NCBI RefSeq assembly: GCF_017352155.2
Contig: NZ_CP071462.1
Location: 620,001 to 684,000 of the forward strand
Reading direction: 5' to 3'
Length of the DNA: 64,000 nt
Origin: Haloterrigena alkaliphila
Lineage (GTDB): Archaea; Halobacteriota; Halobacteria; Halobacteriales; Natrialbaceae
A model generated the notes under the pieces. It was not told the DNA's origin. It was given only the letters and a program-made list of their open reading frames with translations, and did not search any database. Positions 1 to 64,000 of this stretch are shown here, piece after piece. How positions within the stretch are numbered: the first letter of the stretch is position 1; each line of letters starts with the position of its first letter. Position numbers and translations under genes: made by a program.

Positions 1-55
1 CATGCGCATTCAGGTGCCGAACGACGTCTCGATCGAGATCGTCCTCGAGGACTGA
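1..55 (+). CDS. C-terminal end of an unidentified protein (partial, cut by window edge)
   Basis: Frame 2 is open from the window edge to a TGA at 53-55 and ends in ...VPNDVSIEIVLED. An ATG lies at 2-4 but a 17-residue gene is unlikely, so this is more probably the tail of a gene that starts outside the window. The acidic, hydrophobic-alternating tail suits a haloarchaeal protein, but no family can be named. Confidence 0.45.
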   Translation, partial: MRIQVPNDVSIEIVLED

Positions 56-167
56 GGCGATCGCGGTTGCGGTGCGTTTTTCACCATTTTAGTGGCCGTG
101 CGTAGCTGTAGGACTATTCGCTAGGATGGGTGACTGAGACTGTACAACTTGGGACCCGCTCGAGAAC

Positions 168-489
168 ACCACGAAAGCCCCTTCCGCGCTCGACTCCCAG
201 GACTCGCTGCGCGCCTCGCTCCCTTCGGTCGCATCGGTGCTTACGTCGTCCGGGTTCGCCGAGCGCGGAAGCCCCTTTCATTCCCACCCACGGTGGCCCG
301 ATCGGTCAGCCGGAACGGGTGGGAATGAAAGGGGCTGCCAGTTCCGGGAAGACGGGCGACGGTGAGCCGAACGAAGGGAGGCGAACGTCGGAAAACGAGC
401 GAAGCGAGTCTTCCGGTACAAGCACCGCAGGCCGAAGGTCGAGGAGCACAGCGAGCCCCTCAACCGGAACTGGCAGGGGCTTTCGTGGT
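168..489. repeat. Four-way-junction (cruciform) element, non-coding
   Basis: Four perfect inverted repeats abut with no unpaired base between them. The outer stem is 168-181 with 476-489 (14 bp). Arm 1 is 182-192 with 260-270 (11 bp), arm 2 is 271-289 with 317-335 (19 bp, GGGTGGGAATGAAAGGGGC on its 3' side), and arm 3 is 336-347 with 464-475 (12 bp). GCCCC/GGGGC tracts at the base of the stems could re-pair with each other. ORFs crossing it on both strands are arginine/serine-rich and look spurious. The element could be a structured RNA, a MITE-like repeat or a DNA cruciform; nothing in the sequence decides between these. Confidence 0.8.
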
Positions 490-490
490 A

Positions 491-550
491 TTTGCAGTGA
501 TCACGTGGTCATCCCAGTAGTTTGTAGTGACCACGCGGATATCCCAGTAG
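491..550. repeat. Two imperfect 30-bp tandem repeats
   Basis: Units 491-520 and 521-550 are head to tail and match at about 25 of 30 positions; both end in ATCCCAGTAG and carry a GTGAYCAC-like core. They directly follow the cruciform element and precede the rhomboid gene by about 60 bases, so they could be part of the element or a regulatory site for the gene. Confidence 0.65.
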
Positions 551-611
551 CTCCCACCTAGCCATCAGTGGCGACGCGGGGACTTTTGGGGCATGCCGTC
601 TGACTACCCCC

Positions 612-1298
612 ATGGCGGATGGTTCGCGGTTACGCTCGAGCGTCGGCAGGCGGGGGACCGGGTCGGGGACCGACGACTCGAGTAGCCCCATCTTCGAACT
701 GCTGGTTCTGTTCGTCCTCGTCTTCGCAGTCCAGCAGGTCGCGGCGCTGCTCAGCATCGGGCTGATGGCCGGCCTGTTCGTGCTCGCGCCGCCGCTGACG
801 AGCAACCCGTGGACGATCGTGACGAGCGTCTACGCCCACGGCGGGGTCGGTCACCTCGTATCGAACAGCCTCGCGCTGATCGTCTTCGGCTGGCCCGTCG
901 CGCGGGCGACGACCCGACTGCGGTTTCACCTGTTCTTCCTGGTGACGGGCGCCATCGCGGGGGTGTCCCAGATCGTGCTCACCAACGCCGCCGCGTTAGT
1001 GCTCCCGGTGCCCGGGACCGGCGGCGTGCTCGGGGCCAGCGGCGCGGTCTTCGCCCTGCTTGGGTACCTGATCGCCTCGAATCGGCTGTCGGCCGGCCTG
1101 GCCTCGTTCGTCGACGTCCCCGGCTGGCTGGCGGCGCTGGTCTTCCTCGGGCTCGCGATCGCGGTCACGATGGCCACCGCCGCGCCGGGCGTCGCGCTGA
1201 TCGCGCACTTCGCCGGCTTCCTGGTCGGACTAGTGGCCGGGCGCGCTCGCGTGTTGAACGCGGGGTCGCGCTCGAGTCGGCGACGGTCGACCGTGTGA
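612..1298 (+). CDS. Rhomboid family intramembrane serine protease
   Basis: The 228-residue protein has about six membrane segments after a polar N-terminus of about 26 residues. Rhomboids cleave substrate proteins within the membrane using a Ser-His dyad. Both residues are visible: Ser143 in the GASGAVFALLGY motif and His199 in the AHFAGFLVG helix. The upstream HGGVGHLVSN segment (residues 76-85) supplies the conserved His and Asn of the oxyanion side. Length fits the compact archaeal six-helix form. It is transcribed alone, facing the ATPase gene, and is preceded by repeats rather than an operon partner. Substrate unknown. Confidence 0.9.
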   Translation: MADGSRLRSSVGRRGTGSGTDDSSSPIFELLVLFVLVFAVQQVAALLSIGLMAGLFVLAPPLTSNPWTIVTSVYAHGGVGHLVSNSLALIVFGWPVARATTRLRFHLFFLVTGAIAGVSQIVLTNAAALVLPVPGTGGVLGASGAVFALLGYLIASNRLSAGLASFVDVPGWLAALVFLGLAIAVTMATAAPGVALIAHFAGFLVGLVAGRARVLNAGSRSSRRRSTV

Positions 1299-1430
1299 AT
1301 TGGTGGGTGGCTCGAGGATCAGTTGATGAGGGGCACGGAGGTCCGTTGGTCAGTGACTCGAGGGTCAGTCGGTGGTCGCTCGAAGGAGAGTTGGTGAATC
1401 GCTCGAGAATCGAGTATCCGCCGACCGAGT

Positions 1431-2822
1431 TCACCAGCCGTCGACGATATCCGCGGGCGCGAACAGCGAGACGTCGTCCCGTTCTTCCGCGACCGCTTCC
1501 AGGCCGTCCGAGAATCCGGACCGGCAGAAACAGCAGTAGTGGTGTGTCACGTCGCCGCCGCCCGGTGGCGTCCACCGGACCTGATCGGCGCTTCGCTCGA
1601 GGTCGGCGAGGTCGGCCTCGTCCATCGCTCGGGTGGTGTACTTGCACTCCCCGGTGACGAGCGTGCCGTCGCTCGCGAGTCCCACGACGTCGAGTTCGTG
1701 ACGGTCGTGCCACCAGTAGCCGATCCCGTGGTACGTCTTGGGTACGAGCGACGGGAGCGCGTTCTGGCAAACGCGTTCGAACATCGTCCCCATGTACTCC
1801 GAAACGGTCGGTTCGACCAGCTGTTCGTAGGCGTCGTCGCCGAGCTGGGCGAGTTTTCCCTGCTGCCCGTAGACGTACTGGAACCAGAACCGGAACAGCG
1901 GCTCCGTCAGTCGGTAGCGACTCTTTCGGGTCGAGTTCGGATCGGCCGTCACCGGAATGTCCCGCTCGACCAGCCGAAGCCGGCGCAGTTTCGAGAGGTA
2001 CGAGCCGAGCGCGTTCGAGTCGACGCCGGCGAAGCCGGCGATCTCGTTGGCCTCGCGCCTCCCCATCGCGATCGCCCGGAGGATCGTGAAGTAGGTCTGG
2101 GGTTCCCGAATGCCGAACTCTGTCCGCAGCAAGAACTCGGGTTCGTTGTGGAGGACGCCGTGCTCCGAGAGGACGTGCGACTGAACGTTCTCCGCGAGCG
2201 TCGCAGCGGGGGTGAGCGCCCGGAGGTAGTACGGCGTCCCGCCGAAGACGCCCCACGTCCGGATGATGGCGTCCGGGTCGTCGGCCGGGTAGAATTGTCG
2301 GGCGTCCCCCAGTTCGAGCGGCGGGAGGTCGATCGTCCCCGTCCGCCGACCGTACAGCGGACTGCCGCCGCTGAGGACCTTCTCCTCCATGACGCTGATC
2401 GACGACCCGACGAGGACGAGCGTCGCGGCCGTCTCCTCGAGGTGCATATCCCAGACGCGCTGAAACTTCGAGGGGAGCGCGTCGTCCGATTCGACGAGGT
2501 ACGGGAACTCGTCGAGCACGACGATGGCGTCCTGCCGCCCGAGCGCCCGGAGCAGCGCCTCCCAGTCGCGCTTGATGTCCTCGAGCATCGGGAACGTCTC
2601 GCTGGCGGTTTCGACGAAGTTCTCGAGTTGGGCGGCCGGCGTTTCCTCGGTGGCCTGCCAGTAGACGGCGTCCTCGCGGTCCCGGATCGCCTCGCGGACG
2701 AGGGCGCTCTTGCCGAGTCGCCGCCGCCCGTAGACGACCAGCAGTTCGGCCGCGTCGCGCTCGAACCGCGATCGCAGGAGCTCGAGTTCGTCCTCGCGGT
2801 CGATGAACCGTGGGTGAGCCAT
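1431..2822 (-). CDS. Archaeal ATPase with DUF234-type C-terminal domain
   Basis: The 463-residue protein has a P-loop at residues 32-39 (GRRRLGKS), a Walker B at 100-105 (IVVLDE), a winged-helix region around 255-295 and a C-terminal restriction-nuclease-like patch: Asp378, then Glu392-x-Lys394 in GTLVTGECKY. This is the architecture of the archaeal ATPase/DUF234 family, STAND-like ATPases that are abundant and lineage-expanded in archaea and whose role is poorly known. It is monocistronic. The AT-rich segment 2850-2900 upstream probably carries its promoter and contains a repeated GATTTTACTA (2873-2882 and 2888-2897). A DNA-linked or defence role is only inference. Confidence 0.85.
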   Translation of the reverse strand: MAHPRFIDREDELELLRSRFERDAAELLVVYGRRRLGKSALVREAIRDREDAVYWQATEETPAAQLENFVETASETFPMLEDIKRDWEALLRALGRQDAIVVLDEFPYLVESDDALPSKFQRVWDMHLEETAATLVLVGSSISVMEEKVLSGGSPLYGRRTGTIDLPPLELGDARQFYPADDPDAIIRTWGVFGGTPYYLRALTPAATLAENVQSHVLSEHGVLHNEPEFLLRTEFGIREPQTYFTILRAIAMGRREANEIAGFAGVDSNALGSYLSKLRRLRLVERDIPVTADPNSTRKSRYRLTEPLFRFWFQYVYGQQGKLAQLGDDAYEQLVEPTVSEYMGTMFERVCQNALPSLVPKTYHGIGYWWHDRHELDVVGLASDGTLVTGECKYTTRAMDEADLADLERSADQVRWTPPGGGDVTHHYCCFCRSGFSDGLEAVAEERDDVSLFAPADIVDGW

Positions 2823-2986
2823 ACCTGCGTCTCGAGGCGCGCCAGGATAATAGTGACGATTATCTAAATCGAGATTTTACTAATTACGATTTTACTACTG
2901 GCAGGCTCGAGTGCCGCGTGGTGGTCACTGCCGCGCTGTCCCCGAAACACAAGCTACAAATAGAAACCACGGTTAGGAACGTGCGA

Positions 2987-3058
2987 GGGCTCGTAGATCA
3001 GTGGTAGATCGCTTCCTTCGCAAGGAAGAGGCCTCGGGTTCAAATCCCGACGAGTCCA
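2987..3058 (+). tRNA. tRNA-Ala (anticodon CGC)
   Basis: The cloverleaf is complete: acceptor GGGCTCG (2987-2993) pairs with CGAGTCC (3051-3057, one G-U), the D-arm GATCAGTGGTAGATC follows, the anticodon stem CTTCC/GGAAG encloses loop TTCGCAA with anticodon CGC, and the T-arm is TCGGG-TTCAAAT-CCCGA, with discriminator A3058. No intron and no encoded CCA are seen. The promoter should lie in 2940-2985, where an AAATAGAAA stretch occurs. The 3' end is duplicated downstream. Confidence 0.95.
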
Positions 3059-3198
3059 TAATTCTGCGCCGCGAGCAAATTCGCGAGCGGCGCAAATTAT
3101 CGCCGAGGAGGGATTTGAAGCCCTGTGAGTCGCAGCCCGCGAGTGAGCGGCGCGAACGAGCAGGACCGTCTCACAATGGGTTCAAATCCCAACGAGTC
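3036..3198. repeat. Duplicated tRNA-Ala 3' end (att-like scar)
   Basis: Positions 3036-3056, inside the T-arm and acceptor of tRNA-Ala, recur at 3178-3198 with one mismatch (G to A, at 3049/3191). Such a duplicated tRNA 3' end is the usual footprint of integration by a tyrosine recombinase. A further T-loop-like remnant (GGATTTGAAGCCC) lies on the opposite strand near 3111-3123. No integrase gene is present, so this is a remnant or one end of a larger, decayed element. Confidence 0.75.
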
Positions 3199-3479
3199 AA
3201 TTAGAATTTTGTAACGTTCCAATTATCCCGATAGTCGCTGGCTTAGCGACTAACTCCAGATTATGCAGTAGCAATTCGTGAGTAGAAACCACCCCAGAAT
3301 AGACTGGAATGTTTTCCTTTCATATCCACAAGACAATTTAGACAATCGCGAACACATCGGTGATTGGACTTCGGTACCTGATTTCCGTGGAGAATATGGG
3401 AAATGACTGAGAAAAATACATCAGTTTCTATTGTGTACTGAAAAGGGTTTAATTAGAATGCACACTTTAGTTACCGACA
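3199..3479. other. AT-rich intergenic segment with hairpin and promoter
   Basis: No gene is visible here. It is much AT-richer than the surrounding genome. A perfect 8-bp hairpin, TAGTCGCT/AGCGACTA with loop GGCTT, lies at 3232-3252. A TATA-like GTTTAATTAG at 3447-3456 is about 28 bases before the start codon at 3480, matching a leaderless haloarchaeal promoter. Confidence 0.6.
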
Positions 3480-4877
3480 ATGCCCGACTACAATCCATTC
3501 GGAAAACCACTTTCAGAAGTGGGTCCAGAAGATCTCTATTCTATGAAAATACCCGAGGGTTATTACTTTGAATATAAGCGTGATTTTATAGATCAAAAGG
3601 CAGTAGCAAAAGCAATATCCTCATTTGCTAACACATATGGCGGGTTATTTTTCATCGGTATTGAGGAAAATGAGGAAACTAATAAACCAGGTGATTGGTT
3701 TACACTCACAAGCGGGGATCCTCAAAGTTACAATGAGAAAATCCGGAGCTCTGTGAAAGAGAATATAAGCCCGTCCCCTATGTATGAGACACATTCATTC
3801 AAAGGAACGAACAGTAGTGGAGATGAAGGGTACGTGATATTGGTAGATGTGCCTGAAAGCACACAAACACCCCACATAAACAATGATGGCCGTGTCTATC
3901 GGAGAACTGGTGAGGGTAGTGACCCCTATAAGGTTACTTCTAGTCCAGAAGTTCTAGACGATCTTTACAGACGAAGAGATGAATGGCAAACTCGAATTGA
4001 TGATTTCTGTAATTTAGATGTGGGTCTAACTGTGGGGCAATCGGGTGAAGGCCAAAATCAAGGATGGCCGTTTTTAGAACTTTATGCTATTCCGTCAACT
4101 CTAGATGATCCAGTATGTGCTAATGTAATAAGTGAATTAGACCGTTTCCAAGAAATATTCGAATCATCAGAAATACATCTCTTACCGGATGATTCTGAGA
4201 TAGTTCAGGAAGGAGGGAGGGTCAGATTTGGTTTCACAGCCGATTCTTACCGTGCTACCAGCGAAGGTGTTGTTGCTCAACTATGGACGGCAGAGGATCA
4301 TCAGGGCAATATTGACACCGCTCACACACCGCTGACATTTACTTTCCTTGTAGATGGAGGTTTGAAGATTTTCCTTCCAATTCCCACACTATCCCCTCCA
4401 GAGAATCCGACCCTTGTATGGAGGAGTATAGATCAAGCAATTCACTCTCAGTTTGATCACATTGAGTTTTTAGATGGGTTACGCCTATTGGGATACATAC
4501 ATACTTTGTTAAATTCTTACTTGAATCTTCTCTCTGAGTACGAGTGGCCGACCGAATCCGGCACGATCAACTTAAGAGCTAGATTCAGGAACACATATCG
4601 GACATTATTAGTATTTGAAACAGATTGGTATATTGATTTGATAGAAAGATATGGTGCACCGGTTTGTTATGATGAGATTTTAGATCTCCCCCGCTTAGAA
4701 TCGATGAACTATGAGCTAGATATTGATGAGTCGAATAAATTCGGAAGCATAACAGTCGGTACAATGAATCTCTTCCAAGCGTTTGGGCTTCCAATAGATC
4801 AATCTAATAATGTTTTCGGCGAGTTCTCTAGTTACGTTATTGATCAAATGTTTCAAGAGACCGAGTTTGAGGATTGA
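3480..4877 (+). CDS. AlbA_2 (Schlafen-like) putative DNA/NTP-binding domain protein, probably acquired
   Basis: The protein has 465 residues. The N-terminal domain (about 25-155) shows the AlbA_2 hallmark: a Glu/Lys motif (FEYKRDF, 30-36) followed by AISSFANTYGGLFFIGIEEN (45-64) and an HINNDGRVYRRTGEGS strand. This fold is shared with Schlafen proteins and occurs in many archaeal regulators and defence genes. The C-terminal 300 residues match nothing I recognise. The gene is strikingly AT-rich with codons such as AAT, ATA and AGA, unlike every neighbour, and sits just beyond the duplicated tRNA end, which together argue for recent horizontal transfer. It is a single gene with its own TATA box at 3447-3456. 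Confidence 0.8.
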   Translation: MPDYNPFGKPLSEVGPEDLYSMKIPEGYYFEYKRDFIDQKAVAKAISSFANTYGGLFFIGIEENEETNKPGDWFTLTSGDPQSYNEKIRSSVKENISPSPMYETHSFKGTNSSGDEGYVILVDVPESTQTPHINNDGRVYRRTGEGSDPYKVTSSPEVLDDLYRRRDEWQTRIDDFCNLDVGLTVGQSGEGQNQGWPFLELYAIPSTLDDPVCANVISELDRFQEIFESSEIHLLPDDSEIVQEGGRVRFGFTADSYRATSEGVVAQLWTAEDHQGNIDTAHTPLTFTFLVDGGLKIFLPIPTLSPPENPTLVWRSIDQAIHSQFDHIEFLDGLRLLGYIHTLLNSYLNLLSEYEWPTESGTINLRARFRNTYRTLLVFETDWYIDLIERYGAPVCYDEILDLPRLESMNYELDIDESNKFGSITVGTMNLFQAFGLPIDQSNNVFGEFSSYVIDQMFQETEFED

Positions 4878-5028
4878 CTATAGTGGATTAGACATTTCCG
4901 CTGATCTCGAAATCTGGTGCATTGTCCCCTCTTTAAGATATGGACGGTCTTTATATTCGGAACCTCTGCTACGGATATAACCACCGAATACGAGAAGTCA
5001 GTAAACAGGACGAATTATGACTGATCAG

Positions 5029-5346
5029 TTACTCGCCAGCCCGAGCCTCGAGCCAGTTATCAATCTTACACATCACAGCCGCGGCCACGGCGTCGGCGAT
5101 CCGATCGGGCGAGTCGGTCAGGTCCCAGACGTACTCGCCGTCGCGGGTGACGGTCACCCACTCGACGTAGTCGCCGCGGTCCAATTCGAGCAGGAGCGAC
5201 TCGAGGGCATCCGCGTTCAGTTCGAGGCCGAGCGAGTCCTCGACCTGTGCGGAGAGTTGGGTTGTCGTCGCGACGACGCGGTCGTCGCCGGCGGTCGCCG
5301 GGCCGCCGGTCGCGGGGGTCGGGGGGGATGGGGGGTGGTTAGACAT
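5029..5346 (-). CDS. Small conserved haloarchaeal protein, function unknown
   Basis: The 105-residue product has a Pro/Ala/Gly-rich N-terminal tail of about 25 residues, then an acidic helix-rich body with ...LNADALESLLLELDRGDYVEWVTVTRDGEYVWDLTDSPDRIADAV. I chose the start at 5346, not an earlier in-frame one at 5538, because an AT-rich box on the minus strand (5372-5384) lies about 30 bases upstream, as expected for a leaderless gene. GC content is normal, so it lies outside the AT-rich island. No family recognised. Confidence 0.6.
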   Translation of the reverse strand: MSNHPPSPPTPATGGPATAGDDRVVATTTQLSAQVEDSLGLELNADALESLLLELDRGDYVEWVTVTRDGEYVWDLTDSPDRIADAVAAAVMCKIDNWLEARAGE

Positions 5347-5649
5347 CGTCGGCCGATCGGTTGGGACTCGAGTATTATTAATTGCAGTGGTGGTCACGGT
5401 GTCGTGACTATCGGGGAGCTGACGACTCTCGTGACGGCCGATCGGACACGCGTGAGCGAGGCAGTCTGCCAGGACCTGGAGTACACTTACACCCTCGCCG
5501 TGACCGAAAAATCGCCCGGCGTGCGCAGGTGCTTCCACTACTAATAGCTGTTCCTTCCGAACCGATTCACCATAGTTTTATGTTAGATACTTTATTCACT
5601 TACTGAATAACCATAATTATTATTTATCGGAACGATGTATGTGAGTTGC
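5347..5649. promoter_or_regulatory. Divergent intergenic region with palindrome and two TATA-like boxes
   Basis: The region separates the small minus-strand gene from the HTH_10 gene. It holds a minus-strand TATA-like box at 5372-5384, a perfect inverted repeat GTCACG-GTGT-CGTGAC at 5393-5408 that could be an operator, and a plus-strand AT-rich box at 5613-5626. The stretch 5410-5600 shows no convincing coding signal. Confidence 0.5.
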
Positions 5650-6378
5650 ATGCGGTATGTGACATATACTATCACGCCACAGCAGGGGAACTTCGATCCG
5701 GCGGAGGAGCTGTTGCGTGAGCACGGGGTGGCGTTGCAAACGATTCAGGCGATCGACTACCTCGCCGACGAGACGATCGTCACTCGTCGCGAGATTCAGG
5801 GGGACCGCGAGGACATCGTCGGTGCGCTCGAGGATCCCGCCGCGAACATCCTCGAGTACTCGCTGTTCGACGTCGAGGGGAGTACGGTCCTGCAGATGCA
5901 GTACGAACCCGGCGAGTTGACCCGGCGGATCCTCGAGATCCACCAGCGGCACGCGGTGTTGCCGGACTACCCGATGGAGTACACCGGGGCGAAGAACAGC
6001 ACGCTTCGCATCTCCCAGATCGGAAGCGAGGCGGAGCTCCAGTCGCTGATCGCCGAGACGCGGGCGATCGTCGACGTCGAAATCGAACGCCTCGGGACCT
6101 ACGATCCCTCGGACGGCGAGCACCTCATCGAACTGACCGACCGCCAGCGGGAGGTCCTGTCCGTCGCGATCGAGGAGGGCTACTACCAGGAGCCCCGGGC
6201 GGTGACCTATCAGGACATCGCGGATCGCCTCGACTGTTCGGCGGGGACCGTCGGCCAGCATCTCCGCCGCATCGAATCGCGGCTCATGTCGACGGTTATC
6301 ACCGGGGGCTCGAGGGCCAACCGAGCGTCGGGACCGAGCGACGATACCGACGCGGAGACGACACCGCCCTCGAGGTAG
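5650..6378 (+). CDS. HTH_10 (bacterio-opsin activator type) transcription regulator
   Basis: The 242-residue protein has an N-terminal alpha/beta sensor-like region and a C-terminal helix-turn-helix: LTDRQREVLSVAIEEGYYQEPR...TYQDIADRLDCSAGTVGQHLRRIES. That is the HTH_10 signature of the Bat family of haloarchaeal regulators. An in-frame ATG at 5635 would add MYVSC, but the AT-rich box at 5613-5626 fits a leaderless start at 5650. The C-terminal tail of about 25 residues is disordered. It stands next to a convergent histidine kinase gene; no direct link is shown. Target unknown. Confidence 0.85.
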   Translation: MRYVTYTITPQQGNFDPAEELLREHGVALQTIQAIDYLADETIVTRREIQGDREDIVGALEDPAANILEYSLFDVEGSTVLQMQYEPGELTRRILEIHQRHAVLPDYPMEYTGAKNSTLRISQIGSEAELQSLIAETRAIVDVEIERLGTYDPSDGEHLIELTDRQREVLSVAIEEGYYQEPRAVTYQDIADRLDCSAGTVGQHLRRIESRLMSTVITGGSRANRASGPSDDTDAETTPPSR

Positions 6379-6393
6379 GCCGCGACGAGCGCG

Positions 6394-7872
6394 TCACAGC
6401 GACGGGGAGAGTGGGGGCTCTACCTCGACGGCGCGCTCGGCGGGAAACGAGAGCGTCACGACCGTTCCACCGCCCGAGCGGTCCGCGAAGCGCAGATCGC
6501 CGCCGGCGTTCTGGACGATCCAGTTGACCAGCCACAGCCCCAGTCCGGAGCCGTGATCGAGCTGGGTCTCTTGACCGTCGAGCACCGCCCGTCGCTCGGT
6601 TTCGGGAATCCCCTCGCCGTCGTCGGCGACCGTGAACTCGAGGCGGGGATCGGCGTCGTAGTCGACGGTCTGGACGACGATTTCGACGGACGGCACGTCC
6701 GGGGCGTCGTCCCCGCTCGCCGGGTTGTGCCTGACCGCGTTATCGACGAGTTCGTTGAGCGCGTCGACGACGCTGGCGTCGATCATCGGTGGGTTCGTGC
6801 CCGCTCCCGGCGCTTCGGTCTGGGTGACGATCCGGGCGTCGGGATAGGCCGCTCGCGCGCGGTCGGCGACCGACCGGATCGCCTCCGTGGCCTCGATGCG
6901 GTCGGTGGTGCCGTTCCGTTCGAGGGTCCGTTCGACGCCGCGGGCCTTGTCGGCCGTCGCGATCAGGTCGTCGATCTCCGCGAGGATCGGTCGCACGTGG
7001 CGCCGCTCGAGGCGCTCGTTTCGATCGGCGATGAGGTTGGCGTGGCCCTGGATGACGGTCACGGCGTTTCGGAGGTTGTGCCGGAGGACGCGGTTGAGCA
7101 CCTGAATGCGTTGCTCCCGGTCGCGCTGGTCCGTGACGTCGCGGGCGATGACGACGGAGCCGTGCTGGAGCGCGCTGACGGTCACGTCCAGGGGAAACGT
7201 CGTGCCGTCGGTTCGCTCGCCGGTCAGCGTCCCCCGCCAGTAGTTGCGCTCGGCGACCGCCGACTCGACCTCGCCCTCGATCGAGGCCTGTGCGGCGTTC
7301 GTAAAGAGCGTCGTCCAACGCGTCCCCTCGAGGGTGTCGGCGTTTCTGACCCCGTAGAGCGAGGCGTAGGCGTCGTTGACGTAGACGTGCCGATCGTCCA
7401 CGACGACGGCGATCCCGTCCATCGAGGCCTCGACGGCGTGGGAGAGGCGCTCGTTCTCGCGGTAGTGGTAAGAGAATTCGATGTAAACGTGTCCGAGCAG
7501 CGCCCCGAGGGCGATACCGGCGCTCAGCGCGCTGAGTACCGGCTGTGAGAGCCCGCCGGTGAACCCGATCCGGACCGAGAGGAGGTAGATGCTCCAGGCG
7601 CAAAACAGCGCCATCATCGCACCGGCGGCGAGCGAACACGCGGTGACGATATCGGCTCGAGTCGGCTCCGACTCGTCGGCGTGCGTTCGAACGCCGTACC
7701 AGACCAGTGCGACCCCGATGAGCGTCGGAACGCCCATCTCGAGGACCAGCAACGTCGGGGCGCCGCCGAACGTCAGCACGTACGCACCGACGACGGCGAG
7801 CAATCCGAGGCCGACGATCGAAACCGAGTACTCCCGAACGTACGTCGACGCGCGGCGAGCACTGGAGACCAT
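6394..7872 (-). CDS. Membrane-anchored PAS sensor histidine kinase
   Basis: The protein has 492 residues. Four membrane helices occupy about 15-35, 39-59, 78-98 and 111-131, followed by a PAS domain (about 143-250), an H-box with His265 in LNRVLRHNLRNAV, and a HATPase domain with N-box NELVDNAVRH, G1 box DDGEGIPE and G2 box GSGLGLWLV. The HNLRN type H-box is typical of haloarchaeal kinases. No receiver protein is encoded beside it, so the partner is elsewhere. It is convergent with the HTH_10 gene, with only 15 bases between their stop codons. Confidence 0.9.
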   Translation of the reverse strand: MVSSARRASTYVREYSVSIVGLGLLAVVGAYVLTFGGAPTLLVLEMGVPTLIGVALVWYGVRTHADESEPTRADIVTACSLAAGAMMALFCAWSIYLLSVRIGFTGGLSQPVLSALSAGIALGALLGHVYIEFSYHYRENERLSHAVEASMDGIAVVVDDRHVYVNDAYASLYGVRNADTLEGTRWTTLFTNAAQASIEGEVESAVAERNYWRGTLTGERTDGTTFPLDVTVSALQHGSVVIARDVTDQRDREQRIQVLNRVLRHNLRNAVTVIQGHANLIADRNERLERRHVRPILAEIDDLIATADKARGVERTLERNGTTDRIEATEAIRSVADRARAAYPDARIVTQTEAPGAGTNPPMIDASVVDALNELVDNAVRHNPASGDDAPDVPSVEIVVQTVDYDADPRLEFTVADDGEGIPETERRAVLDGQETQLDHGSGLGLWLVNWIVQNAGGDLRFADRSGGGTVVTLSFPAERAVEVEPPLSPSL

Positions 7873-8017
7873 CGGCGGAACAGTACGTGATGGGAAGACG
7901 ACGATTATAAATCAATTGGCAATTTTCTCGACACCTCGTCAGACGTTCGCAAACCCGTCGACAACGGCGCCGGTGCCGACCCCGAACCGTTTGGTACTGG
8001 GCGCCGTCGATACTGAC

Positions 8018-9055
8018 ATGGTAACAGTCACCCTGGCCCAGCGGGACCGACTGCTCGTGTGCGCGAACGAGGGCGCCGACGGTGCAGACGCGACCTGGAC
8101 GACCGCGACCAGCCTCGAGGGCCACTCTCTCGAGTGCGTCACCGCTACCCCTGAACGATCGGCACGGGTGTTCGTCGGCACGTTCGAGGACGGCCTCTTC
8201 CGTGGCACCGCGGACGAGGCAGGGGAGACCGACGAGTGGGCGTTCGAGCGCCTGGAGACCGAGTTCGTCAGCGAGGCGGTCACGTCGCTGGCGGTCAGCC
8301 CCCACGACCCGGACGTGGTCTACGCCGGCACCGAACCGAGTCGCGTCTACCGCTCGAGCGACGGCGGCGGCTCCTGGACGCGGCTCTCGGGGCTGACCGC
8401 CCTCCCCTCCGCCGAGGAGTGGTCCTTCCCGCCGCGACCGCACACCCACCACGTCCGCTGGCTCGAGGTGGACCCGTTCGATCCCGACCGCCTCTACGTC
8501 GGGATCGAAGCCGGCGCGTTCGTCCTGAGCCCCGACGGCGGCGAGACGTGGCGGGAGCGACCCGAGGGCTCCCGCCGGGACAATCACGCGCTCGCCACCC
8601 ACGCCGACCGCGAGGGCCGCGTCTACACCGCCGCCGGCGACGGCTACGCCGAAAGCGACGACGGCGGCGACTCGTGGCGCCGCCCGCAGGCGGGTCTCGA
8701 GCACACCTACTGCTGGAGCGTCGTCGCCGATCCGGCCGACCCCGACTCGGTCATCGTCTCGAGCGCAAGCGGCGCCCGGACGGCCCACACGGCCGAGCGG
8801 GCCGAGTCGTACGTCTACCGACGGACCGGCGACGAACCGTGGGAGCGCCTCGAGGACTGCGGACTCCCGACCGGCGAGGGCGTCGTCCGTGCCGTCTTCG
8901 ATACCACGGGCGAACGGGGCGTCGTCTACGGAGCGAACAACCGGGGGCTGTTCGTCACGGAGGATTTCGGCGGCCGCTGGGAGCCCGTCCCGATCGACTG
9001 GGACGAGGGACTCGAGGCGCAGGCACCGCGCGGACTGATCGCCTTGCCGGACTGA
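8018..9055 (+). CDS. BNR/Asp-box repeat beta-propeller protein
   Basis: The 345-residue protein has four or more Asp-box repeats (SSDGGGSW, SPDGGETW, SDDGGDSW, TEDFGGRW) spaced 50-90 residues apart, as in sialidase-like/YCF48-like propellers. The first residues lack a signal peptide, so a cytoplasmic location is likely. I used the ATG at 8018 because the open frame before it overlaps the divergent kinase gene and its promoter. Members of this family are widespread in haloarchaea without assigned function; no catalytic sialidase residues can be claimed. Confidence 0.8.
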   Translation: MVTVTLAQRDRLLVCANEGADGADATWTTATSLEGHSLECVTATPERSARVFVGTFEDGLFRGTADEAGETDEWAFERLETEFVSEAVTSLAVSPHDPDVVYAGTEPSRVYRSSDGGGSWTRLSGLTALPSAEEWSFPPRPHTHHVRWLEVDPFDPDRLYVGIEAGAFVLSPDGGETWRERPEGSRRDNHALATHADREGRVYTAAGDGYAESDDGGDSWRRPQAGLEHTYCWSVVADPADPDSVIVSSASGARTAHTAERAESYVYRRTGDEPWERLEDCGLPTGEGVVRAVFDTTGERGVVYGANNRGLFVTEDFGGRWEPVPIDWDEGLEAQAPRGLIALPD

Positions 9056-9149
9056 CCGGTCGGCGCCGTCGACCGCCAGAACGCCCCCTGTCGCGTCTGC
9101 GCTCGAACCACTCGCCGTTCCGGTGACTCGAGTCGTCGACGTCGGTGAC

Positions 9150-9458
9150 TCAGAGCAGCGCCGCGAGAGCGCCTTGCCCGAGCGTGATGGCGACCCAGAG
9201 CACGATCGCGACCACGGCGAGGACGAACAGGATTGCGGTCTGCTTCACGCCGGACAGTTCCGCCCACTCCCCCGCGCCGAACGCGTTCGTGAGCGGCGGT
9301 TCGAACGCCGCACCGAGAAATCCGACGCCGAAGAGGGTCGCGAACGCCGAGAGGCGCGTCAGCAGTCCGAGGTTCGGTTGGGCGATCGCGGACCCGACGA
9401 CGACGAGTGTGATTCCGATCGCGAGCCGTTGCGTGGTGGAAACGTCTGATACGTCCAT
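9150..9458 (-). CDS. Small membrane protein, function unknown
   Basis: The 102-residue protein has three likely membrane segments (about 11-28, 33-52 and 74-98). A typical AT-rich promoter region (9470-9495) lies upstream on the minus strand. It stands alone between the BNR protein and the rps24e block. No family recognised. Confidence 0.65.
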   Translation of the reverse strand: MDVSDVSTTQRLAIGITLVVVGSAIAQPNLGLLTRLSAFATLFGVGFLGAAFEPPLTNAFGAGEWAELSGVKQTAILFVLAVVAIVLWVAITLGQGALAALL

Positions 9459-9704
9459 ACAGAGAAGTAGTTCATATAATTATTAATGTTTTGATTTAAC
9501 TCGATACTGGCGCGAAATCGAGTCCGAGACGCGTCTTTCGGACCTCGACCGACGACGGTGTGTGAGACGGCAGCCCCTCTCGAGAACCGCGGGGACGCTC
9601 ACGCCGGCGCCCGTCGAAATTCGGAACCGGACTCGAGACGCCGGTGACGGGTTCGAAATCCTTTTAGGCGCTACACGGGGATAGTAGGGTAACTGAGTGA
9701 TATC

Positions 9705-10031
9705 ATGGACGTCGACATCATCTCCGAAACGGAGAACCCCATGTTGCATCGAACCGACGTGACCTTCGAACTGTCCCACGAGGACGCGACGCCCGAGCGC
9801 CTGCAGGTTCGGGACAGTCTCGCGGCCAAACTGAACAAGGACGCCGACGAGGTCGTCGTCCGTAAACTCGACACCAAGTTCGGGATGCGAAAGACCGTCG
9901 GCGAGGCCAAGGTCTACGAGACGGCCGACGACGCCCGCGACGTCGAACAGGACCACATGCTCGAGCGAAACAAGATCGGTGCCGCCGACGAGGCCGAGAC
10001 CGATGCCGAAGCCGAAGCGGAGGAAGCGTAA
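9705..10031 (+). CDS. rps24e: 30S ribosomal protein S24e
   Basis: The 108-residue protein matches S24e along its length: MDVDIISETENPMLHRT start, the LSHEDATPERLQVRDSLA strand-helix, and KFGMRKTVGEAKVYET. An acidic Glu/Ala tail (about 95-108) is a halophilic extension. The stop codon directly abuts the start of rps27ae, so the two are co-transcribed, as in many archaea. A TATA-like TCCTTTTAGG lies near 9658-9667, about 40 bases upstream, implying a short leader. Confidence 0.95.
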   Translation: MDVDIISETENPMLHRTDVTFELSHEDATPERLQVRDSLAAKLNKDADEVVVRKLDTKFGMRKTVGEAKVYETADDARDVEQDHMLERNKIGAADEAETDAEAEAEEA

Positions 10032-10166
10032 ATGGCTCGCCACGAACTCTACGAAGACGACGGCAGCACGGAACGCGAACAGTGCCCCCGCTGCGGGGAC
10101 GCCTTCCTCGCCGACCACGGCGACCGCCAGCACTGCGGGAAGTGCGGTTACACCGAGTGGGAGTAG
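10032..10166 (+). CDS. rps27ae: 30S ribosomal protein S27ae
   Basis: This 44-residue zinc-ribbon protein begins immediately after the rps24e stop codon. Two CxxC pairs, CPRC (18-21) and CGKC (35-38), bind zinc on the small ribosomal subunit. Length and sequence ([15 protein letters not shown]...) match archaeal S27ae. Confidence 0.93.
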
Positions 10167-10167
10167 C

Positions 10168-10262
10168 GATGCGCCGAGCGCAGCGAGGAGCATCGGAACG
10201 AGCGAACGGGCGCGAAGCGCCCGTGAACGAGTAACGCCGTTCTCCGGCCCTCGCGGCGCATC
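10168..10262. repeat. Nested inverted repeats between rps27ae and kae1
   Basis: An outer stem pairs GATGCGCCG (10168-10176) with CGGCGCATC (10254-10262). Inside it is a perfect 8-bp hairpin, ACGGGCGC/GCGCCCGT with a GAA loop (10206-10224). It could act as a terminator or mRNA-processing site, or be an inserted GC-rich repeat of the kind seen elsewhere in this window. Confidence 0.55.
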
Positions 10263-10287
10263 CGTGCTTCTACGATAACAACCAGAC

Positions 10288-12030
10288 GTGAGTACTCACA
10301 CCCGAATTCTCGGCATCGAAGGCACCGCCTGGGCTGCCAGCGCGGCCGTCTACGATGCGGCGACCGACGACGTGTTCATCGAGAGCGACGCCTACCAGCC
10401 CGAGAGCGGCGGTATCCACCCCCGCGAGGCCGCCGAGCACATGCACGACGCGATCCCCCGCGTCGTCGAGACCGCACTCGAGCACGCCCGCGACACCCAC
10501 GACGGCCCCGAAGACGAGGCCCCGGTGGACGCGGTTGCCTTTTCGAAAGGGCCGGGTCTCGGCCCCTGCCTGCGCATCGTCGGGACGGCCGCCCGCGCGC
10601 TCTCCCAGGCGCTCGAGGTCCCCCTCGTCGGCGTCAACCACATGGTCGCCCACCTCGAGATCGGTCGCCACACCGCCGACTTCGACTCGCCGGTCTGTCT
10701 GAACGCCAGCGGCGCGAACGCCCACCTGCTGGCCTACCGCAACGGCCGCTACCGCGTGCTCGGCGAGACGATGGACACCGGCGTCGGCAACGCCATCGAC
10801 AAGTTCACGCGCCACGTCGGCTGGTCCCATCCCGGCGGGCCGAAAGTCGAGGCGGCCGCCGAGGACGGCGAGTACGTCGACCTCCCCTACGTGGTCAAGG
10901 GAATGGACTTCTCGTTTTCGGGCATCATGAGCGCCGCCAAGCAGCGATACGACGACGAGGTTCCGATCGAGGACATCTGCTTCTCGCTGCAGGAGAACGT
11001 CTTCGGGATGCTGACCGAAGTGGCCGAACGCGCGCTCTCGCTGACCGGCAGCGACGAACTCGTGCTGGGCGGCGGCGTCGGACAGAACGCCCGCTTGCGC
11101 GAGATGCTCGCGGAAATGTGCGATCAGCGCGGCGCCGACTTTCACGCGCCCGAGCCCCGATTCCTGCGCGACAACGCCGGCATGATCGCCGTGCTGGGCG
11201 CGAAGATGTACGACGCCGGCGACACCGTCGCGCTCGAGGACTCCCGAGTCGACCCGAACTATCGGCCCGATCAGGTCCCCGTGACCTGGAGAACGGACGA
11301 GCCCGAACTGGCGGCCGGCCGCAACGCCGGCGAGGACCGCCGGCAGGTTCGCGGCGCCGAAGCGACCGTCGACCTCGAGCCGGCGGCGGGCCGGGTCACG
11401 AAACGCCGGGAGTCCAAGAGCTACCGCCATCCCGAACTCGACGACCGACTCCGGCGCGAGCGGACGACCCTCGAGGTCCGCCTGACCAGCCTCGCGCGCC
11501 GCGAGGGCGTCCCCACGCCGGTGCTCTCGGACGTCGATTTGCGGGAGGCGCGCCTCGAACTCGAGTACGTCGGCGAGGCGGACCTCCGCGACGACCTGGC
11601 CGCCGAGCGCGTTCGCGAGGTCGGCCGGCACCTCGCGCGACTACATCTGGCCGGGTTCGTCCACGGCGATCCGACGACGCGAAATGTGCGTGTCGGGCGT
11701 GCGGGACGCGACGCGTCCCGGGACGAGCGAACGGCTGACGGCCGCGAGCAGCGCGACGCGCCGCCGAACGAGCGAACGGAGGGTGACCGTGAGCAGGACG
11801 CCGAGCGGTCGTACCTCATCGACTTCGGCCTCGGCTACCACACCGACCACGTCGAGGACTACGCGATGGACGTCCACGTTTTCGACCAGAGCCTCGTCGG
11901 CACCGCGGACGACCCCGAGCCGCTGCGCGAGGCGCTCCGCGAGGGCTACCGCGAGGTCGGCGAGGAGCGCGTGCTCGAGCGCCTGCGAGACGTGGAGGGG
12001 CGGGGCCGGTACGTCAGCGACGACGTGTGA
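10288..12030 (+). CDS. Fused Kae1-Bud32: tRNA threonylcarbamoyladenosine synthase subunit and its kinase
   Basis: The 580-residue protein starts with GTG. The Kae1 half (about 5-330) is the ASKHA-fold enzyme that, within KEOPS, transfers threonylcarbamoyl to A37 of ANN-decoding tRNAs. Metal ligands His118 and His122 sit in HMVAHLEIG, and NASGANAHLLAY follows. The Bud32 half (about 360-580) is an atypical kinase/ATPase with HGDPTTRN (about 459-466) and DFG at Asp512. A segment of about 35 residues, Arg/Asp/Glu-rich, is inserted between these two motifs and looks like translated repeat DNA. Fusion of the two subunits is known in archaea; position after rps27ae is conserved. Confidence 0.95.
   Translation: MSTHTRILGIEGTAWAASAAVYDAATDDVFIESDAYQPESGGIHPREAAEHMHDAIPRVVETALEHARDTHDGPEDEAPVDAVAFSKGPGLGPCLRIVGTAARALSQALEVPLVGVNHMVAHLEIGRHTADFDSPVCLNASGANAHLLAYRNGRYRVLGETMDTGVGNAIDKFTRHVGWSHPGGPKVEAAAEDGEYVDLPYVVKGMDFSFSGIMSAAKQRYDDEVPIEDICFSLQENVFGMLTEVAERALSLTGSDELVLGGGVGQNARLREMLAEMCDQRGADFHAPEPRFLRDNAGMIAVLGAKMYDAGDTVALEDSRVDPNYRPDQVPVTWRTDEPELAAGRNAGEDRRQVRGAEATVDLEPAAGRVTKRRESKSYRHPELDDRLRRERTTLEVRLTSLARREGVPTPVLSDVDLREARLELEYVGEADLRDDLAAERVREVGRHLARLHLAGFVHGDPTTRNVRVGRAGRDASRDERTADGREQRDAPPNERTEGDREQDAERSYLIDFGLGYHTDHVEDYAMDVHVFDQSLVGTADDPEPLREALREGYREVGEERVLERLRDVEGRGRYVSDDV
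11703..11801 (+). repeat. GC-rich repeat inserted in frame within bud32
   Basis: A 7-bp hairpin GGGACGC/GCGTCCC (11703-11719) is followed by two imperfect direct repeats, 11722-11759 and 11766-11801, both containing GAGCGAACGG and GAGCAG. The encoded stretch is hydrophilic and lies between the catalytic loop and the DFG motif, where homologues I know have only a few residues. The sequence resembles the GC-rich intergenic repeats of this genome. Confidence 0.6.
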
Positions 12031-12051
12031 CGCTCCGATCGATCGACGACC

Positions 12052-12273
12052 TCACTCCGCGGATCGGGAGTCCCCGGTCGTGTCGACCCCGAGCAGGAAG
12101 TTGCCGCCACAGAAACGCATCCACGCGTTCTGGAGGAGCCCGATTCCGGCGATGCCCGCGATGGCCGCGCGCTCTCGCTTTCCGTCCTGATAGGCCGCCG
12201 CGGACATCACGACCAGCCAGATGCCGAGCACGCCGCGAACGATACGATCGGTTCCGCCGACGTTTCGCTGCAT
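12052..12273 (-). CDS. DUF2892 family small membrane protein
   Basis: The 73-residue protein has NVGGTDRIVRGVLGIWLVV at its N-terminus, the standard DUF2892 (YgaP-like transmembrane) opening, and two membrane segments (about 12-31 and 35-52), with an FCGGNFLLG end. Function unknown. I chose the internal Met at 12273 because it matches the family start; the open frame extends to 12390 but enters the promoter of the divergent HTH_10 gene. Confidence 0.8.
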   Translation of the reverse strand: MQRNVGGTDRIVRGVLGIWLVVMSAAAYQDGKRERAAIAGIAGIGLLQNAWMRFCGGNFLLGVDTTGDSRSAE

Positions 12274-12370
12274 ACGCGGTCGTACGGGGTGGCGAGTGGA
12301 AACCGCGTGGCCGAATATTTCGGCCTCGTTTATGACGGTGGCTGTCGAACGGCCAACAGGATTTCGACCG

Positions 12371-13027
12371 ATGAAACGCGTTCGCATCACGCTGGACCCC
12401 GCAGGCGACTACGCGCCGCCGCTGTATCGACGACTCGCGGGCGAGGCGTCGTATTTGGACCGGGTTCGGATCGTCAACTGGAACGTCGCGGCGCCGCCGA
12501 CGGCGTTCCTGCTGTGGCTCCGCGGCGACTACCGGCGGTTCGAAGCCGAACTGGCGGCCAGCGAGAACGCCGACGAGTACGAGCTCCTCCCGCTCACCGA
12601 CCGGGAGTGTCACTGCTTCCTCGAGGGGGAGGTCGCCGACGCAGCCCGGCTCCTGTTCGAGAACTTCACGCAGGGGAGCCTGATCACCGTCCCGCCGATC
12701 GAGTGCCACGACGACGGGACGAACACGTTCTCCATCGTCGGCACGGACGCCGACATCCAGAACGCGGTCGAGGGCGTCCCCGACGGCGTCGGCGTCACCA
12801 TCGAGGCGGTCGGCGGGGAGACCGTGGCACCGACGAGCGCCGTCGGCCGACTGTCCCGACGACAGCGCGAGGCCGCCGAAGTCGCCCTCGAGATCGGCTA
12901 CTACGAGGTTCCCCGTCGGGCGACGACGGCCGATGTCGCCCGCGAACTCGACTGTGCGACCGCGACAGCGGCGGAACACCTGCAGAAGGCCGAGTCGAAG
13001 CTGATCGGCGCCCTGCTGGAGCAGTGA
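12371..13027 (+). CDS. HTH_10 (bacterio-opsin activator type) transcription regulator
   Basis: The 218-residue protein begins MKRVRITLDPAGDYAPP and ends in an HTH_10 domain (about 163-215: SRRQREAAEVALEIGYYEVPR...TADVARELDCATATAAEHLQKAES). The N-terminal 150 residues form a ligand- or partner-binding region of the Bat type. It is clearly related to the regulator at 15202, with matching N- and C-terminal patterns, and the two flank DUF5808 and nuoCD. Targets unknown. Confidence 0.88.
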   Translation: MKRVRITLDPAGDYAPPLYRRLAGEASYLDRVRIVNWNVAAPPTAFLLWLRGDYRRFEAELAASENADEYELLPLTDRECHCFLEGEVADAARLLFENFTQGSLITVPPIECHDDGTNTFSIVGTDADIQNAVEGVPDGVGVTIEAVGGETVAPTSAVGRLSRRQREAAEVALEIGYYEVPRRATTADVARELDCATATAAEHLQKAESKLIGALLEQ

Positions 13028-13128
13028 GCAACGAGGGGTCGATCCCCTCGAGGCCGGCGCAAGCGCTCGACCCCGTTGGGAGAGATGATGACCCAATACT
13101 CTTATCAGGTGAGGACGTACGTTTGCGC

Positions 13129-13419
13129 ATGGCAGACAAACCGACGTCCGGAGAGATTCTCGGCGTACCGTACAACTTCGATCGACCCAGCATCGGACGG
13201 ATGATCTCCTCGTACTGGCAGCCCGGCGAGGGGATGCTCGTCGAGAAGCCGTTCGGCGTCGGCTACACGCTGAACCTCGCCAACTGGCGGTCGTGGATCG
13301 TCGTCCTCGTCGCCGGCGGCCTCCTCTGGCACCAGGAGCAGGGCGCCTCGGAGGGCGGCGCGGACCGGCAGGACGAACCCGTCGAGGTCATCGTCGACGA
13401 CAGCGAAACGGACGACTGA
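13129..13419 (+). CDS. DUF5808 family protein with one membrane helix
   Basis: The 96-residue protein has the motif GVPYNFDRPSIGRMISSYWQ and FGVGYTLNLAN typical of haloarchaeal DUF5808, then one membrane segment (about 55-66) and an acidic tail. A TATA-like CTTATCAG at 13101-13108 sits about 27 bases before the start, so the gene is leaderless and has its own promoter. Function unknown. Confidence 0.82.
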   Translation: MADKPTSGEILGVPYNFDRPSIGRMISSYWQPGEGMLVEKPFGVGYTLNLANWRSWIVVLVAGGLLWHQEQGASEGGADRQDEPVEVIVDDSETDD

Positions 13420-13459
13420 CCGGCGCTCGATCCGATTTCTCGCGGCTTCGGTACCCCGG

Positions 13460-15118
13460 TCAGCGATCGACTTCGCCCATGATGCAGTCCAGACTGCCGA
13501 TCGCGGCGACGAGGTCCGGTATGTACTCCCCCTCGGCGATCTCGGGGAGCACGGAGAGGTTCGAGAAACACGGGCTCCGGATCTTGAACCGCGCCGGCGT
13601 GGCGGAGCCGTCCGCGCGGACGTAGATCCCGAGTTCACCCTTCGCGCCCTCGACGGCGCGGTACGTCTCGGTGTCGGGCGCCGGCTTGAGCGTCCGCGGA
13701 ACGTTGCTCTGGACGGTCCGTTCGTCCTCGGGCCACTCCTCGAGCAAGTCGAGACACTGCGCGACGATCTTGGCCGACTCCTCGACCTCGCGCAGTCGAA
13801 CGAGGACGCGACTGTAGTTGTCGCCGTCGGGTTCCGTGACGACGTCCCACTCGAGTTCGTCGTAGTAGCCGTAGGGGTCGTCCCGGCGGAGGTCGTACTC
13901 GATCCCGGAGGCGCGGGCGACCGGGCCGGTACAGCCGTACCGTTTGGCGACCTCGGACTCGAGGACGCCGGTATCGAGACAGCGGTGCTGGAAGATTTCG
14001 TTGGTGACCAGCAGATCGTGGTACTCGTCGATCTTGGCAGGGAGCCCGTCGAGAAAGTCGCGCGTTTCGTCGATGAATTCCTCGCGGGGCTCGGGGAGGT
14101 CCCAGGCGACCCCGCCCAGCCGGAAGTAGTTGTACATCATCCGCTGGCCGGTCAGGTCCTCGAGGCGGTCGAGAACGAGTTCGCGGTCGCGGATGGCGTA
14201 CTGGAAGGCGGCGGTGAACTCGCCGAAGACGTCCAGCGCGTAGGTGCCGAGCGAGATGAAGTGGGAGGCGAGTCGCGAGAGTTCGGCACCCATCGTCCGG
14301 AGCACCTGCGCGTACTCCGGAACCTCGAGGTCCGCCAGGTCCTCGGCGGCGCGGGCGTAGGCCCACTCGTTGCACAACCCGGACATCCAGTCCCAGCGAT
14401 CGGGGTAGGGCATGATCTGATGGCGGTAGGTCCCTTGCTGGCACAACTGCTCCTCGCAGCGGTGGATGTAGCCGATGTCGGGGTCGACGTCGACGACCGT
14501 CTCGCCGTCTAACACCGCTTTCACGTGCATGACGCCGTGGGTCGAGGGGTGGTGCGGGCCGACGTTGAGAAACATCGTGTCCGAGACGGCGTCGTGCTCG
14601 TCGTCCGCGATCGGATTCGCGTGCTCGGAGAGGGTCACGACCTGCGATTTCTCCTGATCGTAGGACCGCGAGAGCGGATGGCCCTGCCAGGTTTCCGGGA
14701 GTAGAATCCGGCGGGGATCGGGGTGGCCCTCGTACTCGATCCCGACGAGGTCGTAGGCCTCGCGCTCGTGCCAGTCGGCGGTTCGAAAGACGGGTTCGGC
14801 CGATTCGCTGACCGGGTCGTCGACCGGCGTCGGGACGACGACCGACGCCTCTCGCGTCGGATCGTCGTACGACCGCAGGTGGTAGATCGTCTCGAATCGG
14901 TCCGCGTACTGCTGGGCGGTGACGCAGGCACAGTGGTCGAACCCCGCCTCGTCGCGCAAGGTCGCGAGGACGTCCTGTACCTCGTCCGGCCGGATCACGA
15001 CCCCCGGCGCGTTCAGGTGGTCGTCTCGAGCGAGGACCGACTCGCCGAGCAGCGCCTCGAGGTCCGGTGTCGGCCCGGACTCGGCCGACCGAGACTCGAG
15101 CGTCGACTCCGATGACAT
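13460..15118 (-). CDS. nuoCD: NuoCD-type fused NADH dehydrogenase-like subunit, solitary copy
   Basis: The 552-residue protein fuses a NuoC (30 kDa) domain (about 20-165, with the WHEREAYDLVGIEYEGHPD motif) to a NuoD (49 kDa) domain (about 180-552, with LNVGPHHPSTHGVMH, GYIHRCEEQL and the terminal GSLDCIMGEVDR). In haloarchaea this subunit belongs to the membrane Nuo complex that feeds quinone. Here no other nuo gene is adjacent; neighbours are two HTH_10 regulators and DUF5808. It may be a second, diverged copy with a regulatory or accessory role. The start at 15118 faces the divergent regulator at 15202, so the promoters overlap. Confidence 0.9.
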   Translation of the reverse strand: MSSESTLESRSAESGPTPDLEALLGESVLARDDHLNAPGVVIRPDEVQDVLATLRDEAGFDHCACVTAQQYADRFETIYHLRSYDDPTREASVVVPTPVDDPVSESAEPVFRTADWHEREAYDLVGIEYEGHPDPRRILLPETWQGHPLSRSYDQEKSQVVTLSEHANPIADDEHDAVSDTMFLNVGPHHPSTHGVMHVKAVLDGETVVDVDPDIGYIHRCEEQLCQQGTYRHQIMPYPDRWDWMSGLCNEWAYARAAEDLADLEVPEYAQVLRTMGAELSRLASHFISLGTYALDVFGEFTAAFQYAIRDRELVLDRLEDLTGQRMMYNYFRLGGVAWDLPEPREEFIDETRDFLDGLPAKIDEYHDLLVTNEIFQHRCLDTGVLESEVAKRYGCTGPVARASGIEYDLRRDDPYGYYDELEWDVVTEPDGDNYSRVLVRLREVEESAKIVAQCLDLLEEWPEDERTVQSNVPRTLKPAPDTETYRAVEGAKGELGIYVRADGSATPARFKIRSPCFSNLSVLPEIAEGEYIPDLVAAIGSLDCIMGEVDR

Positions 15119-15170
15119 GGGCGACGGTACGGACGGTCGGCGAGAGTCGGTTCTGCGCCACTGGCTAGGC

Positions 15171-15180
15171 TATTTATGTA
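15171..15180 (+). promoter_or_regulatory. TATA box for the HTH_10 gene at 15202
   Basis: TATTTATGTA ends 21 bases before the GTG start, the spacing of leaderless haloarchaeal transcripts, and supports GTG as the start. It lies in the 83-base gap shared with the divergent nuoCD gene. Confidence 0.7.
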
Positions 15181-15201
15181 CTCGAGCCCGGCCTTCCGCT
15201 C

Positions 15202-15852
15202 GTGAAGACCGTTCGGCTCACGCTCCGGTACGACGCCGAGACGATCCATCCGATGCACCGGTTCGTCGCCGACAGCGACGACTTCGACGCCTATCGGATG
15301 GTCCACGGCAACCTCGCCGGAGACGACGACCACGCCTTCATTTTCCACGTCGTCGGCGATCCGGACGCCTACGCGGCCGCGATGGAGCGGACCGAACAGG
15401 TCGGCGACTACGACCTCAACAGGACCGGCGAGCGGACGTTCACCGTCTACGTCCGCGACGTCCCCGAGGACGTCGACGAGCGCCTGCTCGACTCCTTCAC
15501 GCGAGGGAGCCTCGTCGTCCTGCCGCCGATCGAGTACCGCTCCGACTGGACGGTCCGCTTCTCGGTCGTCGGCGAGTCCGACGACCTCCGGCGCGCCCTC
15601 GAGGGGATCCCCGACGGGATCGAGGCGACCGTCGGCCGCGTCGGCGAGTACGACGGCGGCGACGCCGCGGTCGGCTCCCTGACCGACCGCCAGCGCGAGG
15701 CGCTGCGGACGGCGCGAGAGTTAGGGTACTTCGACGTTCCGCGGACCGCGAGCGTCGACGACGTCGCCGCGGCGCTGAACTGCGCGCCCGGAACCGCGGC
15801 GGAACACCTGCGGAAGGCCGAAGCCAGCGTGATCGACGCGCTCGAGTTGTAG
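15202..15852 (+). CDS. HTH_10 (bacterio-opsin activator type) transcription regulator
   Basis: The 216-residue protein starts with GTG and ends with an HTH_10 domain (LTDRQREALRTARELGYFDVPR...VDDVAAALNCAPGTAAEHLRKAE). It resembles the regulator at 12371 throughout, including a shared FTxGSLxxxPPIE segment, so the two are paralogues. It is divergent from nuoCD across 83 bases, which makes nuoCD its first candidate target. Start supported by the TATA box at 15171-15180. Confidence 0.88.
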   Translation: MKTVRLTLRYDAETIHPMHRFVADSDDFDAYRMVHGNLAGDDDHAFIFHVVGDPDAYAAAMERTEQVGDYDLNRTGERTFTVYVRDVPEDVDERLLDSFTRGSLVVLPPIEYRSDWTVRFSVVGESDDLRRALEGIPDGIEATVGRVGEYDGGDAAVGSLTDRQREALRTARELGYFDVPRTASVDDVAAALNCAPGTAAEHLRKAEASVIDALEL

Positions 15853-15939
15853 GTGAGTGCCGCGGTCGTCGCGGACCGCGGCCGGCGTCGGCGCGACGCA
15901 ACCGACGACGCTTTGCCGTCGCCGCCACGTCGCTCGCAC

Positions 15940-16491
15940 ATGGCCATTCGATTCGTCACCGGCAACGAGGGGAAGGTCCGCGAGGCCCGAGACTACCTCG
16001 CCGACCTCGAGCCCGTCGAACAGGTCGAGTACGACTACACCGAGGTCCAGAGCGACTCGCTGACCGAGATCGCGGCTCACGGCGCCCGCGAGGCGTTCGA
16101 AGAACTGGGAAGCGACGACCCGGTGCTCGTCGACGACGCGGGGCTGTTCGTCGACGCGCTCGAGGGGTTCCCGGGGCCGTACTCGGCCTACGTCGAGGAC
16201 ACCGTCGGCGTCGAGCGACTCTGGCGGCTCGCGAGCGAGGAAGAGAACCGGCGGGCACGCTTTCGGACCGTGCTCGCCTACGCAGATGAAACTGGAACCG
16301 AGACGTTCGCGGGCTCGGTCGCCGGCACGCTCGTCGCCCCGCGCGGCGAGGGCGGCTTCGGCTACGACCCGATCTTCGAGTACAACGGGCAGACGATGGC
16401 CGAGATGAGCACCGAGGAGAAGAACGCGATCTCCCATCGCGGCCGCGCACTCGCCGAGTTCGCGGAGTGGTACGCCGGCCGCGACGAGTAA
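15940..16491 (+). CDS. rdgB: Non-canonical purine NTP pyrophosphatase (RdgB/HAM1, XTP/dITP)
   Basis: The 183-residue cytosolic enzyme hydrolyses ITP, dITP and XTP to the monophosphates, keeping deaminated purines out of nucleic acids. The family motifs are present: FVTGNEGKVREAR at the N-terminus (T4-G-N-x-x-K), VDDAGLFVDALEGFPGPYSA for metal and base binding, GFGYDPIF, and SHRGRAL near the end. The ATG at 15940 gives the family N-terminus. It is convergent with the IMPDH-like gene, 20 bases apart. Confidence 0.93.
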   Translation: MAIRFVTGNEGKVREARDYLADLEPVEQVEYDYTEVQSDSLTEIAAHGAREAFEELGSDDPVLVDDAGLFVDALEGFPGPYSAYVEDTVGVERLWRLASEEENRRARFRTVLAYADETGTETFAGSVAGTLVAPRGEGGFGYDPIFEYNGQTMAEMSTEEKNAISHRGRALAEFAEWYAGRDE

Positions 16492-16511
16492 GCGGACGGC
16501 GACGAGGGGTT

Positions 16512-17633
16512 TCAGTCGTCGCCTTCGGCGGTGGCGTTCGCGGCGCCGTCCGACTCCGATTCGTCGGCGGCCGCCCCTTTACTGTCGACGCTGACGCCCT
16601 CCCAGTCGTGGTCCGCGTGGTAGCCCTCGCGCTCCTTTGCGCTGGCTTCGACGCGAATGAACTCCGCCTTCTCGCGCGCCTCGGGGATCGTGTGGCCGCC
16701 GCAGTAGGAGAGCCCCGACTGGATGCCCGCGCAGAACTCCGCGACGACGTCGGCGATCGGCCCCTTGTAGGGGGTCAGCGCCTCGACGCCCTCGTCGGCG
16801 CGGACGTTCTCTTCCTTGTCGTCCCGTTTCTCGGCGGCGGTCGTCGTCGCCATCCCCCGCGAGCGCTTGTACCGGGTCCCGTCGACCTCGACGACTGCGC
16901 CGGGTGCCTCCTCGGTGCCGGCGAAGAGGCTGCCCATCATCACGGTGTCGGCGCCCGCCATCAGCGCCTTCACCGCGTCGCCGGAGGTCCGGATGCCACC
17001 GTCGGCGCAGATGGTTACGTCGAGGTCCTCGGCCGCGTCCGCGCAGTCGTCGACGGCCGTTAGCTGCGGGACCCCCGCGCCGGCGACCTTTCGGGTGGTG
17101 CAGTGCGAACCCGGACCGATGCCGACCTTCACGCAGTCGGCGCCCGCAGCCGCCAGATCCTCGACGCCCGCGGGCGTGGCGACGTTGCCGGCGACCAGAT
17201 CGGTCTCCGGGAACTCCTCGCCGAGGATCTCGACGGCCTCGAGCGTCCGCTCCATGTGGCCGTGAGCGACGTCGACGACGAGCGCGTCCACGCCGGCGTC
17301 GACCAGCCCGGCGCTGCGGTCGACGTAGTCCTCGTCGATCCCGACGGCGGCGGCCACCCGTTTGCCGGCGTCGTTCACCTGCGCGACCTGTTCGGCCTGC
17401 TCCTCGGGCGTGAGGAACCGGTGGAGGACGCCGATGCCGCCGGCCCGCGAGAGTGCGATCGCCAGTTCGGCCTCGGTGACGGTGTCCATCGCGGCCGAGA
17501 CCAGCGGCGTCTCGAGTTCGATCGACGGCGTCAGATTCGTGGAGAGGTCCACGTCGCTGCGGCTATCGACTGGCGAGCGGTTCGGAACGAGCAGCACGTC
17601 CCCGTAACTCAACCCGGTGCGGAGATCGTTCAT
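16512..17633 (-). CDS. IMP dehydrogenase/GMP reductase family enzyme lacking CBS domains
   Basis: The 373-residue TIM-barrel enzyme carries [17 protein letters not shown] (about 44-60), the catalytic Cys178 in [26 protein letters not shown] and a flap [12 protein letters not shown] before [12 protein letters not shown]. Canonical IMPDHs carry about 120 residues of CBS domains after residue 90; here the barrel continues directly. It could be a GMP reductase or a CBS-free IMPDH; the flap does not settle this. A His precedes the catalytic Cys where Ile or Val is usual. The start at 17633 is supported by a minus-strand TATA-like CACTTATCTG (17661-17670). The C-terminal 30 residues are an acidic tail. 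Confidence 0.85.
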
Positions 17634-17705
17634 TGACCCCTCATCACTCGGAACTGCGGTCAGATAAGTGTCTCGCATCCGGGCCGCTTCTCTCGAGTCC
17701 ACGGG

Positions 17706-18179
17706 CTACGCCCGCGGATCGCGATCCGGGCCGGGGTAGTCGCCGCCCTCGACGGCCTCGTAGAGGCTCTCGGGGTCGAACAACCGCGCGAACGCGTCCG
17801 GCGGACGGATGCTGACGGAGACGCGGGGCTGCAGCGAGAGGCCCGCTTGCGCCGATCCGAGCCCTTCGTCGTCGGAGAGCAGGTGTGCAGCCCGTCCGCG
17901 GTAGGCCGAGGCGAGGGCGGGATGGTCGTCCGCGGGATGGTCGACCGCGACGCGCTCGACCTCGAGTCGCGCCCGATGATCGGCCGCGAGGTCCGGATCC
18001 GCGAGGGTCGCGACGAGGGCTTCGGTCCGCTCGAGCAGCGGGTCGCTCGCGACGAGTTCGACCCAGGAGTGCCGGCGCACGTGATCGAGCGCCTCGCGCG
18101 CGTCGCCGCCGACGAGCAGGTCGGCCGCGAGGACCGCCGGATCGGCGACGACGCGGGCGGGGTTGGGTCGCTCAGGCAT
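17706..18179 (-). CDS. PIN-like domain protein, haloarchaeal
   Basis: The 157-residue protein begins MPERPNPARVVADPAVLAADLLVGG and contains ...DDHPALASAYRGRAAHLLSDDEGL. The spacing of an early Asp (VVAD), a central acidic patch and a SDDE motif recalls the PIN-like nuclease fold. Its start codon overlaps the preceding 44-codon gene by 8 bases, so the two are translated as a pair. A toxin-antitoxin-like role is a guess from this layout only; an ordinary conserved haloarchaeal protein is as likely. Confidence 0.65.
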   Translation of the reverse strand: MPERPNPARVVADPAVLAADLLVGGDAREALDHVRRHSWVELVASDPLLERTEALVATLADPDLAADHRARLEVERVAVDHPADDHPALASAYRGRAAHLLSDDEGLGSAQAGLSLQPRVSVSIRPPDAFARLFDPESLYEAVEGGDYPGPDRDPRA

Positions 18180-18306
18180 CGTCGCCCTCCGTCCCCGAGT
18201 TCGTCTCGGCCTCGGTCGCCAGTTCGTCGGCTGCCGTCCGGACGGCCTCGAGGTCCACGTCGTAGTCGGCGCCGCGGGCGAAGAGATCGGCCCAGCTCGC
18301 TGTCAT
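18172..18306 (-). CDS. Short acidic protein upstream of and overlapping the PIN-like gene
   Basis: A 44-residue ORF, MTASWADLFARGADYDVDLE followed by an acidic tail, has good haloarchaeal codon use and overlaps the start of the PIN-like gene by 8 bases. A minus-strand TATA-like CGCTTTTCTC lies near 18325-18340, about 27 bases upstream. It is too short for confident family assignment; the overlap suggests translational coupling. Confidence 0.55.
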   Translation of the reverse strand: MTASWADLFARGADYDVDLEAVRTAADELATEAETNSGTEGDDA

Positions 18307-18507
18307 CGCCAGTCCTTCGCGGTCGGGAGAGAAAAGCGCCGTGACTCGCGGATTCGTGATATTCGATATCGTCGTTATTAGTTTATCGCGGTGACGATCG
18401 GCGTACTGCTGAAACGTCGTATCGGACGGGTTCGCGCCGCTCGAGCGTCGAAACGGGTCGCTTAGTCAAAATACGGAACCGATCGCCTCGGCAATCGGGT
18501 AGCCGGC

Positions 18508-19611
18508 TTACGTCATCCGATACAGCGCCCAGTACAGGACGGCACCGGCGACGAACGCGACGCCGACGTTGCCGACCAGGCCGACGACCCCGACGCCGAG
18601 CACGAACGCGAGCGACCGGCGGCTCGAGATCGGTTCGAACGCCGCTCGAGCCAGCTCGAGCGAGACGACGGCGAGCAATACGCCCAGCACGGCCAGCGGG
18701 AACGCCGCCAGCAGGGCGCCGGTGGCCACGAGCGCCAGCGCGAGGTAGCCGACCCCGAGGAGGACGTTGGCACCCCCGGTTCGAGCGCCGAAGGCGTACT
18801 TCCCCGCGAGGCCGCCGCTGCCGTGACACATCGGCACGCCCCCCAGCGGAATCGCCGCGAGGCAGGTCACGCCCATACTCGTCGAGAGTCGGTCGGGAGA
18901 GATATCCCGATCGTAGAGGTCGCCACAGAGCAGCGCGGTCGCGATCGCCGCGTTCCCGACCGTCATCCCCAGTTGCGCGACGGTTCCCTCGAGCGCGGCG
19001 GCCGACAACGTCGGCGGTCCCGCCGGAAAGAGCGAGAGGGCGGGCACCTGCGGCGCCGGAACTCCCGTGGTCGCGACGGCCGCGACGGCGCCGCCCCCGA
19101 GGACGAGCAGGACGCTGGCGCCCCGGTAGCCCCCCAGCGCGAGCAGGCCGACGATGGCCAGTCCAGCTATCGCGATCAGGGGGTTCCCGACCGAGAGGTC
19201 GACGGCCGCCTCGAGAAGGAGCAACGCGACGGCGAACTGGACGCCGCGGATCACGGGTTCGCCGACGACCCGCTCGAGTCGCCCGATCAGACCCAGTTTT
19301 CCCACCGTCAGGAGGACGCCTCCTGCGACCAGCCCCGCGGCGGCGAGTTCGGCGTAGGTCAGCGTCCCGACGATCGCCAGCCCGATCAGCGCCTTCATCG
19401 GCTCGACCGACAGCGGCATCCCGTAGGCGAGGCCCCAGACGATCTGGAAGACGCCGAAGCCCACCAGCACGTGGGGCAGGGAGACGCTCGTCGTCGCCGC
19501 GAGGGCGACCAGCAGCGGGAGCACCGTAACCGAATCACCTAGCGCACCCGTCAGTTCCGACGTCGAGAACTCGAGGGATGAATCAGCCGTAGACTGCAAC
19601 GAGTACGCCAT
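18508..19611 (-). CDS. MOT1-type putative molybdate/sulfate transporter
   Basis: The 367-residue integral membrane protein has about 10-11 helices and the two MOT1 signatures: GALGDSVTVLPLLVAL (about 23-38) and PMCHGSGGLAGKYAFGARTG (about 258-277). MOT1 transporters, SulP relatives without the STAS domain, take up molybdate with high affinity in plants and algae; prokaryotic members are annotated sulfate/molybdate transporters. No molybdenum cofactor gene is adjacent, so the substrate remains inferred. Confidence 0.85.
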   Translation of the reverse strand: MAYSLQSTADSSLEFSTSELTGALGDSVTVLPLLVALAATTSVSLPHVLVGFGVFQIVWGLAYGMPLSVEPMKALIGLAIVGTLTYAELAAAGLVAGGVLLTVGKLGLIGRLERVVGEPVIRGVQFAVALLLLEAAVDLSVGNPLIAIAGLAIVGLLALGGYRGASVLLVLGGGAVAAVATTGVPAPQVPALSLFPAGPPTLSAAALEGTVAQLGMTVGNAAIATALLCGDLYDRDISPDRLSTSMGVTCLAAIPLGGVPMCHGSGGLAGKYAFGARTGGANVLLGVGYLALALVATGALLAAFPLAVLGVLLAVVSLELARAAFEPISSRRSLAFVLGVGVVGLVGNVGVAFVAGAVLYWALYRMT

Positions 19612-19708
19612 CTATCCACGATACCGTCGCGAACGACTTTAGCCTTGGCTGAAACCGTATGTAGTTTCGAAATTGCGTATTCGTTGGCTGATTCGGTTAC
19701 GAAGCGTT

Positions 19709-19725
19709 CCAGCACCCGGTGCTGG
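19709..19725. terminator. GC-rich hairpin downstream of the aldolase gene
   Basis: A perfect 7-bp stem CCAGCAC/GTGCTGG with loop CCG lies about 20 bases past the aldolase stop on the minus strand. It has no T-run, so termination activity is uncertain. Confidence 0.3.
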
Positions 19726-19744
19726 TCGGATCGATGCGGGTCGG

Positions 19745-20626
19745 TTACGGCGCCGCCGTAGTCTCGAGAACCTCCTCGAGGACCGCCTCGAGCGTCGATC
19801 GGTCGTCGTCCGCGAGGGGCTGGAGCGGCCGGCGCGGGTCCCCGGCCGGCCGACCCCGGACCTCGAGGGCGGCCTTCACGCCCGCGACGCCGTACTCCGC
19901 AGTGACCAGCCGGTTGAGTTCGACGAGCGCGGCGTTCAGTTCGCGAGCCGCGTCGGTCTTCCCGTCCCGCTCGAGTCTGTAGATCTCGCTCGCACGCGCG
20001 GGCGCGACGTTGGCCAGCGCGAGCACGCCGCCGTCGGCGCCGGCGGCGAGTCCCGCCGCGTAGGCGCTCCCGCTGCCGACCAGCACCGAAAACTCATCGT
20101 CGCTCGTCAGCGAGACGAGGCGCTGAATCGACTCGAGGCTGCCGCTCGAGTCCTTGATGCCCGCGACGTTCTCGTGGGCGGCCAGCGCTGCGGCGGTCTC
20201 GGGGGCCAGCGCGCGGCCCGTAAACTTCGGAACGCTATATAGAATCACCGGAATCGGCGACTCGTCGGCGAGGTCGCGGTAGTACGACTCGAGGGCCGCG
20301 TCGTCCGAGCCGTAGTAGGAGGGCGTGACCACCAGCGCGGCGTCTGCGCCCGCCGCGGCGGCGCGTTCGGTGGTCTCGAGGGTCGGCTCGAACCCCTCGA
20401 ACCCAGTCCCCGCGACCACGGGCAATTCGGTCGTTTCGGCGACGGTCTCGACGGCCGCGACGCGCTCGTCGGGCGCCAGCAAGGGTGCTTCGCCGGTCGA
20501 GCCACAGGGGACCAGGAAGTCGACGCCCTCGGACTCGAGCCAGTCGGCGATCGAGGCGAGTCGGTCGTGATCGATTCGTCCGCCGTCGTCGAACGGCGTG
20601 GCGATGGGGACGCCAGTTCCGTGCAT
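19745..20626 (-). CDS. DapA/NAL family aldolase (dihydrodipicolinate synthase-like)
   Basis: This 293-residue class I aldolase barrel has Schiff-base Lys158 in NVAGIKDSSG, catalytic Tyr130 (VILYSVP) and the GSTGEAP loop at 42-48. In this superfamily the substrate cannot be read from these motifs: it may be dihydrodipicolinate synthase, KDPG/KDG aldolase or another 2-keto-acid lyase. Haloarchaea use DapA-family aldolases for KDPG, and a KDG kinase gene lies 20 kb away, so that role is plausible. The start MHGTGVPIATPF at 20626 matches the family; an upstream in-frame ATG at 20653 adds nine residues. It is divergent from the HypE-like gene. Confidence 0.85.
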   Translation of the reverse strand: MHGTGVPIATPFDDGGRIDHDRLASIADWLESEGVDFLVPCGSTGEAPLLAPDERVAAVETVAETTELPVVAGTGFEGFEPTLETTERAAAAGADAALVVTPSYYGSDDAALESYYRDLADESPIPVILYSVPKFTGRALAPETAAALAAHENVAGIKDSSGSLESIQRLVSLTSDDEFSVLVGSGSAYAAGLAAGADGGVLALANVAPARASEIYRLERDGKTDAARELNAALVELNRLVTAEYGVAGVKAALEVRGRPAGDPRRPLQPLADDDRSTLEAVLEEVLETTAAP

Positions 20627-20778
20627 GGATCGTCGTTCGACGGGACCGGCCATGGAGGGTTCGGTTCGAAACCGCTCGGGCGAGAGGGTACGGCTCGAAC
20701 TCCCGAACGGGGACCGCGCCGTCTGACGATCGAACGAGGATCACCACCGCTAAGACGACTCGCTGGGACGGATCGACC

Positions 20779-21810
20779 GTGAGCGACCTCGGCAAGATCG
20801 ATCGGGAGTTCTTCGAGCGGCAGGTCGCGCCGAACCTCGGCGCGGAGCGCGACGACGTCGCCGTCGGCCCGCAACACGGCGTCGACTTCGGCGTCCTCGA
20901 GATCGGCGGGCGGGCGCTGGTGACCGCGACCGATCCCGTCTCGATCATGCCCCAACTGGGACTCGAGCGAGCGGCCCGGTTCGCGCTGGACCTCGTACTC
21001 GCGGACGTGGCCGTCAGCGGGATTCCGCCGTCGCACCTCTCGATCTGTTTCACCCTCCCCGAGACGATGACCGACGACCAGTTCGCGACCGTCTGGAAGA
21101 CGATCCACGAGGAGTGCGTCGACCTCGGGGTGGCGGTCGTGACGGGACATACCGCCCGCTACTCGGACCCCTCGTACCCGTGGGTCGGCGCGGCGACGGC
21201 GATGGCCGTCGGCGATCCCGACGAGATCGTCCGTCCCGACGGTGCCCGCCCGGGCGATCGGCTGCTGCTGACGACCGGGCCCGCGGTGGAGTCGGTGGGA
21301 CTTTTGAGTACGTTGTTCGCCGACCAACTCGCAGGCGACCTCTCCGACGACGTCCTCTCGAGCGCGCAGGATAGACTCGCGGAGGTCTACTGCGTCCGGG
21401 ACGCCCTCGCGGCGGCCGCCGCGGGCCCGGTGACGGCGATGCACGACGTGACCGAGGGCGGCCTCGCGGGCGCGCTAAACGAGATGGCTGCTGGGGCTGG
21501 GGCACGGTTTTCCGTCGATCGGGATTCCGTGCCGATGCGGCCCGGCGTGCGGGAGGTGTGTGATTTCCTCGAGATGGACCCATGGGCGGCCACCAGTAGC
21601 GGCTCGCTGCTGCTCGCGGTCGATTCGGAGGGTGTGGACGACGTGGTGGCGGCGCTCGAGGATCGGGACACCGTCGTCGCCGAAATCGGCTCCGTCGAAC
21701 CCGGAACCGACGGCGGCGACGTCCTCGTTGACGGCGACCGACTCCCCCACCCGAACGTCGATCCCTCGTGGCGCGCGTACGCCGAACTGGCCGACGCAGC
21801 GGACGAATAA
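20779..21810 (+). CDS. HypE/PurM-like (AIR synthase-related) protein
   Basis: The 343-residue protein starts with GTG. It has the AIR synthase N-terminal domain (about 20-150, with GVDFGVLEIGGRALVTATDPV) and C-terminal domain (about 160-310, with MHDVTEGGLAGALNEMA). Members bind ATP and activate oxygen atoms of amide-type groups. HypE matures NiFe hydrogenases but ends in a conserved PRIC-type Cys tail; this protein has no such end and there are no hyp or hydrogenase genes nearby, so it belongs to the broader archaeal HypE-like group of unknown substrate. Confidence 0.8.
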   Translation: MSDLGKIDREFFERQVAPNLGAERDDVAVGPQHGVDFGVLEIGGRALVTATDPVSIMPQLGLERAARFALDLVLADVAVSGIPPSHLSICFTLPETMTDDQFATVWKTIHEECVDLGVAVVTGHTARYSDPSYPWVGAATAMAVGDPDEIVRPDGARPGDRLLLTTGPAVESVGLLSTLFADQLAGDLSDDVLSSAQDRLAEVYCVRDALAAAAAGPVTAMHDVTEGGLAGALNEMAAGAGARFSVDRDSVPMRPGVREVCDFLEMDPWAATSSGSLLLAVDSEGVDDVVAALEDRDTVVAEIGSVEPGTDGGDVLVDGDRLPHPNVDPSWRAYAELADAADE

Positions 21811-22342
21811 CGTTCCTCGAATACGCTTCGTGGCGTCCCTCACACTCGAGATCGTTCCGGGCCGCCGAACCACTGCAGTGGCGCGTGCGGAGTCGCGGTG
21901 AGGGGAACGAGGTCTGAACGGAGTGAAGACCTCGGAACGGCGAACGGTGACCGCAGGGAACCGTGAGCCACTGACGAATCGCGGCTCTAACCACGCGAGG
22001 GATGAGCGAGTGAACACCGTGAACGAGCGAATCGGCTGGGGAGGAATGTGGAATCCCTAGTTGCCAGTGTGAGCAGCGGACAGGTTCCGAAGGAACTCGA
22101 GTCTGAGTGTTCTGCTATCATGGCAACTAGGGATGGCCACTCCCTCCCCAGCCGATTCGCTCACTCCCTGCGGTCGTTCGCTCATCCCTCGCGTGGGTTC
22201 GTGCCGAGGTTCGCTCTGCGCTCACCTCGGCACAGCACGCGCCACCGCCGTCGGCTGCCCGGACGGCCGGGTATGGCGGAAAAGGCGATTCTCAGGATCG
22301 TCGACCATGACCGCTTTGTACAACCGGAAAATACGGCCACAT
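21811..22342. other. Gene-free region dominated by palindromic repeat
   Basis: No real gene is seen over 532 bases. Most of it is the inverted repeat described separately; the remainder, 22265-22342, should hold the thiDN promoter (candidate TTTGTAC at 22316-22322). Several open frames crossing the repeat have arginine/serine-rich, repeat-derived sequence. Confidence 0.6.
21961..22234. repeat. Large imperfect palindrome of a dispersed repeat family
   Basis: The left arm (21961-22066) and right arm (22121-22234) are inverted copies of one unit. The core pairs are 22027-22044 with 22143-22160 (GCGAATCGGCTGGGGAGG, 18 bp, perfect) and 22055-22066 with 22121-22132 (CCCTAGTTGCCA, perfect), separated by a less conserved 10 bases. 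Both arms also share GCGAGGGATGAGCGA. A single related copy lies at 35101-35287. Confidence 0.8.
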
Positions 22343-23704
22343 ATGAGAACGCCAGCACCCGATACGCGCCCGGTAGCGCTCACGATCGCGGGCAGCGACT
22401 CCGGCGGGGGCGCCGGGATCCAGGCCGACCTCGCGACGATGGCCGCCCACGGCGTCTTCGGCACGTCGGCGATCACCGCCGTCACGGCCCAGCACACCCG
22501 CGGCGTCGAGTCCTCGCACGTGTTACCCCTCGAGGAAATTCGGGCCCAGATCGAGGCCGTCACCGGTGACTTCGCGGTCGGCGCGGCGAAGACGGGGATG
22601 CTCGCGACGACGCCGGTCATCGAGACCGTCACCGAGCACGCCCGGGAGTTCGAGTCCCCGCTGGTCGTCGACCCCGTGATGGTCGCGACCGCGGGCGACC
22701 GGTTGCTCGAGGCCGAGGCCGAACGCGCCTACGAGGAGCTACTGGGCGAAGCGACGCTGGCGACCCCCAACGCCGACGAGGCCGAGGTGCTGACCGACAT
22801 CACCGTAACCGACCACGAGAGCGCGGTGGACGCCGGGGAGGCCATCCTCGAGACCGGCGTCGACGCCGTCCTCGTCAAGGGCGGCCACGTTCCGGGCGAG
22901 ACGGTCCGGGACACCCTCGTCACCGGTGACGGGGTGCGGACCTTCGAGCACCCGCGGATCGGCACCGAGGCCACCCACGGCTCGGGCTGTACGCTGGGGT
23001 CGGCGATCACGGCCCGGCTGGCGAAAGGCGAACCGCTCGAGTCGGCCGTCGAGGGCGCCACGGAGTTCCTCGCCCGCGCGGTGCGATACTACTACGACGT
23101 CGGCGAGGGCCACGGCGCGGTTAACCACATGGTCGACCTACGAAACGAGGCCAGCCGCGAGCCGACCGCCGAGGCGGTCCACGCGGTCGTCGATCGACTC
23201 GTCGACGCGGACGTCTCCCGCCTCGTCCCCGAAGTCGGGATGAACGTCGTCGGCGCCACTCCCTACGCCGAGTCGGTCGCGGAGACGGCGGCCGTCGAGG
23301 GCCGGATCACGCGCACCCTCTCGGGCGTCCAGCCGAATCGGGGCGTCCGCTTCGGCGCCTCGAGTCACGTGGCCCGGTTCCTGCTGGCGGCCCGCGAGTT
23401 CGCTCCCGACCTGCGATTCGCGGTCGACTGCCGGTTCGACGAGGACGTCGAGGACGCCCTCGAGGGCCTCGAGTGGTCCGTCGCGGAGTACGACCGGAGC
23501 GAAGAGCCTACCGAGCGCAGGGAGGCCGAGGGCGCCACGATGGGCTGGGCCGCCCGCCAGGCGTTCGCGGACCGCGAGGAGCCGCCCGAAGCCGTGGTCG
23601 ATCGCGGCGATGTCGGGAAGGAGGCGATGGTGAAACTCGTCGCGAGCGATCCGGAGACGCTCGCCGAGCGGCTGCTGGCGCTCGACGGCGAGGTGGCGCA
23701 ATGA
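22343..23704 (+). CDS. ThiD-ThiN bifunctional HMP(-P) kinase / thiamine-phosphate synthase
   Basis: The 453-residue protein joins two enzymes of thiamine synthesis. The ThiD part (about 1-265) phosphorylates hydroxymethylpyrimidine: it shows [19 protein letters not shown] (12-30), [13 protein letters not shown] and [14 protein letters not shown]. The ThiN part (about 275-450) condenses HMP-PP with thiazole phosphate, replacing ThiE in archaea: it shows [16 protein letters not shown] and the [12 protein letters not shown] segment. An in-frame ATG at 22307 is possible, but [17 protein letters not shown] fits the family. Its stop overlaps the next start (ATGA), so the oxidoreductase is co-translated. 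Confidence 0.93.
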
Positions 23705-24711
23705 GCGCTGGTGACGCCGGTTCCGGGGCCAAGTCCGGGGACGCAACTGATCTCGAGGTCGGGATCATCCTCCCCCAGTACGGCACCGAGATCGAGACCG
23801 TCCGCGAGACCGCCCTCGAGGCCGAACGGCTGGGCTACGGCGCGGTCTGGCTCGAGGACCACTTCCAGTCGTGGATCGGCGACCCTCGCCGCGGGGCCCA
23901 CGAGCCCTGGACGACGCTCGGCGCGCTCGCCGAGGCCACCGACGAGATTCGGCTGGGAACGCTCGTCACGAGCCAGGACTACCGCCACCCCGCCCTGCTG
24001 GCGAAGATGGCGGCGCAGGTCGACCGGCTCAGCGACGGCCGCCTCGAGCTCGGCCTCGGCGGGGGCTGGTACGCCGACGAGTACGAGCGGTTCGGCTACG
24101 AGTTCCGCGAGCCGCCCGCCGAACGACTCCGCCGGCTCGCCGAGACCGTCGAAATCCTGCAGGGGCTATGGACGAACGAAACGTACAGCCACGCGGGCGA
24201 CCACCTCGAGATCGACCTCGAGGACGCCTTCTGCGAGCCCCAACCGGTGCAGGACCCCCACCCGCCGATCTGGATCGGCGGCGGAGGGGAGGCGTTCACA
24301 CTTCGGTACACCGCCGAGCTCGCCGACGGCTGGAACTTCGGCACCCTCGAGCCCGAGGGGTTCGCCGACAAACTCGAGATCCTGCGCGATCACTGCGAGA
24401 GCGCGGCGCGATACGACGAAATCCGCAAGTCGGCCGAACTGTTCGTCTTCGTCGGCGAGACGACCGCCGAGGCCGAGGAGAACCGCGAGCGGTTCCGGAG
24501 CGAGTTCCTGCCCGACGAACCCGCGGAACCGCGGGAGTTCTTCCTCTCCGGCTACGTCGAGACCGCACCCACGGGGACGCCCGCGGAGGTGCGCGATCGA
24601 CTCGCCGAGTACGCCGACGTCGGCATCGAGGAGGTCATGCTCGTGGTTCCGCACGCGGCCGACGACGGGGACGAGAGCCTGTCGCTGCTGGCCGACGCGC
24701 TCCTCGAGTAG
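23701..24711 (+). CDS. Luciferase-like (LLM class) flavin/F420-dependent oxidoreductase
   Basis: The 336-residue TIM-barrel protein has the LLM pattern [68 protein letters not shown] and [10 protein letters not shown]. Haloarchaeal members usually use coenzyme F420. The start codon overlaps the thiDN stop, which ties it to thiamine metabolism; a role in salvage or precursor oxidation is inference. Substrate unknown. Confidence 0.88.
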
Positions 24712-24761
24712 CGGTTCCGAAAACGGAACGCTCATTCCCGAGGCCGTCGCTATCCTGCCGC

Positions 24762-25091
24762 ATGGTCGAGAATCCGTTCGACGTCGAGATTCGCGTCGGC
24801 GAGGTGCTGGACGCCGAGTCGTTCCCCGAGGCGAACAAGCCGAAGATGACCAAGCTCCGGATCGATCTGGGCGACGAGCACGGCGAGATCCAGTCCGCCG
24901 CACAGCTGGACCACCACTACGAGCCCGACGATCTCGAGGGGCGGCAGGTACTCTGCGCGACGAATCTCGGTTCCGTCCGGATCGCCGGCTTCAAATCCGA
25001 GGCGCTGACCGTCGGGGTCCCGGACGAGGAGGAGTTCCCCGTGCTCGTCGAACCGGACGAGGACGTGCCGCTGGGCGGCCTCCTGTTCTGA
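24762..25091 (+). CDS. CsaA/EMAP-type tRNA-binding domain protein
   Basis: The 109-residue OB-fold protein has the tRNA-binding domain pattern: [21 protein letters not shown], then [10 protein letters not shown], and [23 protein letters not shown]. Stand-alone versions (CsaA, MetG C-terminal domain) bind tRNA or act as chaperones. It follows the oxidoreductase by 50 bases on the same strand and may be co-transcribed. Confidence 0.85.
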
Positions 25092-25137
25092 ATCGGAACG
25101 GTGGCGAATCGCCGACAGTCGCCGAATTTGACAGTAG

Positions 25138-25146
25138 ACATATACG
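25138..25146 (+). promoter_or_regulatory. TATA box of the permease gene at 25169
   Basis: ACATATACG lies about 27 bases before the ATG, in the usual leaderless position, and marks a new transcription unit. Confidence 0.6.
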
Positions 25147-25168
25147 TTCGGCCGTGATTCCGGGCGGT

Positions 25169-26590
25169 ATGGGCGGTCCGTCGCCGTCGACCGAGGGGAC
25201 GAACATCGATGGCGAGTCGCCTCGAGGCGACCCCACGATCGAAACCGACGAGGCGACGATCACGGACGACGCCGAACTCGAGCGAACGCTCGGGCTCACC
25301 GGCGGTCTCGCGATCGGTATCGGAACGATGATCGGCGCGGGCATCTTCGTCTTCCCGGGGCTGGCGGCCGGTCAGGCCGGGCCGGCCGCGGCGGGGTCGT
25401 TCGCCATCGGAGCGGTCGTCGCACTGCTGGTCGCGCTCCCGGCCTCCGAACTCGCGACGGCGATGCCAAAGAGCGGCGGTGGATACTACTTCATCTCGCG
25501 CGCCCTCGGCGCGCTCGCGGGCGCCGTCGTCGGCCTGTCGCTGTGGTTCGGGCTGGTGTTCGCGACGGCCTTCTACCTCGTCGGGTTCGGCTACTACGCC
25601 GTCGACACGCTCGCCGAACTCGGCGTGACGGTCGGCGAGGGACCGGTCATTCCGGTCGCACTGTTGTTCGGCGCGGGCTTTACCGTCCTGAACGTGACGG
25701 GAACGGAAAACGCGGCGAAACTCCAGAACGGGATCGTCGCGCTGTTGCTGTCGATTCTGGCGGTGTTTCTCACGTACGGCGGCCTCGACGCGGTCGGACT
25801 GGTGGGCGAACCGGCGCCGCCCGAGCGGTTCGCCCCCTTCGGCGCGATGCCGGTGTTGACGACGGCGGCGCTCGTCTTCACCTCCTATCTGGGCTTCGCG
25901 CAAGTTGCGACCGTCGCCGGCGAGATGCGAGACCCCGGCCGGAACCTGCCGCTGGCGATGGTCGGCTCCGTGGTGGTCGTCGGCCTGCTCTACGTGGTGA
26001 CGATCTTCGTCGCGACGAGCGCGTTCGGGAGCGAAACGCTCGCGGGCTTCGGCGAGACGGCGATGGTCGAGGTCGGGCGCCACTATCTGGGTGCCGCCGG
26101 CGCCGTCGCGATCGTCTTCGGCGGCCTGCTCGCGACGATGTCCAGCGCCAACGCGTCGGTGCTCAGCACCTCGCGGGCCATCTACGCCGTCTCGCGGGAC
26201 GCCCTGTTGCCGCGACGAGCGAGCCACATCAACCTCCGCTACGGCACGCCACACGTCGCACTGGGAATGGCCGGGGGGCCGATTCTCGTCCTGACCGCGA
26301 CCGGCCAGGTCGAACTGCTCGCCGAGGTCGCTTCCTTCCTGCATCTGGTCATGTACGGGCTGATCTGCGTCGCACTGATCGCGCTCCGTCGGAACGAACC
26401 GGCGTGGTACGATCCCGACTTCCGAGTGCCGGGCTACCCCGTCGTCCCCGTTCTCGGGGCGATCACCAGCTTCGCCATGATCGGGTTCATGCAGCCCGCC
26501 TCGCAGATCGTCGGCGTCGGGATCATGCTCGTGACCGCCGGCTGGTACGCCTACTACGCGCGGGACGTGCGCCTGCGGGGTGAACTCTGA
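25169..26590 (+). CDS. APC superfamily amino acid permease
   Basis: The 473-residue protein has an acidic N-terminal tail (about 1-40) and about 12 membrane helices. The first helix carries the APC motif [21 protein letters not shown], and [19 protein letters not shown] follows in helix 3. [22 protein letters not shown] is also typical. It imports or exchanges amino acids or polyamines across the cytoplasmic membrane. A universal stress protein gene follows by 19 bases, a pairing often seen for haloarchaeal APC transporters, and may regulate it. Confidence 0.92.
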
Positions 26591-26609
26591 TGATCCGGGG
26601 TGAGTCTCG

Positions 26610-27326
26610 ATGACGCGGGTCCTCGTTCCGCTGGCGATCCTCGAGGGCGAATCGCTCTCCCCCGGGCTGACGACGCTACTCCAGTCGGTCGACGTTACCG
26701 TCCTCGGCTACCACGTCCTGCCCGAGCAGACGCCCCCCGACCAGGCGCGACTGCAGTACGAGGAGCGGGCGACCGCCGCCCTCGAGGATCTCGTCGCGAC
26801 GTTCGAGGCGACCGGCGGGAGCGCCGATCACCGGCTCGTGTTCACCCACGACCGGGACCAGACGATCGAACGAGTCGCCGCGGAGACGTCGGCGGACGCC
26901 TACGCCATCACCGGCGCGAGCGGGCAGATCGATCGGATCCTCGTGTCGCTGACGGGCGACGTGGCCGTCGATCGGAACGTCTCGTTCGTCACCTCGCTGG
27001 TCGGCGACCGCGAGATCGGCGTCACGCTCTTTCTGGCGACCGACGACGCGAGTCGGGAGGCGAGCGCGGAACTGCTCGATGCGGCCGCCGAACGGCTCTC
27101 CGAGCGCGGAATCGACGTCGAAACCGAACTGGCCGTCGACGCGCCCGCCCTCGAGACCCTGCTCGATACCGCGGTCGACCACGACGCCATCGTCGTGGGA
27201 GAACGGGCGCCCTCGCTCCGATCGCTCGTCCTCGGCGGGGAGGCCGAGCGGATCGCCGCCGAGTCGATCGCGCCGGTCCTCGTCGTTCGGAACGTCGACG
27301 GGGATCGGCCTGCGGACGATTCTTGA
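26610..27326 (+). CDS. Universal stress protein (UspA) family
   Basis: The 238-residue protein starts MTRVLVPLAILEGESLSPG and ends with a GERAPSLRSLVLGGEAERIAAESIAPVLVVR stretch, the Usp nucleotide-binding end, though the G-2x-G-9x-G-S/T motif is modified. It follows the permease by 19 bases, so an accessory regulatory role is plausible. It is related to the convergent Usp gene at 27441-28328. Confidence 0.85.
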   Translation: MTRVLVPLAILEGESLSPGLTTLLQSVDVTVLGYHVLPEQTPPDQARLQYEERATAALEDLVATFEATGGSADHRLVFTHDRDQTIERVAAETSADAYAITGASGQIDRILVSLTGDVAVDRNVSFVTSLVGDREIGVTLFLATDDASREASAELLDAAAERLSERGIDVETELAVDAPALETLLDTAVDHDAIVVGERAPSLRSLVLGGEAERIAAESIAPVLVVRNVDGDRPADDS

Positions 27327-27440
27327 CCAGCGACTCCGGACGGCCCCTGACAGGGGACTGCGAACGACCCCTGACGGGGACGGCGAACGGAGCGAAACTG
27401 ATCGTCCCACCGATCCGCACCGGGCCGGCAGCGCCGACAG

Positions 27441-28328
27441 TTACGGGGAATCGTCCTCGCTCTCGTTCGTTCCCTCGAGCGTGTACACCACGTCAGCGGG
27501 CCTCTCGTCGGCCGACTCATCGCCAGCGCTCCCCTCGTCGGGCGCGTCACCGCCGCCGCTTTCCTCGTCGGTCGCGTTCTCGTCGGCGCCTCCTTCGCTC
27601 TCCGCCTCGAGGTACTCGCCCCGAATGACGAGTACCGGGTCGACCGTCTCCCGGGCCAGCCGCTCGGCGCGGTCCCGGAAGACGTAGCGGCGGATCGACG
27701 GCCGGCTCTCGCCGACGACCAGCAGGTCGTGATCGGCCGCGGCCTCGAGGATGGCAGCCGTCGGCGAGCCGTCGACGATGACCGTCCGCTCGATTCGGTC
27801 GCGATCGACGCCCTCGTCGACCAGCGCGGCGCGGGCCGTCTCGAGCAGTTCCGCGCCCGCCTCCCGACGCGACTCGTCGCCGGCGACGTGGAACAGCGTC
27901 ACCTCGAGGTCGGTGCCGTCGAGCACCGTCCGCAGCAGTCGCGCGATGTGGTCGACGTTGACGTCGCTCCGGATCGCCACGAGGACGGTTTCGAGGACCG
28001 GCGCCGGGTTGAGCAACAGGACGGCGTCGCAGGATTCGTCCACGGCGACGCGTTCGAACGTCTGTAGCCGATCGTGGGTAAAGGCGAGCCGGGACGCGAC
28101 GTCGCAGCCGGCGTCCTCGAACACGGTTCGGAGTTCCTCGAGTTCGGTCCGTGCGCGGTCGCCGAACTGGTCGCGCGCCTGTTCTGGCGGGGTCTGATCG
28201 GGCAGTTCGCGGTAGCCCAGCAGGACGACCGGAATCGACGCGAACGCGTCGACGACCGTCGCCGGGACGGCCTCTCCCTCGAGGACGTCGACCGGGACGA
28301 GCACGCGGTGATCGCGGGGTGAAGACAT
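27441..28328 (-). CDS. Universal stress protein (UspA) family with acidic tail
   Basis: The 295-residue protein parallels the gene at 26610 (VLVPVDVLEGEAVPATVVDAF; QTPPEQARDQFGDRARTELEEL; GESRPSIRRYVFRDRAERLAR; DPVLVIRG), then adds a disordered, Asp/Glu/Gly/Ser-rich tail of about 65 residues. The start at 28328 matches its paralogue. The two Usp genes are convergent with about 115 bases between them, suggesting duplication and inversion around the permease. Confidence 0.85.
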   Translation of the reverse strand: MSSPRDHRVLVPVDVLEGEAVPATVVDAFASIPVVLLGYRELPDQTPPEQARDQFGDRARTELEELRTVFEDAGCDVASRLAFTHDRLQTFERVAVDESCDAVLLLNPAPVLETVLVAIRSDVNVDHIARLLRTVLDGTDLEVTLFHVAGDESRREAGAELLETARAALVDEGVDRDRIERTVIVDGSPTAAILEAAADHDLLVVGESRPSIRRYVFRDRAERLARETVDPVLVIRGEYLEAESEGGADENATDEESGGGDAPDEGSAGDESADERPADVVYTLEGTNESEDDSP

Positions 28329-28480
28329 GACTGGACTGGGCCGTCCTACCACGGTGGGCGCCATATACCCCCGCCAGCGGGTCGGCGGCGCACGCGGCGA
28401 TCGACCGTCGCACCCTCGCCGACGGCGAGGAGTCCGTCGAACGGCTTCCGCCCCATCACTGCCACCGCGGATCCCGCAGG

Positions 28481-28488
28481 GTTTTTGC
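28481..28488 (+). promoter_or_regulatory. T-rich promoter element of mutS
   Basis: GTTTTTGC lies about 27 bases before the ATG at 28511; it is a weak match to the haloarchaeal TATA box but correctly spaced. Confidence 0.4.
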
Positions 28489-28510
28489 GGTGGAGGGACA
28501 GTCTCCGCCT

Positions 28511-31240
28511 ATGACAGAGGCGACGGGTATCGTCGGGGAGTTCCTCTCACTGAAGGAGGACACCGACGCCGATCTGCTGACGATGCAGTGCGGTGACTTC
28601 TACGAGTTCTTCGGCGAGGACGCCGAGACCGTCAGCGACGAACTCGATCTCAAGGTCTCCCAGAAGTCCTCCCACGGCTCGTCGTATCCGATGGCCGGGG
28701 TGCCGGTCGACGATCTGACGCCGTACCTGAAGGCGCTGGTCGAGCGCGGCTACCGCGTCGCCGTCGCCGACCAGTACGAGACCGACTCCGGGCACGCGCG
28801 CGAGGTCGTCCGCGTCGTCACGCCGGGGACGCTACTCGAGACGAGCGACGCCGACGCGCAGTATCTCGCGGCGGTCGTCGACGGGACCGGCGGGAGCAAC
28901 GGAGGCGGTAGGGGCTCGAGCGGGACCGGCGACGGCTACGGCCTCGCCTTCGCGGACGTGACCACGGGGCGGTTCCTCGTGGCCGACGCCGACGACGCCG
29001 ACGACGCGCTGACGGAACTGTACCGGTTCGATCCCGTCGAGGTGCTGCCGGGCCCGAACGTGCGAACGAACGACGACCTGCTGGGGCTGGTCCGCGAGCG
29101 CATCGACGCCGCGCTCACGCTCCACGAGACCGAGGCGTTCGCGCCCAAGCGAGCGGCCCACACCGTCCGCGAGCAGTTCGGCGAGGAGACGGTCGACCGC
29201 CTCGCCGTCGGCGACTCGACGCTCGCGGCCGCCGGGGCGATCCTGGACTACGTCGAGGAGACCGGTACCGGCGTGCTCGCCTCGATGACCCGCATCCAGG
29301 CCCACCACGGCGACGACCACGTCACGCTGGACGCGACCACCCAGCGCAACCTCGAGTTGACCGAGACCATGCAGGGCGAGCGCGAGGGCTCGCTGTTCGC
29401 GACGATCGACCACACCGAGACCAGCGCCGGCGGGCGGTTGCTCAAGGAGTGGCTCCAGCGGCCGAGACGGTCGCTCGAGACCCTCGAGCGCCGCCAGGAG
29501 AGCGTCGCGGCGCTGTCGTCGGCGGCGCTGGCCCGCGACGAGTTGCAGGACCGACTCGGCGACGCCTACGATCTGGCGCGGCTGGCCTCGAAGGCCAGCC
29601 ACGGCAGCGCCGACGCGCGGGACCTGCTCTCCGTGCGGGGGACGCTCGCGGTTCTGCCCGCGCTCGCCGAAACCATCGAGTCGAACCCCGACCTCGCGGC
29701 GTCGCCGCTGTCGGCAATCGTCGACCGGCCCGACCGGGAGGCCGCCAGCGAACTGCGGGAGGCCCTCGAGGAGGCCATCGCCGACGAGCCGCCGTCGACC
29801 GTCACGCAGGGCGGCCTCCTCCAGCGGGGGTACGACGACGACCTCGACGAGGTGATCGAGCGCCACGAGGAGGTCAAGCGCTGGCTCGACACCCTCGCCG
29901 ACCGCGAGAAGGAGCAGTACGGCCTGAGCCACGTGACCGTCGACCGGAACAAGACCGACGGCTACTACATCCAGGTCGGCAAGTCCGCGGCCGACGGCGT
30001 TCCGGACCACTACGAGGAGATCAAGACGCTCAAGAACTCGAAGCGGTTCACCACCGACGAACTCGAGGCGAAGGAGCGCGAAATCCTGCGCCTCGAGGAG
30101 CAACGGGGCGACCTCGAGTACGAACTGTTCGAAGAACTCCGCGAGGAGGTCGCAGCGCGGGCCGAACTGCTGCAGGACGTCGGCCGGGCGCTGGCGACCG
30201 TCGACGCGCTGGCGAGTCTGGCGACCCACGCCGCGGAGAATCGGTGGGTTCAGCCGGAACTGCATCGGGGCGATCGCCTCGAGATCGAGCAGGGCCGCCA
30301 CCCCGTGGTCGAGCAGACGACGGAGTTCGTCCCGAACGACGTCCGACTGGACGAGGATCGCGGCTTCCTCGTCGTCACCGGCCCCAACATGTCCGGGAAG
30401 TCCACCTACATGCGACAGGTGGCCTGCATCGTCCTGCTGGCTCAGATCGGCGGCTTCGTCCCCGCCGAGTCGGCCGAGATCGGGCTGGTCGACGGCATCT
30501 TCACCCGCGTCGGCGCGCTCGACGAACTCGCGCAGGGGCGGTCGACGTTCATGGTCGAGATGAGCGAACTCTCGAACATCCTCCACACCGCGACCGAGGA
30601 CTCCCTCGTCATTCTGGACGAAGTCGGCCGCGGGACGGCGACCTACGACGGCATCTCGATCGCGTGGGCCGCCACGGAGTATCTACACAACGAAGTACGG
30701 GCGAAGACGTTGTTCGCCACCCACTACCACGAACTGACCGGGCTCGCCGAGAACCTCCCGCGAGTCGCGAACGTCCACATCGCGGCCGACGAGCGCGACG
30801 GTGACGTCACCTTCCTCCGGACGGTTCGGGACGGCCCGACGGACCGCTCCTACGGGATCCACGTCGCCGACCTCGCGGGGGTGCCGGACCCCGTCGTCGA
30901 TCGCTCGAGGGAGGTTCTCGAGCGCCTCCGCGAGGAGAAAGCGATCGAAGCGAAGGGCGGGACCTCGAGCGAACCCGTGCAGGCGGTGTTCGATCTGGGG
31001 AGCGGGACGATGCAGACGCAACCGCAGGCGGGCGACGGAGATCAGGGACGGTCCCGGACGCAGGCGGCGTCGACCGACGGTGGCCCGGCGGAGCCCAGCC
31101 CCGAGGGACAGGCGCTCGATCCCGCCGCCGAGGCCGTCCTCGAGGAACTCGAGTCGATCGACGTCAACACGACGCCGCCGATCGAACTCGTCTCGACGGT
31201 CCAGGAGCTCCAGGAGCGACTCGAGGAGACGGATCGCTGA
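28511..31240 (+). CDS. mutS: DNA mismatch repair protein MutS
   Basis: The 909-residue MutS1 protein recognises mismatches and recruits MutL. The N-terminal mismatch-binding domain has the Phe-x-Glu type motif in MQCGDFYEFFGEDAE. The ATPase domain has Walker A GPNMSGKSTYMRQVA from Gly624, Walker B VILDEVGRGTATYDG and the H-loop ATHYHEL. A hydrophilic insert occurs at about 120-140 and an acidic, flexible region precedes the C-terminal helix. The ATG at 28511 gives MTEATGIVGEFLSLKE; a GTG at 28490 in frame is less likely given the T-rich promoter element at 28481-28488. mutL lies 5 kb downstream. Confidence 0.96.
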   Translation: MTEATGIVGEFLSLKEDTDADLLTMQCGDFYEFFGEDAETVSDELDLKVSQKSSHGSSYPMAGVPVDDLTPYLKALVERGYRVAVADQYETDSGHAREVVRVVTPGTLLETSDADAQYLAAVVDGTGGSNGGGRGSSGTGDGYGLAFADVTTGRFLVADADDADDALTELYRFDPVEVLPGPNVRTNDDLLGLVRERIDAALTLHETEAFAPKRAAHTVREQFGEETVDRLAVGDSTLAAAGAILDYVEETGTGVLASMTRIQAHHGDDHVTLDATTQRNLELTETMQGEREGSLFATIDHTETSAGGRLLKEWLQRPRRSLETLERRQESVAALSSAALARDELQDRLGDAYDLARLASKASHGSADARDLLSVRGTLAVLPALAETIESNPDLAASPLSAIVDRPDREAASELREALEEAIADEPPSTVTQGGLLQRGYDDDLDEVIERHEEVKRWLDTLADREKEQYGLSHVTVDRNKTDGYYIQVGKSAADGVPDHYEEIKTLKNSKRFTTDELEAKEREILRLEEQRGDLEYELFEELREEVAARAELLQDVGRALATVDALASLATHAAENRWVQPELHRGDRLEIEQGRHPVVEQTTEFVPNDVRLDEDRGFLVVTGPNMSGKSTYMRQVACIVLLAQIGGFVPAESAEIGLVDGIFTRVGALDELAQGRSTFMVEMSELSNILHTATEDSLVILDEVGRGTATYDGISIAWAATEYLHNEVRAKTLFATHYHELTGLAENLPRVANVHIAADERDGDVTFLRTVRDGPTDRSYGIHVADLAGVPDPVVDRSREVLERLREEKAIEAKGGTSSEPVQAVFDLGSGTMQTQPQAGDGDQGRSRTQAASTDGGPAEPSPEGQALDPAAEAVLEELESIDVNTTPPIELVSTVQELQERLEETDR

Positions 31241-31315
31241 TTCCCTCGTGGTCCGGGAACGAATCGGACGGGCCCAAACCTTCATTCGACCCGTGACGAA
31301 ATAGGGCGTATTCCG

Positions 31316-33268
31316 ATGACCGCCGACGACGAGTCCGACGAGCGACGACGGCGGCAGCGCTACCACGAGGCGGTCCTCGACCTCGTGACCGACGACGACG
31401 TCGTCGAGGGCGCCTTCGAGGCCGCCGTCCGTTCGATCACGGAGACGGCCACCGAAATCGTCGGCGCGACTCGCGTCAGCGTCTGGCTGTTCGACGACGG
31501 CGGCGACCGCCTCCGCTGTGTCGACCGCTACGACGACCGCACGGACGACCACTCCGGCGGCGCGGAACTGGTCTCGGCCGACTATCCCGCGTACTTCGAG
31601 GCGTTGCGGACGAACCGATCGATCAGCGCCGTCGACGCCCGCTCGGATCCGCGAACGCGGGAACTGACGGCGGACTACCTCGAGCCGCAGGCGATCGACT
31701 CGCTGCTCGACGCGACGCTCCGGTCGGAAGGGGACGTGATCGGCGTCGTCTGTCACGAACAGGTCGGCCGGACCCGCGAGTGGACCGACGCCGAGATCCA
31801 GTTCGCCGGCGACGTCGCGGACGTCGTCCATCGAGCCCTGCGCAACCACCGCAGCGCCGAGCAGCGACGGGAACTCGAGTTCCGCCGGTCGCTCCTCGAG
31901 GCCCAGCAGGAGGCGATGCCCGACGGGGTCCTCGTCGTCGGCGACGGCGGCGAACTTCGCTCCTGGAACACCCGGTTTCGCGACCTGTGGGACCTCTCGG
32001 CGGACGGACTCGAGTCGCCCCGCGGCGACGCCGTCCTCGAACGCATTCGCGACCGGGTCGCGGATCCGGCGGCGTTCGTCCGCCGGGTCGAACAGCTCAC
32101 CGAGAACCCCGCGGAAACGAGTCACGACGAGCTCGCGCTCGAGGACGGCCGGGTGTTCGAGCTCTACTCGACGCCGGTTCGCAGCGACGCGGGAACGCAG
32201 TACGGCCGCCTCTGGCTCGTTCGGGACATCACCGAGCGAACGAAGCGACAGGACGAACTCGAGTTGAAGAACCGGGCGATAGACGAGGCGCCGATCGGGA
32301 TCACGCTCAGCGATCCGGAGCAGCCGGACAACCCCCTCGTCTACGCGAACGACCAGTTCGAACGGCTCACCGGGTACTCCCGCGCGGAGATTCTCGGGCG
32401 GAACTGTCGGTTCCTCCAGGGCGACCGAACCGAGCCCGAGCCGGTCGCCGACCTGCGCGCGGCGATCGACGGGGAACGATCGAACACGGTCGAACTCCGC
32501 AACTATCGGAAGGACGGCAGCGAGTTCTGGAACCGGGTCACCGTCGCCCCGGTGGCCGACGAGAACGGGGACGTGACGAACTACGTCGGGTTCCAGCAGG
32601 ACGTCACCGAGCGCAAGGAGGCGACGCGACAGCTCCGCGTGCTCCACCGCGTCCTGCGACACAACCTCGCCAACCAGATGAGCATCATTCGGGGGACCGC
32701 CGAACAGCTCGGCGAGGAGTCGTCCGGCGAGACCGAAGGCGCCGCCGAGACGATCGTCGAGGAGGTCGACCGGCTGCTCGGCCTGACCGACAAGCACCGA
32801 TCGATCGTCCGGCTGTTGAGCGAGCGACCGACGCCGGAACCGATCGCACTCGAGCCGCTGTGTCGCCGATCGTGTCGGAGCGTCCGCGCGGACTACCCCG
32901 ACGCCGACGTCGCGCTCGCGGGAGATTTCGACGCGACCGTCGTCGCGATCCCGGCGCTCGAGACGGCGATTCGCGAACTCCTCGCGAACGGCGTCGTCCA
33001 CGGCGACCGGGAGTCGACGCCCGTCGAATTCCGCGTCGAGCGCCGGCCCGACACCGTCCTGTTGCGGATCGGCGACGACGGTCCCGGCCTCCCCGAGGCG
33101 GAGCGGCGGATCATCGCCGGCGACGGGACGGTCGAACCGCTCTACCACGGCCTCGGGATGGGACTCTGGCTCGTTCACTGGATCGTCTCCCTCTCCCGCG
33201 GGACGATCGCCGTCGAGGAGACGGGCCCGGATGGAACGACGATTCGGATCGAACTCTCGCGCGGATAA
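31316..33268 (+). CDS. GAF-PAS-LOV sensor histidine kinase (putative blue-light sensor)
   Basis: The 650-residue soluble kinase has a GAF domain (about 15-180), a PAS domain (about 195-305), a second PAS with a LOV signature (about 315-430), an H-box with His449 in VLHRVLRHNLANQM, and a HATPase domain ending in GDDGPGLPE and GLGMGLWLVHWIV. The LOV motif GRNCRFLQG includes Cys364, the residue that forms the flavin adduct under blue light; NYRKDGSEFWNRVTVAPV also fits. No receiver or membrane helix is present. It follows mutS by 75 bases but function does not link them. Confidence 0.88.
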   Translation: MTADDESDERRRRQRYHEAVLDLVTDDDVVEGAFEAAVRSITETATEIVGATRVSVWLFDDGGDRLRCVDRYDDRTDDHSGGAELVSADYPAYFEALRTNRSISAVDARSDPRTRELTADYLEPQAIDSLLDATLRSEGDVIGVVCHEQVGRTREWTDAEIQFAGDVADVVHRALRNHRSAEQRRELEFRRSLLEAQQEAMPDGVLVVGDGGELRSWNTRFRDLWDLSADGLESPRGDAVLERIRDRVADPAAFVRRVEQLTENPAETSHDELALEDGRVFELYSTPVRSDAGTQYGRLWLVRDITERTKRQDELELKNRAIDEAPIGITLSDPEQPDNPLVYANDQFERLTGYSRAEILGRNCRFLQGDRTEPEPVADLRAAIDGERSNTVELRNYRKDGSEFWNRVTVAPVADENGDVTNYVGFQQDVTERKEATRQLRVLHRVLRHNLANQMSIIRGTAEQLGEESSGETEGAAETIVEEVDRLLGLTDKHRSIVRLLSERPTPEPIALEPLCRRSCRSVRADYPDADVALAGDFDATVVAIPALETAIRELLANGVVHGDRESTPVEFRVERRPDTVLLRIGDDGPGLPEAERRIIAGDGTVEPLYHGLGMGLWLVHWIVSLSRGTIAVEETGPDGTTIRIELSRG

Positions 33269-33275
33269 GTACGGT

Positions 33276-34112
33276 TCACGCGCCGAGCGTGTCCTGCGCC
33301 GCACCGTCGTCGGCGCCGGAGCCGTCCTCGCGGTCGGTCGCGTGGTGGCCCCCGATCACGACGTTGACCGCCGCGCCGACCAGCAGGACTAACGCGTTCC
33401 CGTAGAGCCAGATGAGCAACAGGATGATCGCGCCGAACGTCTCGAACGTGCCGACGGTGTTGACCAGCCCCACGTAGACCCCGAAGACGGTCTCGAGGAC
33501 GACCCACCCTCCGGCGGCGATGAGGGTTCCCGGGAGGGCCTCGCGAACCGACACGTCGGGGTCCGGGAAGATGTAGTACATCGGGAAGAATCCGACCGAG
33601 AGGGCGACGAACAGGGCGATCGGCGTCGCCGCCTGAACGACGGGGTTATCGACCGAGGCCAGCGTCGTCGTCCCGAAGCCGGCACCGACGGTGGCGATCA
33701 GGATGACCGCGAAGACGACGGCGCCGTTGACGACCTTCTCGGGGAACGAGTTCTCGCCGTCCGCGTAGAGTTCGTCGAAGGCGGTCGTGACCCCCCGAAA
33801 GATGCGCAGCATCCCCCACAGCAGCGAGACGAGGCCGATCAGCGACGCGCCGCCGCGCTCGGAGGCGTGGGTCAGCGCCTCGTAGACCAGCCCCTGTCCG
33901 GCGGGACTGAGGTGATCCCGCGCCATCACGACGATCTGCTCGGTCAGGTACTCGTTGCCGACCGCACCCGCGACGATAAACAGCAGGAGGAGCAACGGCA
34001 ACAGCGAGAGAAAGGCGGCGTGGGCGATGCTGCCCGCCATGAACGTCACGTTGTGCTCGTCGACGACGGCGACGACGTCTCGAGCGACGGCGTAGATCCG
34101 TCGCGCATCCAT
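33276..34112 (-). CDS. YihY/BrkB family membrane protein
   Basis: The 278-residue protein has about six membrane helices, with family motifs TFMAGSIAHAAFLSLLPLLL, the FRGVTTAFDELYA stretch after helix 2, and GTLIAAGGWVVLETVFGVYV. YihY proteins are integral membrane proteins of uncertain role (once thought RNase BN). The tail is acidic and disordered. It converges on the LOV kinase with 7 bases between stop codons. A paralogue lies at 62359. Confidence 0.9.
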   Translation of the reverse strand: MDARRIYAVARDVVAVVDEHNVTFMAGSIAHAAFLSLLPLLLLLFIVAGAVGNEYLTEQIVVMARDHLSPAGQGLVYEALTHASERGGASLIGLVSLLWGMLRIFRGVTTAFDELYADGENSFPEKVVNGAVVFAVILIATVGAGFGTTTLASVDNPVVQAATPIALFVALSVGFFPMYYIFPDPDVSVREALPGTLIAAGGWVVLETVFGVYVGLVNTVGTFETFGAIILLLIWLYGNALVLLVGAAVNVVIGGHHATDREDGSGADDGAAQDTLGA

Positions 34113-34281
34113 ACCGACTCGAGGCGTGCGAGGCCGAAAAGACCGCTGCTGTCAATCGCCACCATGTCCCACGCGAGTGTGCCCGCCGCCGGCGCCGGCG
34201 GGAGCGTTGTTCGCTCGATCGCCCGACGGCGACCGCGTCAGATCGGTACACCTATGGTCCGATGGGACACGAGTTAGCACG

Positions 34282-35079
34282 ATGCACGAAGCGGAATTCG
34301 ACGTATCCGGGAAGACGGCTATCGTCACCGGCGCGAGTCAGGGTATCGGGGAATCGATCGCGAAGACCCTCGCGGCCGGCGGGGCAGACGTCGCGATCTG
34401 TTCGCGATCGATGGATCGGGTCGGTCCCGTCGCCGAGGAAATCAACGACGCCGCGAGCACCGGCGACGCGCTGGCCGTCGAGTGTAACGTCCGCGAGCGC
34501 GACCAGGTCCAGAATCTCGTCGACGAAACCGTCGACGAGTTCGGCGATATCGACGTGCTGGTCAACAACGCCGGTGGCGAGTTCGTCGCCCCGTTCGAGG
34601 AGATTTCGGCGAACGGCTGGCAGACCATCGTCGACCTCAACCTCAACAGCACGGTCCACTGCACCCAACTCGCGGGCGAGGTCATGCGCGAGGGCGACGG
34701 CGGGACCATCATCAACCTCTCGTCGGTCAACGGCCAGCACGCCGCGCCCGGCGAGAGCCACTACGGCGCGTCGAAGGCGGCGATCATCCGCCTGACCGAG
34801 ACGCTCGCCGTCGAGTGGGCCGAACACGACATCCGCGTCAACTGCGTCGCGCCGGGCCTGATCCAGACCCCCGGCGTCGCCGAGACGCTGGGCATCGACA
34901 GCGAGGACATGCCGCCTCGAGAACAGGCCGAGCGCCGCATCGGCCATCCCGAAGAGATCGCCGACGTGGTCCAGTTCCTCGTCAGTCCCGCCGCCTCGTT
35001 CATGAACGGCGAGACCGTGACGGTGAAGGGCGTTCCGCGGGCCGGGAATTCGATGTCACAGGATCTGGGGCTCGAGTAG
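34282..35079 (+). CDS. Short-chain dehydrogenase/reductase (SDR)
   Basis: The 265-residue Rossmann enzyme has the cofactor motif TGASQGIG (about 16-23), NNAGG, catalytic Ser in INLSSVNGQ, and YGASK (catalytic Tyr and Lys). The C-terminal end resembles FabG-type and 2,4-dienoyl-CoA-reductase-like SDRs (NCVAPGLIQTPG; PEEIADVVQFLVSPAASFMNGETV). A haloarchaeal beta-oxidation or sugar-alcohol role cannot be chosen from sequence. The ATG at 34282 gives the family N-terminus. Confidence 0.9.
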   Translation: MHEAEFDVSGKTAIVTGASQGIGESIAKTLAAGGADVAICSRSMDRVGPVAEEINDAASTGDALAVECNVRERDQVQNLVDETVDEFGDIDVLVNNAGGEFVAPFEEISANGWQTIVDLNLNSTVHCTQLAGEVMREGDGGTIINLSSVNGQHAAPGESHYGASKAAIIRLTETLAVEWAEHDIRVNCVAPGLIQTPGVAETLGIDSEDMPPREQAERRIGHPEEIADVVQFLVSPAASFMNGETVTVKGVPRAGNSMSQDLGLE

Positions 35080-35100
35080 CGCGATTTCGTCTATTTTCCA

Positions 35101-35287
35101 CGCGGCGCGCGCAGGACCGCGGTGAGCCAATAGCGAACCGCGGTCTGATCCCGTGCGAGGGATGAGTGAGGGAGCGCAGTCGTTCGAAAGACGCGAAGCG
35201 TCTTTCGTGATGACGAGAGACCTTTGGTCTCTCGAACCACGACCGAACGAATCGGCTGGGGAGGGTGTGGAAATCCCCGTTGCCACG
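35101..35287. repeat. Dispersed repeat copy with two perfect hairpins
   Basis: This segment repeats the unit of 21961-22066: GTGAGCCA, GCGAGGGATGAGTGA, then CGAATCGGCTGGGGAGG (35248-35264) and ATCCCCGTTGCCA-like end (35273-35285). Inside are two hairpins absent from the other copy, with 3-base loops: CGAAAGACGC/GCGTCTTTCG (35185-35207, 10 bp) and CGAGAGACC/GGTCTCTCG (35214-35234, 9 bp). The rest of the gap 35080-35446 is non-coding, apart from a TATA-like TACGTTTTTG near 35413-35422 for the next gene. Confidence 0.75.
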
Positions 35288-35446
35288 CGAGCGGAAGACC
35301 TGTTGATCATCACGTTCGAGACCACTTCGGGACGAACGCCGGTTGCACTGTACTCTGCTCGAGCGAGTCACCGCGACCACCTCGAGCGCTCCCGAATCGA
35401 AATCGAGAGCACGTACGTTTTTGCAGCCACCCGAAAACACCAACGT

Positions 35447-36343
35447 ATGAATCTCCAGCAGGCGCTCGAGGGAATCACCACGCCCCTCGTCACCCCCTTC
35501 GAACCCGACTCGAGCGACGTCGACGAACCCGCGTTCCGCGACCTGATCGAGCACCTCCTCGAGAACGACATCGACGGCCTCTTTCCCTGCGGCACGACGG
35601 GCGAGTTCGCCAGCCTCGCGCCCGCGGAACGCCGGCGCGTCCACGAGATCGCGGTTGACGCGGCCGGCGGCGAGGTTCCGGTGCTCGCGGGCGCTGCGGC
35701 CACGACGGTCGACGAGGCCGTCGCCTACGCCGAGCACGCCGCCGAGATCGGCGCCGACGCCGCGGTCGTCACGGAGCCGTACTTCCACGGGCCCAACGAC
35801 CCCGCCGGAAACCGGCGGTTCTTCGAGGCCGTCGCCGACCGCTCCCCGCTGCCGATCCTGCTCTACAACATCCCGCCGTGTACCGGCGGCTCGATCGCCG
35901 TCGAGACGATTTCGGCGCTGGCCGACCACGAGAACGTCGTCGGCATCAAGGACTCGAGCGGCGACCTCGAGTATTTCCTCTCGGTCGTGCGGCGAACGCC
36001 CGACGAGTTCGTCGTGCTACAGGGGTACGACGCGCTGCTCGTCCCCGCGCTGCGGATGGGCGCCGACGGCGGCCTGAACGCGCTCTCGAACGTCGCGCCG
36101 GCGCAGTACGGCGAACTGTACGAGACCGCAGACGACGACCGCGGCGCGGAACTGCAGGACGCGATCGCGCCGCTGTTCGACGCCTGCGCCGCCCACGGGT
36201 TCGCGCCGGCGACGAAGACCGCGCTCGAGCACCGCGGCCTGCTTCCCTCGGATGCCGTCCGACCGCCGCTGGTCGAGGTGCCCGCGGACGGTCGCAACGC
36301 GATCGGGAACGCAGTGGACGGACTGCTCGAGGGCGGCGAATAG
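35447..36343 (+). CDS. DapA/NAL family aldolase (dihydrodipicolinate synthase-like)
   Basis: The 298-residue barrel has Schiff-base Lys168 in NVVGIKDSSGD, Tyr140 in ILLYNIPP and the CGTTGEF loop (48-54). It is related to the aldolase at 19745 but clearly diverged. It could be dihydrodipicolinate synthase, a KDG/KDPG aldolase or another 2-keto-acid lyase. The upstream frame runs back through the repeat, so the ATG at 35447, which gives MNLQQALEGITTPLVTPF, is the right start; a TATA-like element lies about 30 bases before it. Confidence 0.87.
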   Translation: MNLQQALEGITTPLVTPFEPDSSDVDEPAFRDLIEHLLENDIDGLFPCGTTGEFASLAPAERRRVHEIAVDAAGGEVPVLAGAAATTVDEAVAYAEHAAEIGADAAVVTEPYFHGPNDPAGNRRFFEAVADRSPLPILLYNIPPCTGGSIAVETISALADHENVVGIKDSSGDLEYFLSVVRRTPDEFVVLQGYDALLVPALRMGADGGLNALSNVAPAQYGELYETADDDRGAELQDAIAPLFDACAAHGFAPATKTALEHRGLLPSDAVRPPLVEVPADGRNAIGNAVDGLLEGGE

Positions 36344-36397
36344 TCGCCATCGCGGCAACCGCGAGTGCGGCCGTCGATCCGACCGGGCAGTAACCCA

Positions 36398-36407
36398 CAG
36401 TTTAACC
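36398..36407 (+). promoter_or_regulatory. TATA box for the mutL leader ORF
   Basis: CAGTTTAACC lies about 28 bases before the ATG at 36431 and about 125 bases before the mutL start. This places the transcript start at the leader ORF, not at mutL. Confidence 0.55.
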
Positions 36408-36430
36408 TCGCTCGAGCGAGAGCGACCGCA

Positions 36431-36532
36431 ATGAACCGAACGCGCGGAATCGAACGCGGTCGATCGCCGTCTCGCGGTCCCGGACCGGACCGCGAGTCCG
36501 CCGTTCGATCCCAGCCGCCTATCGAGCCATGA
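36431..36532 (+). CDS. 33-residue leader ORF overlapping the mutL start
   Basis: The ORF starts with ATG at the leaderless distance from the TATA box at 36398 and ends in a TGA that overlaps the mutL ATG (ATGA). The product, MNRTRGIERGRSPSRG..., is Arg/Pro/Ser-rich and unlike haloarchaeal proteins, so the peptide itself probably has no function; the act of translation may deliver ribosomes to mutL. The same layout is seen at kdgK. A chance frame cannot be excluded. Confidence 0.45.
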   Translation: MNRTRGIERGRSPSRGPGPDRESAVRSQPPIEP

Positions 36533-38781
36533 CCGATCAGCCACCACAGGACACCGAGATCCGTCAGCTAGACGAGGACACTGTCGCCCGCATCGCCGCC
36601 GGCGAGGTCGTCGAGCGACCCGCGAGCGCCGTGAAAGAACTCCTCGAGAACAGCCTCGACGCCGACGCCTCGAGCGTCGACGTCACCGTCGAGGCGGGCG
36701 GGACCGACCTGATCCGAGTGGCCGACGACGGCCGCGGGATGAGCGAGACCGACCTCCGCGCGGCCGTCCGCGAACACACGACGAGCAAGATCGACGGGCT
36801 CGAGGACTTGGAGTCCGGCGTCGCCACGCTGGGCTTTCGGGGCGAGGCGCTGCACACCATCGGCTCCGTCTCCAGAATGACCATCCGTTCGCACCCGCGT
36901 GACGGCGCCGCGGACGAGGCGGGGACGGAACTCGTCTACGAGGGCGGCGAGGTGACGAGCGTCGAACCGACGGGCTGTCCCGCGGGCACGATCGTCGAGA
37001 TCGAGGACCTCTTCTACAACACGCCCGCCCGCCGCAAGTTCCTCAAGACGACGGCCACGGAGTTCGCCCACGTCAACCGGATCGTCACCCGGTACGCGCT
37101 CGCGAACCCCGACGTGGCGGTCTCGCTGACCCACGACGGGCGCGAGGTGTTCGCGACGACCGGACAGGGCGATCTGCAGGCCGCAGTGATGGCGGTCTAC
37201 GGACGGGAGGTCGCCTCCGCGATGATCCCCGTCGAGGCCGACGGCGACGATTTACCCCCGGGGCCGCTCGACTCGGTCTCGGGGCTGGTCTCCCACCCCG
37301 AAACCAACCGCTCGAGCCGCGAGTACCTCGCGACGTACGTCAACGGGCGGGCGGTGACCGCCGACGCCATCCGCGAGGGGATCATGGGCGCCTACGGCGC
37401 GCAACTGGGCGGCGACCGCTACCCGTTCGTGACGCTCTTTCTCGACGTTCCGGGCGACTCCGTGGACGTCAACGTCCACCCGCGCAAACGCGAGGTGCGG
37501 TTCGACGACGACGATTCGGTCCGCCGGCAGGTCGACGCCGCCGTCGAGTCGGCGCTGCTCGAGCACGGCCTCCTGCGCTCGCGGGCGCCCCGCGGTCGGT
37601 CGGCACCCGGCGAGGCCCGCGTCGATCCCGGCGACGCTCGCGAGTCCGAGGACGAACCGACGGCCGACGACCTTCCGGCGGCGCTCGAGGCCGACAGCGA
37701 ATCGACGTCGGGAGCCGGGTCGCCGTCGAAATCGACGGCCGACGACACCGCAGCGGCCTCGTCGCGGTCGGCGTCGGCAGTCGATGCAGAGTCCGCCGAC
37801 GCCGGTTCGACGACGGATTCGGACGAGACGCCGTCAGCCGGGAGCGCCTCGAGCGGTCCGTCGGGAACCGCTTCGAGCGGTCCGTCCGGTAGTTCATCGA
37901 GTGGTACGTCCGGCAGTCCCTCGAGTACGTCAGCGGAAAGTACCTCGAGCGAGCCGGCCAGCGACGACTCGAGCGGGTCATCCGGAACTCCCGCGAGTAC
38001 CGCTCCGACGACCGGATCGACGACGTCTCGAGCGGACTCGAGCGCGGATCACGGGAGCGCCGACCGTGGACGGTCCAACCGAGAACAAACGGGCGATCGG
38101 CGCAAGTTCGACGCGGCCACCGAACAGCGGACGCTGTCGGGCGAACCGGCGACCGGGGACGGGACCGAGTTCGAGTCGCTGCCCGCGCTGCGGGTGCTCG
38201 GACAGCTTCACGACACCTACCTCGTCTGCGAGACCGACGACGGCCTCGTCCTGATCGACCAGCACGCCGCCGACGAGCGGGTCAACTACGAGCGCCTGCA
38301 GCGGGCGTTCGCCGACGACCCCGCCGCGCAGGCGCTCGCGGAGCCGGTCGAACTCGAGTTGACCGCCGCCGAGGCCGAGGCCTTCGAACACTACCGCGAG
38401 GCGCTCTCGCGGCTGGGGTTCTACGCCGACCGGGTCGACGACCGGACCGTCGCCGTGACGACGGTGCCCGCGGTGCTCGAGGAGACCATCGCGCCCGAGC
38501 GCCTGCGGGACGTCCTCACGTCGTTCGTCGAGGGCGACCGCGAGGCCGGCGCGGAGACGGTCGACGCGCTGGCCGACGAGTTCCTCGGCGATCTGGCCTG
38601 CTACCCGTCGATCACGGGGAACACGTCGCTGACGGAGGGATCGGTCGTCGACCTCCTCGAGGCGTTAGACGACTGCGGGAACCCGTACGCCTGTCCGCAC
38701 GGCCGGCCGGTGATCGTTCGGTTCGACGAGCGAGAACTCGAGGATCGGTTCGAGCGCGATTATCCGGGTCATCAGGGGTGA
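36529..38781 (+). CDS. mutL: DNA mismatch repair endonuclease MutL
   Basis: The 750-residue protein has a GHKL ATPase domain (about 10-340; ELLENSLDADA, DDGRGM, GFRGEAL), a Ser/Gly/Thr/Asp-rich disordered linker of about 190 residues (about 350-540), and a C-terminal dimerisation/endonuclease domain. The metal-binding motif DQHAADERVNYE starts at Asp577 and CPHGRP occurs near the end, so this is a nicking MutL, as expected where no MutH exists. It works with MutS (28511). The ATG overlaps the end of a short leader ORF. The long repetitive linker is unusual in composition but typical of halophile linkers. Confidence 0.96.
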   Translation: MTDQPPQDTEIRQLDEDTVARIAAGEVVERPASAVKELLENSLDADASSVDVTVEAGGTDLIRVADDGRGMSETDLRAAVREHTTSKIDGLEDLESGVATLGFRGEALHTIGSVSRMTIRSHPRDGAADEAGTELVYEGGEVTSVEPTGCPAGTIVEIEDLFYNTPARRKFLKTTATEFAHVNRIVTRYALANPDVAVSLTHDGREVFATTGQGDLQAAVMAVYGREVASAMIPVEADGDDLPPGPLDSVSGLVSHPETNRSSREYLATYVNGRAVTADAIREGIMGAYGAQLGGDRYPFVTLFLDVPGDSVDVNVHPRKREVRFDDDDSVRRQVDAAVESALLEHGLLRSRAPRGRSAPGEARVDPGDARESEDEPTADDLPAALEADSESTSGAGSPSKSTADDTAAASSRSASAVDAESADAGSTTDSDETPSAGSASSGPSGTASSGPSGSSSSGTSGSPSSTSAESTSSEPASDDSSGSSGTPASTAPTTGSTTSRADSSADHGSADRGRSNREQTGDRRKFDAATEQRTLSGEPATGDGTEFESLPALRVLGQLHDTYLVCETDDGLVLIDQHAADERVNYERLQRAFADDPAAQALAEPVELELTAAEAEAFEHYREALSRLGFYADRVDDRTVAVTTVPAVLEETIAPERLRDVLTSFVEGDREAGAETVDALADEFLGDLACYPSITGNTSLTEGSVVDLLEALDDCGNPYACPHGRPVIVRFDERELEDRFERDYPGHQG

Positions 38782-38822
38782 CGGTCGTCGATCGCTCGGC
38801 CCTCGAGCGGCCCGCGTCGGTG

Positions 38823-39032
38823 TTACTGGTCCCTGGTGTCGATGAGGTCGAACTCCTTCCAGAGTCCGACCAGAAGAAGGATCGCCACGAGTGCGAGGGC
38901 GACGATCAGGACGGTTTGCCACTCGCCGAGCGCCTTCGACTCGACCAGTCCGCCCGCCCAGCCGACCGTGAAGACGATCAACCCCGTCCCCGCGATGACG
39001 AGAAGGAGCAACCGATCGCTGAGTTCCGACAT
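38823..39032 (-). CDS. Small membrane protein, two helices
   Basis: The 69-residue protein MSELSDRLLLLVIAGTG... has two membrane segments (about 7-25 and 36-56) and a polar C-terminus. The Met at 39032 is preferred; an upstream in-frame Met (39086) would add 18 polar residues. Function unknown. It lies between mutL and rtcA on the opposite strand. Confidence 0.65.
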   Translation of the reverse strand: MSELSDRLLLLVIAGTGLIVFTVGWAGGLVESKALGEWQTVLIVALALVAILLLVGLWKEFDLIDTRDQ

Positions 39033-39240
39033 ACGCGGCGATTGTCGTTCGGAAGTCGTAACCGCCCGGCCTGCAACGGCCGCCATCGTCGTCCTCCTGC
39101 GGTTTTACGGCTACTCGGACTGATAGTCGAGCCCCGTGACAGGACCTCGTAGCTCGGTGGCGCGTGGCCACCGGCCGTCACCGGCAACGATACCGGCTAA
39201 CATCGGCACCGGTACGGTGCTCGAGTCCGTTTCGCCGGCC

Positions 39241-40395
39241 GTGACTACCGTGCGCGAACTCGACGGCGCGAACGCGGGCGGACAGTTCGTCCGCACCGCG
39301 CTCACGCTCTCGATCCTCGAGAACGAGCCCGTCCGCATCGAGAACGTCCGCGGGAACCGGTCCACGCCGGGACTGCGCCACCAGCATCTGGCCGTCCTCG
39401 AGACGCTGGCCGAACTCTGCGACGCCGACGTCTCGGGGGCGGAACTGGGCACGGAGACGATCGAATTCGATCCGGGCCTCGAGTCGACGCCGGACGCGAC
39501 GGGCTGGAGCGGGCGGGGGCGGGGATCGCTCCCGGGCGGGGAGTACGCCGTCGATATCGGCACCGCGGGGAGCGCGACGCTGCTGTTCGACGCCCTCCTG
39601 CCGCTGGCGACCGTCCTCGAGGATCGGCTGACGGTGACCGCCACCGGTGGTACCGACGTGGCGTGGTCGCCGCCGCTGGACTACGTTCGGCGCGTGAAAC
39701 TGCCGCTGCTCCGCCAGTTCGGTCTCGAGGCGACCTGCGAGGCCGACCGCCGGGGATTCTACCCCGACGGCGGCGGCCGGGTGCGGATGGACCTCGATCC
39801 CTCGCAGATCGAGCCGATCGAACTCGTGGAGCGGGGATCGCTCGAGGGGGTCCGTCTCTACTCGACCGAGTCGGAGTCGCTGGCCGACCGCGACGTCGCC
39901 CACCGGCAGGCCGAGGGCGCGCTCGAGCGGCTGGATTCCGATCTCGAAGTCCTCGAGCGGCGCGAGCGAGCGGTCGCGAGCCCCTCGCCGGGGTCGGCGA
40001 TCGTGCTCCGGATCGATCACGGAACGGGGATCGCCGGCTTCACGGCGCTGGGTGAGCGCGGCAAGCCGGCCGAGCGAGTCGGTGAGGACGCCGCCGACGC
40101 CGCGAACCGGTTTCTCGACCGGGAGGGAGCGGACGCGTCGGCGCCGGCGCCGCCCGTCGACCGACACGTGGCCGACCAGCTGCTCGTCTTCCTTGCGCTC
40201 GCGGGCGGTCGCCTCCGAATTCCGGCCGTAACCGACCACGTGGCCGCGAATCGAGCGTTGCTCGAGGCGTTCGGCGCGGACATCGACCTCGAACGCGACT
40301 GCGACCGCGACGTCGCCGCAAGTTCCGACGGCGACGACGGTTCCGACGCCGATTCGACGGTGATCGTGACGGTCGACTCGCCGATCGGGAGCTGA
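39241..40395 (+). CDS. rtcA: RNA 3'-terminal phosphate cyclase
   Basis: The 384-residue enzyme makes 2',3'-cyclic phosphate ends on RNA using ATP through a covalent adenylyl-histidine. It has the family N-terminus RELDGANAGGQFVRTALTLS, a GGTDVAWSPPLDY motif, FYPDGGGRVRMDL, and the C-terminal DRHVADQLLVFLALA whose His is the expected nucleophile. The start is GTG at 39241; a GTG at 39250 is a close alternative. An extension after about residue 355 is Asp/Ser-rich. No RtcB or RNA ligase gene is adjacent. Confidence 0.93.
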   Translation: MTTVRELDGANAGGQFVRTALTLSILENEPVRIENVRGNRSTPGLRHQHLAVLETLAELCDADVSGAELGTETIEFDPGLESTPDATGWSGRGRGSLPGGEYAVDIGTAGSATLLFDALLPLATVLEDRLTVTATGGTDVAWSPPLDYVRRVKLPLLRQFGLEATCEADRRGFYPDGGGRVRMDLDPSQIEPIELVERGSLEGVRLYSTESESLADRDVAHRQAEGALERLDSDLEVLERRERAVASPSPGSAIVLRIDHGTGIAGFTALGERGKPAERVGEDAADAANRFLDREGADASAPAPPVDRHVADQLLVFLALAGGRLRIPAVTDHVAANRALLEAFGADIDLERDCDRDVAASSDGDDGSDADSTVIVTVDSPIGS

Positions 40396-40465
40396 CCTGG
40401 GCCGCCTCGACGCGAGATCCGGGCCCGTCCCGGGGTTCTTACGCGATGGTTAACTCGTCGCCATA

Positions 40466-40474
40466 ACTTATACC
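40466..40474 (+). promoter_or_regulatory. TATA box of the kdgK transcript
   Basis: ACTTATACC is centred 27 bases before the ATG of the leader ORF at 40497, and 74 bases before the kdgK start codon. It therefore predicts a leaderless transcript for the short ORF. Confidence 0.65.
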
Positions 40475-40496
40475 GGAGCCGTCCGTTGCACGGAGT

Positions 40497-40547
40497 ATGG
40501 ACGACGCACACACGAGCAATGGGGCGGTCCGGGGGGCCGACCCGTGA
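40497..40547 (+). CDS. 16-residue leader ORF overlapping the kdgK start
   Basis: ATG at 40497 opens a 17-codon frame (MDDAHTSNGAVRGADP, then TGA) whose stop overlaps the GTG start of kdgK in GTGA. The TATA box sits exactly where it would serve this ATG as a leaderless start. kdgK would then be translated by coupling. The frame is not in phase with kdgK, so it is not an N-terminal extension. Confidence 0.55.
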   Translation: MDDAHTSNGAVRGADP

Positions 40548-41497
40548 GTGATATCGTCACGTTCGGCGAGACGATGCTCCGGCTGTCGCCGCCGGGTAAC
40601 GAGCGACTCGAGAACGCGAGCGACTTCGAGGTCATGGCGGCGGGCGCGGAGAGCAACGTCGCGATCGCCGCGAGCCGGCTGGGGGCGACGGCGACCTGGC
40701 TGTCGAAGGTGCCCGAGACGCCGCTGGGCCGGCGCGTCGTCGGCGAAATCCGCAGTCACGGGATCGAGGCCGACGTGGTCTGGAGCCACCGGGGCCGGCA
40801 GGGGACCTACTACCTCGAGAAAGGGGGCGAACCCCGCGGGACGAACGTGATCTACGATCGGGAGAACACCGCCGTCTCGACGGCCGAGGCCCGCGAGTTC
40901 GACATCGAACGGATTCAGGACGCCCGCGTCTTCTTCACGAGCGGGATCACGCCCGCGCTGTCCTCGACGCTCCGGGAGACGACGATGAAGATGCTCAAGG
41001 CGGCCAGACAGGGGGGAACGACGACCGCCTTCGACTTCAACTACCGACGCAAGCTCTGGTCGCCCGACGAGGCCCACGAGACGCTGACGAAGCTGTTCCC
41101 CGGGATCGACGTCCTGGTCATCGCCGCCCGCGACGCCCGGACCGTCCTCGGCTTCGAGGGCGACCCGCGCCAGCTGGCCCACCGACTGGGCTCCCAGTAC
41201 GACTTCACGACGGTCGTCGTCACCCGCGGCGCCGACGGAGTCGTCGGCTGGCACGACAGCGTCGTCCACGAGCAGAACGCCTACGAGACCGACACCGTCT
41301 CGCCGATCGGCACCGGCGACGCCTTCACCGGCGCCTTCATCGCTCGCCGGCTCCACGGCGACGACGTCCCCACCGCCCTCGAGTACGGCACGGCGACCGC
41401 GGCGATCAAGCGGACGATTCCCGGCGACGTCGCGCTCGTCTCCAAGGAGGAGGTCGACGCCGTCGTGAAAGACGGCGGCCAATCGATCTCCCGATAA
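40544..41497 (+). CDS. kdgK: 2-keto-3-deoxygluconate (KDG) kinase, PfkB family
   Basis: The 317-residue ribokinase-fold enzyme phosphorylates 2-keto-3-deoxygluconate to KDPG in the semi-phosphorylative Entner-Doudoroff route of haloarchaea. It shows FGETMLRLSPPGNERLENA, AAGAESNVAIAASRLGA, and the PfkB signature with catalytic Asp in SPIGTGDAFTGAFIARRL. Start is GTG, immediately overlapping a leader ORF. DapA-family aldolases at 19745 and 35447 could supply the KDPG aldolase. Confidence 0.9.
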   Translation: MSDIVTFGETMLRLSPPGNERLENASDFEVMAAGAESNVAIAASRLGATATWLSKVPETPLGRRVVGEIRSHGIEADVVWSHRGRQGTYYLEKGGEPRGTNVIYDRENTAVSTAEAREFDIERIQDARVFFTSGITPALSSTLRETTMKMLKAARQGGTTTAFDFNYRRKLWSPDEAHETLTKLFPGIDVLVIAARDARTVLGFEGDPRQLAHRLGSQYDFTTVVVTRGADGVVGWHDSVVHEQNAYETDTVSPIGTGDAFTGAFIARRLHGDDVPTALEYGTATAAIKRTIPGDVALVSKEEVDAVVKDGGQSISR

Positions 41498-41590
41498 CCC
41501 GCGGGAACCGACGGTCGTCGCACGGATCCCGTCACGACGGGTCGACCCGGGGCTCGGGGCCCCTCATTTTGACGGTCTTGCCAAAACTCC

Positions 41591-41603
41591 TTTTATAATA
41601 TAC
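41591..41603 (+). promoter_or_regulatory. TATA box of the first PGF-CTERM gene
   Basis: TTTTATAATATAC lies about 25 bases before the ATG at 41622; it is the strongest TATA box in the window. Confidence 0.75.
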
Positions 41604-41621
41604 TGTGAAAGTAAGGCCGTC

Positions 41622-42881
41622 ATGAATCGGATTGGTGCAGCCGTACTCGCACTGCTCGTGGTGACGAGCGCCGTCGGCGTGGCGTTCGGAGCCACCGCCG
41701 GTGCGTCGTCGACGGGCGCTGCAGAATCGAACGCGACCAGTACCGGGACCGGATCCGAGGCATACGCCGGGAGCCACGTCTCGTTCTCGGTCGAGGGCGA
41801 CTCGATCGTCGACTATCGGGTCGGCGGCGAGGAGACGTTCTCCTCGGTTGCCGTCCAGTCCGAGAGCGAGGCCGCTACCGGCGCCGACGTGGGCGCCGAA
41901 ATCGACCTCGAGGTGCTGACGTCCCTCGAGGGCGCGGGCCTCTCGATGGGCGCCCAGTCGGAGACCAGCGCACAGGTGCAAGCCGAGAGCGGCGCGACGC
42001 TGTCGGCCCACGACACCGAACGCGGAACCCTCGTCGTCGAGAGCGGCGGCGAGAACCAGGTCGTGAAGGCCGACCTCGCCGCCAGTGCGACGGCGGAAGA
42101 GGAAGGCGAGCGCGTCCGCGTCGAGAGCGACTCCCACGAGGGCGTCTTCCTCGTCGTCGGCGACGGCGAGGTCACCGTCAACGAGGAGGGCGACGTCACC
42201 GCCAAGCTCGAGGGCGATTCGACGCTGGCGTTCCGCTCCTACGAGGACGGCGAGCGCGACGAACAGGCCGAGTACGAGGAGTCGCTGATCGCCAACGGCG
42301 AGTCAGCCGTCGAGGTCCACGTCGAGGAGCGCGACGGCGAGGCGGTCGGCGAGGCCGTCACCTACGGGCAGGAGACCAGCGCCGAGGTCGCCACCGAGAC
42401 CCGCAATCGGGTCGACGTGACCATCGACCGCGCGACCCACGAGGGGACGGTCGTGATGACCACCGTCTCCGAAGAGGCCGTCGGTACCCTCGAGGACCTC
42501 GAGGTCCGCATCGACGGCGAGGCCGCCGTCGAGGTCAGCTCCAAGAGCGAACTCGAGGGGGCGATCAACGGCGACGAATCGCGATACATGGTCGTCCAGC
42601 GGAGCGAGGCCTCCGGCGAAGCGACGGTCTACATCGCGGTGAACCACTTCTCCGAGCGCACGGCGACGATCGACGGCGGAGACGGCGACGGTTCGGACGG
42701 GACGAACGACACGACCGAGACCGACGAGAGCGAGGCGAACGACGGCGGCAACGGAGACGACGGGAGTGCCGACGATGACGGCGCCGACGACACGGGCGGC
42801 GACAGCATGCCCGGCTTCGGCGTCGCGGTCGCCGTCGTCGCGATCGGCGTCGCCGGCCTGCTCGCTCGAGTGCAGGAGTAA
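41622..42881 (+). CDS. Secreted surface protein with PGF-CTERM anchor (paralogue 1)
   Basis: The 419-residue protein has a signal peptide (about 1-24, MNRIGAAVLALLVVTSAVGVAFG), a long beta-rich acidic body, an Asp/Gly/Thr/Ser-rich linker (about 350-393) and a C-terminal MPGFGVAVAVVAIGVAGLLARVQ tail, the PGF-CTERM signal cut by archaeosortase A and replaced by lipid. Thus it should be exported and anchored to the cell surface. It resembles its neighbour at 43148 along the body. Function of the body unknown; no binding domain recognised. Confidence 0.88.
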   Translation: MNRIGAAVLALLVVTSAVGVAFGATAGASSTGAAESNATSTGTGSEAYAGSHVSFSVEGDSIVDYRVGGEETFSSVAVQSESEAATGADVGAEIDLEVLTSLEGAGLSMGAQSETSAQVQAESGATLSAHDTERGTLVVESGGENQVVKADLAASATAEEEGERVRVESDSHEGVFLVVGDGEVTVNEEGDVTAKLEGDSTLAFRSYEDGERDEQAEYEESLIANGESAVEVHVEERDGEAVGEAVTYGQETSAEVATETRNRVDVTIDRATHEGTVVMTTVSEEAVGTLEDLEVRIDGEAAVEVSSKSELEGAINGDESRYMVVQRSEASGEATVYIAVNHFSERTATIDGGDGDGSDGTNDTTETDESEANDGGNGDDGSADDDGADDTGGDSMPGFGVAVAVVAIGVAGLLARVQE

Positions 42882-43070
42882 CTGCGACTCGCTCGCGAGT
42901 CGGTCAGGCTCGCCGCTGTATCCGGTTTCGCGCTTTTCACGCGGTTCGCTCCGCTGACGCACTTCCCCGTTGACGCGTTCGATCCGTTTTCACAGTTCGT
43001 TCCGTTCCGCAGTTCGCTCCGCTCACCAGATTTCACGGCCGAATAGGAATCGATTCAGTGACCGAACAGA

Positions 43071-43089
43071 TGTGAGCGATCCACTCACA
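43071..43089. promoter_or_regulatory. Inverted repeat upstream of the second PGF-CTERM gene
   Basis: TGTGAG and CTCACA (43071-43076 and 43084-43089) form a perfect 6-bp inverted repeat about 60 bases before the ATG, a possible operator. The remaining gap 42882-43147 is pyrimidine-rich and non-coding, with repeated TTCGCTCCG motifs. Confidence 0.35.
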
Positions 43090-43147
43090 CATGTGGACGG
43101 CATTGTCAGAAGGACTTTGAAACCCCGGTGAGATCGGATCGAGTGCA

Positions 43148-44326
43148 ATGAACCGAATCGCAGCCGTTGCACTCGCGGCGCTGGTCACGATGGCGACCCT
43201 GTCGGTCGCCGTCGTCGGCGGCGCTGCGGGCGCGACACAGCCCTCCGAATCGAACGCGATGACCGCGCAGAACGCGACGGCCGACGGCTACGTCGGCACC
43301 CACGTCGCGTTCGAGACCTCGAGCAACTCCCTCGTCGACTACCGCGTCGGCGGCGAGGAGGTCTTCGAGAACGTGACCGTCGCCAGCCAGAGCGACCACC
43401 AGAGCCGAACCGGCCTCGGTGCCGACGCCGAGCTCTCGGCCGTGGCGAACCTCGCCGGGCTCGGGCTCGAGATCGACGCCCGGAGCCAGACGCGAGCCGA
43501 CGTCGCGACCGACGGGTCCGCGTCGCTGTCCGCTCACGACACCGAGCGCGGCATCCTGACCGTCGACGCCGGCGGCGAAGAGCAGTACGTCGAACTGAAC
43601 CTCTCCGGAGAGAGCAACGCCTCGGCAAGCGAGGAGGACGACCGCGTCCTCGTCGAAACCGAGAACCGCACCGGCGTGCTGGTCGTCGCCGGCGACGGCG
43701 ACGTCGCGGTCAACGAGAACGGCGACGTGACGGCCGATCTCGCCGGCGACTCGACGCTGGTCTTCCGCTCGTACGCGGACGGCGAACGCGACGACGACGC
43801 CGTCGAGCAGGAACGGCTGATCGCCGAGGGAACGGCGACCGCCGAGGTCTACGCCGACGAGGTCGACGGCGAGCGCGTCGCCGACGTCGCGACCTACGGC
43901 CACGACACCACCGTCGAGGCCAGCGCCGAGGCCGAAGAACGCCTCGAGATGACCGTCGAACGCGCCGAGAGCGAGGGGAAGGTCGTCATCGTCTCCGTCT
44001 CCGAGGCCGCGCTCGAGGCCGTCGGGAGCGCCGAGGACCTCGCGGTGACCGTCGACGGCGAGGCCGCCGCCGAAGCCTCCTCGTACGGCGAACTCGAGGG
44101 CGGCATCGGCGAGGAGCCCCGCTACATGGTGACCTCCTCGAGCGAGGCGTCGGCGGCCGCCGACGTGCTCGTCGCGGTCGACCACTTCTCGGAGCGAAAC
44201 GTGGCGGTTCAGAGCGCCGACGACGTCGAGGACGGCGACGGCGAGGACGACAGCGTACCCGGCTTCGGCGCCACCGCGGCGCTGGTCGCCGCGCTGCTCG
44301 GTATCGGCGCTCGGATTCGACAGTAA
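43148..44326 (+). CDS. Secreted surface protein with PGF-CTERM anchor (paralogue 2)
   Basis: The 392-residue protein mirrors the preceding one: signal peptide (about 1-28), VGTHVAFETSSNSLVDYRVGGEE, LSAHDTERG, VAGDGDVAVNENGDVTADL, FRSYADGERD, and PGFGATAALVAALLGIGARI as the PGF-CTERM tail. The linker is much shorter than in paralogue 1. The pair is a tandem duplication with the same orientation, 266 bases apart. Surface-anchored; role unknown. Confidence 0.88.
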   Translation: MNRIAAVALAALVTMATLSVAVVGGAAGATQPSESNAMTAQNATADGYVGTHVAFETSSNSLVDYRVGGEEVFENVTVASQSDHQSRTGLGADAELSAVANLAGLGLEIDARSQTRADVATDGSASLSAHDTERGILTVDAGGEEQYVELNLSGESNASASEEDDRVLVETENRTGVLVVAGDGDVAVNENGDVTADLAGDSTLVFRSYADGERDDDAVEQERLIAEGTATAEVYADEVDGERVADVATYGHDTTVEASAEAEERLEMTVERAESEGKVVIVSVSEAALEAVGSAEDLAVTVDGEAAAEASSYGELEGGIGEEPRYMVTSSSEASAAADVLVAVDHFSERNVAVQSADDVEDGDGEDDSVPGFGATAALVAALLGIGARIRQ

Positions 44327-44432
44327 GCCGCCCTGCTGACCCGCTTTTTCGCCGTCGTTTTGGACGTGTCGAACGGTTTCACTCACGCACCGTCGGAGGA
44401 ACGCCTTTTTGTCACGACGCCGTACCCCGGAT

Positions 44433-45911
44433 ATGGTACACGTCGCGATCGTCGGCGCGTACGGCAGTGCAGGCGTCGCCGCCGCCGACGAACTCCTCGA
44501 GCGCCGCGGGGAACTCGACGACCTCGAACTGACGCTGATCGACGACGGGGATCCGGGCGGCGGACTCTGCATTCTGCGGGGCTGCATGCCGAGCAAGGAC
44601 GTGCTCTCGGCCGGCCAGCACCGGTATCAGGCCCGTCACGACGACCGACTCGAGGGCGTCCCCGAGGTCGATCCCGAGGCGGTGGTCGCCCGGAAGGACG
44701 AGCACGTCTCGAGCTTCGCCGAACACCGCCGGGGGCACGTCCACGACCTGGCCGAGCGCGAGGGCGTCGAATTCCTTCGCGAATCGGCGCGGTTCGTCGA
44801 CGACCGCGTTCTCGCAGTCAGGGGCCGCCGCCTCGAACCGGACTACGTCGTGATCGCGACCGGCTCCGTGCCCAACATTCCGGACCTGCCGGGAATCGAC
44901 GACGTGCCGATCCGGACGAGCGCGGACGTCCTCGACGCGACCGCGTTTCCGGAGTCGGGACTCGTGCTCGGCAACGGCTACATCAGCCTCGAACTCGGCC
45001 CCTACCTCAGCGAGGTCGGCGACGTCGACCTCACCGTGATCGAGCACGACGAACGACCGCTCGACGCGTTTCCGGACGCCTACGGCGACGCGATCCTCGA
45101 GCTCTACCGGGAGCAGTTCGGGATCGAGGTGCTGACGACCACCGACGAGAAGCGCCTCGAGCGGACCGACGACGGCGGCGTCCGACTGGTCGCCGAGCGG
45201 ATGGCGGAGGACGGGACGGGCGGTGACGCCACGGAACTGACCGTCGAAGCCGACGAACTCTACTGCTTCACCGGTCGCAAACCGAACCTCGAGGGGTTGG
45301 ACCTCGAAAAGACGGGGATCGAGCCGGGGTCGGGGTGGGTGGGGTCGACCATGCAGGCGCTCGACGACGATCGTGTCTTCGTCGTCGGCGACGCGAACGG
45401 CCGCGAGCCGATCCTCCACGTCGCCAAGGAGCAGGGCTTTGCGGCCGCGGCGAACGTCGTCCACCACGCGCGCGAGGAGAACCTCGAGCCCTACGCCAAC
45501 GTCCCCCACCACGTGATCTTCTCGGGGCTGGGTGTCTATCCGGTTGCCAGAGTGGGCCACACGCCAGCGACGGCCGCCGATTCGGGGATGGACGCCTTCG
45601 TCGTGACCCGAGAGGCGTCGTCCGACGGGGTGTTCAAGACCAAGGATCACCCCGAGGGCCGGGCGACGCTGGTCGTCGACGCGAACAGCGGGTCCGTCCT
45701 CGGCTACCAGGGCGTCCACCTCCACGCCGACGTGATGGCGAAGACGATGCAGATCGTCGTCGAGATGGGACTCGACGTCCGCGAGGTACCGAACCGGGCC
45801 TACCACCCCACCACGCCCGAGATCCTCGACGGCCTCTTTCGGGAGGCCTGCGCCGAACTCGAGGATCGCCAGCAGTGCGTCGGCCCCGATTCCCGCGATA
45901 CGGCGCTGTAG
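44433..45911 (+). CDS. Dihydrolipoamide dehydrogenase/mercuric reductase-like flavoprotein
   Basis: The 492-residue class I pyridine nucleotide-disulfide oxidoreductase has an FAD-binding start VGAYGSAGVAAADEL (a GxxGxxG variant), a redox disulfide in CILRGCMPSKD, IATGSVPNIPDLPG, an NAD-binding VLGNGYISLELGPYL, FTGRKPN, VVGDANG and the C-terminal dimer motif HPTTPEI. It could be a lipoamide dehydrogenase or a related reductase of small disulfides; the unusual first glycine motif suggests a divergent branch. No 2-oxoacid dehydrogenase genes are adjacent. Confidence 0.88.
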   Translation: MVHVAIVGAYGSAGVAAADELLERRGELDDLELTLIDDGDPGGGLCILRGCMPSKDVLSAGQHRYQARHDDRLEGVPEVDPEAVVARKDEHVSSFAEHRRGHVHDLAEREGVEFLRESARFVDDRVLAVRGRRLEPDYVVIATGSVPNIPDLPGIDDVPIRTSADVLDATAFPESGLVLGNGYISLELGPYLSEVGDVDLTVIEHDERPLDAFPDAYGDAILELYREQFGIEVLTTTDEKRLERTDDGGVRLVAERMAEDGTGGDATELTVEADELYCFTGRKPNLEGLDLEKTGIEPGSGWVGSTMQALDDDRVFVVGDANGREPILHVAKEQGFAAAANVVHHAREENLEPYANVPHHVIFSGLGVYPVARVGHTPATAADSGMDAFVVTREASSDGVFKTKDHPEGRATLVVDANSGSVLGYQGVHLHADVMAKTMQIVVEMGLDVREVPNRAYHPTTPEILDGLFREACAELEDRQQCVGPDSRDTAL

Positions 45912-46156
45912 ACGCGTCGACGAGAGGAGCTGACGATCGTCGGGGACACCGGTCACCGCATCGACATCGACTGATCGCGCGCTCGAGTCGACTCCGACTG
46001 GACTTCTGTGCCGATTCCAACTGCACTCCGGTTCCGATTCCGACTGCGCTCCGTTCTCGCCAGCGTCCGAGTACCGCAGCTGTGAGCGGCCGGCCACCGC
46101 GTCACCCGACCCCGTCCGGGCGTACACCCAAGGGGGACGGGATCTAACCACCAGCC

Positions 46157-46519
46157 ATGGGAGAAGATACCAGCCACGACGGGGTCGAGGAGTCCGAATC
46201 GACGCCGATCGAGGAGAACCCGACGGACGCGGTCGACCTCGAGCACACCGAGCGCGTGCGGGTGGGCGTCACTCGCGGCGAGACCGATCTGGAACTCGGA
46301 CCGCCGCGGGACTATCCGGACCGGGCCGACGTCTCGGTTCGGCCCGAGTCGGCGGACGGCCATCGGCTCGTGTTGAGCATCGACGCGATGGCGGGCGACC
46401 ACGGCACGGGTCACGCGGATATCGAACTGACGCCGGCGGAGGCCCGGGCGCTGCGGGACCGACTCGACGAGACCGTCCGCTGGATGACCGAAGACGACGA
46501 ACCGGGAGCCGAGACGTGA
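46157..46519 (+). CDS. Conserved haloarchaeal hypothetical protein
   Basis: The 120-residue very acidic protein has a disordered N-terminus (about 1-28) and a compact body (about 30-112) ending in IELTPAEARALRDRLDETVRWM, a helix seen at the end of several small haloarchaeal proteins. No family named with confidence. The upstream gap (45912-46156) holds a repeated GATTCC...ACTGC...CTCCG pattern but no gene. Confidence 0.65.
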   Translation: MGEDTSHDGVEESESTPIEENPTDAVDLEHTERVRVGVTRGETDLELGPPRDYPDRADVSVRPESADGHRLVLSIDAMAGDHGTGHADIELTPAEARALRDRLDETVRWMTEDDEPGAET

Positions 46520-46795
46520 CCGCAGTCCGCTCCCGAGTTCCCTCCCGACTCGAGCGTCGATGCTGACGGATCGCCGGCGATTCTTCATCGCAGGTACGAA
46601 GGCGACCACCCTATTTACAATCGTTAATCGATACTGCGGGATACATATACGACGGTTTCGATATAACGGGATTGAGATTACTTCCCTAGCGATTTCTGAC
46701 GGTGTTTTGAACAAACACGTTCATTAGGTGGTAGTGAACATGGCAGAACGTGGTAAAACGCGCCTGCAGATGACTTCAAATTAATCAACGAGTCG

Positions 46796-48235
46796 GTGGG
46801 AGTAGGGGCGGCGATCGCACTGCTGATCGGGACCGCGCTGGGGATGAGTATCTTCCTCGTGCCGACGCAGATGGCCGCCGAGGCCGGGCCGAGCATCGTG
46901 ATCGCCATTCTGGTCGCGATAATTCCGATGTCGCTGGGCGTCTTGCAACTGTTACAACTCGGCGGGGCGATCCCCGTCGCCGGCGGGGCGTACGTCTACG
47001 GCTCTCGCCTCGTCGGTCCGTACTGGGGCTTTCTCAACATCATGCTGCCGGTCGTGGCCGTCTGGGCGTACCTGCTGTTCGCCGCGCTCGGCTTCGCCCA
47101 GTACCTGCCGTACCTCCTCGAGTTACTGGAAACGGGGATCCAGATCCCGGAAGTCGCCGCGGTGATGGCGATCCTCGCCTTCTTCCTGCTGGTCAACTAC
47201 GTCGGCATTCAGATGGCTGCACGGGCCCAGATCGCGCTCGTCGCCGTCCTGATCGCCGGCATGCTGACGTTCATCGTCGGCGGCTTCGCCTCGTTCGATA
47301 TCGGGAACTTCGAGCCGATGTTCCCCGACGGCGAGGGCCAGCCCTTCGAGGAGGGGCTGGCGCCGTTCTTCCTCGCGATCGTCTTACTGTACATCCCCTT
47401 CCAGGGGTTCGCGATGATCATCGAGATCGGCGAGGGACTCGAGAATCCGACGAAGAACATCCCGCGAGTCCTCGCCGTCGGGATGACGTTCGTCGCCGTG
47501 CTCTCGATCGCCATCGTCCTCGCGCTGATCGGCGGCGCGTCGTGGGAGGCGGCCGTCGGCCCGGACGGTGAACCCGTCGACGGTGCGCTCGCGGCCGTCG
47601 CGGACGCGTTCGGAACCGTCCCGACCGCGGGACTGGTACTCATCGCCGTCGCGGCGCTGGTCGCCGCGGCGACGACCGTGAACACGCTGTACACGTCCTA
47701 CTCGCGGACGGTCATGCGCGCCTCGCGCGACAACCTCTTGCCCGGCTTCTTCGCCGGGATCCACGATCGGTTCGATACGCCCCACCGGGCGGTCATCTTC
47801 ATGGGCGTTCCGCCGCTCGCCGTCGCGCCGTTCGTGGGCTACCTCGACGAGCTCACCGGCCCCGCGTTCCTCGACTGGCTGGTCGTCGTCGTCACCGGGA
47901 CCTTCCTCTCCTTCATGATCGGCGGCATCGCGCTGTGGAACCTCCCGAAGACGTTCCCGCAGCGCTACGAGTACTCGGTCTACAAACTGCCACTGCCGGT
48001 GCTCAAGCTGGTCGCGGTCGGGAACGTCCTCGTCTCGTTCGTGTTCATGCTGCTCGTCGCGGCGAGCGCGCCGACGGCGCTGGCGTTCGTGGCCGTCTTC
48101 GCGCTCGTCTCGTCGATCGGCTACGTCTACCGCGTCCGATCCTCGACGCAGGCGGGGACCGACCTCCGGAAGGAGATGTCGGTGTTGCACCAGCACGAGG
48201 GCGGCGACGGCGAGACCGCCGACCGAACCGACTGA
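46796..48235 (+). CDS. APC superfamily permease, N-terminus apparently frameshifted
   Basis: In the frame shown the first start is GTG at 46796, giving MGVGAAIALLIGTALGMSIF, inside or just before helix 1. An ATG at 46740 opens another frame, MAERGKTRLQ..., that ends after 14 codons. A -1 shift near 46769 would join it to DDFKLINESVGVGAAIAL, a convincing transporter N-terminus. So either one base is missing (mutation or sequencing error) or the gene starts at GTG. The rest, about 12 helices with AGGAYVYGSRLVGPYWG, is intact (480 residues). Substrate probably amino acids. Confidence 0.85.
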   Translation: MGVGAAIALLIGTALGMSIFLVPTQMAAEAGPSIVIAILVAIIPMSLGVLQLLQLGGAIPVAGGAYVYGSRLVGPYWGFLNIMLPVVAVWAYLLFAALGFAQYLPYLLELLETGIQIPEVAAVMAILAFFLLVNYVGIQMAARAQIALVAVLIAGMLTFIVGGFASFDIGNFEPMFPDGEGQPFEEGLAPFFLAIVLLYIPFQGFAMIIEIGEGLENPTKNIPRVLAVGMTFVAVLSIAIVLALIGGASWEAAVGPDGEPVDGALAAVADAFGTVPTAGLVLIAVAALVAAATTVNTLYTSYSRTVMRASRDNLLPGFFAGIHDRFDTPHRAVIFMGVPPLAVAPFVGYLDELTGPAFLDWLVVVVTGTFLSFMIGGIALWNLPKTFPQRYEYSVYKLPLPVLKLVAVGNVLVSFVFMLLVAASAPTALAFVAVFALVSSIGYVYRVRSSTQAGTDLRKEMSVLHQHEGGDGETADRTD

Positions 48236-48332
48236 CGCGCTGCGAGGCGCCAGTGCCCGTCTCGAGACCGGCTATCGGCCTCGAGCTATCGACGTGAGAG
48301 GCGCTCGAGTCGAACGTGGGGACGAAAACGGG

Positions 48333-48737
48333 CTATTCAGGACTCGGCGTCTCCTCGCGGGAGAGGTACGCCGCCAGATCGGTCGTCGTGACCATGCCGA
48401 TGACCCCCTCTTCCTCGTCGACGACGGGGAGGTGGTGAAAACCGTGTTCGACCATCGCGTCCGCGGCGTCGCGGATGCTATCCTGGGCCGTGACCGTGAC
48501 GACGTCCTCGGTCATGTACTCCGAGACCGGCGTCTGGTCCTTCGGTTTGCGCTCGGCGACGATCCGGACGAAGTCGGTGTTCGTCAGGATTCCCTCGAGT
48601 CGATTGTCGTCGTCGACGACGACCGCCGACCCGATCCCGTTGTCGAGCATCAGTTGGGCGGTCTCCTCGACGAGCGTGTCCGACGTCACCGTGTGCAGCG
48701 ACGCGGACATGATGCGTCCGACGAAAATATCCTCCAT
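48333..48737 (-). CDS. Two-CBS-domain protein
   Basis: The 134-residue protein has two CBS motifs (about 8-60 and 69-125): VSDTLVEETAQLMLDNGIGSAVVVDDDNRLEGILTNTDF-type and ITVTAQDSIRDAADAMVEHGFHHLPVVDEE-type sequences, which bind adenine nucleotides in a Bateman module. I use MEDIFVGRIMS at 48737; ATG at 48743 would add MC. A minus-strand AT-rich TATA region at 48751-48766 fits. Likely a regulatory adaptor; partner unknown. Confidence 0.87.
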   Translation of the reverse strand: MEDIFVGRIMSASLHTVTSDTLVEETAQLMLDNGIGSAVVVDDDNRLEGILTNTDFVRIVAERKPKDQTPVSEYMTEDVVTVTAQDSIRDAADAMVEHGFHHLPVVDEEEGVIGMVTTTDLAAYLSREETPSPE

Positions 48738-48750
48738 ACACATCTGTACT

Positions 48751-48766
48751 CTTTATACACTATAAG
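48751..48766 (-). promoter_or_regulatory. TATA region of the CBS gene
   Basis: On the minus strand this reads as CTTATAGTGTATAAAG, two overlapping TATA-like boxes 15-30 bases before the start codon. Confidence 0.6.
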
Positions 48767-48932
48767 AATTATCGAAGTCAGTCAGTTCGGCCGGTGCTTG
48801 CGGAGGCGGCCCCCCGGGGGCGGCCGAGTTGGAGGCATCCCCGCCCGTCCGAGACGGTGAGCGATCGACGCGGAATGCCGCGACGCCAACGGAGGGGGAG
48901 AGTCCAAGTAGCTGGTCTCCGAGAATCGACGT

Positions 48933-50576
48933 ATGGACGTCAGCCAGGCGGTCGTCGAGCGACTGGCGGCCGACGGGATCGACACGGTCTTCGGCATCCC
49001 CGGGAAGCAGACGCTGCCGCTGAACGAGGCGATCGGTCGACGGGACGACGTGCGGTACGTGATGGCTCGCCACGAGACCGCGGTCAGCCACCAGGCGTGG
49101 GGCTACGCGGAGACCAGCGGCCGGCCGGCGGCGACGGTCGTCGTTCCCGGCCCGGGCGATATGAACGCGATGAACGGGCTGAAGAACGCGTACAACGACT
49201 GCACGCCGCTGGTTCACCTCGCCGTCGAGACCGACCCGGAACTCCGCGGCGGCGACGGCATCCACGAGACGCCGCCGGAAACCTACGACACCGTCGTCAA
49301 GGCGAACCGACTCGTCGAGGCGCCCGAGCGAACGGCCGTCGTCCTCGAGGAGGCCATCGCGGTCGCGCAGACGCCCCCGAAGGGGCCCGTCCGCGTCGGG
49401 ATTCCGAAGTCCTTCCTCTCGATGGACGTCCCCGTCGCGACGGCCGGGGAGTACAGTCGGGCGTTCGTCTCGGGCGTCCCGGAGCGCGAGATCGAAACGG
49501 CCGCCGACCTGCTCGCCGACGCGAACGAGCCGATCATCGTCGCCGGCGGCGGCGTCCGCGCTGCGGGGGCGAGCGACCACCTCCGGCGCGTCGCGGATCG
49601 CCTCGGCGCGCCCGTCGTGGCGACCTACAAGGGGAAGGGCGTCCTCCCCGACGGCGACGGCGGCTGCGTCGCCGGCACGCTCTCGGGGAGTGCGTCGCCG
49701 GAACTGCTCGACCTGCTCGCGGACGCCGACGCGGCGCTCGGCGTGGGAACGGACTTCGACGCCGTCGCGACCCGCGCGTGGGACGTCGATGTACCCGGGA
49801 CGCTGGTCCACGTCACGCTCGCGGCCGACGACCTCGCGACCGGCTACGAGCCGACCGTCGGAATCGTCGCCGACGCCGGCGAGGCGCTGGCGGCCCTCGA
49901 GGACGCCCTCGCCGACCGCGAACTCTCGGCTGGCGACGCCGTCGAACGCGCCGCGGCAGTTCGGGCGGCCGCGAGCGACCGACTCGAGGACCTGCGCACT
50001 TCGTCGCCGCCGCTCACCTCGGTGGCCGCGCTCGAGGCCGTCCGCGAGGCGGTTCCGCGGGAGGCGATCGTCGCGGCCGACGCCGGCGGCTTTCGGGTCT
50101 GGGCGCTGAACGCCTTCGAGGCCGCGGGGCCGCGCTCGTACGTCAATCCGGGCTCGTGGGCGTCGATGGGGACCGGGCTACCCTCGGGGATCGGCGCCCA
50201 GCTCGCCAACCCCGACGAGAACGTGGTGGTCCTCACCGGCGACGGCGGGCTCATGATGTGCGTCCACGAACTCCACACGGCCGTCGCCGAGGGGCTCCCG
50301 TTGACCGTCGTCGTCTTCGCCAACGCGGACTACGCGATCATCAGCGACGAGGCCGAGCGAAGCTACGACCTCGGGGCCGGCGCCTACGACTGGGCGGACG
50401 CCCCCATCGACTTCACCGCGCTGGCCGAGAGTGTCGGAATGCGAGCCGAGCGCGCGGAAACGCCGTCCGAAGTTCGATCGGCCCTCGAGTCCGCCATCGA
50501 CGCCGACGAACCGACGTTGCTCGAGGTGCCGACGGATCCGGACGAACCGCAGGCCGGCGACTGGATGGCCGAGTAG
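48933..50576 (+). CDS. Thiamine-diphosphate enzyme, acetolactate synthase large-subunit-like
   Basis: The 547-residue three-domain ThDP enzyme has catalytic Glu in ARHETAVSHQAWGYAE, the ThDP/Mg motif GDGGLMMCVHELHTAVAEG...FAN, and NPGSWASMGTGLPSGIGAQ. It resembles IlvB, benzoylformate decarboxylase and sulfoacetaldehyde-type enzymes. No IlvN small subunit or other branched-chain gene is adjacent, so a biosynthetic acetolactate synthase is doubtful and substrate is open. The next operon starts 112 bases downstream on the same strand. Confidence 0.85.
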   Translation: MDVSQAVVERLAADGIDTVFGIPGKQTLPLNEAIGRRDDVRYVMARHETAVSHQAWGYAETSGRPAATVVVPGPGDMNAMNGLKNAYNDCTPLVHLAVETDPELRGGDGIHETPPETYDTVVKANRLVEAPERTAVVLEEAIAVAQTPPKGPVRVGIPKSFLSMDVPVATAGEYSRAFVSGVPEREIETAADLLADANEPIIVAGGGVRAAGASDHLRRVADRLGAPVVATYKGKGVLPDGDGGCVAGTLSGSASPELLDLLADADAALGVGTDFDAVATRAWDVDVPGTLVHVTLAADDLATGYEPTVGIVADAGEALAALEDALADRELSAGDAVERAAAVRAAASDRLEDLRTSSPPLTSVAALEAVREAVPREAIVAADAGGFRVWALNAFEAAGPRSYVNPGSWASMGTGLPSGIGAQLANPDENVVVLTGDGGLMMCVHELHTAVAEGLPLTVVVFANADYAIISDEAERSYDLGAGAYDWADAPIDFTALAESVGMRAERAETPSEVRSALESAIDADEPTLLEVPTDPDEPQAGDWMAE

Positions 50577-50688
50577 GACCGCTCGCCCTCTCCCTAGCCC
50601 TCCCGCACGCGGAGGGGCGGAAAACCACGTCCGCTTCGCGGCGCACATTTAAGTAGGAAACCGGCTTTACTGCGGGACGTATCACGTG

Positions 50689-53004
50689 ATGGCGTCCCCG
50701 TCGTCGACCCTCGAAGGTACCTGCAAACTGCGCGCCGAACCCGCGCCCAGCGACGCGCTCTTCGCGTGGGTCGCCGCGGAGTACGCCGCCCTCGCCGACG
50801 AGTACGGACCGCGGAACGTGCTGGTCCTGAAACGCCACCCCGCCGGCCTCGAGCGACTCGTCGAGACGTGTTCCGGCGTCGACGCCGCGGCAGGGCCGCG
50901 TTCACCCCGCGTCGAGTCCCTGCCCGAACACGCCTCGAAGGCCCTCGAGGAGTACGACCCGACGCTCGACCGCCTCGAGTACGAGGAGCGTATCGAACTC
51001 GTCTCGCTGGTGATCGACGGCGCCAGCCGCTCGGTACCGGCGTATCTGGAACGCGCCGCCGAGCACGAGAGTTTCGCCCGCGACGTCGGGCAACTGCTGC
51101 TCGAGGCGACGCGCCAGCGGTTGCGACTCGCCGACGTCGAGGCCGACGATCCCCACGAGTGTCTGGCCTTCCTGTACGCGATGAACGACCGCTTCCACGC
51201 GGAACTCGAGGACCGGGGCTACGTCGAACGGGCCGACGTCGTCCCGCGGACCGTCGACCTCCTCGAGTCGAACGCGGACGGCCTCCGGGACCGCGTGACG
51301 GAGTCGATCGACGCCGTCCTCGCCGTCGAGTTCGAGGAGTACCGACGCCTCGACCGGCGCTACCTCGCGGCGCTGACCCGGGACGCCGACCTCGTCTGCC
51401 TGGGCGAACGTCACGCCAGCGTCGAGCGTACCCGTGTCGAACCCGGTCGGATCGAGGATCTCGTCGGTGACGACCTCGCGGTCGAGGTGCTCGAGGACCC
51501 GCTCGGCGAAGACGAGAGCGACGACCGCGGTATCGGACGCCGGAAGCCGTCACATCGGGCGATTACCCGGTTTCTGGCGACCGGCAAGGGACCACAAGAA
51601 CAGCGACACGGCGGCGAGGGCGACAACGAAAACGAGGGGCCTGACAGAGAAAACGGAGACGGCGGAGACGAACCGAACATCACGGGGCGAGCGCGACGCA
51701 TCCGGACCCGGACCGCTCGCGAACAGGTCCGGACGGTCGCCACCGAGATTCAGGCGCTACGCGACCGGCACGGCTGGAGTTTCGACGAGTTCGCCGTTGC
51801 GGTGCCGCGAATCGAGCGCGTCCCCGAGACGCGAACGCGGCTCCGCGAGGCCGGGGTTCCGACGGCGACGATCGGGACCCCCGCGCTCGCGGAAGACCCG
51901 GCGGTCAACGAACTCTACGCGTTCGTCACGCTCCAGTGCGAGCGCGAGCGCGACGGAGACGGAATAGGGGCCGCGACCGGAGACCTCCACGCCGACCGCG
52001 GCCGCGACGCGGGCGACCCGCGCGAGGTCTCGCTCGAGCGCCTGCGCGCTCGCGTCGACGACTTCTCGCCGAACCTGCTCGAGGAAACCGCCGGATCGAG
52101 CGTCTCCCGGTCGCTCGAGCGGTGGATCCGCCGAACGGATCTGAAGGGGCGAATCGCCCGCGAGGAGGAGTGGATCGACGCCCGCGAGGCGTTCGCCGGA
52201 GTCAGCCGGGTGCTCGAGATCGCCCGCTTCGTCGAGGAGACGGACCTCGTCGGGCCGGACTGGCAGGGGTTACGCCGGATGCTCCGGCGGACGATCCAGT
52301 ACGACGCGCCCTACGTCCACGCCGTCGAGACGCAGCCGCCGACCGGCGGCGTCACGGTCTGTGCCGCCGCCGACCTGAAGTACGACTCGCGGGAGGCCGT
52401 CTTCCTGCTGGACCTGACCGACGACACCTACCCCGGCGAGCAGTTCCTGACGCAACTGTTCCCGACGGCGTGGCTGCGCGAGATGGAAACCTATCCGGCG
52501 GTCACTGATCCCGACCCCAGCGACATCGCGGAGACGTTCGCGACCGTCGACAGGGAGGCCGTCGGCGATCCCTTCGAGACCTACCACGCACAGCGCGCAC
52601 GCCGGCGCCTCGCGCTCGGCGCCCGCGCCGCGCGCAGTCACCTGTACTGCTGTTCCTACGAGCGCGGCGCCGGCGGCCTGCGCCGGACGTTCGACGAGTC
52701 GCGCTACCTGCAACTGATCGACGCGGCGCCGGGCCTCGACCTCGAGGACGTCTCGACCGAGACGGGGGCGGCGATCCACGGCGAGCGGAACGCTCTCGAG
52801 GCGCTGCTCGACCAGCCCCGCGGCGAACTCGAGCGGATCCTGCGGGAGGCGAGCACCGGCGGCGAGGCCGATCTGGGCGCGACCGAGGAACTGTTCGAGG
52901 AGATCGCGGTCGTGCTCGAGGAGGGCGACGTGGACCCCGAACTCGCGGAAGCGGTGCGCTCGCAGTTCGAGTTCGCCGCGGGAGAGGTGATCCGCGATGA
53001 CTGA
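50689..53004 (+). CDS. AddB/RecC-like pseudo-helicase subunit of a DNA-end-processing operon
   Basis: The 771-residue protein resembles the inactive helicase half of AddB. Its C-terminal half has a UvrD-fold motif set: TVCAAADLKYDSREAVFLLDLTDDTYPGEQFL (motif V like, VFLLxLxDxxYP) and RARRRLALGARAARSHLYCC (motif VI like). The N-terminal region has no Walker A P-loop, so ATPase activity is unlikely. A disordered Gly/Glu/Asp-rich insert occupies about 290-340. The 3' end overlaps the next gene by 8 bases. With the next two genes it forms a tight operon; the pair with a UvrD/nuclease gene is what suggests AddB-like function. Not a standard AddB: the nuclease part is a separate gene. Confidence 0.75.
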   Translation: MASPSSTLEGTCKLRAEPAPSDALFAWVAAEYAALADEYGPRNVLVLKRHPAGLERLVETCSGVDAAAGPRSPRVESLPEHASKALEEYDPTLDRLEYEERIELVSLVIDGASRSVPAYLERAAEHESFARDVGQLLLEATRQRLRLADVEADDPHECLAFLYAMNDRFHAELEDRGYVERADVVPRTVDLLESNADGLRDRVTESIDAVLAVEFEEYRRLDRRYLAALTRDADLVCLGERHASVERTRVEPGRIEDLVGDDLAVEVLEDPLGEDESDDRGIGRRKPSHRAITRFLATGKGPQEQRHGGEGDNENEGPDRENGDGGDEPNITGRARRIRTRTAREQVRTVATEIQALRDRHGWSFDEFAVAVPRIERVPETRTRLREAGVPTATIGTPALAEDPAVNELYAFVTLQCERERDGDGIGAATGDLHADRGRDAGDPREVSLERLRARVDDFSPNLLEETAGSSVSRSLERWIRRTDLKGRIAREEEWIDAREAFAGVSRVLEIARFVEETDLVGPDWQGLRRMLRRTIQYDAPYVHAVETQPPTGGVTVCAAADLKYDSREAVFLLDLTDDTYPGEQFLTQLFPTAWLREMETYPAVTDPDPSDIAETFATVDREAVGDPFETYHAQRARRRLALGARAARSHLYCCSYERGAGGLRRTFDESRYLQLIDAAPGLDLEDVSTETGAAIHGERNALEALLDQPRGELERILREASTGGEADLGATEELFEEIAVVLEEGDVDPELAEAVRSQFEFAAGEVIRDD

Positions 53005-54046
53005 CGGGAGCGTCGAGGGCGGACAGGAGCGGTCACGAATCGACGCCCTCTCGGTAGACGGCCTCGCGACCGCGCTCCACTGCCCCCGCCGGTTCGAGTT
53101 CGCCCACGTCGACGGCCTCGAGGGCGACGGTGACGACGGGCCGACCGCGGATCGCGTCGCGCTCCTGCGAACGGCCATCTGCGACGCGCTCCGGCGGGGC
53201 GAGACCGACCGCGAGGCGCTCGTCGAGGCCGCTCGAGGCCGACTCGAGGCGCTCTGGGCCGACCACGACGAGCGGTTCCACTCGCGGACCCAGCGACGCC
53301 ACGAACTGCGCGTGCTCGAGGCGACGCTCGAGGCCTACGTCGACCGGGTCGGCGTCGAACACGCCGCCGGGATCGAACGGCTGGCGGACGACGCCGCCGG
53401 CGGGGAACTGATCGGGCCGGAGTTACCGGTCTCGAGTACGGTCTCGCTCCCCGACCGGGACGAGACTGTCGAAATCGACGCCGCCGTCGACTACGTCTAC
53501 GCGGACGGTCAGTCGGTCGTCGGCGTTCGGTTCGTTCCCACGCTCGCGCCGCTGGGGCTGCTTCGCTACCGCTCCGACTGGGAGGGGGCCGTCGCCGAGG
53601 CCTTCACGGATCATTTCGATACAGCAACGGACGGCTTCGATCCGACGCTCGTCGGCGCGCTCTTCGAGACGGCCGTCGTGATCGACGGCCTCCGCGCGCG
53701 CTGTGAGCGACTGGGACTCGAGGACCGGACCTGTCGGTACGTGCAAATCCCGCTGGCCGACCGCTCGAGCACCGCGGTCAACTGGGTCCGGGAGACGGTC
53801 GAGGCGAGCCTCGAGACGGTCGATCTGACCGAGACCTACATCGACCACCACACCTACGGCATGACCCACGAACACCGGAACCGGACCGTCGACGACCGAC
53901 TCGCGGCCGTCGTCGGCGACCTCCTCGCGGCCGAGTACGATCCGACCAATCGGTGGACGCAGATCTCGAGCGAGGTCTGTCCCGACTGCGAGTACGCGGT
54001 GTGCTGTCAGGACTACATCGCCGCGGAGGTGCGCTTCGATGGCTGA
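52997..54046 (+). CDS. Separate Cys-rich (Fe-S type) PD-(D/E)XK-like subunit of the operon
   Basis: The 349-residue protein has an early Cys29 in ALHCPRRFEF and a C-terminal cluster Cys328-x2-Cys331-x4-Cys336-Cys337 (CPDCEYAVCC), matching the 4-Cys Fe-S arrangement of AddB and Cas4-type nucleases. A nuclease-like strand pair occurs at ETVEIDAAVDYVYADGQSVV, but the expected DxK is GVRFV, so the catalytic Lys is missing and it may be inactive. It overlaps both neighbours by 8 bases. It is best read as the split C-terminal domain of an AddB-like protein. Confidence 0.72.
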   Translation: MTDGSVEGGQERSRIDALSVDGLATALHCPRRFEFAHVDGLEGDGDDGPTADRVALLRTAICDALRRGETDREALVEAARGRLEALWADHDERFHSRTQRRHELRVLEATLEAYVDRVGVEHAAGIERLADDAAGGELIGPELPVSSTVSLPDRDETVEIDAAVDYVYADGQSVVGVRFVPTLAPLGLLRYRSDWEGAVAEAFTDHFDTATDGFDPTLVGALFETAVVIDGLRARCERLGLEDRTCRYVQIPLADRSSTAVNWVRETVEASLETVDLTETYIDHHTYGMTHEHRNRTVDDRLAAVVGDLLAAEYDPTNRWTQISSEVCPDCEYAVCCQDYIAAEVRFDG

Positions 54047-57000
54047 AGAGCGGCGGGAGCGGCGACCGGACCACGGCGGCTCACGAGTGGGCGACGAGGG
54101 CAGCGATGGCGACCTCGAGCCGAAGGGCAACCAGCGGGCCGTCATCGAGAGCCGCGCGGCCTGCACCTCCGTCGACGCCGGCGCGGGGACGGGGAAGACG
54201 ACGACGATGCTCATGCGGATCGAACGCGCGATCGAGCGCGGCGACGTCGACCCGGAGGACGTGCTGGTGTTGACCTTCGCCAACGAGGCCGCCGGGAGCA
54301 TCCGCGAGGCCGTCGCCGAGCGCCTCGATCCCGCGGCCGCCGCGGCGATCGACGTCTACACCTACCACTCCTTCTGTTACCGGCTGGTCCGGGAGTACGC
54401 CTACTACCTGGGCTACTCGCCGGAGTTCGACGTCGTCACCGAGCGCACGCGCCGACGGATGGTCGGCCGACTGCTCGCCGAGAACGACTACGGCTTCGCG
54501 ACCGCGGCCGGGCGAAGCGACGGCTCGCCCGAGGACCTCACCGCCGCCGTCGACGGCTTCATCCGGGCGATGAGTCAGGAGGACGTCACGCCCGACGAGT
54601 TACAGGAGCGATTGCCCGCGGTGCGCACCCTCGAACTCTGCAACGAGTTCGTCCTCTGGCTGGAGCGCACGGCGAGCGAGGAGCTTTCCTTCGACAACGC
54701 GGCACTGCGCTACTTCAACGCCGACGACCACCTCGAGGCCGGCCGGGAGTCGCTGGTCGACTACGGCAAACTCCTCGAGTACTGCCGCGAGAAGATCGCG
54801 GAGGCCCCCGCCGAGTTCCGCGAGGACGACGTGGTCCGCGACGTCGACCGCTACCTCCGGGTGCTCCAGGAGTGCGTGACGAACGCGATCGACGTCCTGT
54901 CGCTCGAGGATCCCACGACGAAACAGCTTCCGCGCGCCCTGTTCGGCAACGAGATCTGGCGGGAGGCCACGAACCGGATCGAGCAGAGCCCGTTCGGCCG
55001 CCTGAAACACTACGTCGAGTTCATGCGCCTCGCGCGCCACTACGCCGACGTCTACGCCGATTACCACGACGCCCTCGAGGCCGAGCGCGCGCTGGACTTC
55101 GACGAACTGGTGCGGACGGCGACGGGGCTGTTGGACGATCCGGCGATCGCCGGCGAGATCACGGGCCAGTGGGAGCAGGTCTACTGCGACGAGTTCCAGG
55201 ACACCGACGAGACGCAGTTCGCGCTGATCACCGAACTCACGGACGGCCCCGATCGGCCCGACCTGCTCGCCATCGGCGACAAGGATCAGGCCATCTACGG
55301 CTGGCGGGGCACCGACCGCGAAGGGCTGGATCGACTCGCGGACGCCTACGACGACCACGAGGCGATCGAACTCGAACTCAACTTCCGCTCGCGCCAGGAG
55401 ATCCTCGACCTCACGAACCACTGCGATTACGGCCCGCAGTCCTCGAAGACGCTCCGCGAGGTCGGCCGGACGCCCGGTGAGTACCGGGCCGACGGGAATT
55501 CGGCGGGAGAATCGGAGGACGCCGCGCTCGAGGGAAGTGCTGACGACGAGGCGGCGACCGACGACGCCGACAGAGCGGTGACGAACGGCGATCCCGCCAA
55601 TCCACCGGATCGCGTCGTCAAGATCGAGAGCGCCCGCGTGGGCCCGTCGACGGCCGAACAGGTCGCGACCACCGTCTCGCGGCTACTGAACGGCGAGGCC
55701 GAGAACGTCCCCCAGCGCTCGCTCGAGGACATCGCGGTCATCGTTCGGACCAACCGCCACGCGCAGTCGGTCGCCGAGGAACTGCGGGACCTCCAGATCC
55801 CCTACGAGATTTCGGGCTCCCCCCGCGGCGAGATTTCGCCCGGCGTCCGGACGCTGCTCTCGTACTTCCGCGTGCTCGTCGATCCGACCGCGGATGCCCA
55901 CCTCCGGCGCGTGTTGCTCTACCGGTATCGGCTCCCGGAGAGCGACCTCGCGACGCTCCAGCGACGGGACGGATCGCTGTACGACGCGGTGATAGACGAC
56001 GGGTCGGAGGGCGAATCCGACGCGAGCCTCGAGCACCCCGAGCGCGTCGAACGGGCCCGGGGCCACCTCGCGGCGCTCGAGCACCTGCGAGACGTCTACC
56101 CGCTGTCGGGGTTCGTCCGTCGGTTCCGCGAGGTGACCCGCCTCGAGTGGTTCCTGACGAGCGAGGAGCGCGAGGAACTCGAGCGGATCGAGCGGTTCGT
56201 CGAGGCCTACACCGGTGACTCGGTGATACAGACGCTGACGCCGTCGTTCGTCGACGCGCTCGAGCGGACGCTGCGGGGCGGCGAGAGCGAACGCACCCGC
56301 GGCACCCAGTCGACGGACTCGATCGACGTCATGACGGTCCACCAGGCCAAGGGGCTGGAGTTCGACACGGTGCTCGTCCCCTACCTCTCCGACGAGGAGT
56401 GGTGCGTCGAGCGCGATTACGCCCGGCGGGCCAGGTACAGACTGCTCGCGGCGATGCTGGACGACGACGTCGACTCGCCGCTGCTGGCGGATCTGGCGGC
56501 CGAGACCGTCGGCGAGGAGTGGCGGGTGCTTCACGTCGCGCTCACCCGCGCCGAGAACCACCTGTTCGTCTTCGGCTCCGAGTACGACTACGACGGCGAG
56601 GAGGGCGATCTGGCGGCCTCGACCGCCGACGCCTGCCTCGCCGACGAGATCGAGTGGTCGGTCGCCGGCCGGCGAATGAACCTCTGGTCGTCGCTCCGGG
56701 AGAGTTTCGAGCGGGTGCGCGAGACCTACCCCGGGACCGTCGCCGACCGGACCGAGGAGATCGAGCTCTCGGCCGGCGTCAGCCCGGGGACGATCACCTA
56801 CTACGCCGACTACGGCGACCGACCGGTCGAACCCCTCGAGACGCGGGAGGCCATCGAGACGGTCCACCGACTCGGGCGGCTGCTGCGCGACGGGACGCTG
56901 CTCCCCGCGGCCGACGCGGCGAGTCACGGCGGCAACGAAGCCGGGGACAGAGGCGAAAGCGGGCGCGGAGGCAGGGACGGGAGCAGGGACGAGGGCGGGG

Positions 57001-57965
57001 GCAGGAACGGGGGCGGGGGCGGGACCGCGGCCAGTCGCTCGAGGCGTCGGGTACCGACCGGTCGCCAGCTCTCGGCGCTGACGCCCGACACCGTCCGGTT
57101 CCCCGTCGAGACGCTCGCGAACGCCGCCGAGTTGCCGGCCGCGTTGCGCCACAGCTACTCGGCGATGGAGACCCACGACACGTGCCCGCGAAAACACTAC
57201 CTCGATCACGTCGTGCGGGCGTTCGACGACCCCGCGGCGGGAACGGGAGCGGGAATGGGCACGGGAGTCGGTTCGCAGGGAACTCGAGCGGAGACACCGT
57301 CCGAACCCGGCTCGCGGCTCGTCGGTACCGTCTTCCACGACGTCGCCGAGGAGGCCTTCTACCGCGAGTACCGGACCCGGGAGGCGTGGCGCGAGGCCGC
57401 CGTCCGACAGCTCACCGCGCGGGATCTGCTCGAGCACCGCGAGGCCGTCCTCGCCTGTATCGATCGCTTCTTCGAGGCCGACGCGCCGGCGTTCGACGCG
57501 CCGGTCGCCGACTGGGAGCCGCTGGCCGCGGAACTCCCCTTCGCGCTCGCGGACGTCGCCGACGTGCGCGGCGACGTCGTGGGCTACGTGGACTCGATCC
57601 GGCGGACCCCCGACGGCGGCCTCGCGGTGCTCGACTACAAGGCGACGGCCGAGCGGATCGCCCCCGCCGACGCGACGCAACTCGCGCTGTACGCCCGGGC
57701 CTGCCAGCGGCGGTTCGACGACCCCATCGCGGCGGTCGGCTACGTCTACGTCGGCGACGTCGAGGGGCCGCGCGTCGACCTCATCGATCCCGACGACCTG
57801 CCGCCGTGGTCGGCGGTTCGGGAGACGCTCGAGGCGGTCGACGCGCCGTCGTTCGGCGAGACGACGCCGGGCGACCACTGTCGGTACTGCCCGCACCGGT
57901 CGCTGGGGTGTGGGCCCGACGGGGTCGTCGAGGCGGCCGATATCGAGGTTTCAAGCGATGACTGA
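54039..57965 (+). CDS. AddA/RecB-like UvrD helicase fused to Cys-rich PD-(D/E)XK nuclease
   Basis: The 1308-residue protein has a Q-motif (NQRAVIES), Walker A GAGTGKT (48-54), DEFQDTD motif II, IGDKDQAIYGWRG motif III, NFRSRQEI motif IV, TVHQAKGLEFDTV motif V and VALTRAENHLF motif VI, so it is a superfamily 1A helicase. The C-terminal nuclease has Asp1185, Asp1199-Tyr-Lys1201 and QLALYARA, and four Cys (1049, 1281, 1284, 1291: CPRKHYL and CRYCPHRSLGC) for an Fe-S cluster. It would unwind and degrade DNA ends. A low-complexity Gly/Arg/Glu stretch occurs at about 965-1000. Final gene of the operon. Length and layout match AddA/RecB, but the Fe-S cluster is AddB-like. Confidence 0.88.
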   Translation: MAEERRERRPDHGGSRVGDEGSDGDLEPKGNQRAVIESRAACTSVDAGAGTGKTTTMLMRIERAIERGDVDPEDVLVLTFANEAAGSIREAVAERLDPAAAAAIDVYTYHSFCYRLVREYAYYLGYSPEFDVVTERTRRRMVGRLLAENDYGFATAAGRSDGSPEDLTAAVDGFIRAMSQEDVTPDELQERLPAVRTLELCNEFVLWLERTASEELSFDNAALRYFNADDHLEAGRESLVDYGKLLEYCREKIAEAPAEFREDDVVRDVDRYLRVLQECVTNAIDVLSLEDPTTKQLPRALFGNEIWREATNRIEQSPFGRLKHYVEFMRLARHYADVYADYHDALEAERALDFDELVRTATGLLDDPAIAGEITGQWEQVYCDEFQDTDETQFALITELTDGPDRPDLLAIGDKDQAIYGWRGTDREGLDRLADAYDDHEAIELELNFRSRQEILDLTNHCDYGPQSSKTLREVGRTPGEYRADGNSAGESEDAALEGSADDEAATDDADRAVTNGDPANPPDRVVKIESARVGPSTAEQVATTVSRLLNGEAENVPQRSLEDIAVIVRTNRHAQSVAEELRDLQIPYEISGSPRGEISPGVRTLLSYFRVLVDPTADAHLRRVLLYRYRLPESDLATLQRRDGSLYDAVIDDGSEGESDASLEHPERVERARGHLAALEHLRDVYPLSGFVRRFREVTRLEWFLTSEEREELERIERFVEAYTGDSVIQTLTPSFVDALERTLRGGESERTRGTQSTDSIDVMTVHQAKGLEFDTVLVPYLSDEEWCVERDYARRARYRLLAAMLDDDVDSPLLADLAAETVGEEWRVLHVALTRAENHLFVFGSEYDYDGEEGDLAASTADACLADEIEWSVAGRRMNLWSSLRESFERVRETYPGTVADRTEEIELSAGVSPGTITYYADYGDRPVEPLETREAIETVHRLGRLLRDGTLLPAADAASHGGNEAGDRGESGRGGRDGSRDEGGGRNGGGGGTAASRSRRRVPTGRQLSALTPDTVRFPVETLANAAELPAALRHSYSAMETHDTCPRKHYLDHVVRAFDDPAAGTGAGMGTGVGSQGTRAETPSEPGSRLVGTVFHDVAEEAFYREYRTREAWREAAVRQLTARDLLEHREAVLACIDRFFEADAPAFDAPVADWEPLAAELPFALADVADVRGDVVGYVDSIRRTPDGGLAVLDYKATAERIAPADATQLALYARACQRRFDDPIAAVGYVYVGDVEGPRVDLIDPDDLPPWSAVRETLEAVDAPSFGETTPGDHCRYCPHRSLGCGPDGVVEAADIEVSSDD

Positions 57966-58017
57966 ATCGGCTGCCGCGGGGACCGTGCGCGGTCAGAGCG
58001 TCGGCGACCGTGTGCGG

Positions 58018-58437
58018 TCAGAGCGACATGAGAACGACCGCGAGCACGGCGAACGCGATTCCCAGCCCCTTCCTAACGGTCAGGGTCTCCTCGAGCGCGA
58101 CGATGCCGATGATCGAACTGAGCGCGATGAACAGGCCGTACACCGGGACGACGACGCTCACCGGGCCGAGCGCCAGCGCCCGGTAGTAGGCCAGCAAGCC
58201 GACGGCGAGCAGTGTCCCCCAGGCGACGATGTACGACGTCTTCGGATGCGAGAGGTACGGCCGGGGCGACGTCCCCCGGACGGCCATCAGGGCGCCGATC
58301 AGTGCGAGCATGACGGCGTTCGACATGAAGACCGCGGTCGTGCTCGGAATCGTCTCCATCGCGACTTTTAGCAGCGGCGCGACCAGGCTGTAGGCGGCGA
58401 ACGCGACCACCGAGAGCAGCAGATAGCGGCGACTCAC
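58018..58437 (-). CDS. Half-size EamA (DMT) transporter subunit, member 1
   Basis: The 139-residue protein has four to five membrane helices and the EamA features PVSVVVPVYGLFIALSSIIGIVALEETLTVRKGLGIAFAVLAVVL. Normal EamA exporters have ten helices in two repeats; here each half is a separate gene. It follows the other half with a 4-base overlap (ATGA), so the two probably form a heterodimer, as in paired SMR exporters. Substrate unknown. Confidence 0.83.
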   Translation of the reverse strand: MSRRYLLLSVVAFAAYSLVAPLLKVAMETIPSTTAVFMSNAVMLALIGALMAVRGTSPRPYLSHPKTSYIVAWGTLLAVGLLAYYRALALGPVSVVVPVYGLFIALSSIIGIVALEETLTVRKGLGIAFAVLAVVLMSL

Positions 58438-58856
58438 GGCTCACCACCCGCGCTACAGACGATCGCGAGCACCGCACAGCCGATTCCGGCCGCCCGGGTC
58501 AGGGTCAGCGACTCGTCGAGGAAGACGATCCCCAGGACCGAACTGCCGACGATGAACATGCCGAAGATGGGGACGACGACGCTCACCGGACCGCTCTCGA
58601 GGGCGGCGGTGTACGCGAGAATCCCGACCGTCAGGAAGCCGCCGGCGACGTAGACGTAGCCGGCTTCGGCCGTCGTCGCGAACGACGGATCGGCGGTCTC
58701 GGTCAGGACCAGCACGACGGACGCGATGGCGAGGAAGACGACCGTCGCGAGGAACAGCCCCGGCGCCGCCGGGACGTCCCGCATGATGAAACTCGTCAGC
58801 GGTGCGACGACCGAGTAGGCGAGGAGCGCGAGGAGAACCCAGAGCAGATACTCCAT
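58434..58856 (-). CDS. Half-size EamA (DMT) transporter subunit, member 2
   Basis: The 140-residue protein has four to five membrane helices with GPVSVVVPIFGMFIVGSSVLGIVFLDESLTLTRAAGIG, the same EamA half-motif as its partner at 58018, which it overlaps by 4 bases. It is the first gene of the pair. Duplication and divergence from a single ancestor is likely. Confidence 0.83.
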   Translation of the reverse strand: MEYLLWVLLALLAYSVVAPLTSFIMRDVPAAPGLFLATVVFLAIASVVLVLTETADPSFATTAEAGYVYVAGGFLTVGILAYTAALESGPVSVVVPIFGMFIVGSSVLGIVFLDESLTLTRAAGIGCAVLAIVCSAGGEP

Positions 58857-58942
58857 ACGCCGATGCTGGGATTGTAACCGCCTAACAGTTGTCGGAGGCG
58901 GCGAGGATGCCCGGAGTACGGCGCCGAACCGGACTCCGGGCG

Positions 58943-58950
58943 CTTTATTT
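58943..58950 (+). promoter_or_regulatory. TATA box of the Nudix gene
   Basis: CTTTATTT lies about 27 bases before the ATG at 58973, indicating a leaderless transcript and fixing the start codon. Confidence 0.6.
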
Positions 58951-58972
58951 CGCGGCGGGCCGACGACGGCGT

Positions 58973-59494
58973 ATGATCGAGGCCACGCTGTGTTTTCCTC
59001 TGCGGAATCGCAGCGACGACGGGACGGACGAGGTGCTCCTGATCGAGAAGCGTCGCGGCCTCGGCGAGGGCTGGTACAACGGCCCCGGCGGCAAACGCGA
59101 GACCGGCGAGACGTTCCGAGAGTGTGCCGCCCGCGAGACTCGCGAGGAGGTGGGCCTCGAGGTCGAGCCAGCGGCCCTCGAGAAGGCGGGCGAACTCACC
59201 TTCCTGCTCGACGGCGAGGGACACACCAACTGTCACGTGTACCGAACGCGGTCGTTTACGGGCGAACCGACCGCCTCGGACGAAGCCCGGCCGGAGTGGG
59301 TCTCCGTCGACGAGGTTCCCTACGATCAGATGTGGGACGACGACTCCCGCTGGCTGCCGGGCGTCCTCGAGGGCCGGACGGTCCGCGGCGAGTTCCGCTT
59401 CGCGGGCGGAGAACCGCTGGACGAAGCCGCGTTCGTCGACCACGACCTCGAGTGGGACGTCTCCCTCGAATCGGGTCGCGACGGGAGCCCGTAA
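58973..59494 (+). CDS. Nudix hydrolase (MTH1/8-oxo-dGTPase-like)
   Basis: The 173-residue protein has the Nudix box GGKRETGETFRECAARETREEVGL (G-x5-E-x7-REUXEEXGU) at about 41-64. The N-terminus MIEATLCFPLRN and the GLGEGWYNGPGG segment resemble MTH1-type oxidised purine nucleoside triphosphatases, which would protect DNA from 8-oxo-dGTP. Start chosen with the TATA box at 58943. The divergent neighbour is the EamA pair. Confidence 0.88.
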   Translation: MIEATLCFPLRNRSDDGTDEVLLIEKRRGLGEGWYNGPGGKRETGETFRECAARETREEVGLEVEPAALEKAGELTFLLDGEGHTNCHVYRTRSFTGEPTASDEARPEWVSVDEVPYDQMWDDDSRWLPGVLEGRTVRGEFRFAGGEPLDEAAFVDHDLEWDVSLESGRDGSP

Positions 59495-59525
59495 GCCGGC
59501 GCTCGAGGCACGGCGACCGCCGAAA

Positions 59526-59575
59526 CCACCAGATTGCGCGGACATACAGGCCACCAGATTGCGCGGACATACAGG
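59526..59575 (+). repeat. Perfect 25-bp tandem repeat
   Basis: Positions 59526-59550 and 59551-59575 are identical and contiguous, each containing GATTGCGCGGACATACAGG. They sit directly upstream of the promoter region of the lipoprotein gene (TATA-like at 59581-59591) and could be a repeated activator site or a recent replication slippage. Confidence 0.8.
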
Positions 59576-59620
59576 GGCCGATTACTCTTTTGTCCCGACG
59601 AAATAGTCCCCGGCGAGAGC

Positions 59621-60301
59621 ATGACCGATACGACTCGTCGCGGAACGCTCGTCGCTGCGGTCGTCGGAACGGCCGGCGCGCTCGCGGGCTGTCTGGGGCA
59701 AACGTCCGACGATACCGACTCGGAAAGCGATACGACCGAAAACATCTTCGGCGACGGCGGGGGGTCCGACGACGGCGGAAACGAGAGCCGAGAGGACGGC
59801 GACGGCGGTGACGAGAACGGCGACGGCGAGCGGAATGGGGACGTTACCGTCGACGACGACGTCGACGGGGACGTGTCGGTCGCCGGCACGGTCACGATCC
59901 TCGAGGACGTCGAGGTCGACGGCTCCGTCGTCGCCGGCGGGGACGTTCGCGTCGGAAGCGACGCGGCGGTCGACGGATCGATCGTTGCGGGAGGGGCGAG
60001 CTCCCGCCAGTTCGAGGACGACGGCGCCAGTTTCGTCACCCTCCACGACGACAGCGAGGTCAGCGGCGACGTGGTCGCCAGCGGCTCGGTGACGACCCGC
60101 GACGACGTTTCGATCGACGGATCGATCGACGCCGGCGGCGAGGTCGTCCTCGGCGACGGCACCGAGGTCGGTGGGACCGTCTCCGGATCGTCGGTGCAGT
60201 ACGGCAACGAAACCGAGGTCGACGGAGGCGAAGAGAGCGGCGACGGTGAGGAAGACGAGGACGATCCGTGGTGGTTTTTCTTCGGCGGTGACGGCGAGTG
60301 A
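59621..60301 (+). CDS. Lipoprotein with bactofilin-like repeat body
   Basis: The 226-residue protein has an RR-containing signal (MTDTTRRGTLVAAVVGTAG) ending in lipobox LAGC (Cys about 23), indicating Tat export and lipid anchoring. An acidic Asp/Gly linker follows, then a beta-helix-like region (about 80-200) of short GDVxVxGxVTILEDVEVDGSVVAGG turns, like polymer-forming cytoskeletal (bactofilin) proteins. It ends in a WWFFFGG tail. A sister gene with nearly the same signal peptide follows at 60471. Confidence 0.8.
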   Translation: MTDTTRRGTLVAAVVGTAGALAGCLGQTSDDTDSESDTTENIFGDGGGSDDGGNESREDGDGGDENGDGERNGDVTVDDDVDGDVSVAGTVTILEDVEVDGSVVAGGDVRVGSDAAVDGSIVAGGASSRQFEDDGASFVTLHDDSEVSGDVVASGSVTTRDDVSIDGSIDAGGEVVLGDGTEVGGTVSGSSVQYGNETEVDGGEESGDGEEDEDDPWWFFFGGDGE

Positions 60302-60430
60302 CCGGGTAGCCGGGAAGCGAGACGTCCTCGAGGAGCGCTGATGTCAGTCTCGCAATAGAAATGGCGTATCACCGGCGCGAAGGCTTCTACCGGCCGCTTG
60401 TGTGAAAGAGTATCACCCGAGTAACGCGCG

Positions 60431-60444
60431 AATACTCTTTTATG
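60431..60444 (+). promoter_or_regulatory. TATA box of the second lipoprotein gene
   Basis: AATACTCTTTTATG lies about 30 bases before the ATG. The same ATTACTCTTTT motif precedes the sister gene (59581-59591), and both share GAGAGCATGACCGATACGAC at the start, so promoter and signal sequence were duplicated together. Confidence 0.6.
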
Positions 60445-60470
60445 CTTTCGTCATAGCTCGGGCCGAGAGC

Positions 60471-61175
60471 ATGACCGATACGACTCGTCGGCGGACGTTC
60501 GTCGCAGCGGTGGCCGCAACTGTCGGTGGTCTCGCGGGCTGTCTGGGCGAGACCAACGACGACAGTGACGAGACCACTACCGAGAGCGGTATCTTCGGAA
60601 ACGAGGAGACGGAAGCCGGCGGCGGAGACGCCGGCGTTGACTCGAGCGAGGAAGCTACCGACGGCGGCGGCGAGACCGACGACGGTGCCGACGCGGACGA
60701 GTCCGACAACACGGACGAGGAAACCGGTGACGGCGAAGGGGGAAACGGCGAAGACGAGGGAAGCGACGGCGGCGAAGGGGGAAACGGCGAAGACGAGGGA
60801 AGCGACGGCGGCGAAGGGGGAAACGACGAGGACGAGGGAAGCGACGGCGGCGACGAGACAGAGAGCGGCGAGGGCGAAACCGACGACGGCAGCGATGACA
60901 GCGACGGAGACGACGGAACGGACGACTCCAACAGTAGTGACGATGGAAGCACCGACGACGGAAGCACTGACGACGGAAGCACTGACGACGGAAGCACTGA
61001 CGACGGAAGCACCGACGACGGAAGCACCGACGACGGGAGTACTGACGACGGAAGTACTGACGACGGGAGCACCGACGACGGGAGTACTGACGACGGAAGC
61101 ACCGACGACGGAAGCACCGACGACGGGAGCACCGACGACGGGACGAACGATACCACCAATAGCACCGACGGCTAA
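60471..61175 (+). CDS. Lipoprotein with long Asp/Gly/Ser/Thr tandem repeats
   Basis: The 234-residue protein shares its signal peptide and lipobox (VGGLAGCLGE) with the sister gene, then is almost entirely acidic low-complexity sequence: three copies of an EGGNGEDEGSDGG-type unit (about 85-123) and 13 copies of DDGST (60939-61133). No folded domain is visible, so it may be a surface stalk or spacer. Repeat number may vary by slippage. Confidence 0.75.
   Translation: MTDTTRRRTFVAAVAATVGGLAGCLGETNDDSDETTTESGIFGNEETEAGGGDAGVDSSEEATDGGGETDDGADADESDNTDEETGDGEGGNGEDEGSDGGEGGNGEDEGSDGGEGGNDEDEGSDGGDETESGEGETDDGSDDSDGDDGTDDSNSSDDGSTDDGSTDDGSTDDGSTDDGSTDDGSTDDGSTDDGSTDDGSTDDGSTDDGSTDDGSTDDGSTDDGTNDTTNSTDG
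60939..61133 (+). repeat. 13-copy, 15-bp in-frame tandem array (DDGST)
   Basis: Thirteen units of 15 bases, e.g. GACGACGGAAGCACT, differ only at silent third positions (GGA/GGG, AGC/AGT, ACC/ACT). Codon variants occur in a patchy order, consistent with expansion of mixed blocks. Because the unit is a multiple of three, length changes keep the frame. Confidence 0.9.
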
Positions 61176-61233
61176 ACGATAGCGAGGAACACCCCGACGA
61201 TCGGTCAGCGGTTCGAATCGCGGCGGTCGACGG

Positions 61234-62208
61234 TCAGGGTTTCAGCACGACCTTCCCCGAACTCTTGCGATCCTCGATGTACTGGTGGGCCGCCGCGGCG
61301 TCCTCGAGCGCGAACGACTCGCCGAGGATCACCTCGAAGTCGCCGCTCGTCAGCCCCTCGGTGAGCTCCGGGACGGCCTTCAGCACGCGGTCCGGATCGT
61401 GCGCGAACGCCTGTCCGAGGTGGTACCCCTTGATGGTCTTGTTCTCGAAGAGGAGGCGCCGGTTCTCGACCTCGCCGGGGACGCCGCTGGCGACGCCGTA
61501 GGTGACCATCCGGCCGAAGTGGCTCATCGCGTCGAGGCTGCGCTCGAAGACGTCGTCGCCGACGCTCTCGAGGACGAGGTCGATGCCCTCGCCGTCGGTC
61601 TCCTCGTCCACGACCTCGCGGAAGTCCGTCTCGGTGTAGTTGATCGGGTGATCGCAGCCGAGGTCGGCCGCGAGGTCGAGTTTCTCGTGGGTGCTGGCGG
61701 TGCCGAACACCTCCGCGCCGGCGTTCGAGGCCAATTGGACGGCAGCCGTGCCGACGCCGCCCGCGGCGGCCTGGATCAGCACCGTCTCGCCCGCCTCGAG
61801 GCCGCCCCACTCGAACAGACAGGAGTGGGCGGTGAGGAACTGGACGGGGAAGCCGGCGGCCCCGTCGAAACTCGTCCCCTCCGGAATCGGGAAGAGCATC
61901 GCGGCGTTGGCGGTGACGTACTCCGCGTAGCCGCCGGTGTCCAGCATCGCGACGACGCGGTCGCCTTCCGAGACGTCGTCGACGCCCTCGCCGACCGCGT
62001 CGATCGTCCCAGCGGCCTCCATCCCGGGGACGTAGGGTGCGTCGGGACCGCCGGGGTAGACCCCGCGGCGCTGCATGATGTCCGCGAAGTTGATGCCCGC
62101 CGCTTCGACCTCGATGCGGACCTCGCCCGCGTTCGGGTCCGGCAGGTCGGCGTCGACGACCTCGAGCGCGTCGCTGTCACCGTACTCGATCACTTCGATC
62201 GCTTTCAT
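61234..62208 (-). CDS. Zinc-type alcohol dehydrogenase-like quinone oxidoreductase (MDR family)
   Basis: The 324-residue NADPH:quinone reductase-type protein has GINFADIMQRRGVYPG, PYVPGMEAAGTIDAVGEGV, and the nucleotide-binding AAAGGVGTAAVQLA. No catalytic or structural zinc ligands are visible, as usual for QOR. The start MKAIEVIEYG at 62208 matches the family; the ATG at 62238 adds ten residues. Substrate unknown. Confidence 0.9.
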   Translation of the reverse strand: MKAIEVIEYGDSDALEVVDADLPDPNAGEVRIEVEAAGINFADIMQRRGVYPGGPDAPYVPGMEAAGTIDAVGEGVDDVSEGDRVVAMLDTGGYAEYVTANAAMLFPIPEGTSFDGAAGFPVQFLTAHSCLFEWGGLEAGETVLIQAAAGGVGTAAVQLASNAGAEVFGTASTHEKLDLAADLGCDHPINYTETDFREVVDEETDGEGIDLVLESVGDDVFERSLDAMSHFGRMVTYGVASGVPGEVENRRLLFENKTIKGYHLGQAFAHDPDRVLKAVPELTEGLTSGDFEVILGESFALEDAAAAHQYIEDRKSSGKVVLKP

Positions 62209-62358
62209 GTCGGATACGCGTAACGGTGTCGCACACATAACGGTGTCAGAACCGGATGAAACCGAGGCGGCGTTGATCGGTCCCTCGGCAGGGGGTGCAC
62301 CCGAGACGGTTGCTTATGCCACCAATGGGTTCAACAGGGCAGTTGTGGTACGACGCCT

Positions 62359-63135
62359 ATGTCGACCGTTGGATCCGTCGTCGCGCTCGCGAGGGATCGG
62401 AATCTCACGTTTCTGGCGGCGGGAATCGCCTACTACGCGTTCGTCTCGACGATCCCGCTGCTACTGCTCGCCGTGACGATCGCGTCGTTCGTCGGGGGGC
62501 AGGCGCTGGCCGATCGCGTGGCCAGCATGCTCAGTCAGCAGCTTTCGTCCTCGGGGCAGCAGATGGTGTCACAGGCGCTCACCAACCCGTCCGGTCGGGC
62601 GGCCGCGTCCGTGGTCGGGTTCCTCGGTGTCGTGTGGAGCGCGCTGAAACTCTTTCGCGGCCTCGATCAGGCGTTCGACGAGCTCTACGCGGACGAGATC
62701 GACGCCTCGCTGCTGGGCCAGATCCGGGACGCCATCGTCGTCGTTATCGGCATCGCGCTCGCCGTCGTGCTCGTCGTCGCCGTCGGCGCCGCGCTCTCGA
62801 TACTGAACCTGCAGATCCCGTTCGCTAACGTGCTCGGGTCGCTCGTGCTGATCGTCGTCCTGGCGATCGCGTTCCTGCCGATATACTACGTGCTGCCGCC
62901 GGTGAGCGTATCGATCGGCGAAGTGATTCCGGGGACGATCGTCGCCGCTATCGGCTGGGTGCTGCTCCAGGTCGGGTTCCGAATCTACGCGGCCAACGCC
63001 GGCCGGTACGCGGCCTACGGCGTGATCGGCGCCGTGCTGCTGTTCGTCACGTGGCTGTACTTCGGCAGCATCGTGATACTGCTGGGCGCGGCGGTGAACG
63101 CCGTCCGCCGGGGGGCGACGACGAACACGACGTAG
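62359..63135 (+). CDS. YihY/BrkB family membrane protein
   Basis: The 258-residue protein has six membrane helices: FLAAGIAYYAFVSTIPLLLLAV, GRAAASVVGFLGVVWSALKLFRGLDQAFDELYA, and GEVIPGTIVAAIGWVLLQVGFRIY. It is a paralogue of the protein at 33276. Function uncertain. It is divergent from the quinone oxidoreductase gene. Confidence 0.9.
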   Translation: MSTVGSVVALARDRNLTFLAAGIAYYAFVSTIPLLLLAVTIASFVGGQALADRVASMLSQQLSSSGQQMVSQALTNPSGRAAASVVGFLGVVWSALKLFRGLDQAFDELYADEIDASLLGQIRDAIVVVIGIALAVVLVVAVGAALSILNLQIPFANVLGSLVLIVVLAIAFLPIYYVLPPVSVSIGEVIPGTIVAAIGWVLLQVGFRIYAANAGRYAAYGVIGAVLLFVTWLYFGSIVILLGAAVNAVRRGATTNTT

Positions 63136-63166
63136 GTGCTCGCGAGCGAGCGTCCGCCCTTCGCAT

Positions 63167-63174
63167 GGTTTAAG
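63167..63174 (+). promoter_or_regulatory. TATA box of proS
   Basis: GGTTTAAG lies about 29 bases before the ATG at 63200, the spacing of a leaderless transcript. Confidence 0.6.
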
Positions 63175-63199
63175 ACCGCGCTGGCTGGATGACGTACCA

Positions 63200-64000
63200 A
63201 TGAGCGACGAGAGCCAGGAACTCGGGATCACCGAGTCGAAATCGCACAAGCCCGGCGAGTGGTACGCCGAGGTCGTCCAGAAGGCCAACCTCGCGGACTA
63301 CGCCCCGATGGGCGGGTTCATCGTCACGAAGCCGCGAGGGTACGCACTGTGGGAGGGCATTCAGGACGCGCTCGACGGCTGGTTCAAGGAGACCGGCGTC
63401 GACAACGTCTACTTCCCGCTGTTCATCCCCGAGAGCTTCCTCGAGCGCGAGAAGGACATCGTCGAGGGGTTCGACCCCGAGGTCGCCTGGGTGACCCAGG
63501 GCGGCCACGAGGAACTCGAGGAGCGCCTCGCGGTGCGTCCGACGAGCGAGTCGATCATCGCGCCGTTCATGGCCGACTGGACGCGCAGCCACCGCGATCT
63601 GCCCCTCCGATTGAATCAGTGGTGTTCCGTCGTGCGCTGGGAGGCCACGGAGACCAAGCCCTTCTTCCGGACGAAGGAGTTCATGTGGCAGGAGGGCCAC
63701 ACCGCCCACGCGAGCAACGAGGGCGCGTGGGAGGAAGTCTGGACCCGGTTGGGCCAGTACGAACGCGTTTACGAGGACGTGTTGGCGATTCCGGTGCTGC
63801 GCGGCAAGAAGCCCGAACACGACAAGTTCCCCGGCGCGGACACCACGACGACCGTCGAGGCGCTGATGCCCGACGGGAAGTCGGTGCAGGGTGCGACCAG
63901 CCACAACCTCGGGCAGAGCTTCGCGGAGGCGTTCGACATCACCTTCGTCGACGAGGACGAGGAGGAACGAACCGCCTACACGACCTCGTGGGGCCTCTCG
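63200..64000 (+). CDS. proS: Prolyl-tRNA synthetase (N-terminal part, cut by window edge)
   Basis: The first 267 residues of a class II synthetase are present: KSHKPGEWYAEVVQKANLADYAP start, motif 1 region, motif 2 RPTSESIIAPFMADW...LNQWCSVVRWE, and HTAHASNEGA. Lack of a YbaK-type insertion marks the archaeal/eukaryotic type. It charges tRNA-Pro. The gene is open at the window edge, so motif 3 and the C-terminus are not seen. Confidence 0.95.
   Translation, partial: MSDESQELGITESKSHKPGEWYAEVVQKANLADYAPMGGFIVTKPRGYALWEGIQDALDGWFKETGVDNVYFPLFIPESFLEREKDIVEGFDPEVAWVTQGGHEELEERLAVRPTSESIIAPFMADWTRSHRDLPLRLNQWCSVVRWEATETKPFFRTKEFMWQEGHTAHASNEGAWEEVWTRLGQYERVYEDVLAIPVLRGKKPEHDKFPGADTTTTVEALMPDGKSVQGATSHNLGQSFAEAFDITFVDEDEEERTAYTTSWGLS

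Follow-up and report, generated by a model that had tools for sequence, protein, structure and literature searches.

A haloarchaeal operon for a putative AddAB-like helicase-nuclease with a separately encoded, probably inactive iron-staple nuclease chain

The window analysed, a stretch of 64,000 nucleotides, corresponds to C1:620001-684000 in a haloarchaeal genome of 4.27 Mb. Three genes are arranged head-to-tail on the + strand at positions 50689-57965, with an overlap of 8 bases at every junction, and their products are designated proteins 1, 2 and 3 (Table 1). The three overlapping genes proposed here in an earlier note were confirmed as open reading frames, and their order recurs far beyond chance. 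It was found in 41 of 41 Halobacteriales loci and, wherever the contig extends far enough, in each of the 77 named loci, and most junctions across the loci are gene overlaps of 4 or 8 bases. The closest named relatives of the operon belong to the Natrialbaceae (Haloterrigena, Natronorubrum and Natrinema). The helicase gene is truncated in one locus, L091.

Table 1 Features of the three-gene operon (positions refer to the window)
Feature	Position	Strand	Remarks
Protein 1, AddB-like, helicase fold without P-loop	50689..53004	+	771 aa from ATG
Protein 1, alternative GTG start	50686	+	772 aa
Protein 2, split AddB-type, predicted iron-staple nuclease-like chain, catalytically degenerate	52997..54046	+	349 aa
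Protein 3, AddA-like UvrD helicase carrying a four-Cys PD-(D/E)XK nuclease at its C-terminus	54039..57965	+	1308 aa
Protein 2, Cys29 codon, first of four predicted Fe-S ligands	53081..53083	+	Invariant in 116 loci
Protein 2, degenerate nuclease motif	53489..53536	+	D165 retained; DxK positions are R178 and V180
Protein 2, Cys328, Cys331 and Cys337 (CPDCEYAVCC), other predicted Fe-S ligands	53978..54007	+	Invariant, 116 loci
Protein 3, Walker A lysine K53	54195..54197	+	Conserved in 111/111 members
Protein 3, nuclease domain (PDDEXK_1 match)	57153..57902	+	H1100, D1185, D1199, K1201
Protein 3, Fe-S ligand candidates C1049, C1281, C1284 and C1291		+	Intact in 110/110 members with the region

Protein 1 was found in 42 of 147 genomes of the order, and matches to protein 3 scoring 129 bits or more were confined to 41 of these 42 genomes, the next match below that level (90 bits) being a nuclease remnant. 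Pairwise identity values are strongly correlated among the three proteins (r 0.97-0.99), which is consistent with inheritance of the trio as a unit. Co-linear inheritance by itself would also yield correlated distances among the proteins.

As a single sequence, protein 1 gave no useful match in Pfam or NCBIfam, and a family profile of 33 members was needed to reveal its relation to AddB. The top PDB match of that profile was Bacillus subtilis AddB (E 3e-8), followed by UvrD1 and AdnA, and individual family members gave low-scoring matches to ADDB_N (8/33) and to addB_Gpos (14/33, below the curated cut-off of NCBI). The AF2 model of protein 1 (pLDDT 81) matches UvrD, AddB and AdnB structures at E values of about 1e-20, and in hhalign comparisons methanogen AddB was the best partner (E 1.4e-14), with UvrD/Fe-S chains, protein 3 and haloarchaeal AddB all ranking lower. 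A P-loop at the N-terminal helicase position was absent in all 118 family members. This combination of profile, domain and alignment matches with the missing P-loop upholds the proposal that the first gene encodes a P-loop-less AddB-like subunit. Three stray P-loop pattern matches among the members all fall within variable regions, and a search of viral contigs found no relatives of protein 1.

Protein 3 matches the Pfam families UvrD-helicase (E 6.3e-52), UvrD_C (E 6e-27) and PDDEXK_1 (E 5.9e-20). The motif II Asp is conserved along with the Walker A Lys in 111/111 members, and the four Cys and the nuclease residues (H/D/D-x-K) are intact in all 110 testable loci, as expected of the UvrD helicase with a C-terminal PD-(D/E)XK nuclease and four Cys that had been proposed. 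The C1291 codon, at 57909-57911, lies slightly past the end of the PDDEXK_1 profile match. Protein 3 aligns full-length with methanogen AddA in hhalign (E 1.7e-73) and also matches AdnA and AdnB. The terminal Cys cluster is missing from 13 of 13 archaeal AddA chains checked, which were from methanogens and haloarchaea. In trees, protein 3 forms a strongly supported clade of its own, which is not placed inside AddA but may be its sister (support 84/85); either AddA or UvrD may be the closer group. The chain had been described as AddA-like and Cys-rich; its layout and its four Cys agree with this, but the tree does not place it inside AddA.

The match of protein 2 to PDDEXK_1 is weak (E 2.6e-6), and its sequence profiles found no relative in the PDB, but AddB (3u4q_B) was the sole PDB match at E<=0.001 for its AF2 model (pLDDT 89). 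Residues C29, C328, C331 and C337 are invariant across 116 loci, and all four Cys are retained in 107 of 107 distinct sequences. The catalytic residues, counted by locus, are intact in 44/116 and lost in 72/116, including the window copy; among the distinct sequences 40 have the full catalytic set and 67, again with the window copy, do not. The two groups are referred to below as the intact (sister) lineage and the degenerate lineage. The window protein has R, R and V in place of the catalytic His, second Asp and Lys, and a gap-free alignment sets its motif against the sister-lineage sequence GKADNV...VDYKR, which is intact. In a tree built from proteins 1 and 3 by a fast method, in which long branches occur, a single change suffices to separate the intact from the lost state. 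The earlier note had called protein 2 a separate Cys-rich nuclease-like subunit, and the separate chain, the fold and the four Cys all stand, although the catalytic residues are lost in the window lineage.

Within the degenerate lineage the dN/dS values of protein 2 (0.22-0.48) are slightly higher than those of its partner proteins (0.19-0.33), and the gene is therefore maintained by purifying selection. Pseudogene decay was rejected, as dN/dS is well under 1 and the four Cys are invariant, and a misassembled or frameshifted AddB was rejected likewise, as the split is present in all readable loci and the starts overlap. Judged by its residues, the window protein 2 is probably a pseudonuclease without working catalysis. 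Loss of catalysis is the likely direction of this change, because the AddB nucleases of relatives retain the catalytic motif. A single-chain AddB with a C-terminal four-Cys nuclease adjoins AddA in methanogens of the phylum, and a different type of operon, present in other haloarchaea, has the same arrangement; the split is therefore a derived feature of the trio. These single-chain relatives, together with the AddB fold match, support the suggestion that protein 2 is the nuclease half of AddB split off as its own gene. In AddAB the nuclease domain depends critically on its Fe-S cluster to keep its structure intact (PMC7430649), which makes loss of catalysis with retention of a predicted cluster plausible; a structural or end-binding function would account for such a chain.

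Of 45 named loci in the degenerate lineage, 39 have a CBS-domain gene upstream and 23 have a NUDIX gene downstream, the conserved neighbours of the operon being CBS, NUDIX and quinone oxidoreductase genes. A homologue is present in 17 of 20 family genomes, and the operon of this lineage occupies a stable chromosomal site in Natrialbaceae. The intact lineage is patchy and often plasmid-borne (16 plasmid records match protein 1). Some of its operons adjoin BREX-5 pglZ, type III restriction-modification, SIR2 and Mre11/Rad50-like genes, and its neighbours include a PLD-domain gene in 14/44 and a DUF4143 ATPase in 13/44. These defence-type marker genes were not found at 71 degenerate-lineage loci, apart from one Cdc6 match; the two samplings behind these counts share some of their loci. 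A search with PADLOC-DB 2.0 gave no model match for proteins 1 and 2 and generic UvrD matches (GajB, DRT helicase) for protein 3. The link to a defensive system raised in the earlier note thus applies to the sister lineage, which is found near defence genes, but not to the chromosomal copy in the window, which lies outside any such neighbourhood.

The trio resembles AddAB in having an operon with an AddB-like chain first and an AddA-like chain last, one UvrD-type motor and an AddB-type four-Cys nuclease fold. It is not classed as AddAB proper, because the AddB nuclease is a separate gene in all readable loci and two live nucleases are present, by motif, only in the sister lineage (40 sequences) and not in the window lineage (67); in addition, the nuclease of the motor chain has the four Cys that the 13 archaeal AddA chains lack. 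In RecBCD, the one live nuclease is carried by the motor chain, and RecC combines a P-loop-less helicase fold with a dead nuclease-like fold of structural function. The trio is similar in its live nuclease on the motor chain, its P-loop-less subunit and its retained dead nuclease-like fold, but a RecD-like second motor gene was sought at the operon and none is present, and the nuclease-like part is encoded on its own and keeps the four Cys, the profile match being to AddB. Mycobacterial AdnAB likewise consists of UvrD-related chains with RecB-type nucleases, and proteins 1 and 3 match AdnA/AdnB; however, AdnAB has two chains whose nucleases remain fused, whereas the trio has three and protein 1 has neither a P-loop nor a fused nuclease. 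The UvrD-Cas4-like fusions (pfam12705) share with protein 3 the joining of UvrD to a four-Cys PDDEXK_1/Cas4-like nuclease, but protein 3 is constantly accompanied by an AddB-like subunit and a nuclease split off as its own chain. HerA-NurA and Mre11-Rad50 have presumed DNA-end processing in common with the trio, but their motor and nuclease are unrelated to those of the trio. No account of a split-AddB trio variant was found in the literature. A 2009 survey (Cromie, J Bacteriol) is said to have described archaeal addAB genes and AddB subsets that differ in Walker A and Fe-S Cys.

Taken as a whole, these observations are best explained, in our view with good though not full confidence, by a single AddAB-like helicase-nuclease complex formed by the products of the three genes. 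Protein 3 would be its only motor, loading on a DNA end, travelling 3'-5' on one strand and cutting with its own Fe-S-stapled nuclease. The other strand would be held by protein 1, a scaffold with an inactive helicase fold of AddB/RecC type, and as in AddAB the nuclease domains would receive the strands. Protein 2 would derive from the nuclease domain at the C-terminus of AddB and now be made as a chain of its own, which in the degenerate lineage would no longer cut but would retain its Fe-S staple and probably help to bind or channel the DNA end. The chromosomal form thus probably combines a single motor and a single nuclease with an iron-staple pseudonuclease, in parallel to RecBCD, and such a one-motor, one-nuclease enzyme would have been reached independently of RecBCD. 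The Natrialbaceae trio most likely serves in the processing of chromosomal breaks, a repair role suggested by its stable site and the purifying selection on it. For the sister lineage, in which both nucleases are live, degradation of foreign linear DNA is the likelier role.

A further reading, which is possible but held with less than even confidence, is that a mobile, defence-associated two-nuclease trio was domesticated on the Natrialbaceae chromosome, where the Fe-S pseudonuclease would now sense DNA ends or a Chi-like signal. If true, this would represent a second, archaeal path to a RecBCD-like one-nuclease architecture. The two lineages form a natural experiment, with two live nucleases in the often plasmid-borne form and one nuclease plus a conserved pseudonuclease in the chromosomal form. 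The pair makes testable both a role of the Fe-S staple beyond catalysis and the conversion of a two-nuclease AddAB-like enzyme into a one-nuclease RecBCD-like enzyme.

It is unlikely that protein 3 is instead a UvrD-Cas4-type defence fusion, with the AddB-like chain and the pseudonuclease as accessory or vestigial partners. Such a family of UvrD-PF12705 fusions has been described from bacteria and mesophilic archaea, stand-alone or with restriction-modification genes (PMC5704561), and protein 3 has the four-Cys nuclease that is typical of this family but not of archaeal AddA. Against the protein 3 profile, two stand-alone UvrD/Fe-S nuclease chains of the phylum that are presumed fusion members (L220 and L221) reach 340 bits, more than AddA does, and the proximity of the sister lineage to defence genes would also fit. 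However, these two chains do not join exclusively with protein 3 in trees, and protein 3 is tied to the AddB-like gene in every sufficiently long locus, with no strong match elsewhere. Purifying selection on proteins 1 and 2 and the neighbourhood of the window copy, in which no defence genes lie, also argue against this explanation.

Still less probable is that the window copy itself is a working anti-virus or anti-plasmid system that destroys incoming linear DNA. RecBCD and AddAB are known to destroy phage DNA, and the BREX-5 pglZ, type III restriction-modification, SIR2, Mre11/Rad50-like and PLD-type genes beside sister operons point in the same direction, but the absence of such markers from the degenerate-lineage loci (one Cdc6 match aside), the conserved CBS and NUDIX flanks and the near-general occurrence in the family speak against it. 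The two forms of the trio occur together in some genomes. That protein 2 still cuts, using residues missed by the alignment, is highly improbable, since its His, second Asp and Lys are all lost from a gap-free stretch in most of the degenerate lineage, even though D165 is invariant despite the loss of the other catalytic residues and Halorussus-type intermediates keep the Asp of D-x-K with K replaced by R.

As a putative helicase-nuclease complex, the trio is a further candidate DNA-end-processing machine for haloarchaea, and one with genetically tractable relatives. In haloarchaea, Mre11-Rad50 is usually credited with end resection (PMC7776575). The search used for the Rad50 zinc hook is uninformative, as it misses Haloferax volcanii as well. 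The genome also encodes a NurA homologue, and the trio would therefore be at most parallel to the usual archaeal end-processing route, which is as far as the earlier suggestion of a parallel system can be carried. Two other loci of this genome were considered and rejected as parts of the trio system: a PDDEXK_1 match at C1:253 kb belongs to a Dna2/Bad-like chain, and the genes at C2:187-192 kb, on a plasmid, form a different helicase-nuclease pair.

A different haloarchaeal operon, in which a single-chain AddB is encoded with AddA, is widespread across the Halobacteriales, and operons of the methanogen type are found within the same phylum. At a further locus the homologue of protein 3 of the three-gene AddAB-like operon is reduced to its C-terminal nuclease, a remnant from which both the helicase and the partners are absent. 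The genome of H. alkaliphila itself carries a further helicase-nuclease pair on a smaller replicon (C2), with no close relationship to the three-gene operon, and a Dna2/Bad-like chain with an N-terminal four-Cys nuclease and a C-terminal AAA-type SF1 helicase.

Helicase-nuclease loci (L, compared locus; C1 and C2, replicons of H. alkaliphila)
Feature	Locus	Replicon position	Chains
Single-chain AddB + AddA	L222-L225, L227		AddB, 1062-1071 aa, four Cys; AddA, 1211-1247 aa
Methanogen-type AddB + AddA	L213-L219		AddB, 1026-1049 aa; AddA, 1076-1170 aa
Protein 3 remnant	L226 6054-6968
Helicase-nuclease pair	L006 6887-12063	C2:186.9-192.1 kb	UvrD-type, 959 aa; PDDEXK_1, 766 aa
Dna2/Bad-like chain	L007 6258-9122	C1:251.3-254.1 kb

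Operons of the intact lineage, which keep the protein 2 catalytic residues, are often flanked at plasmid loci (L235, L236 and similar) by a gene for a divergent DUF4143 AAA ATPase and by one for a PLD-domain 'tyrosyl-DNA phosphodiesterase', with which they perhaps form a larger defence module. Positions 1-8000 of the window have a G+C content of 0.59-0.60, against ~0.69 elsewhere, which suggests that this stretch was acquired recently.
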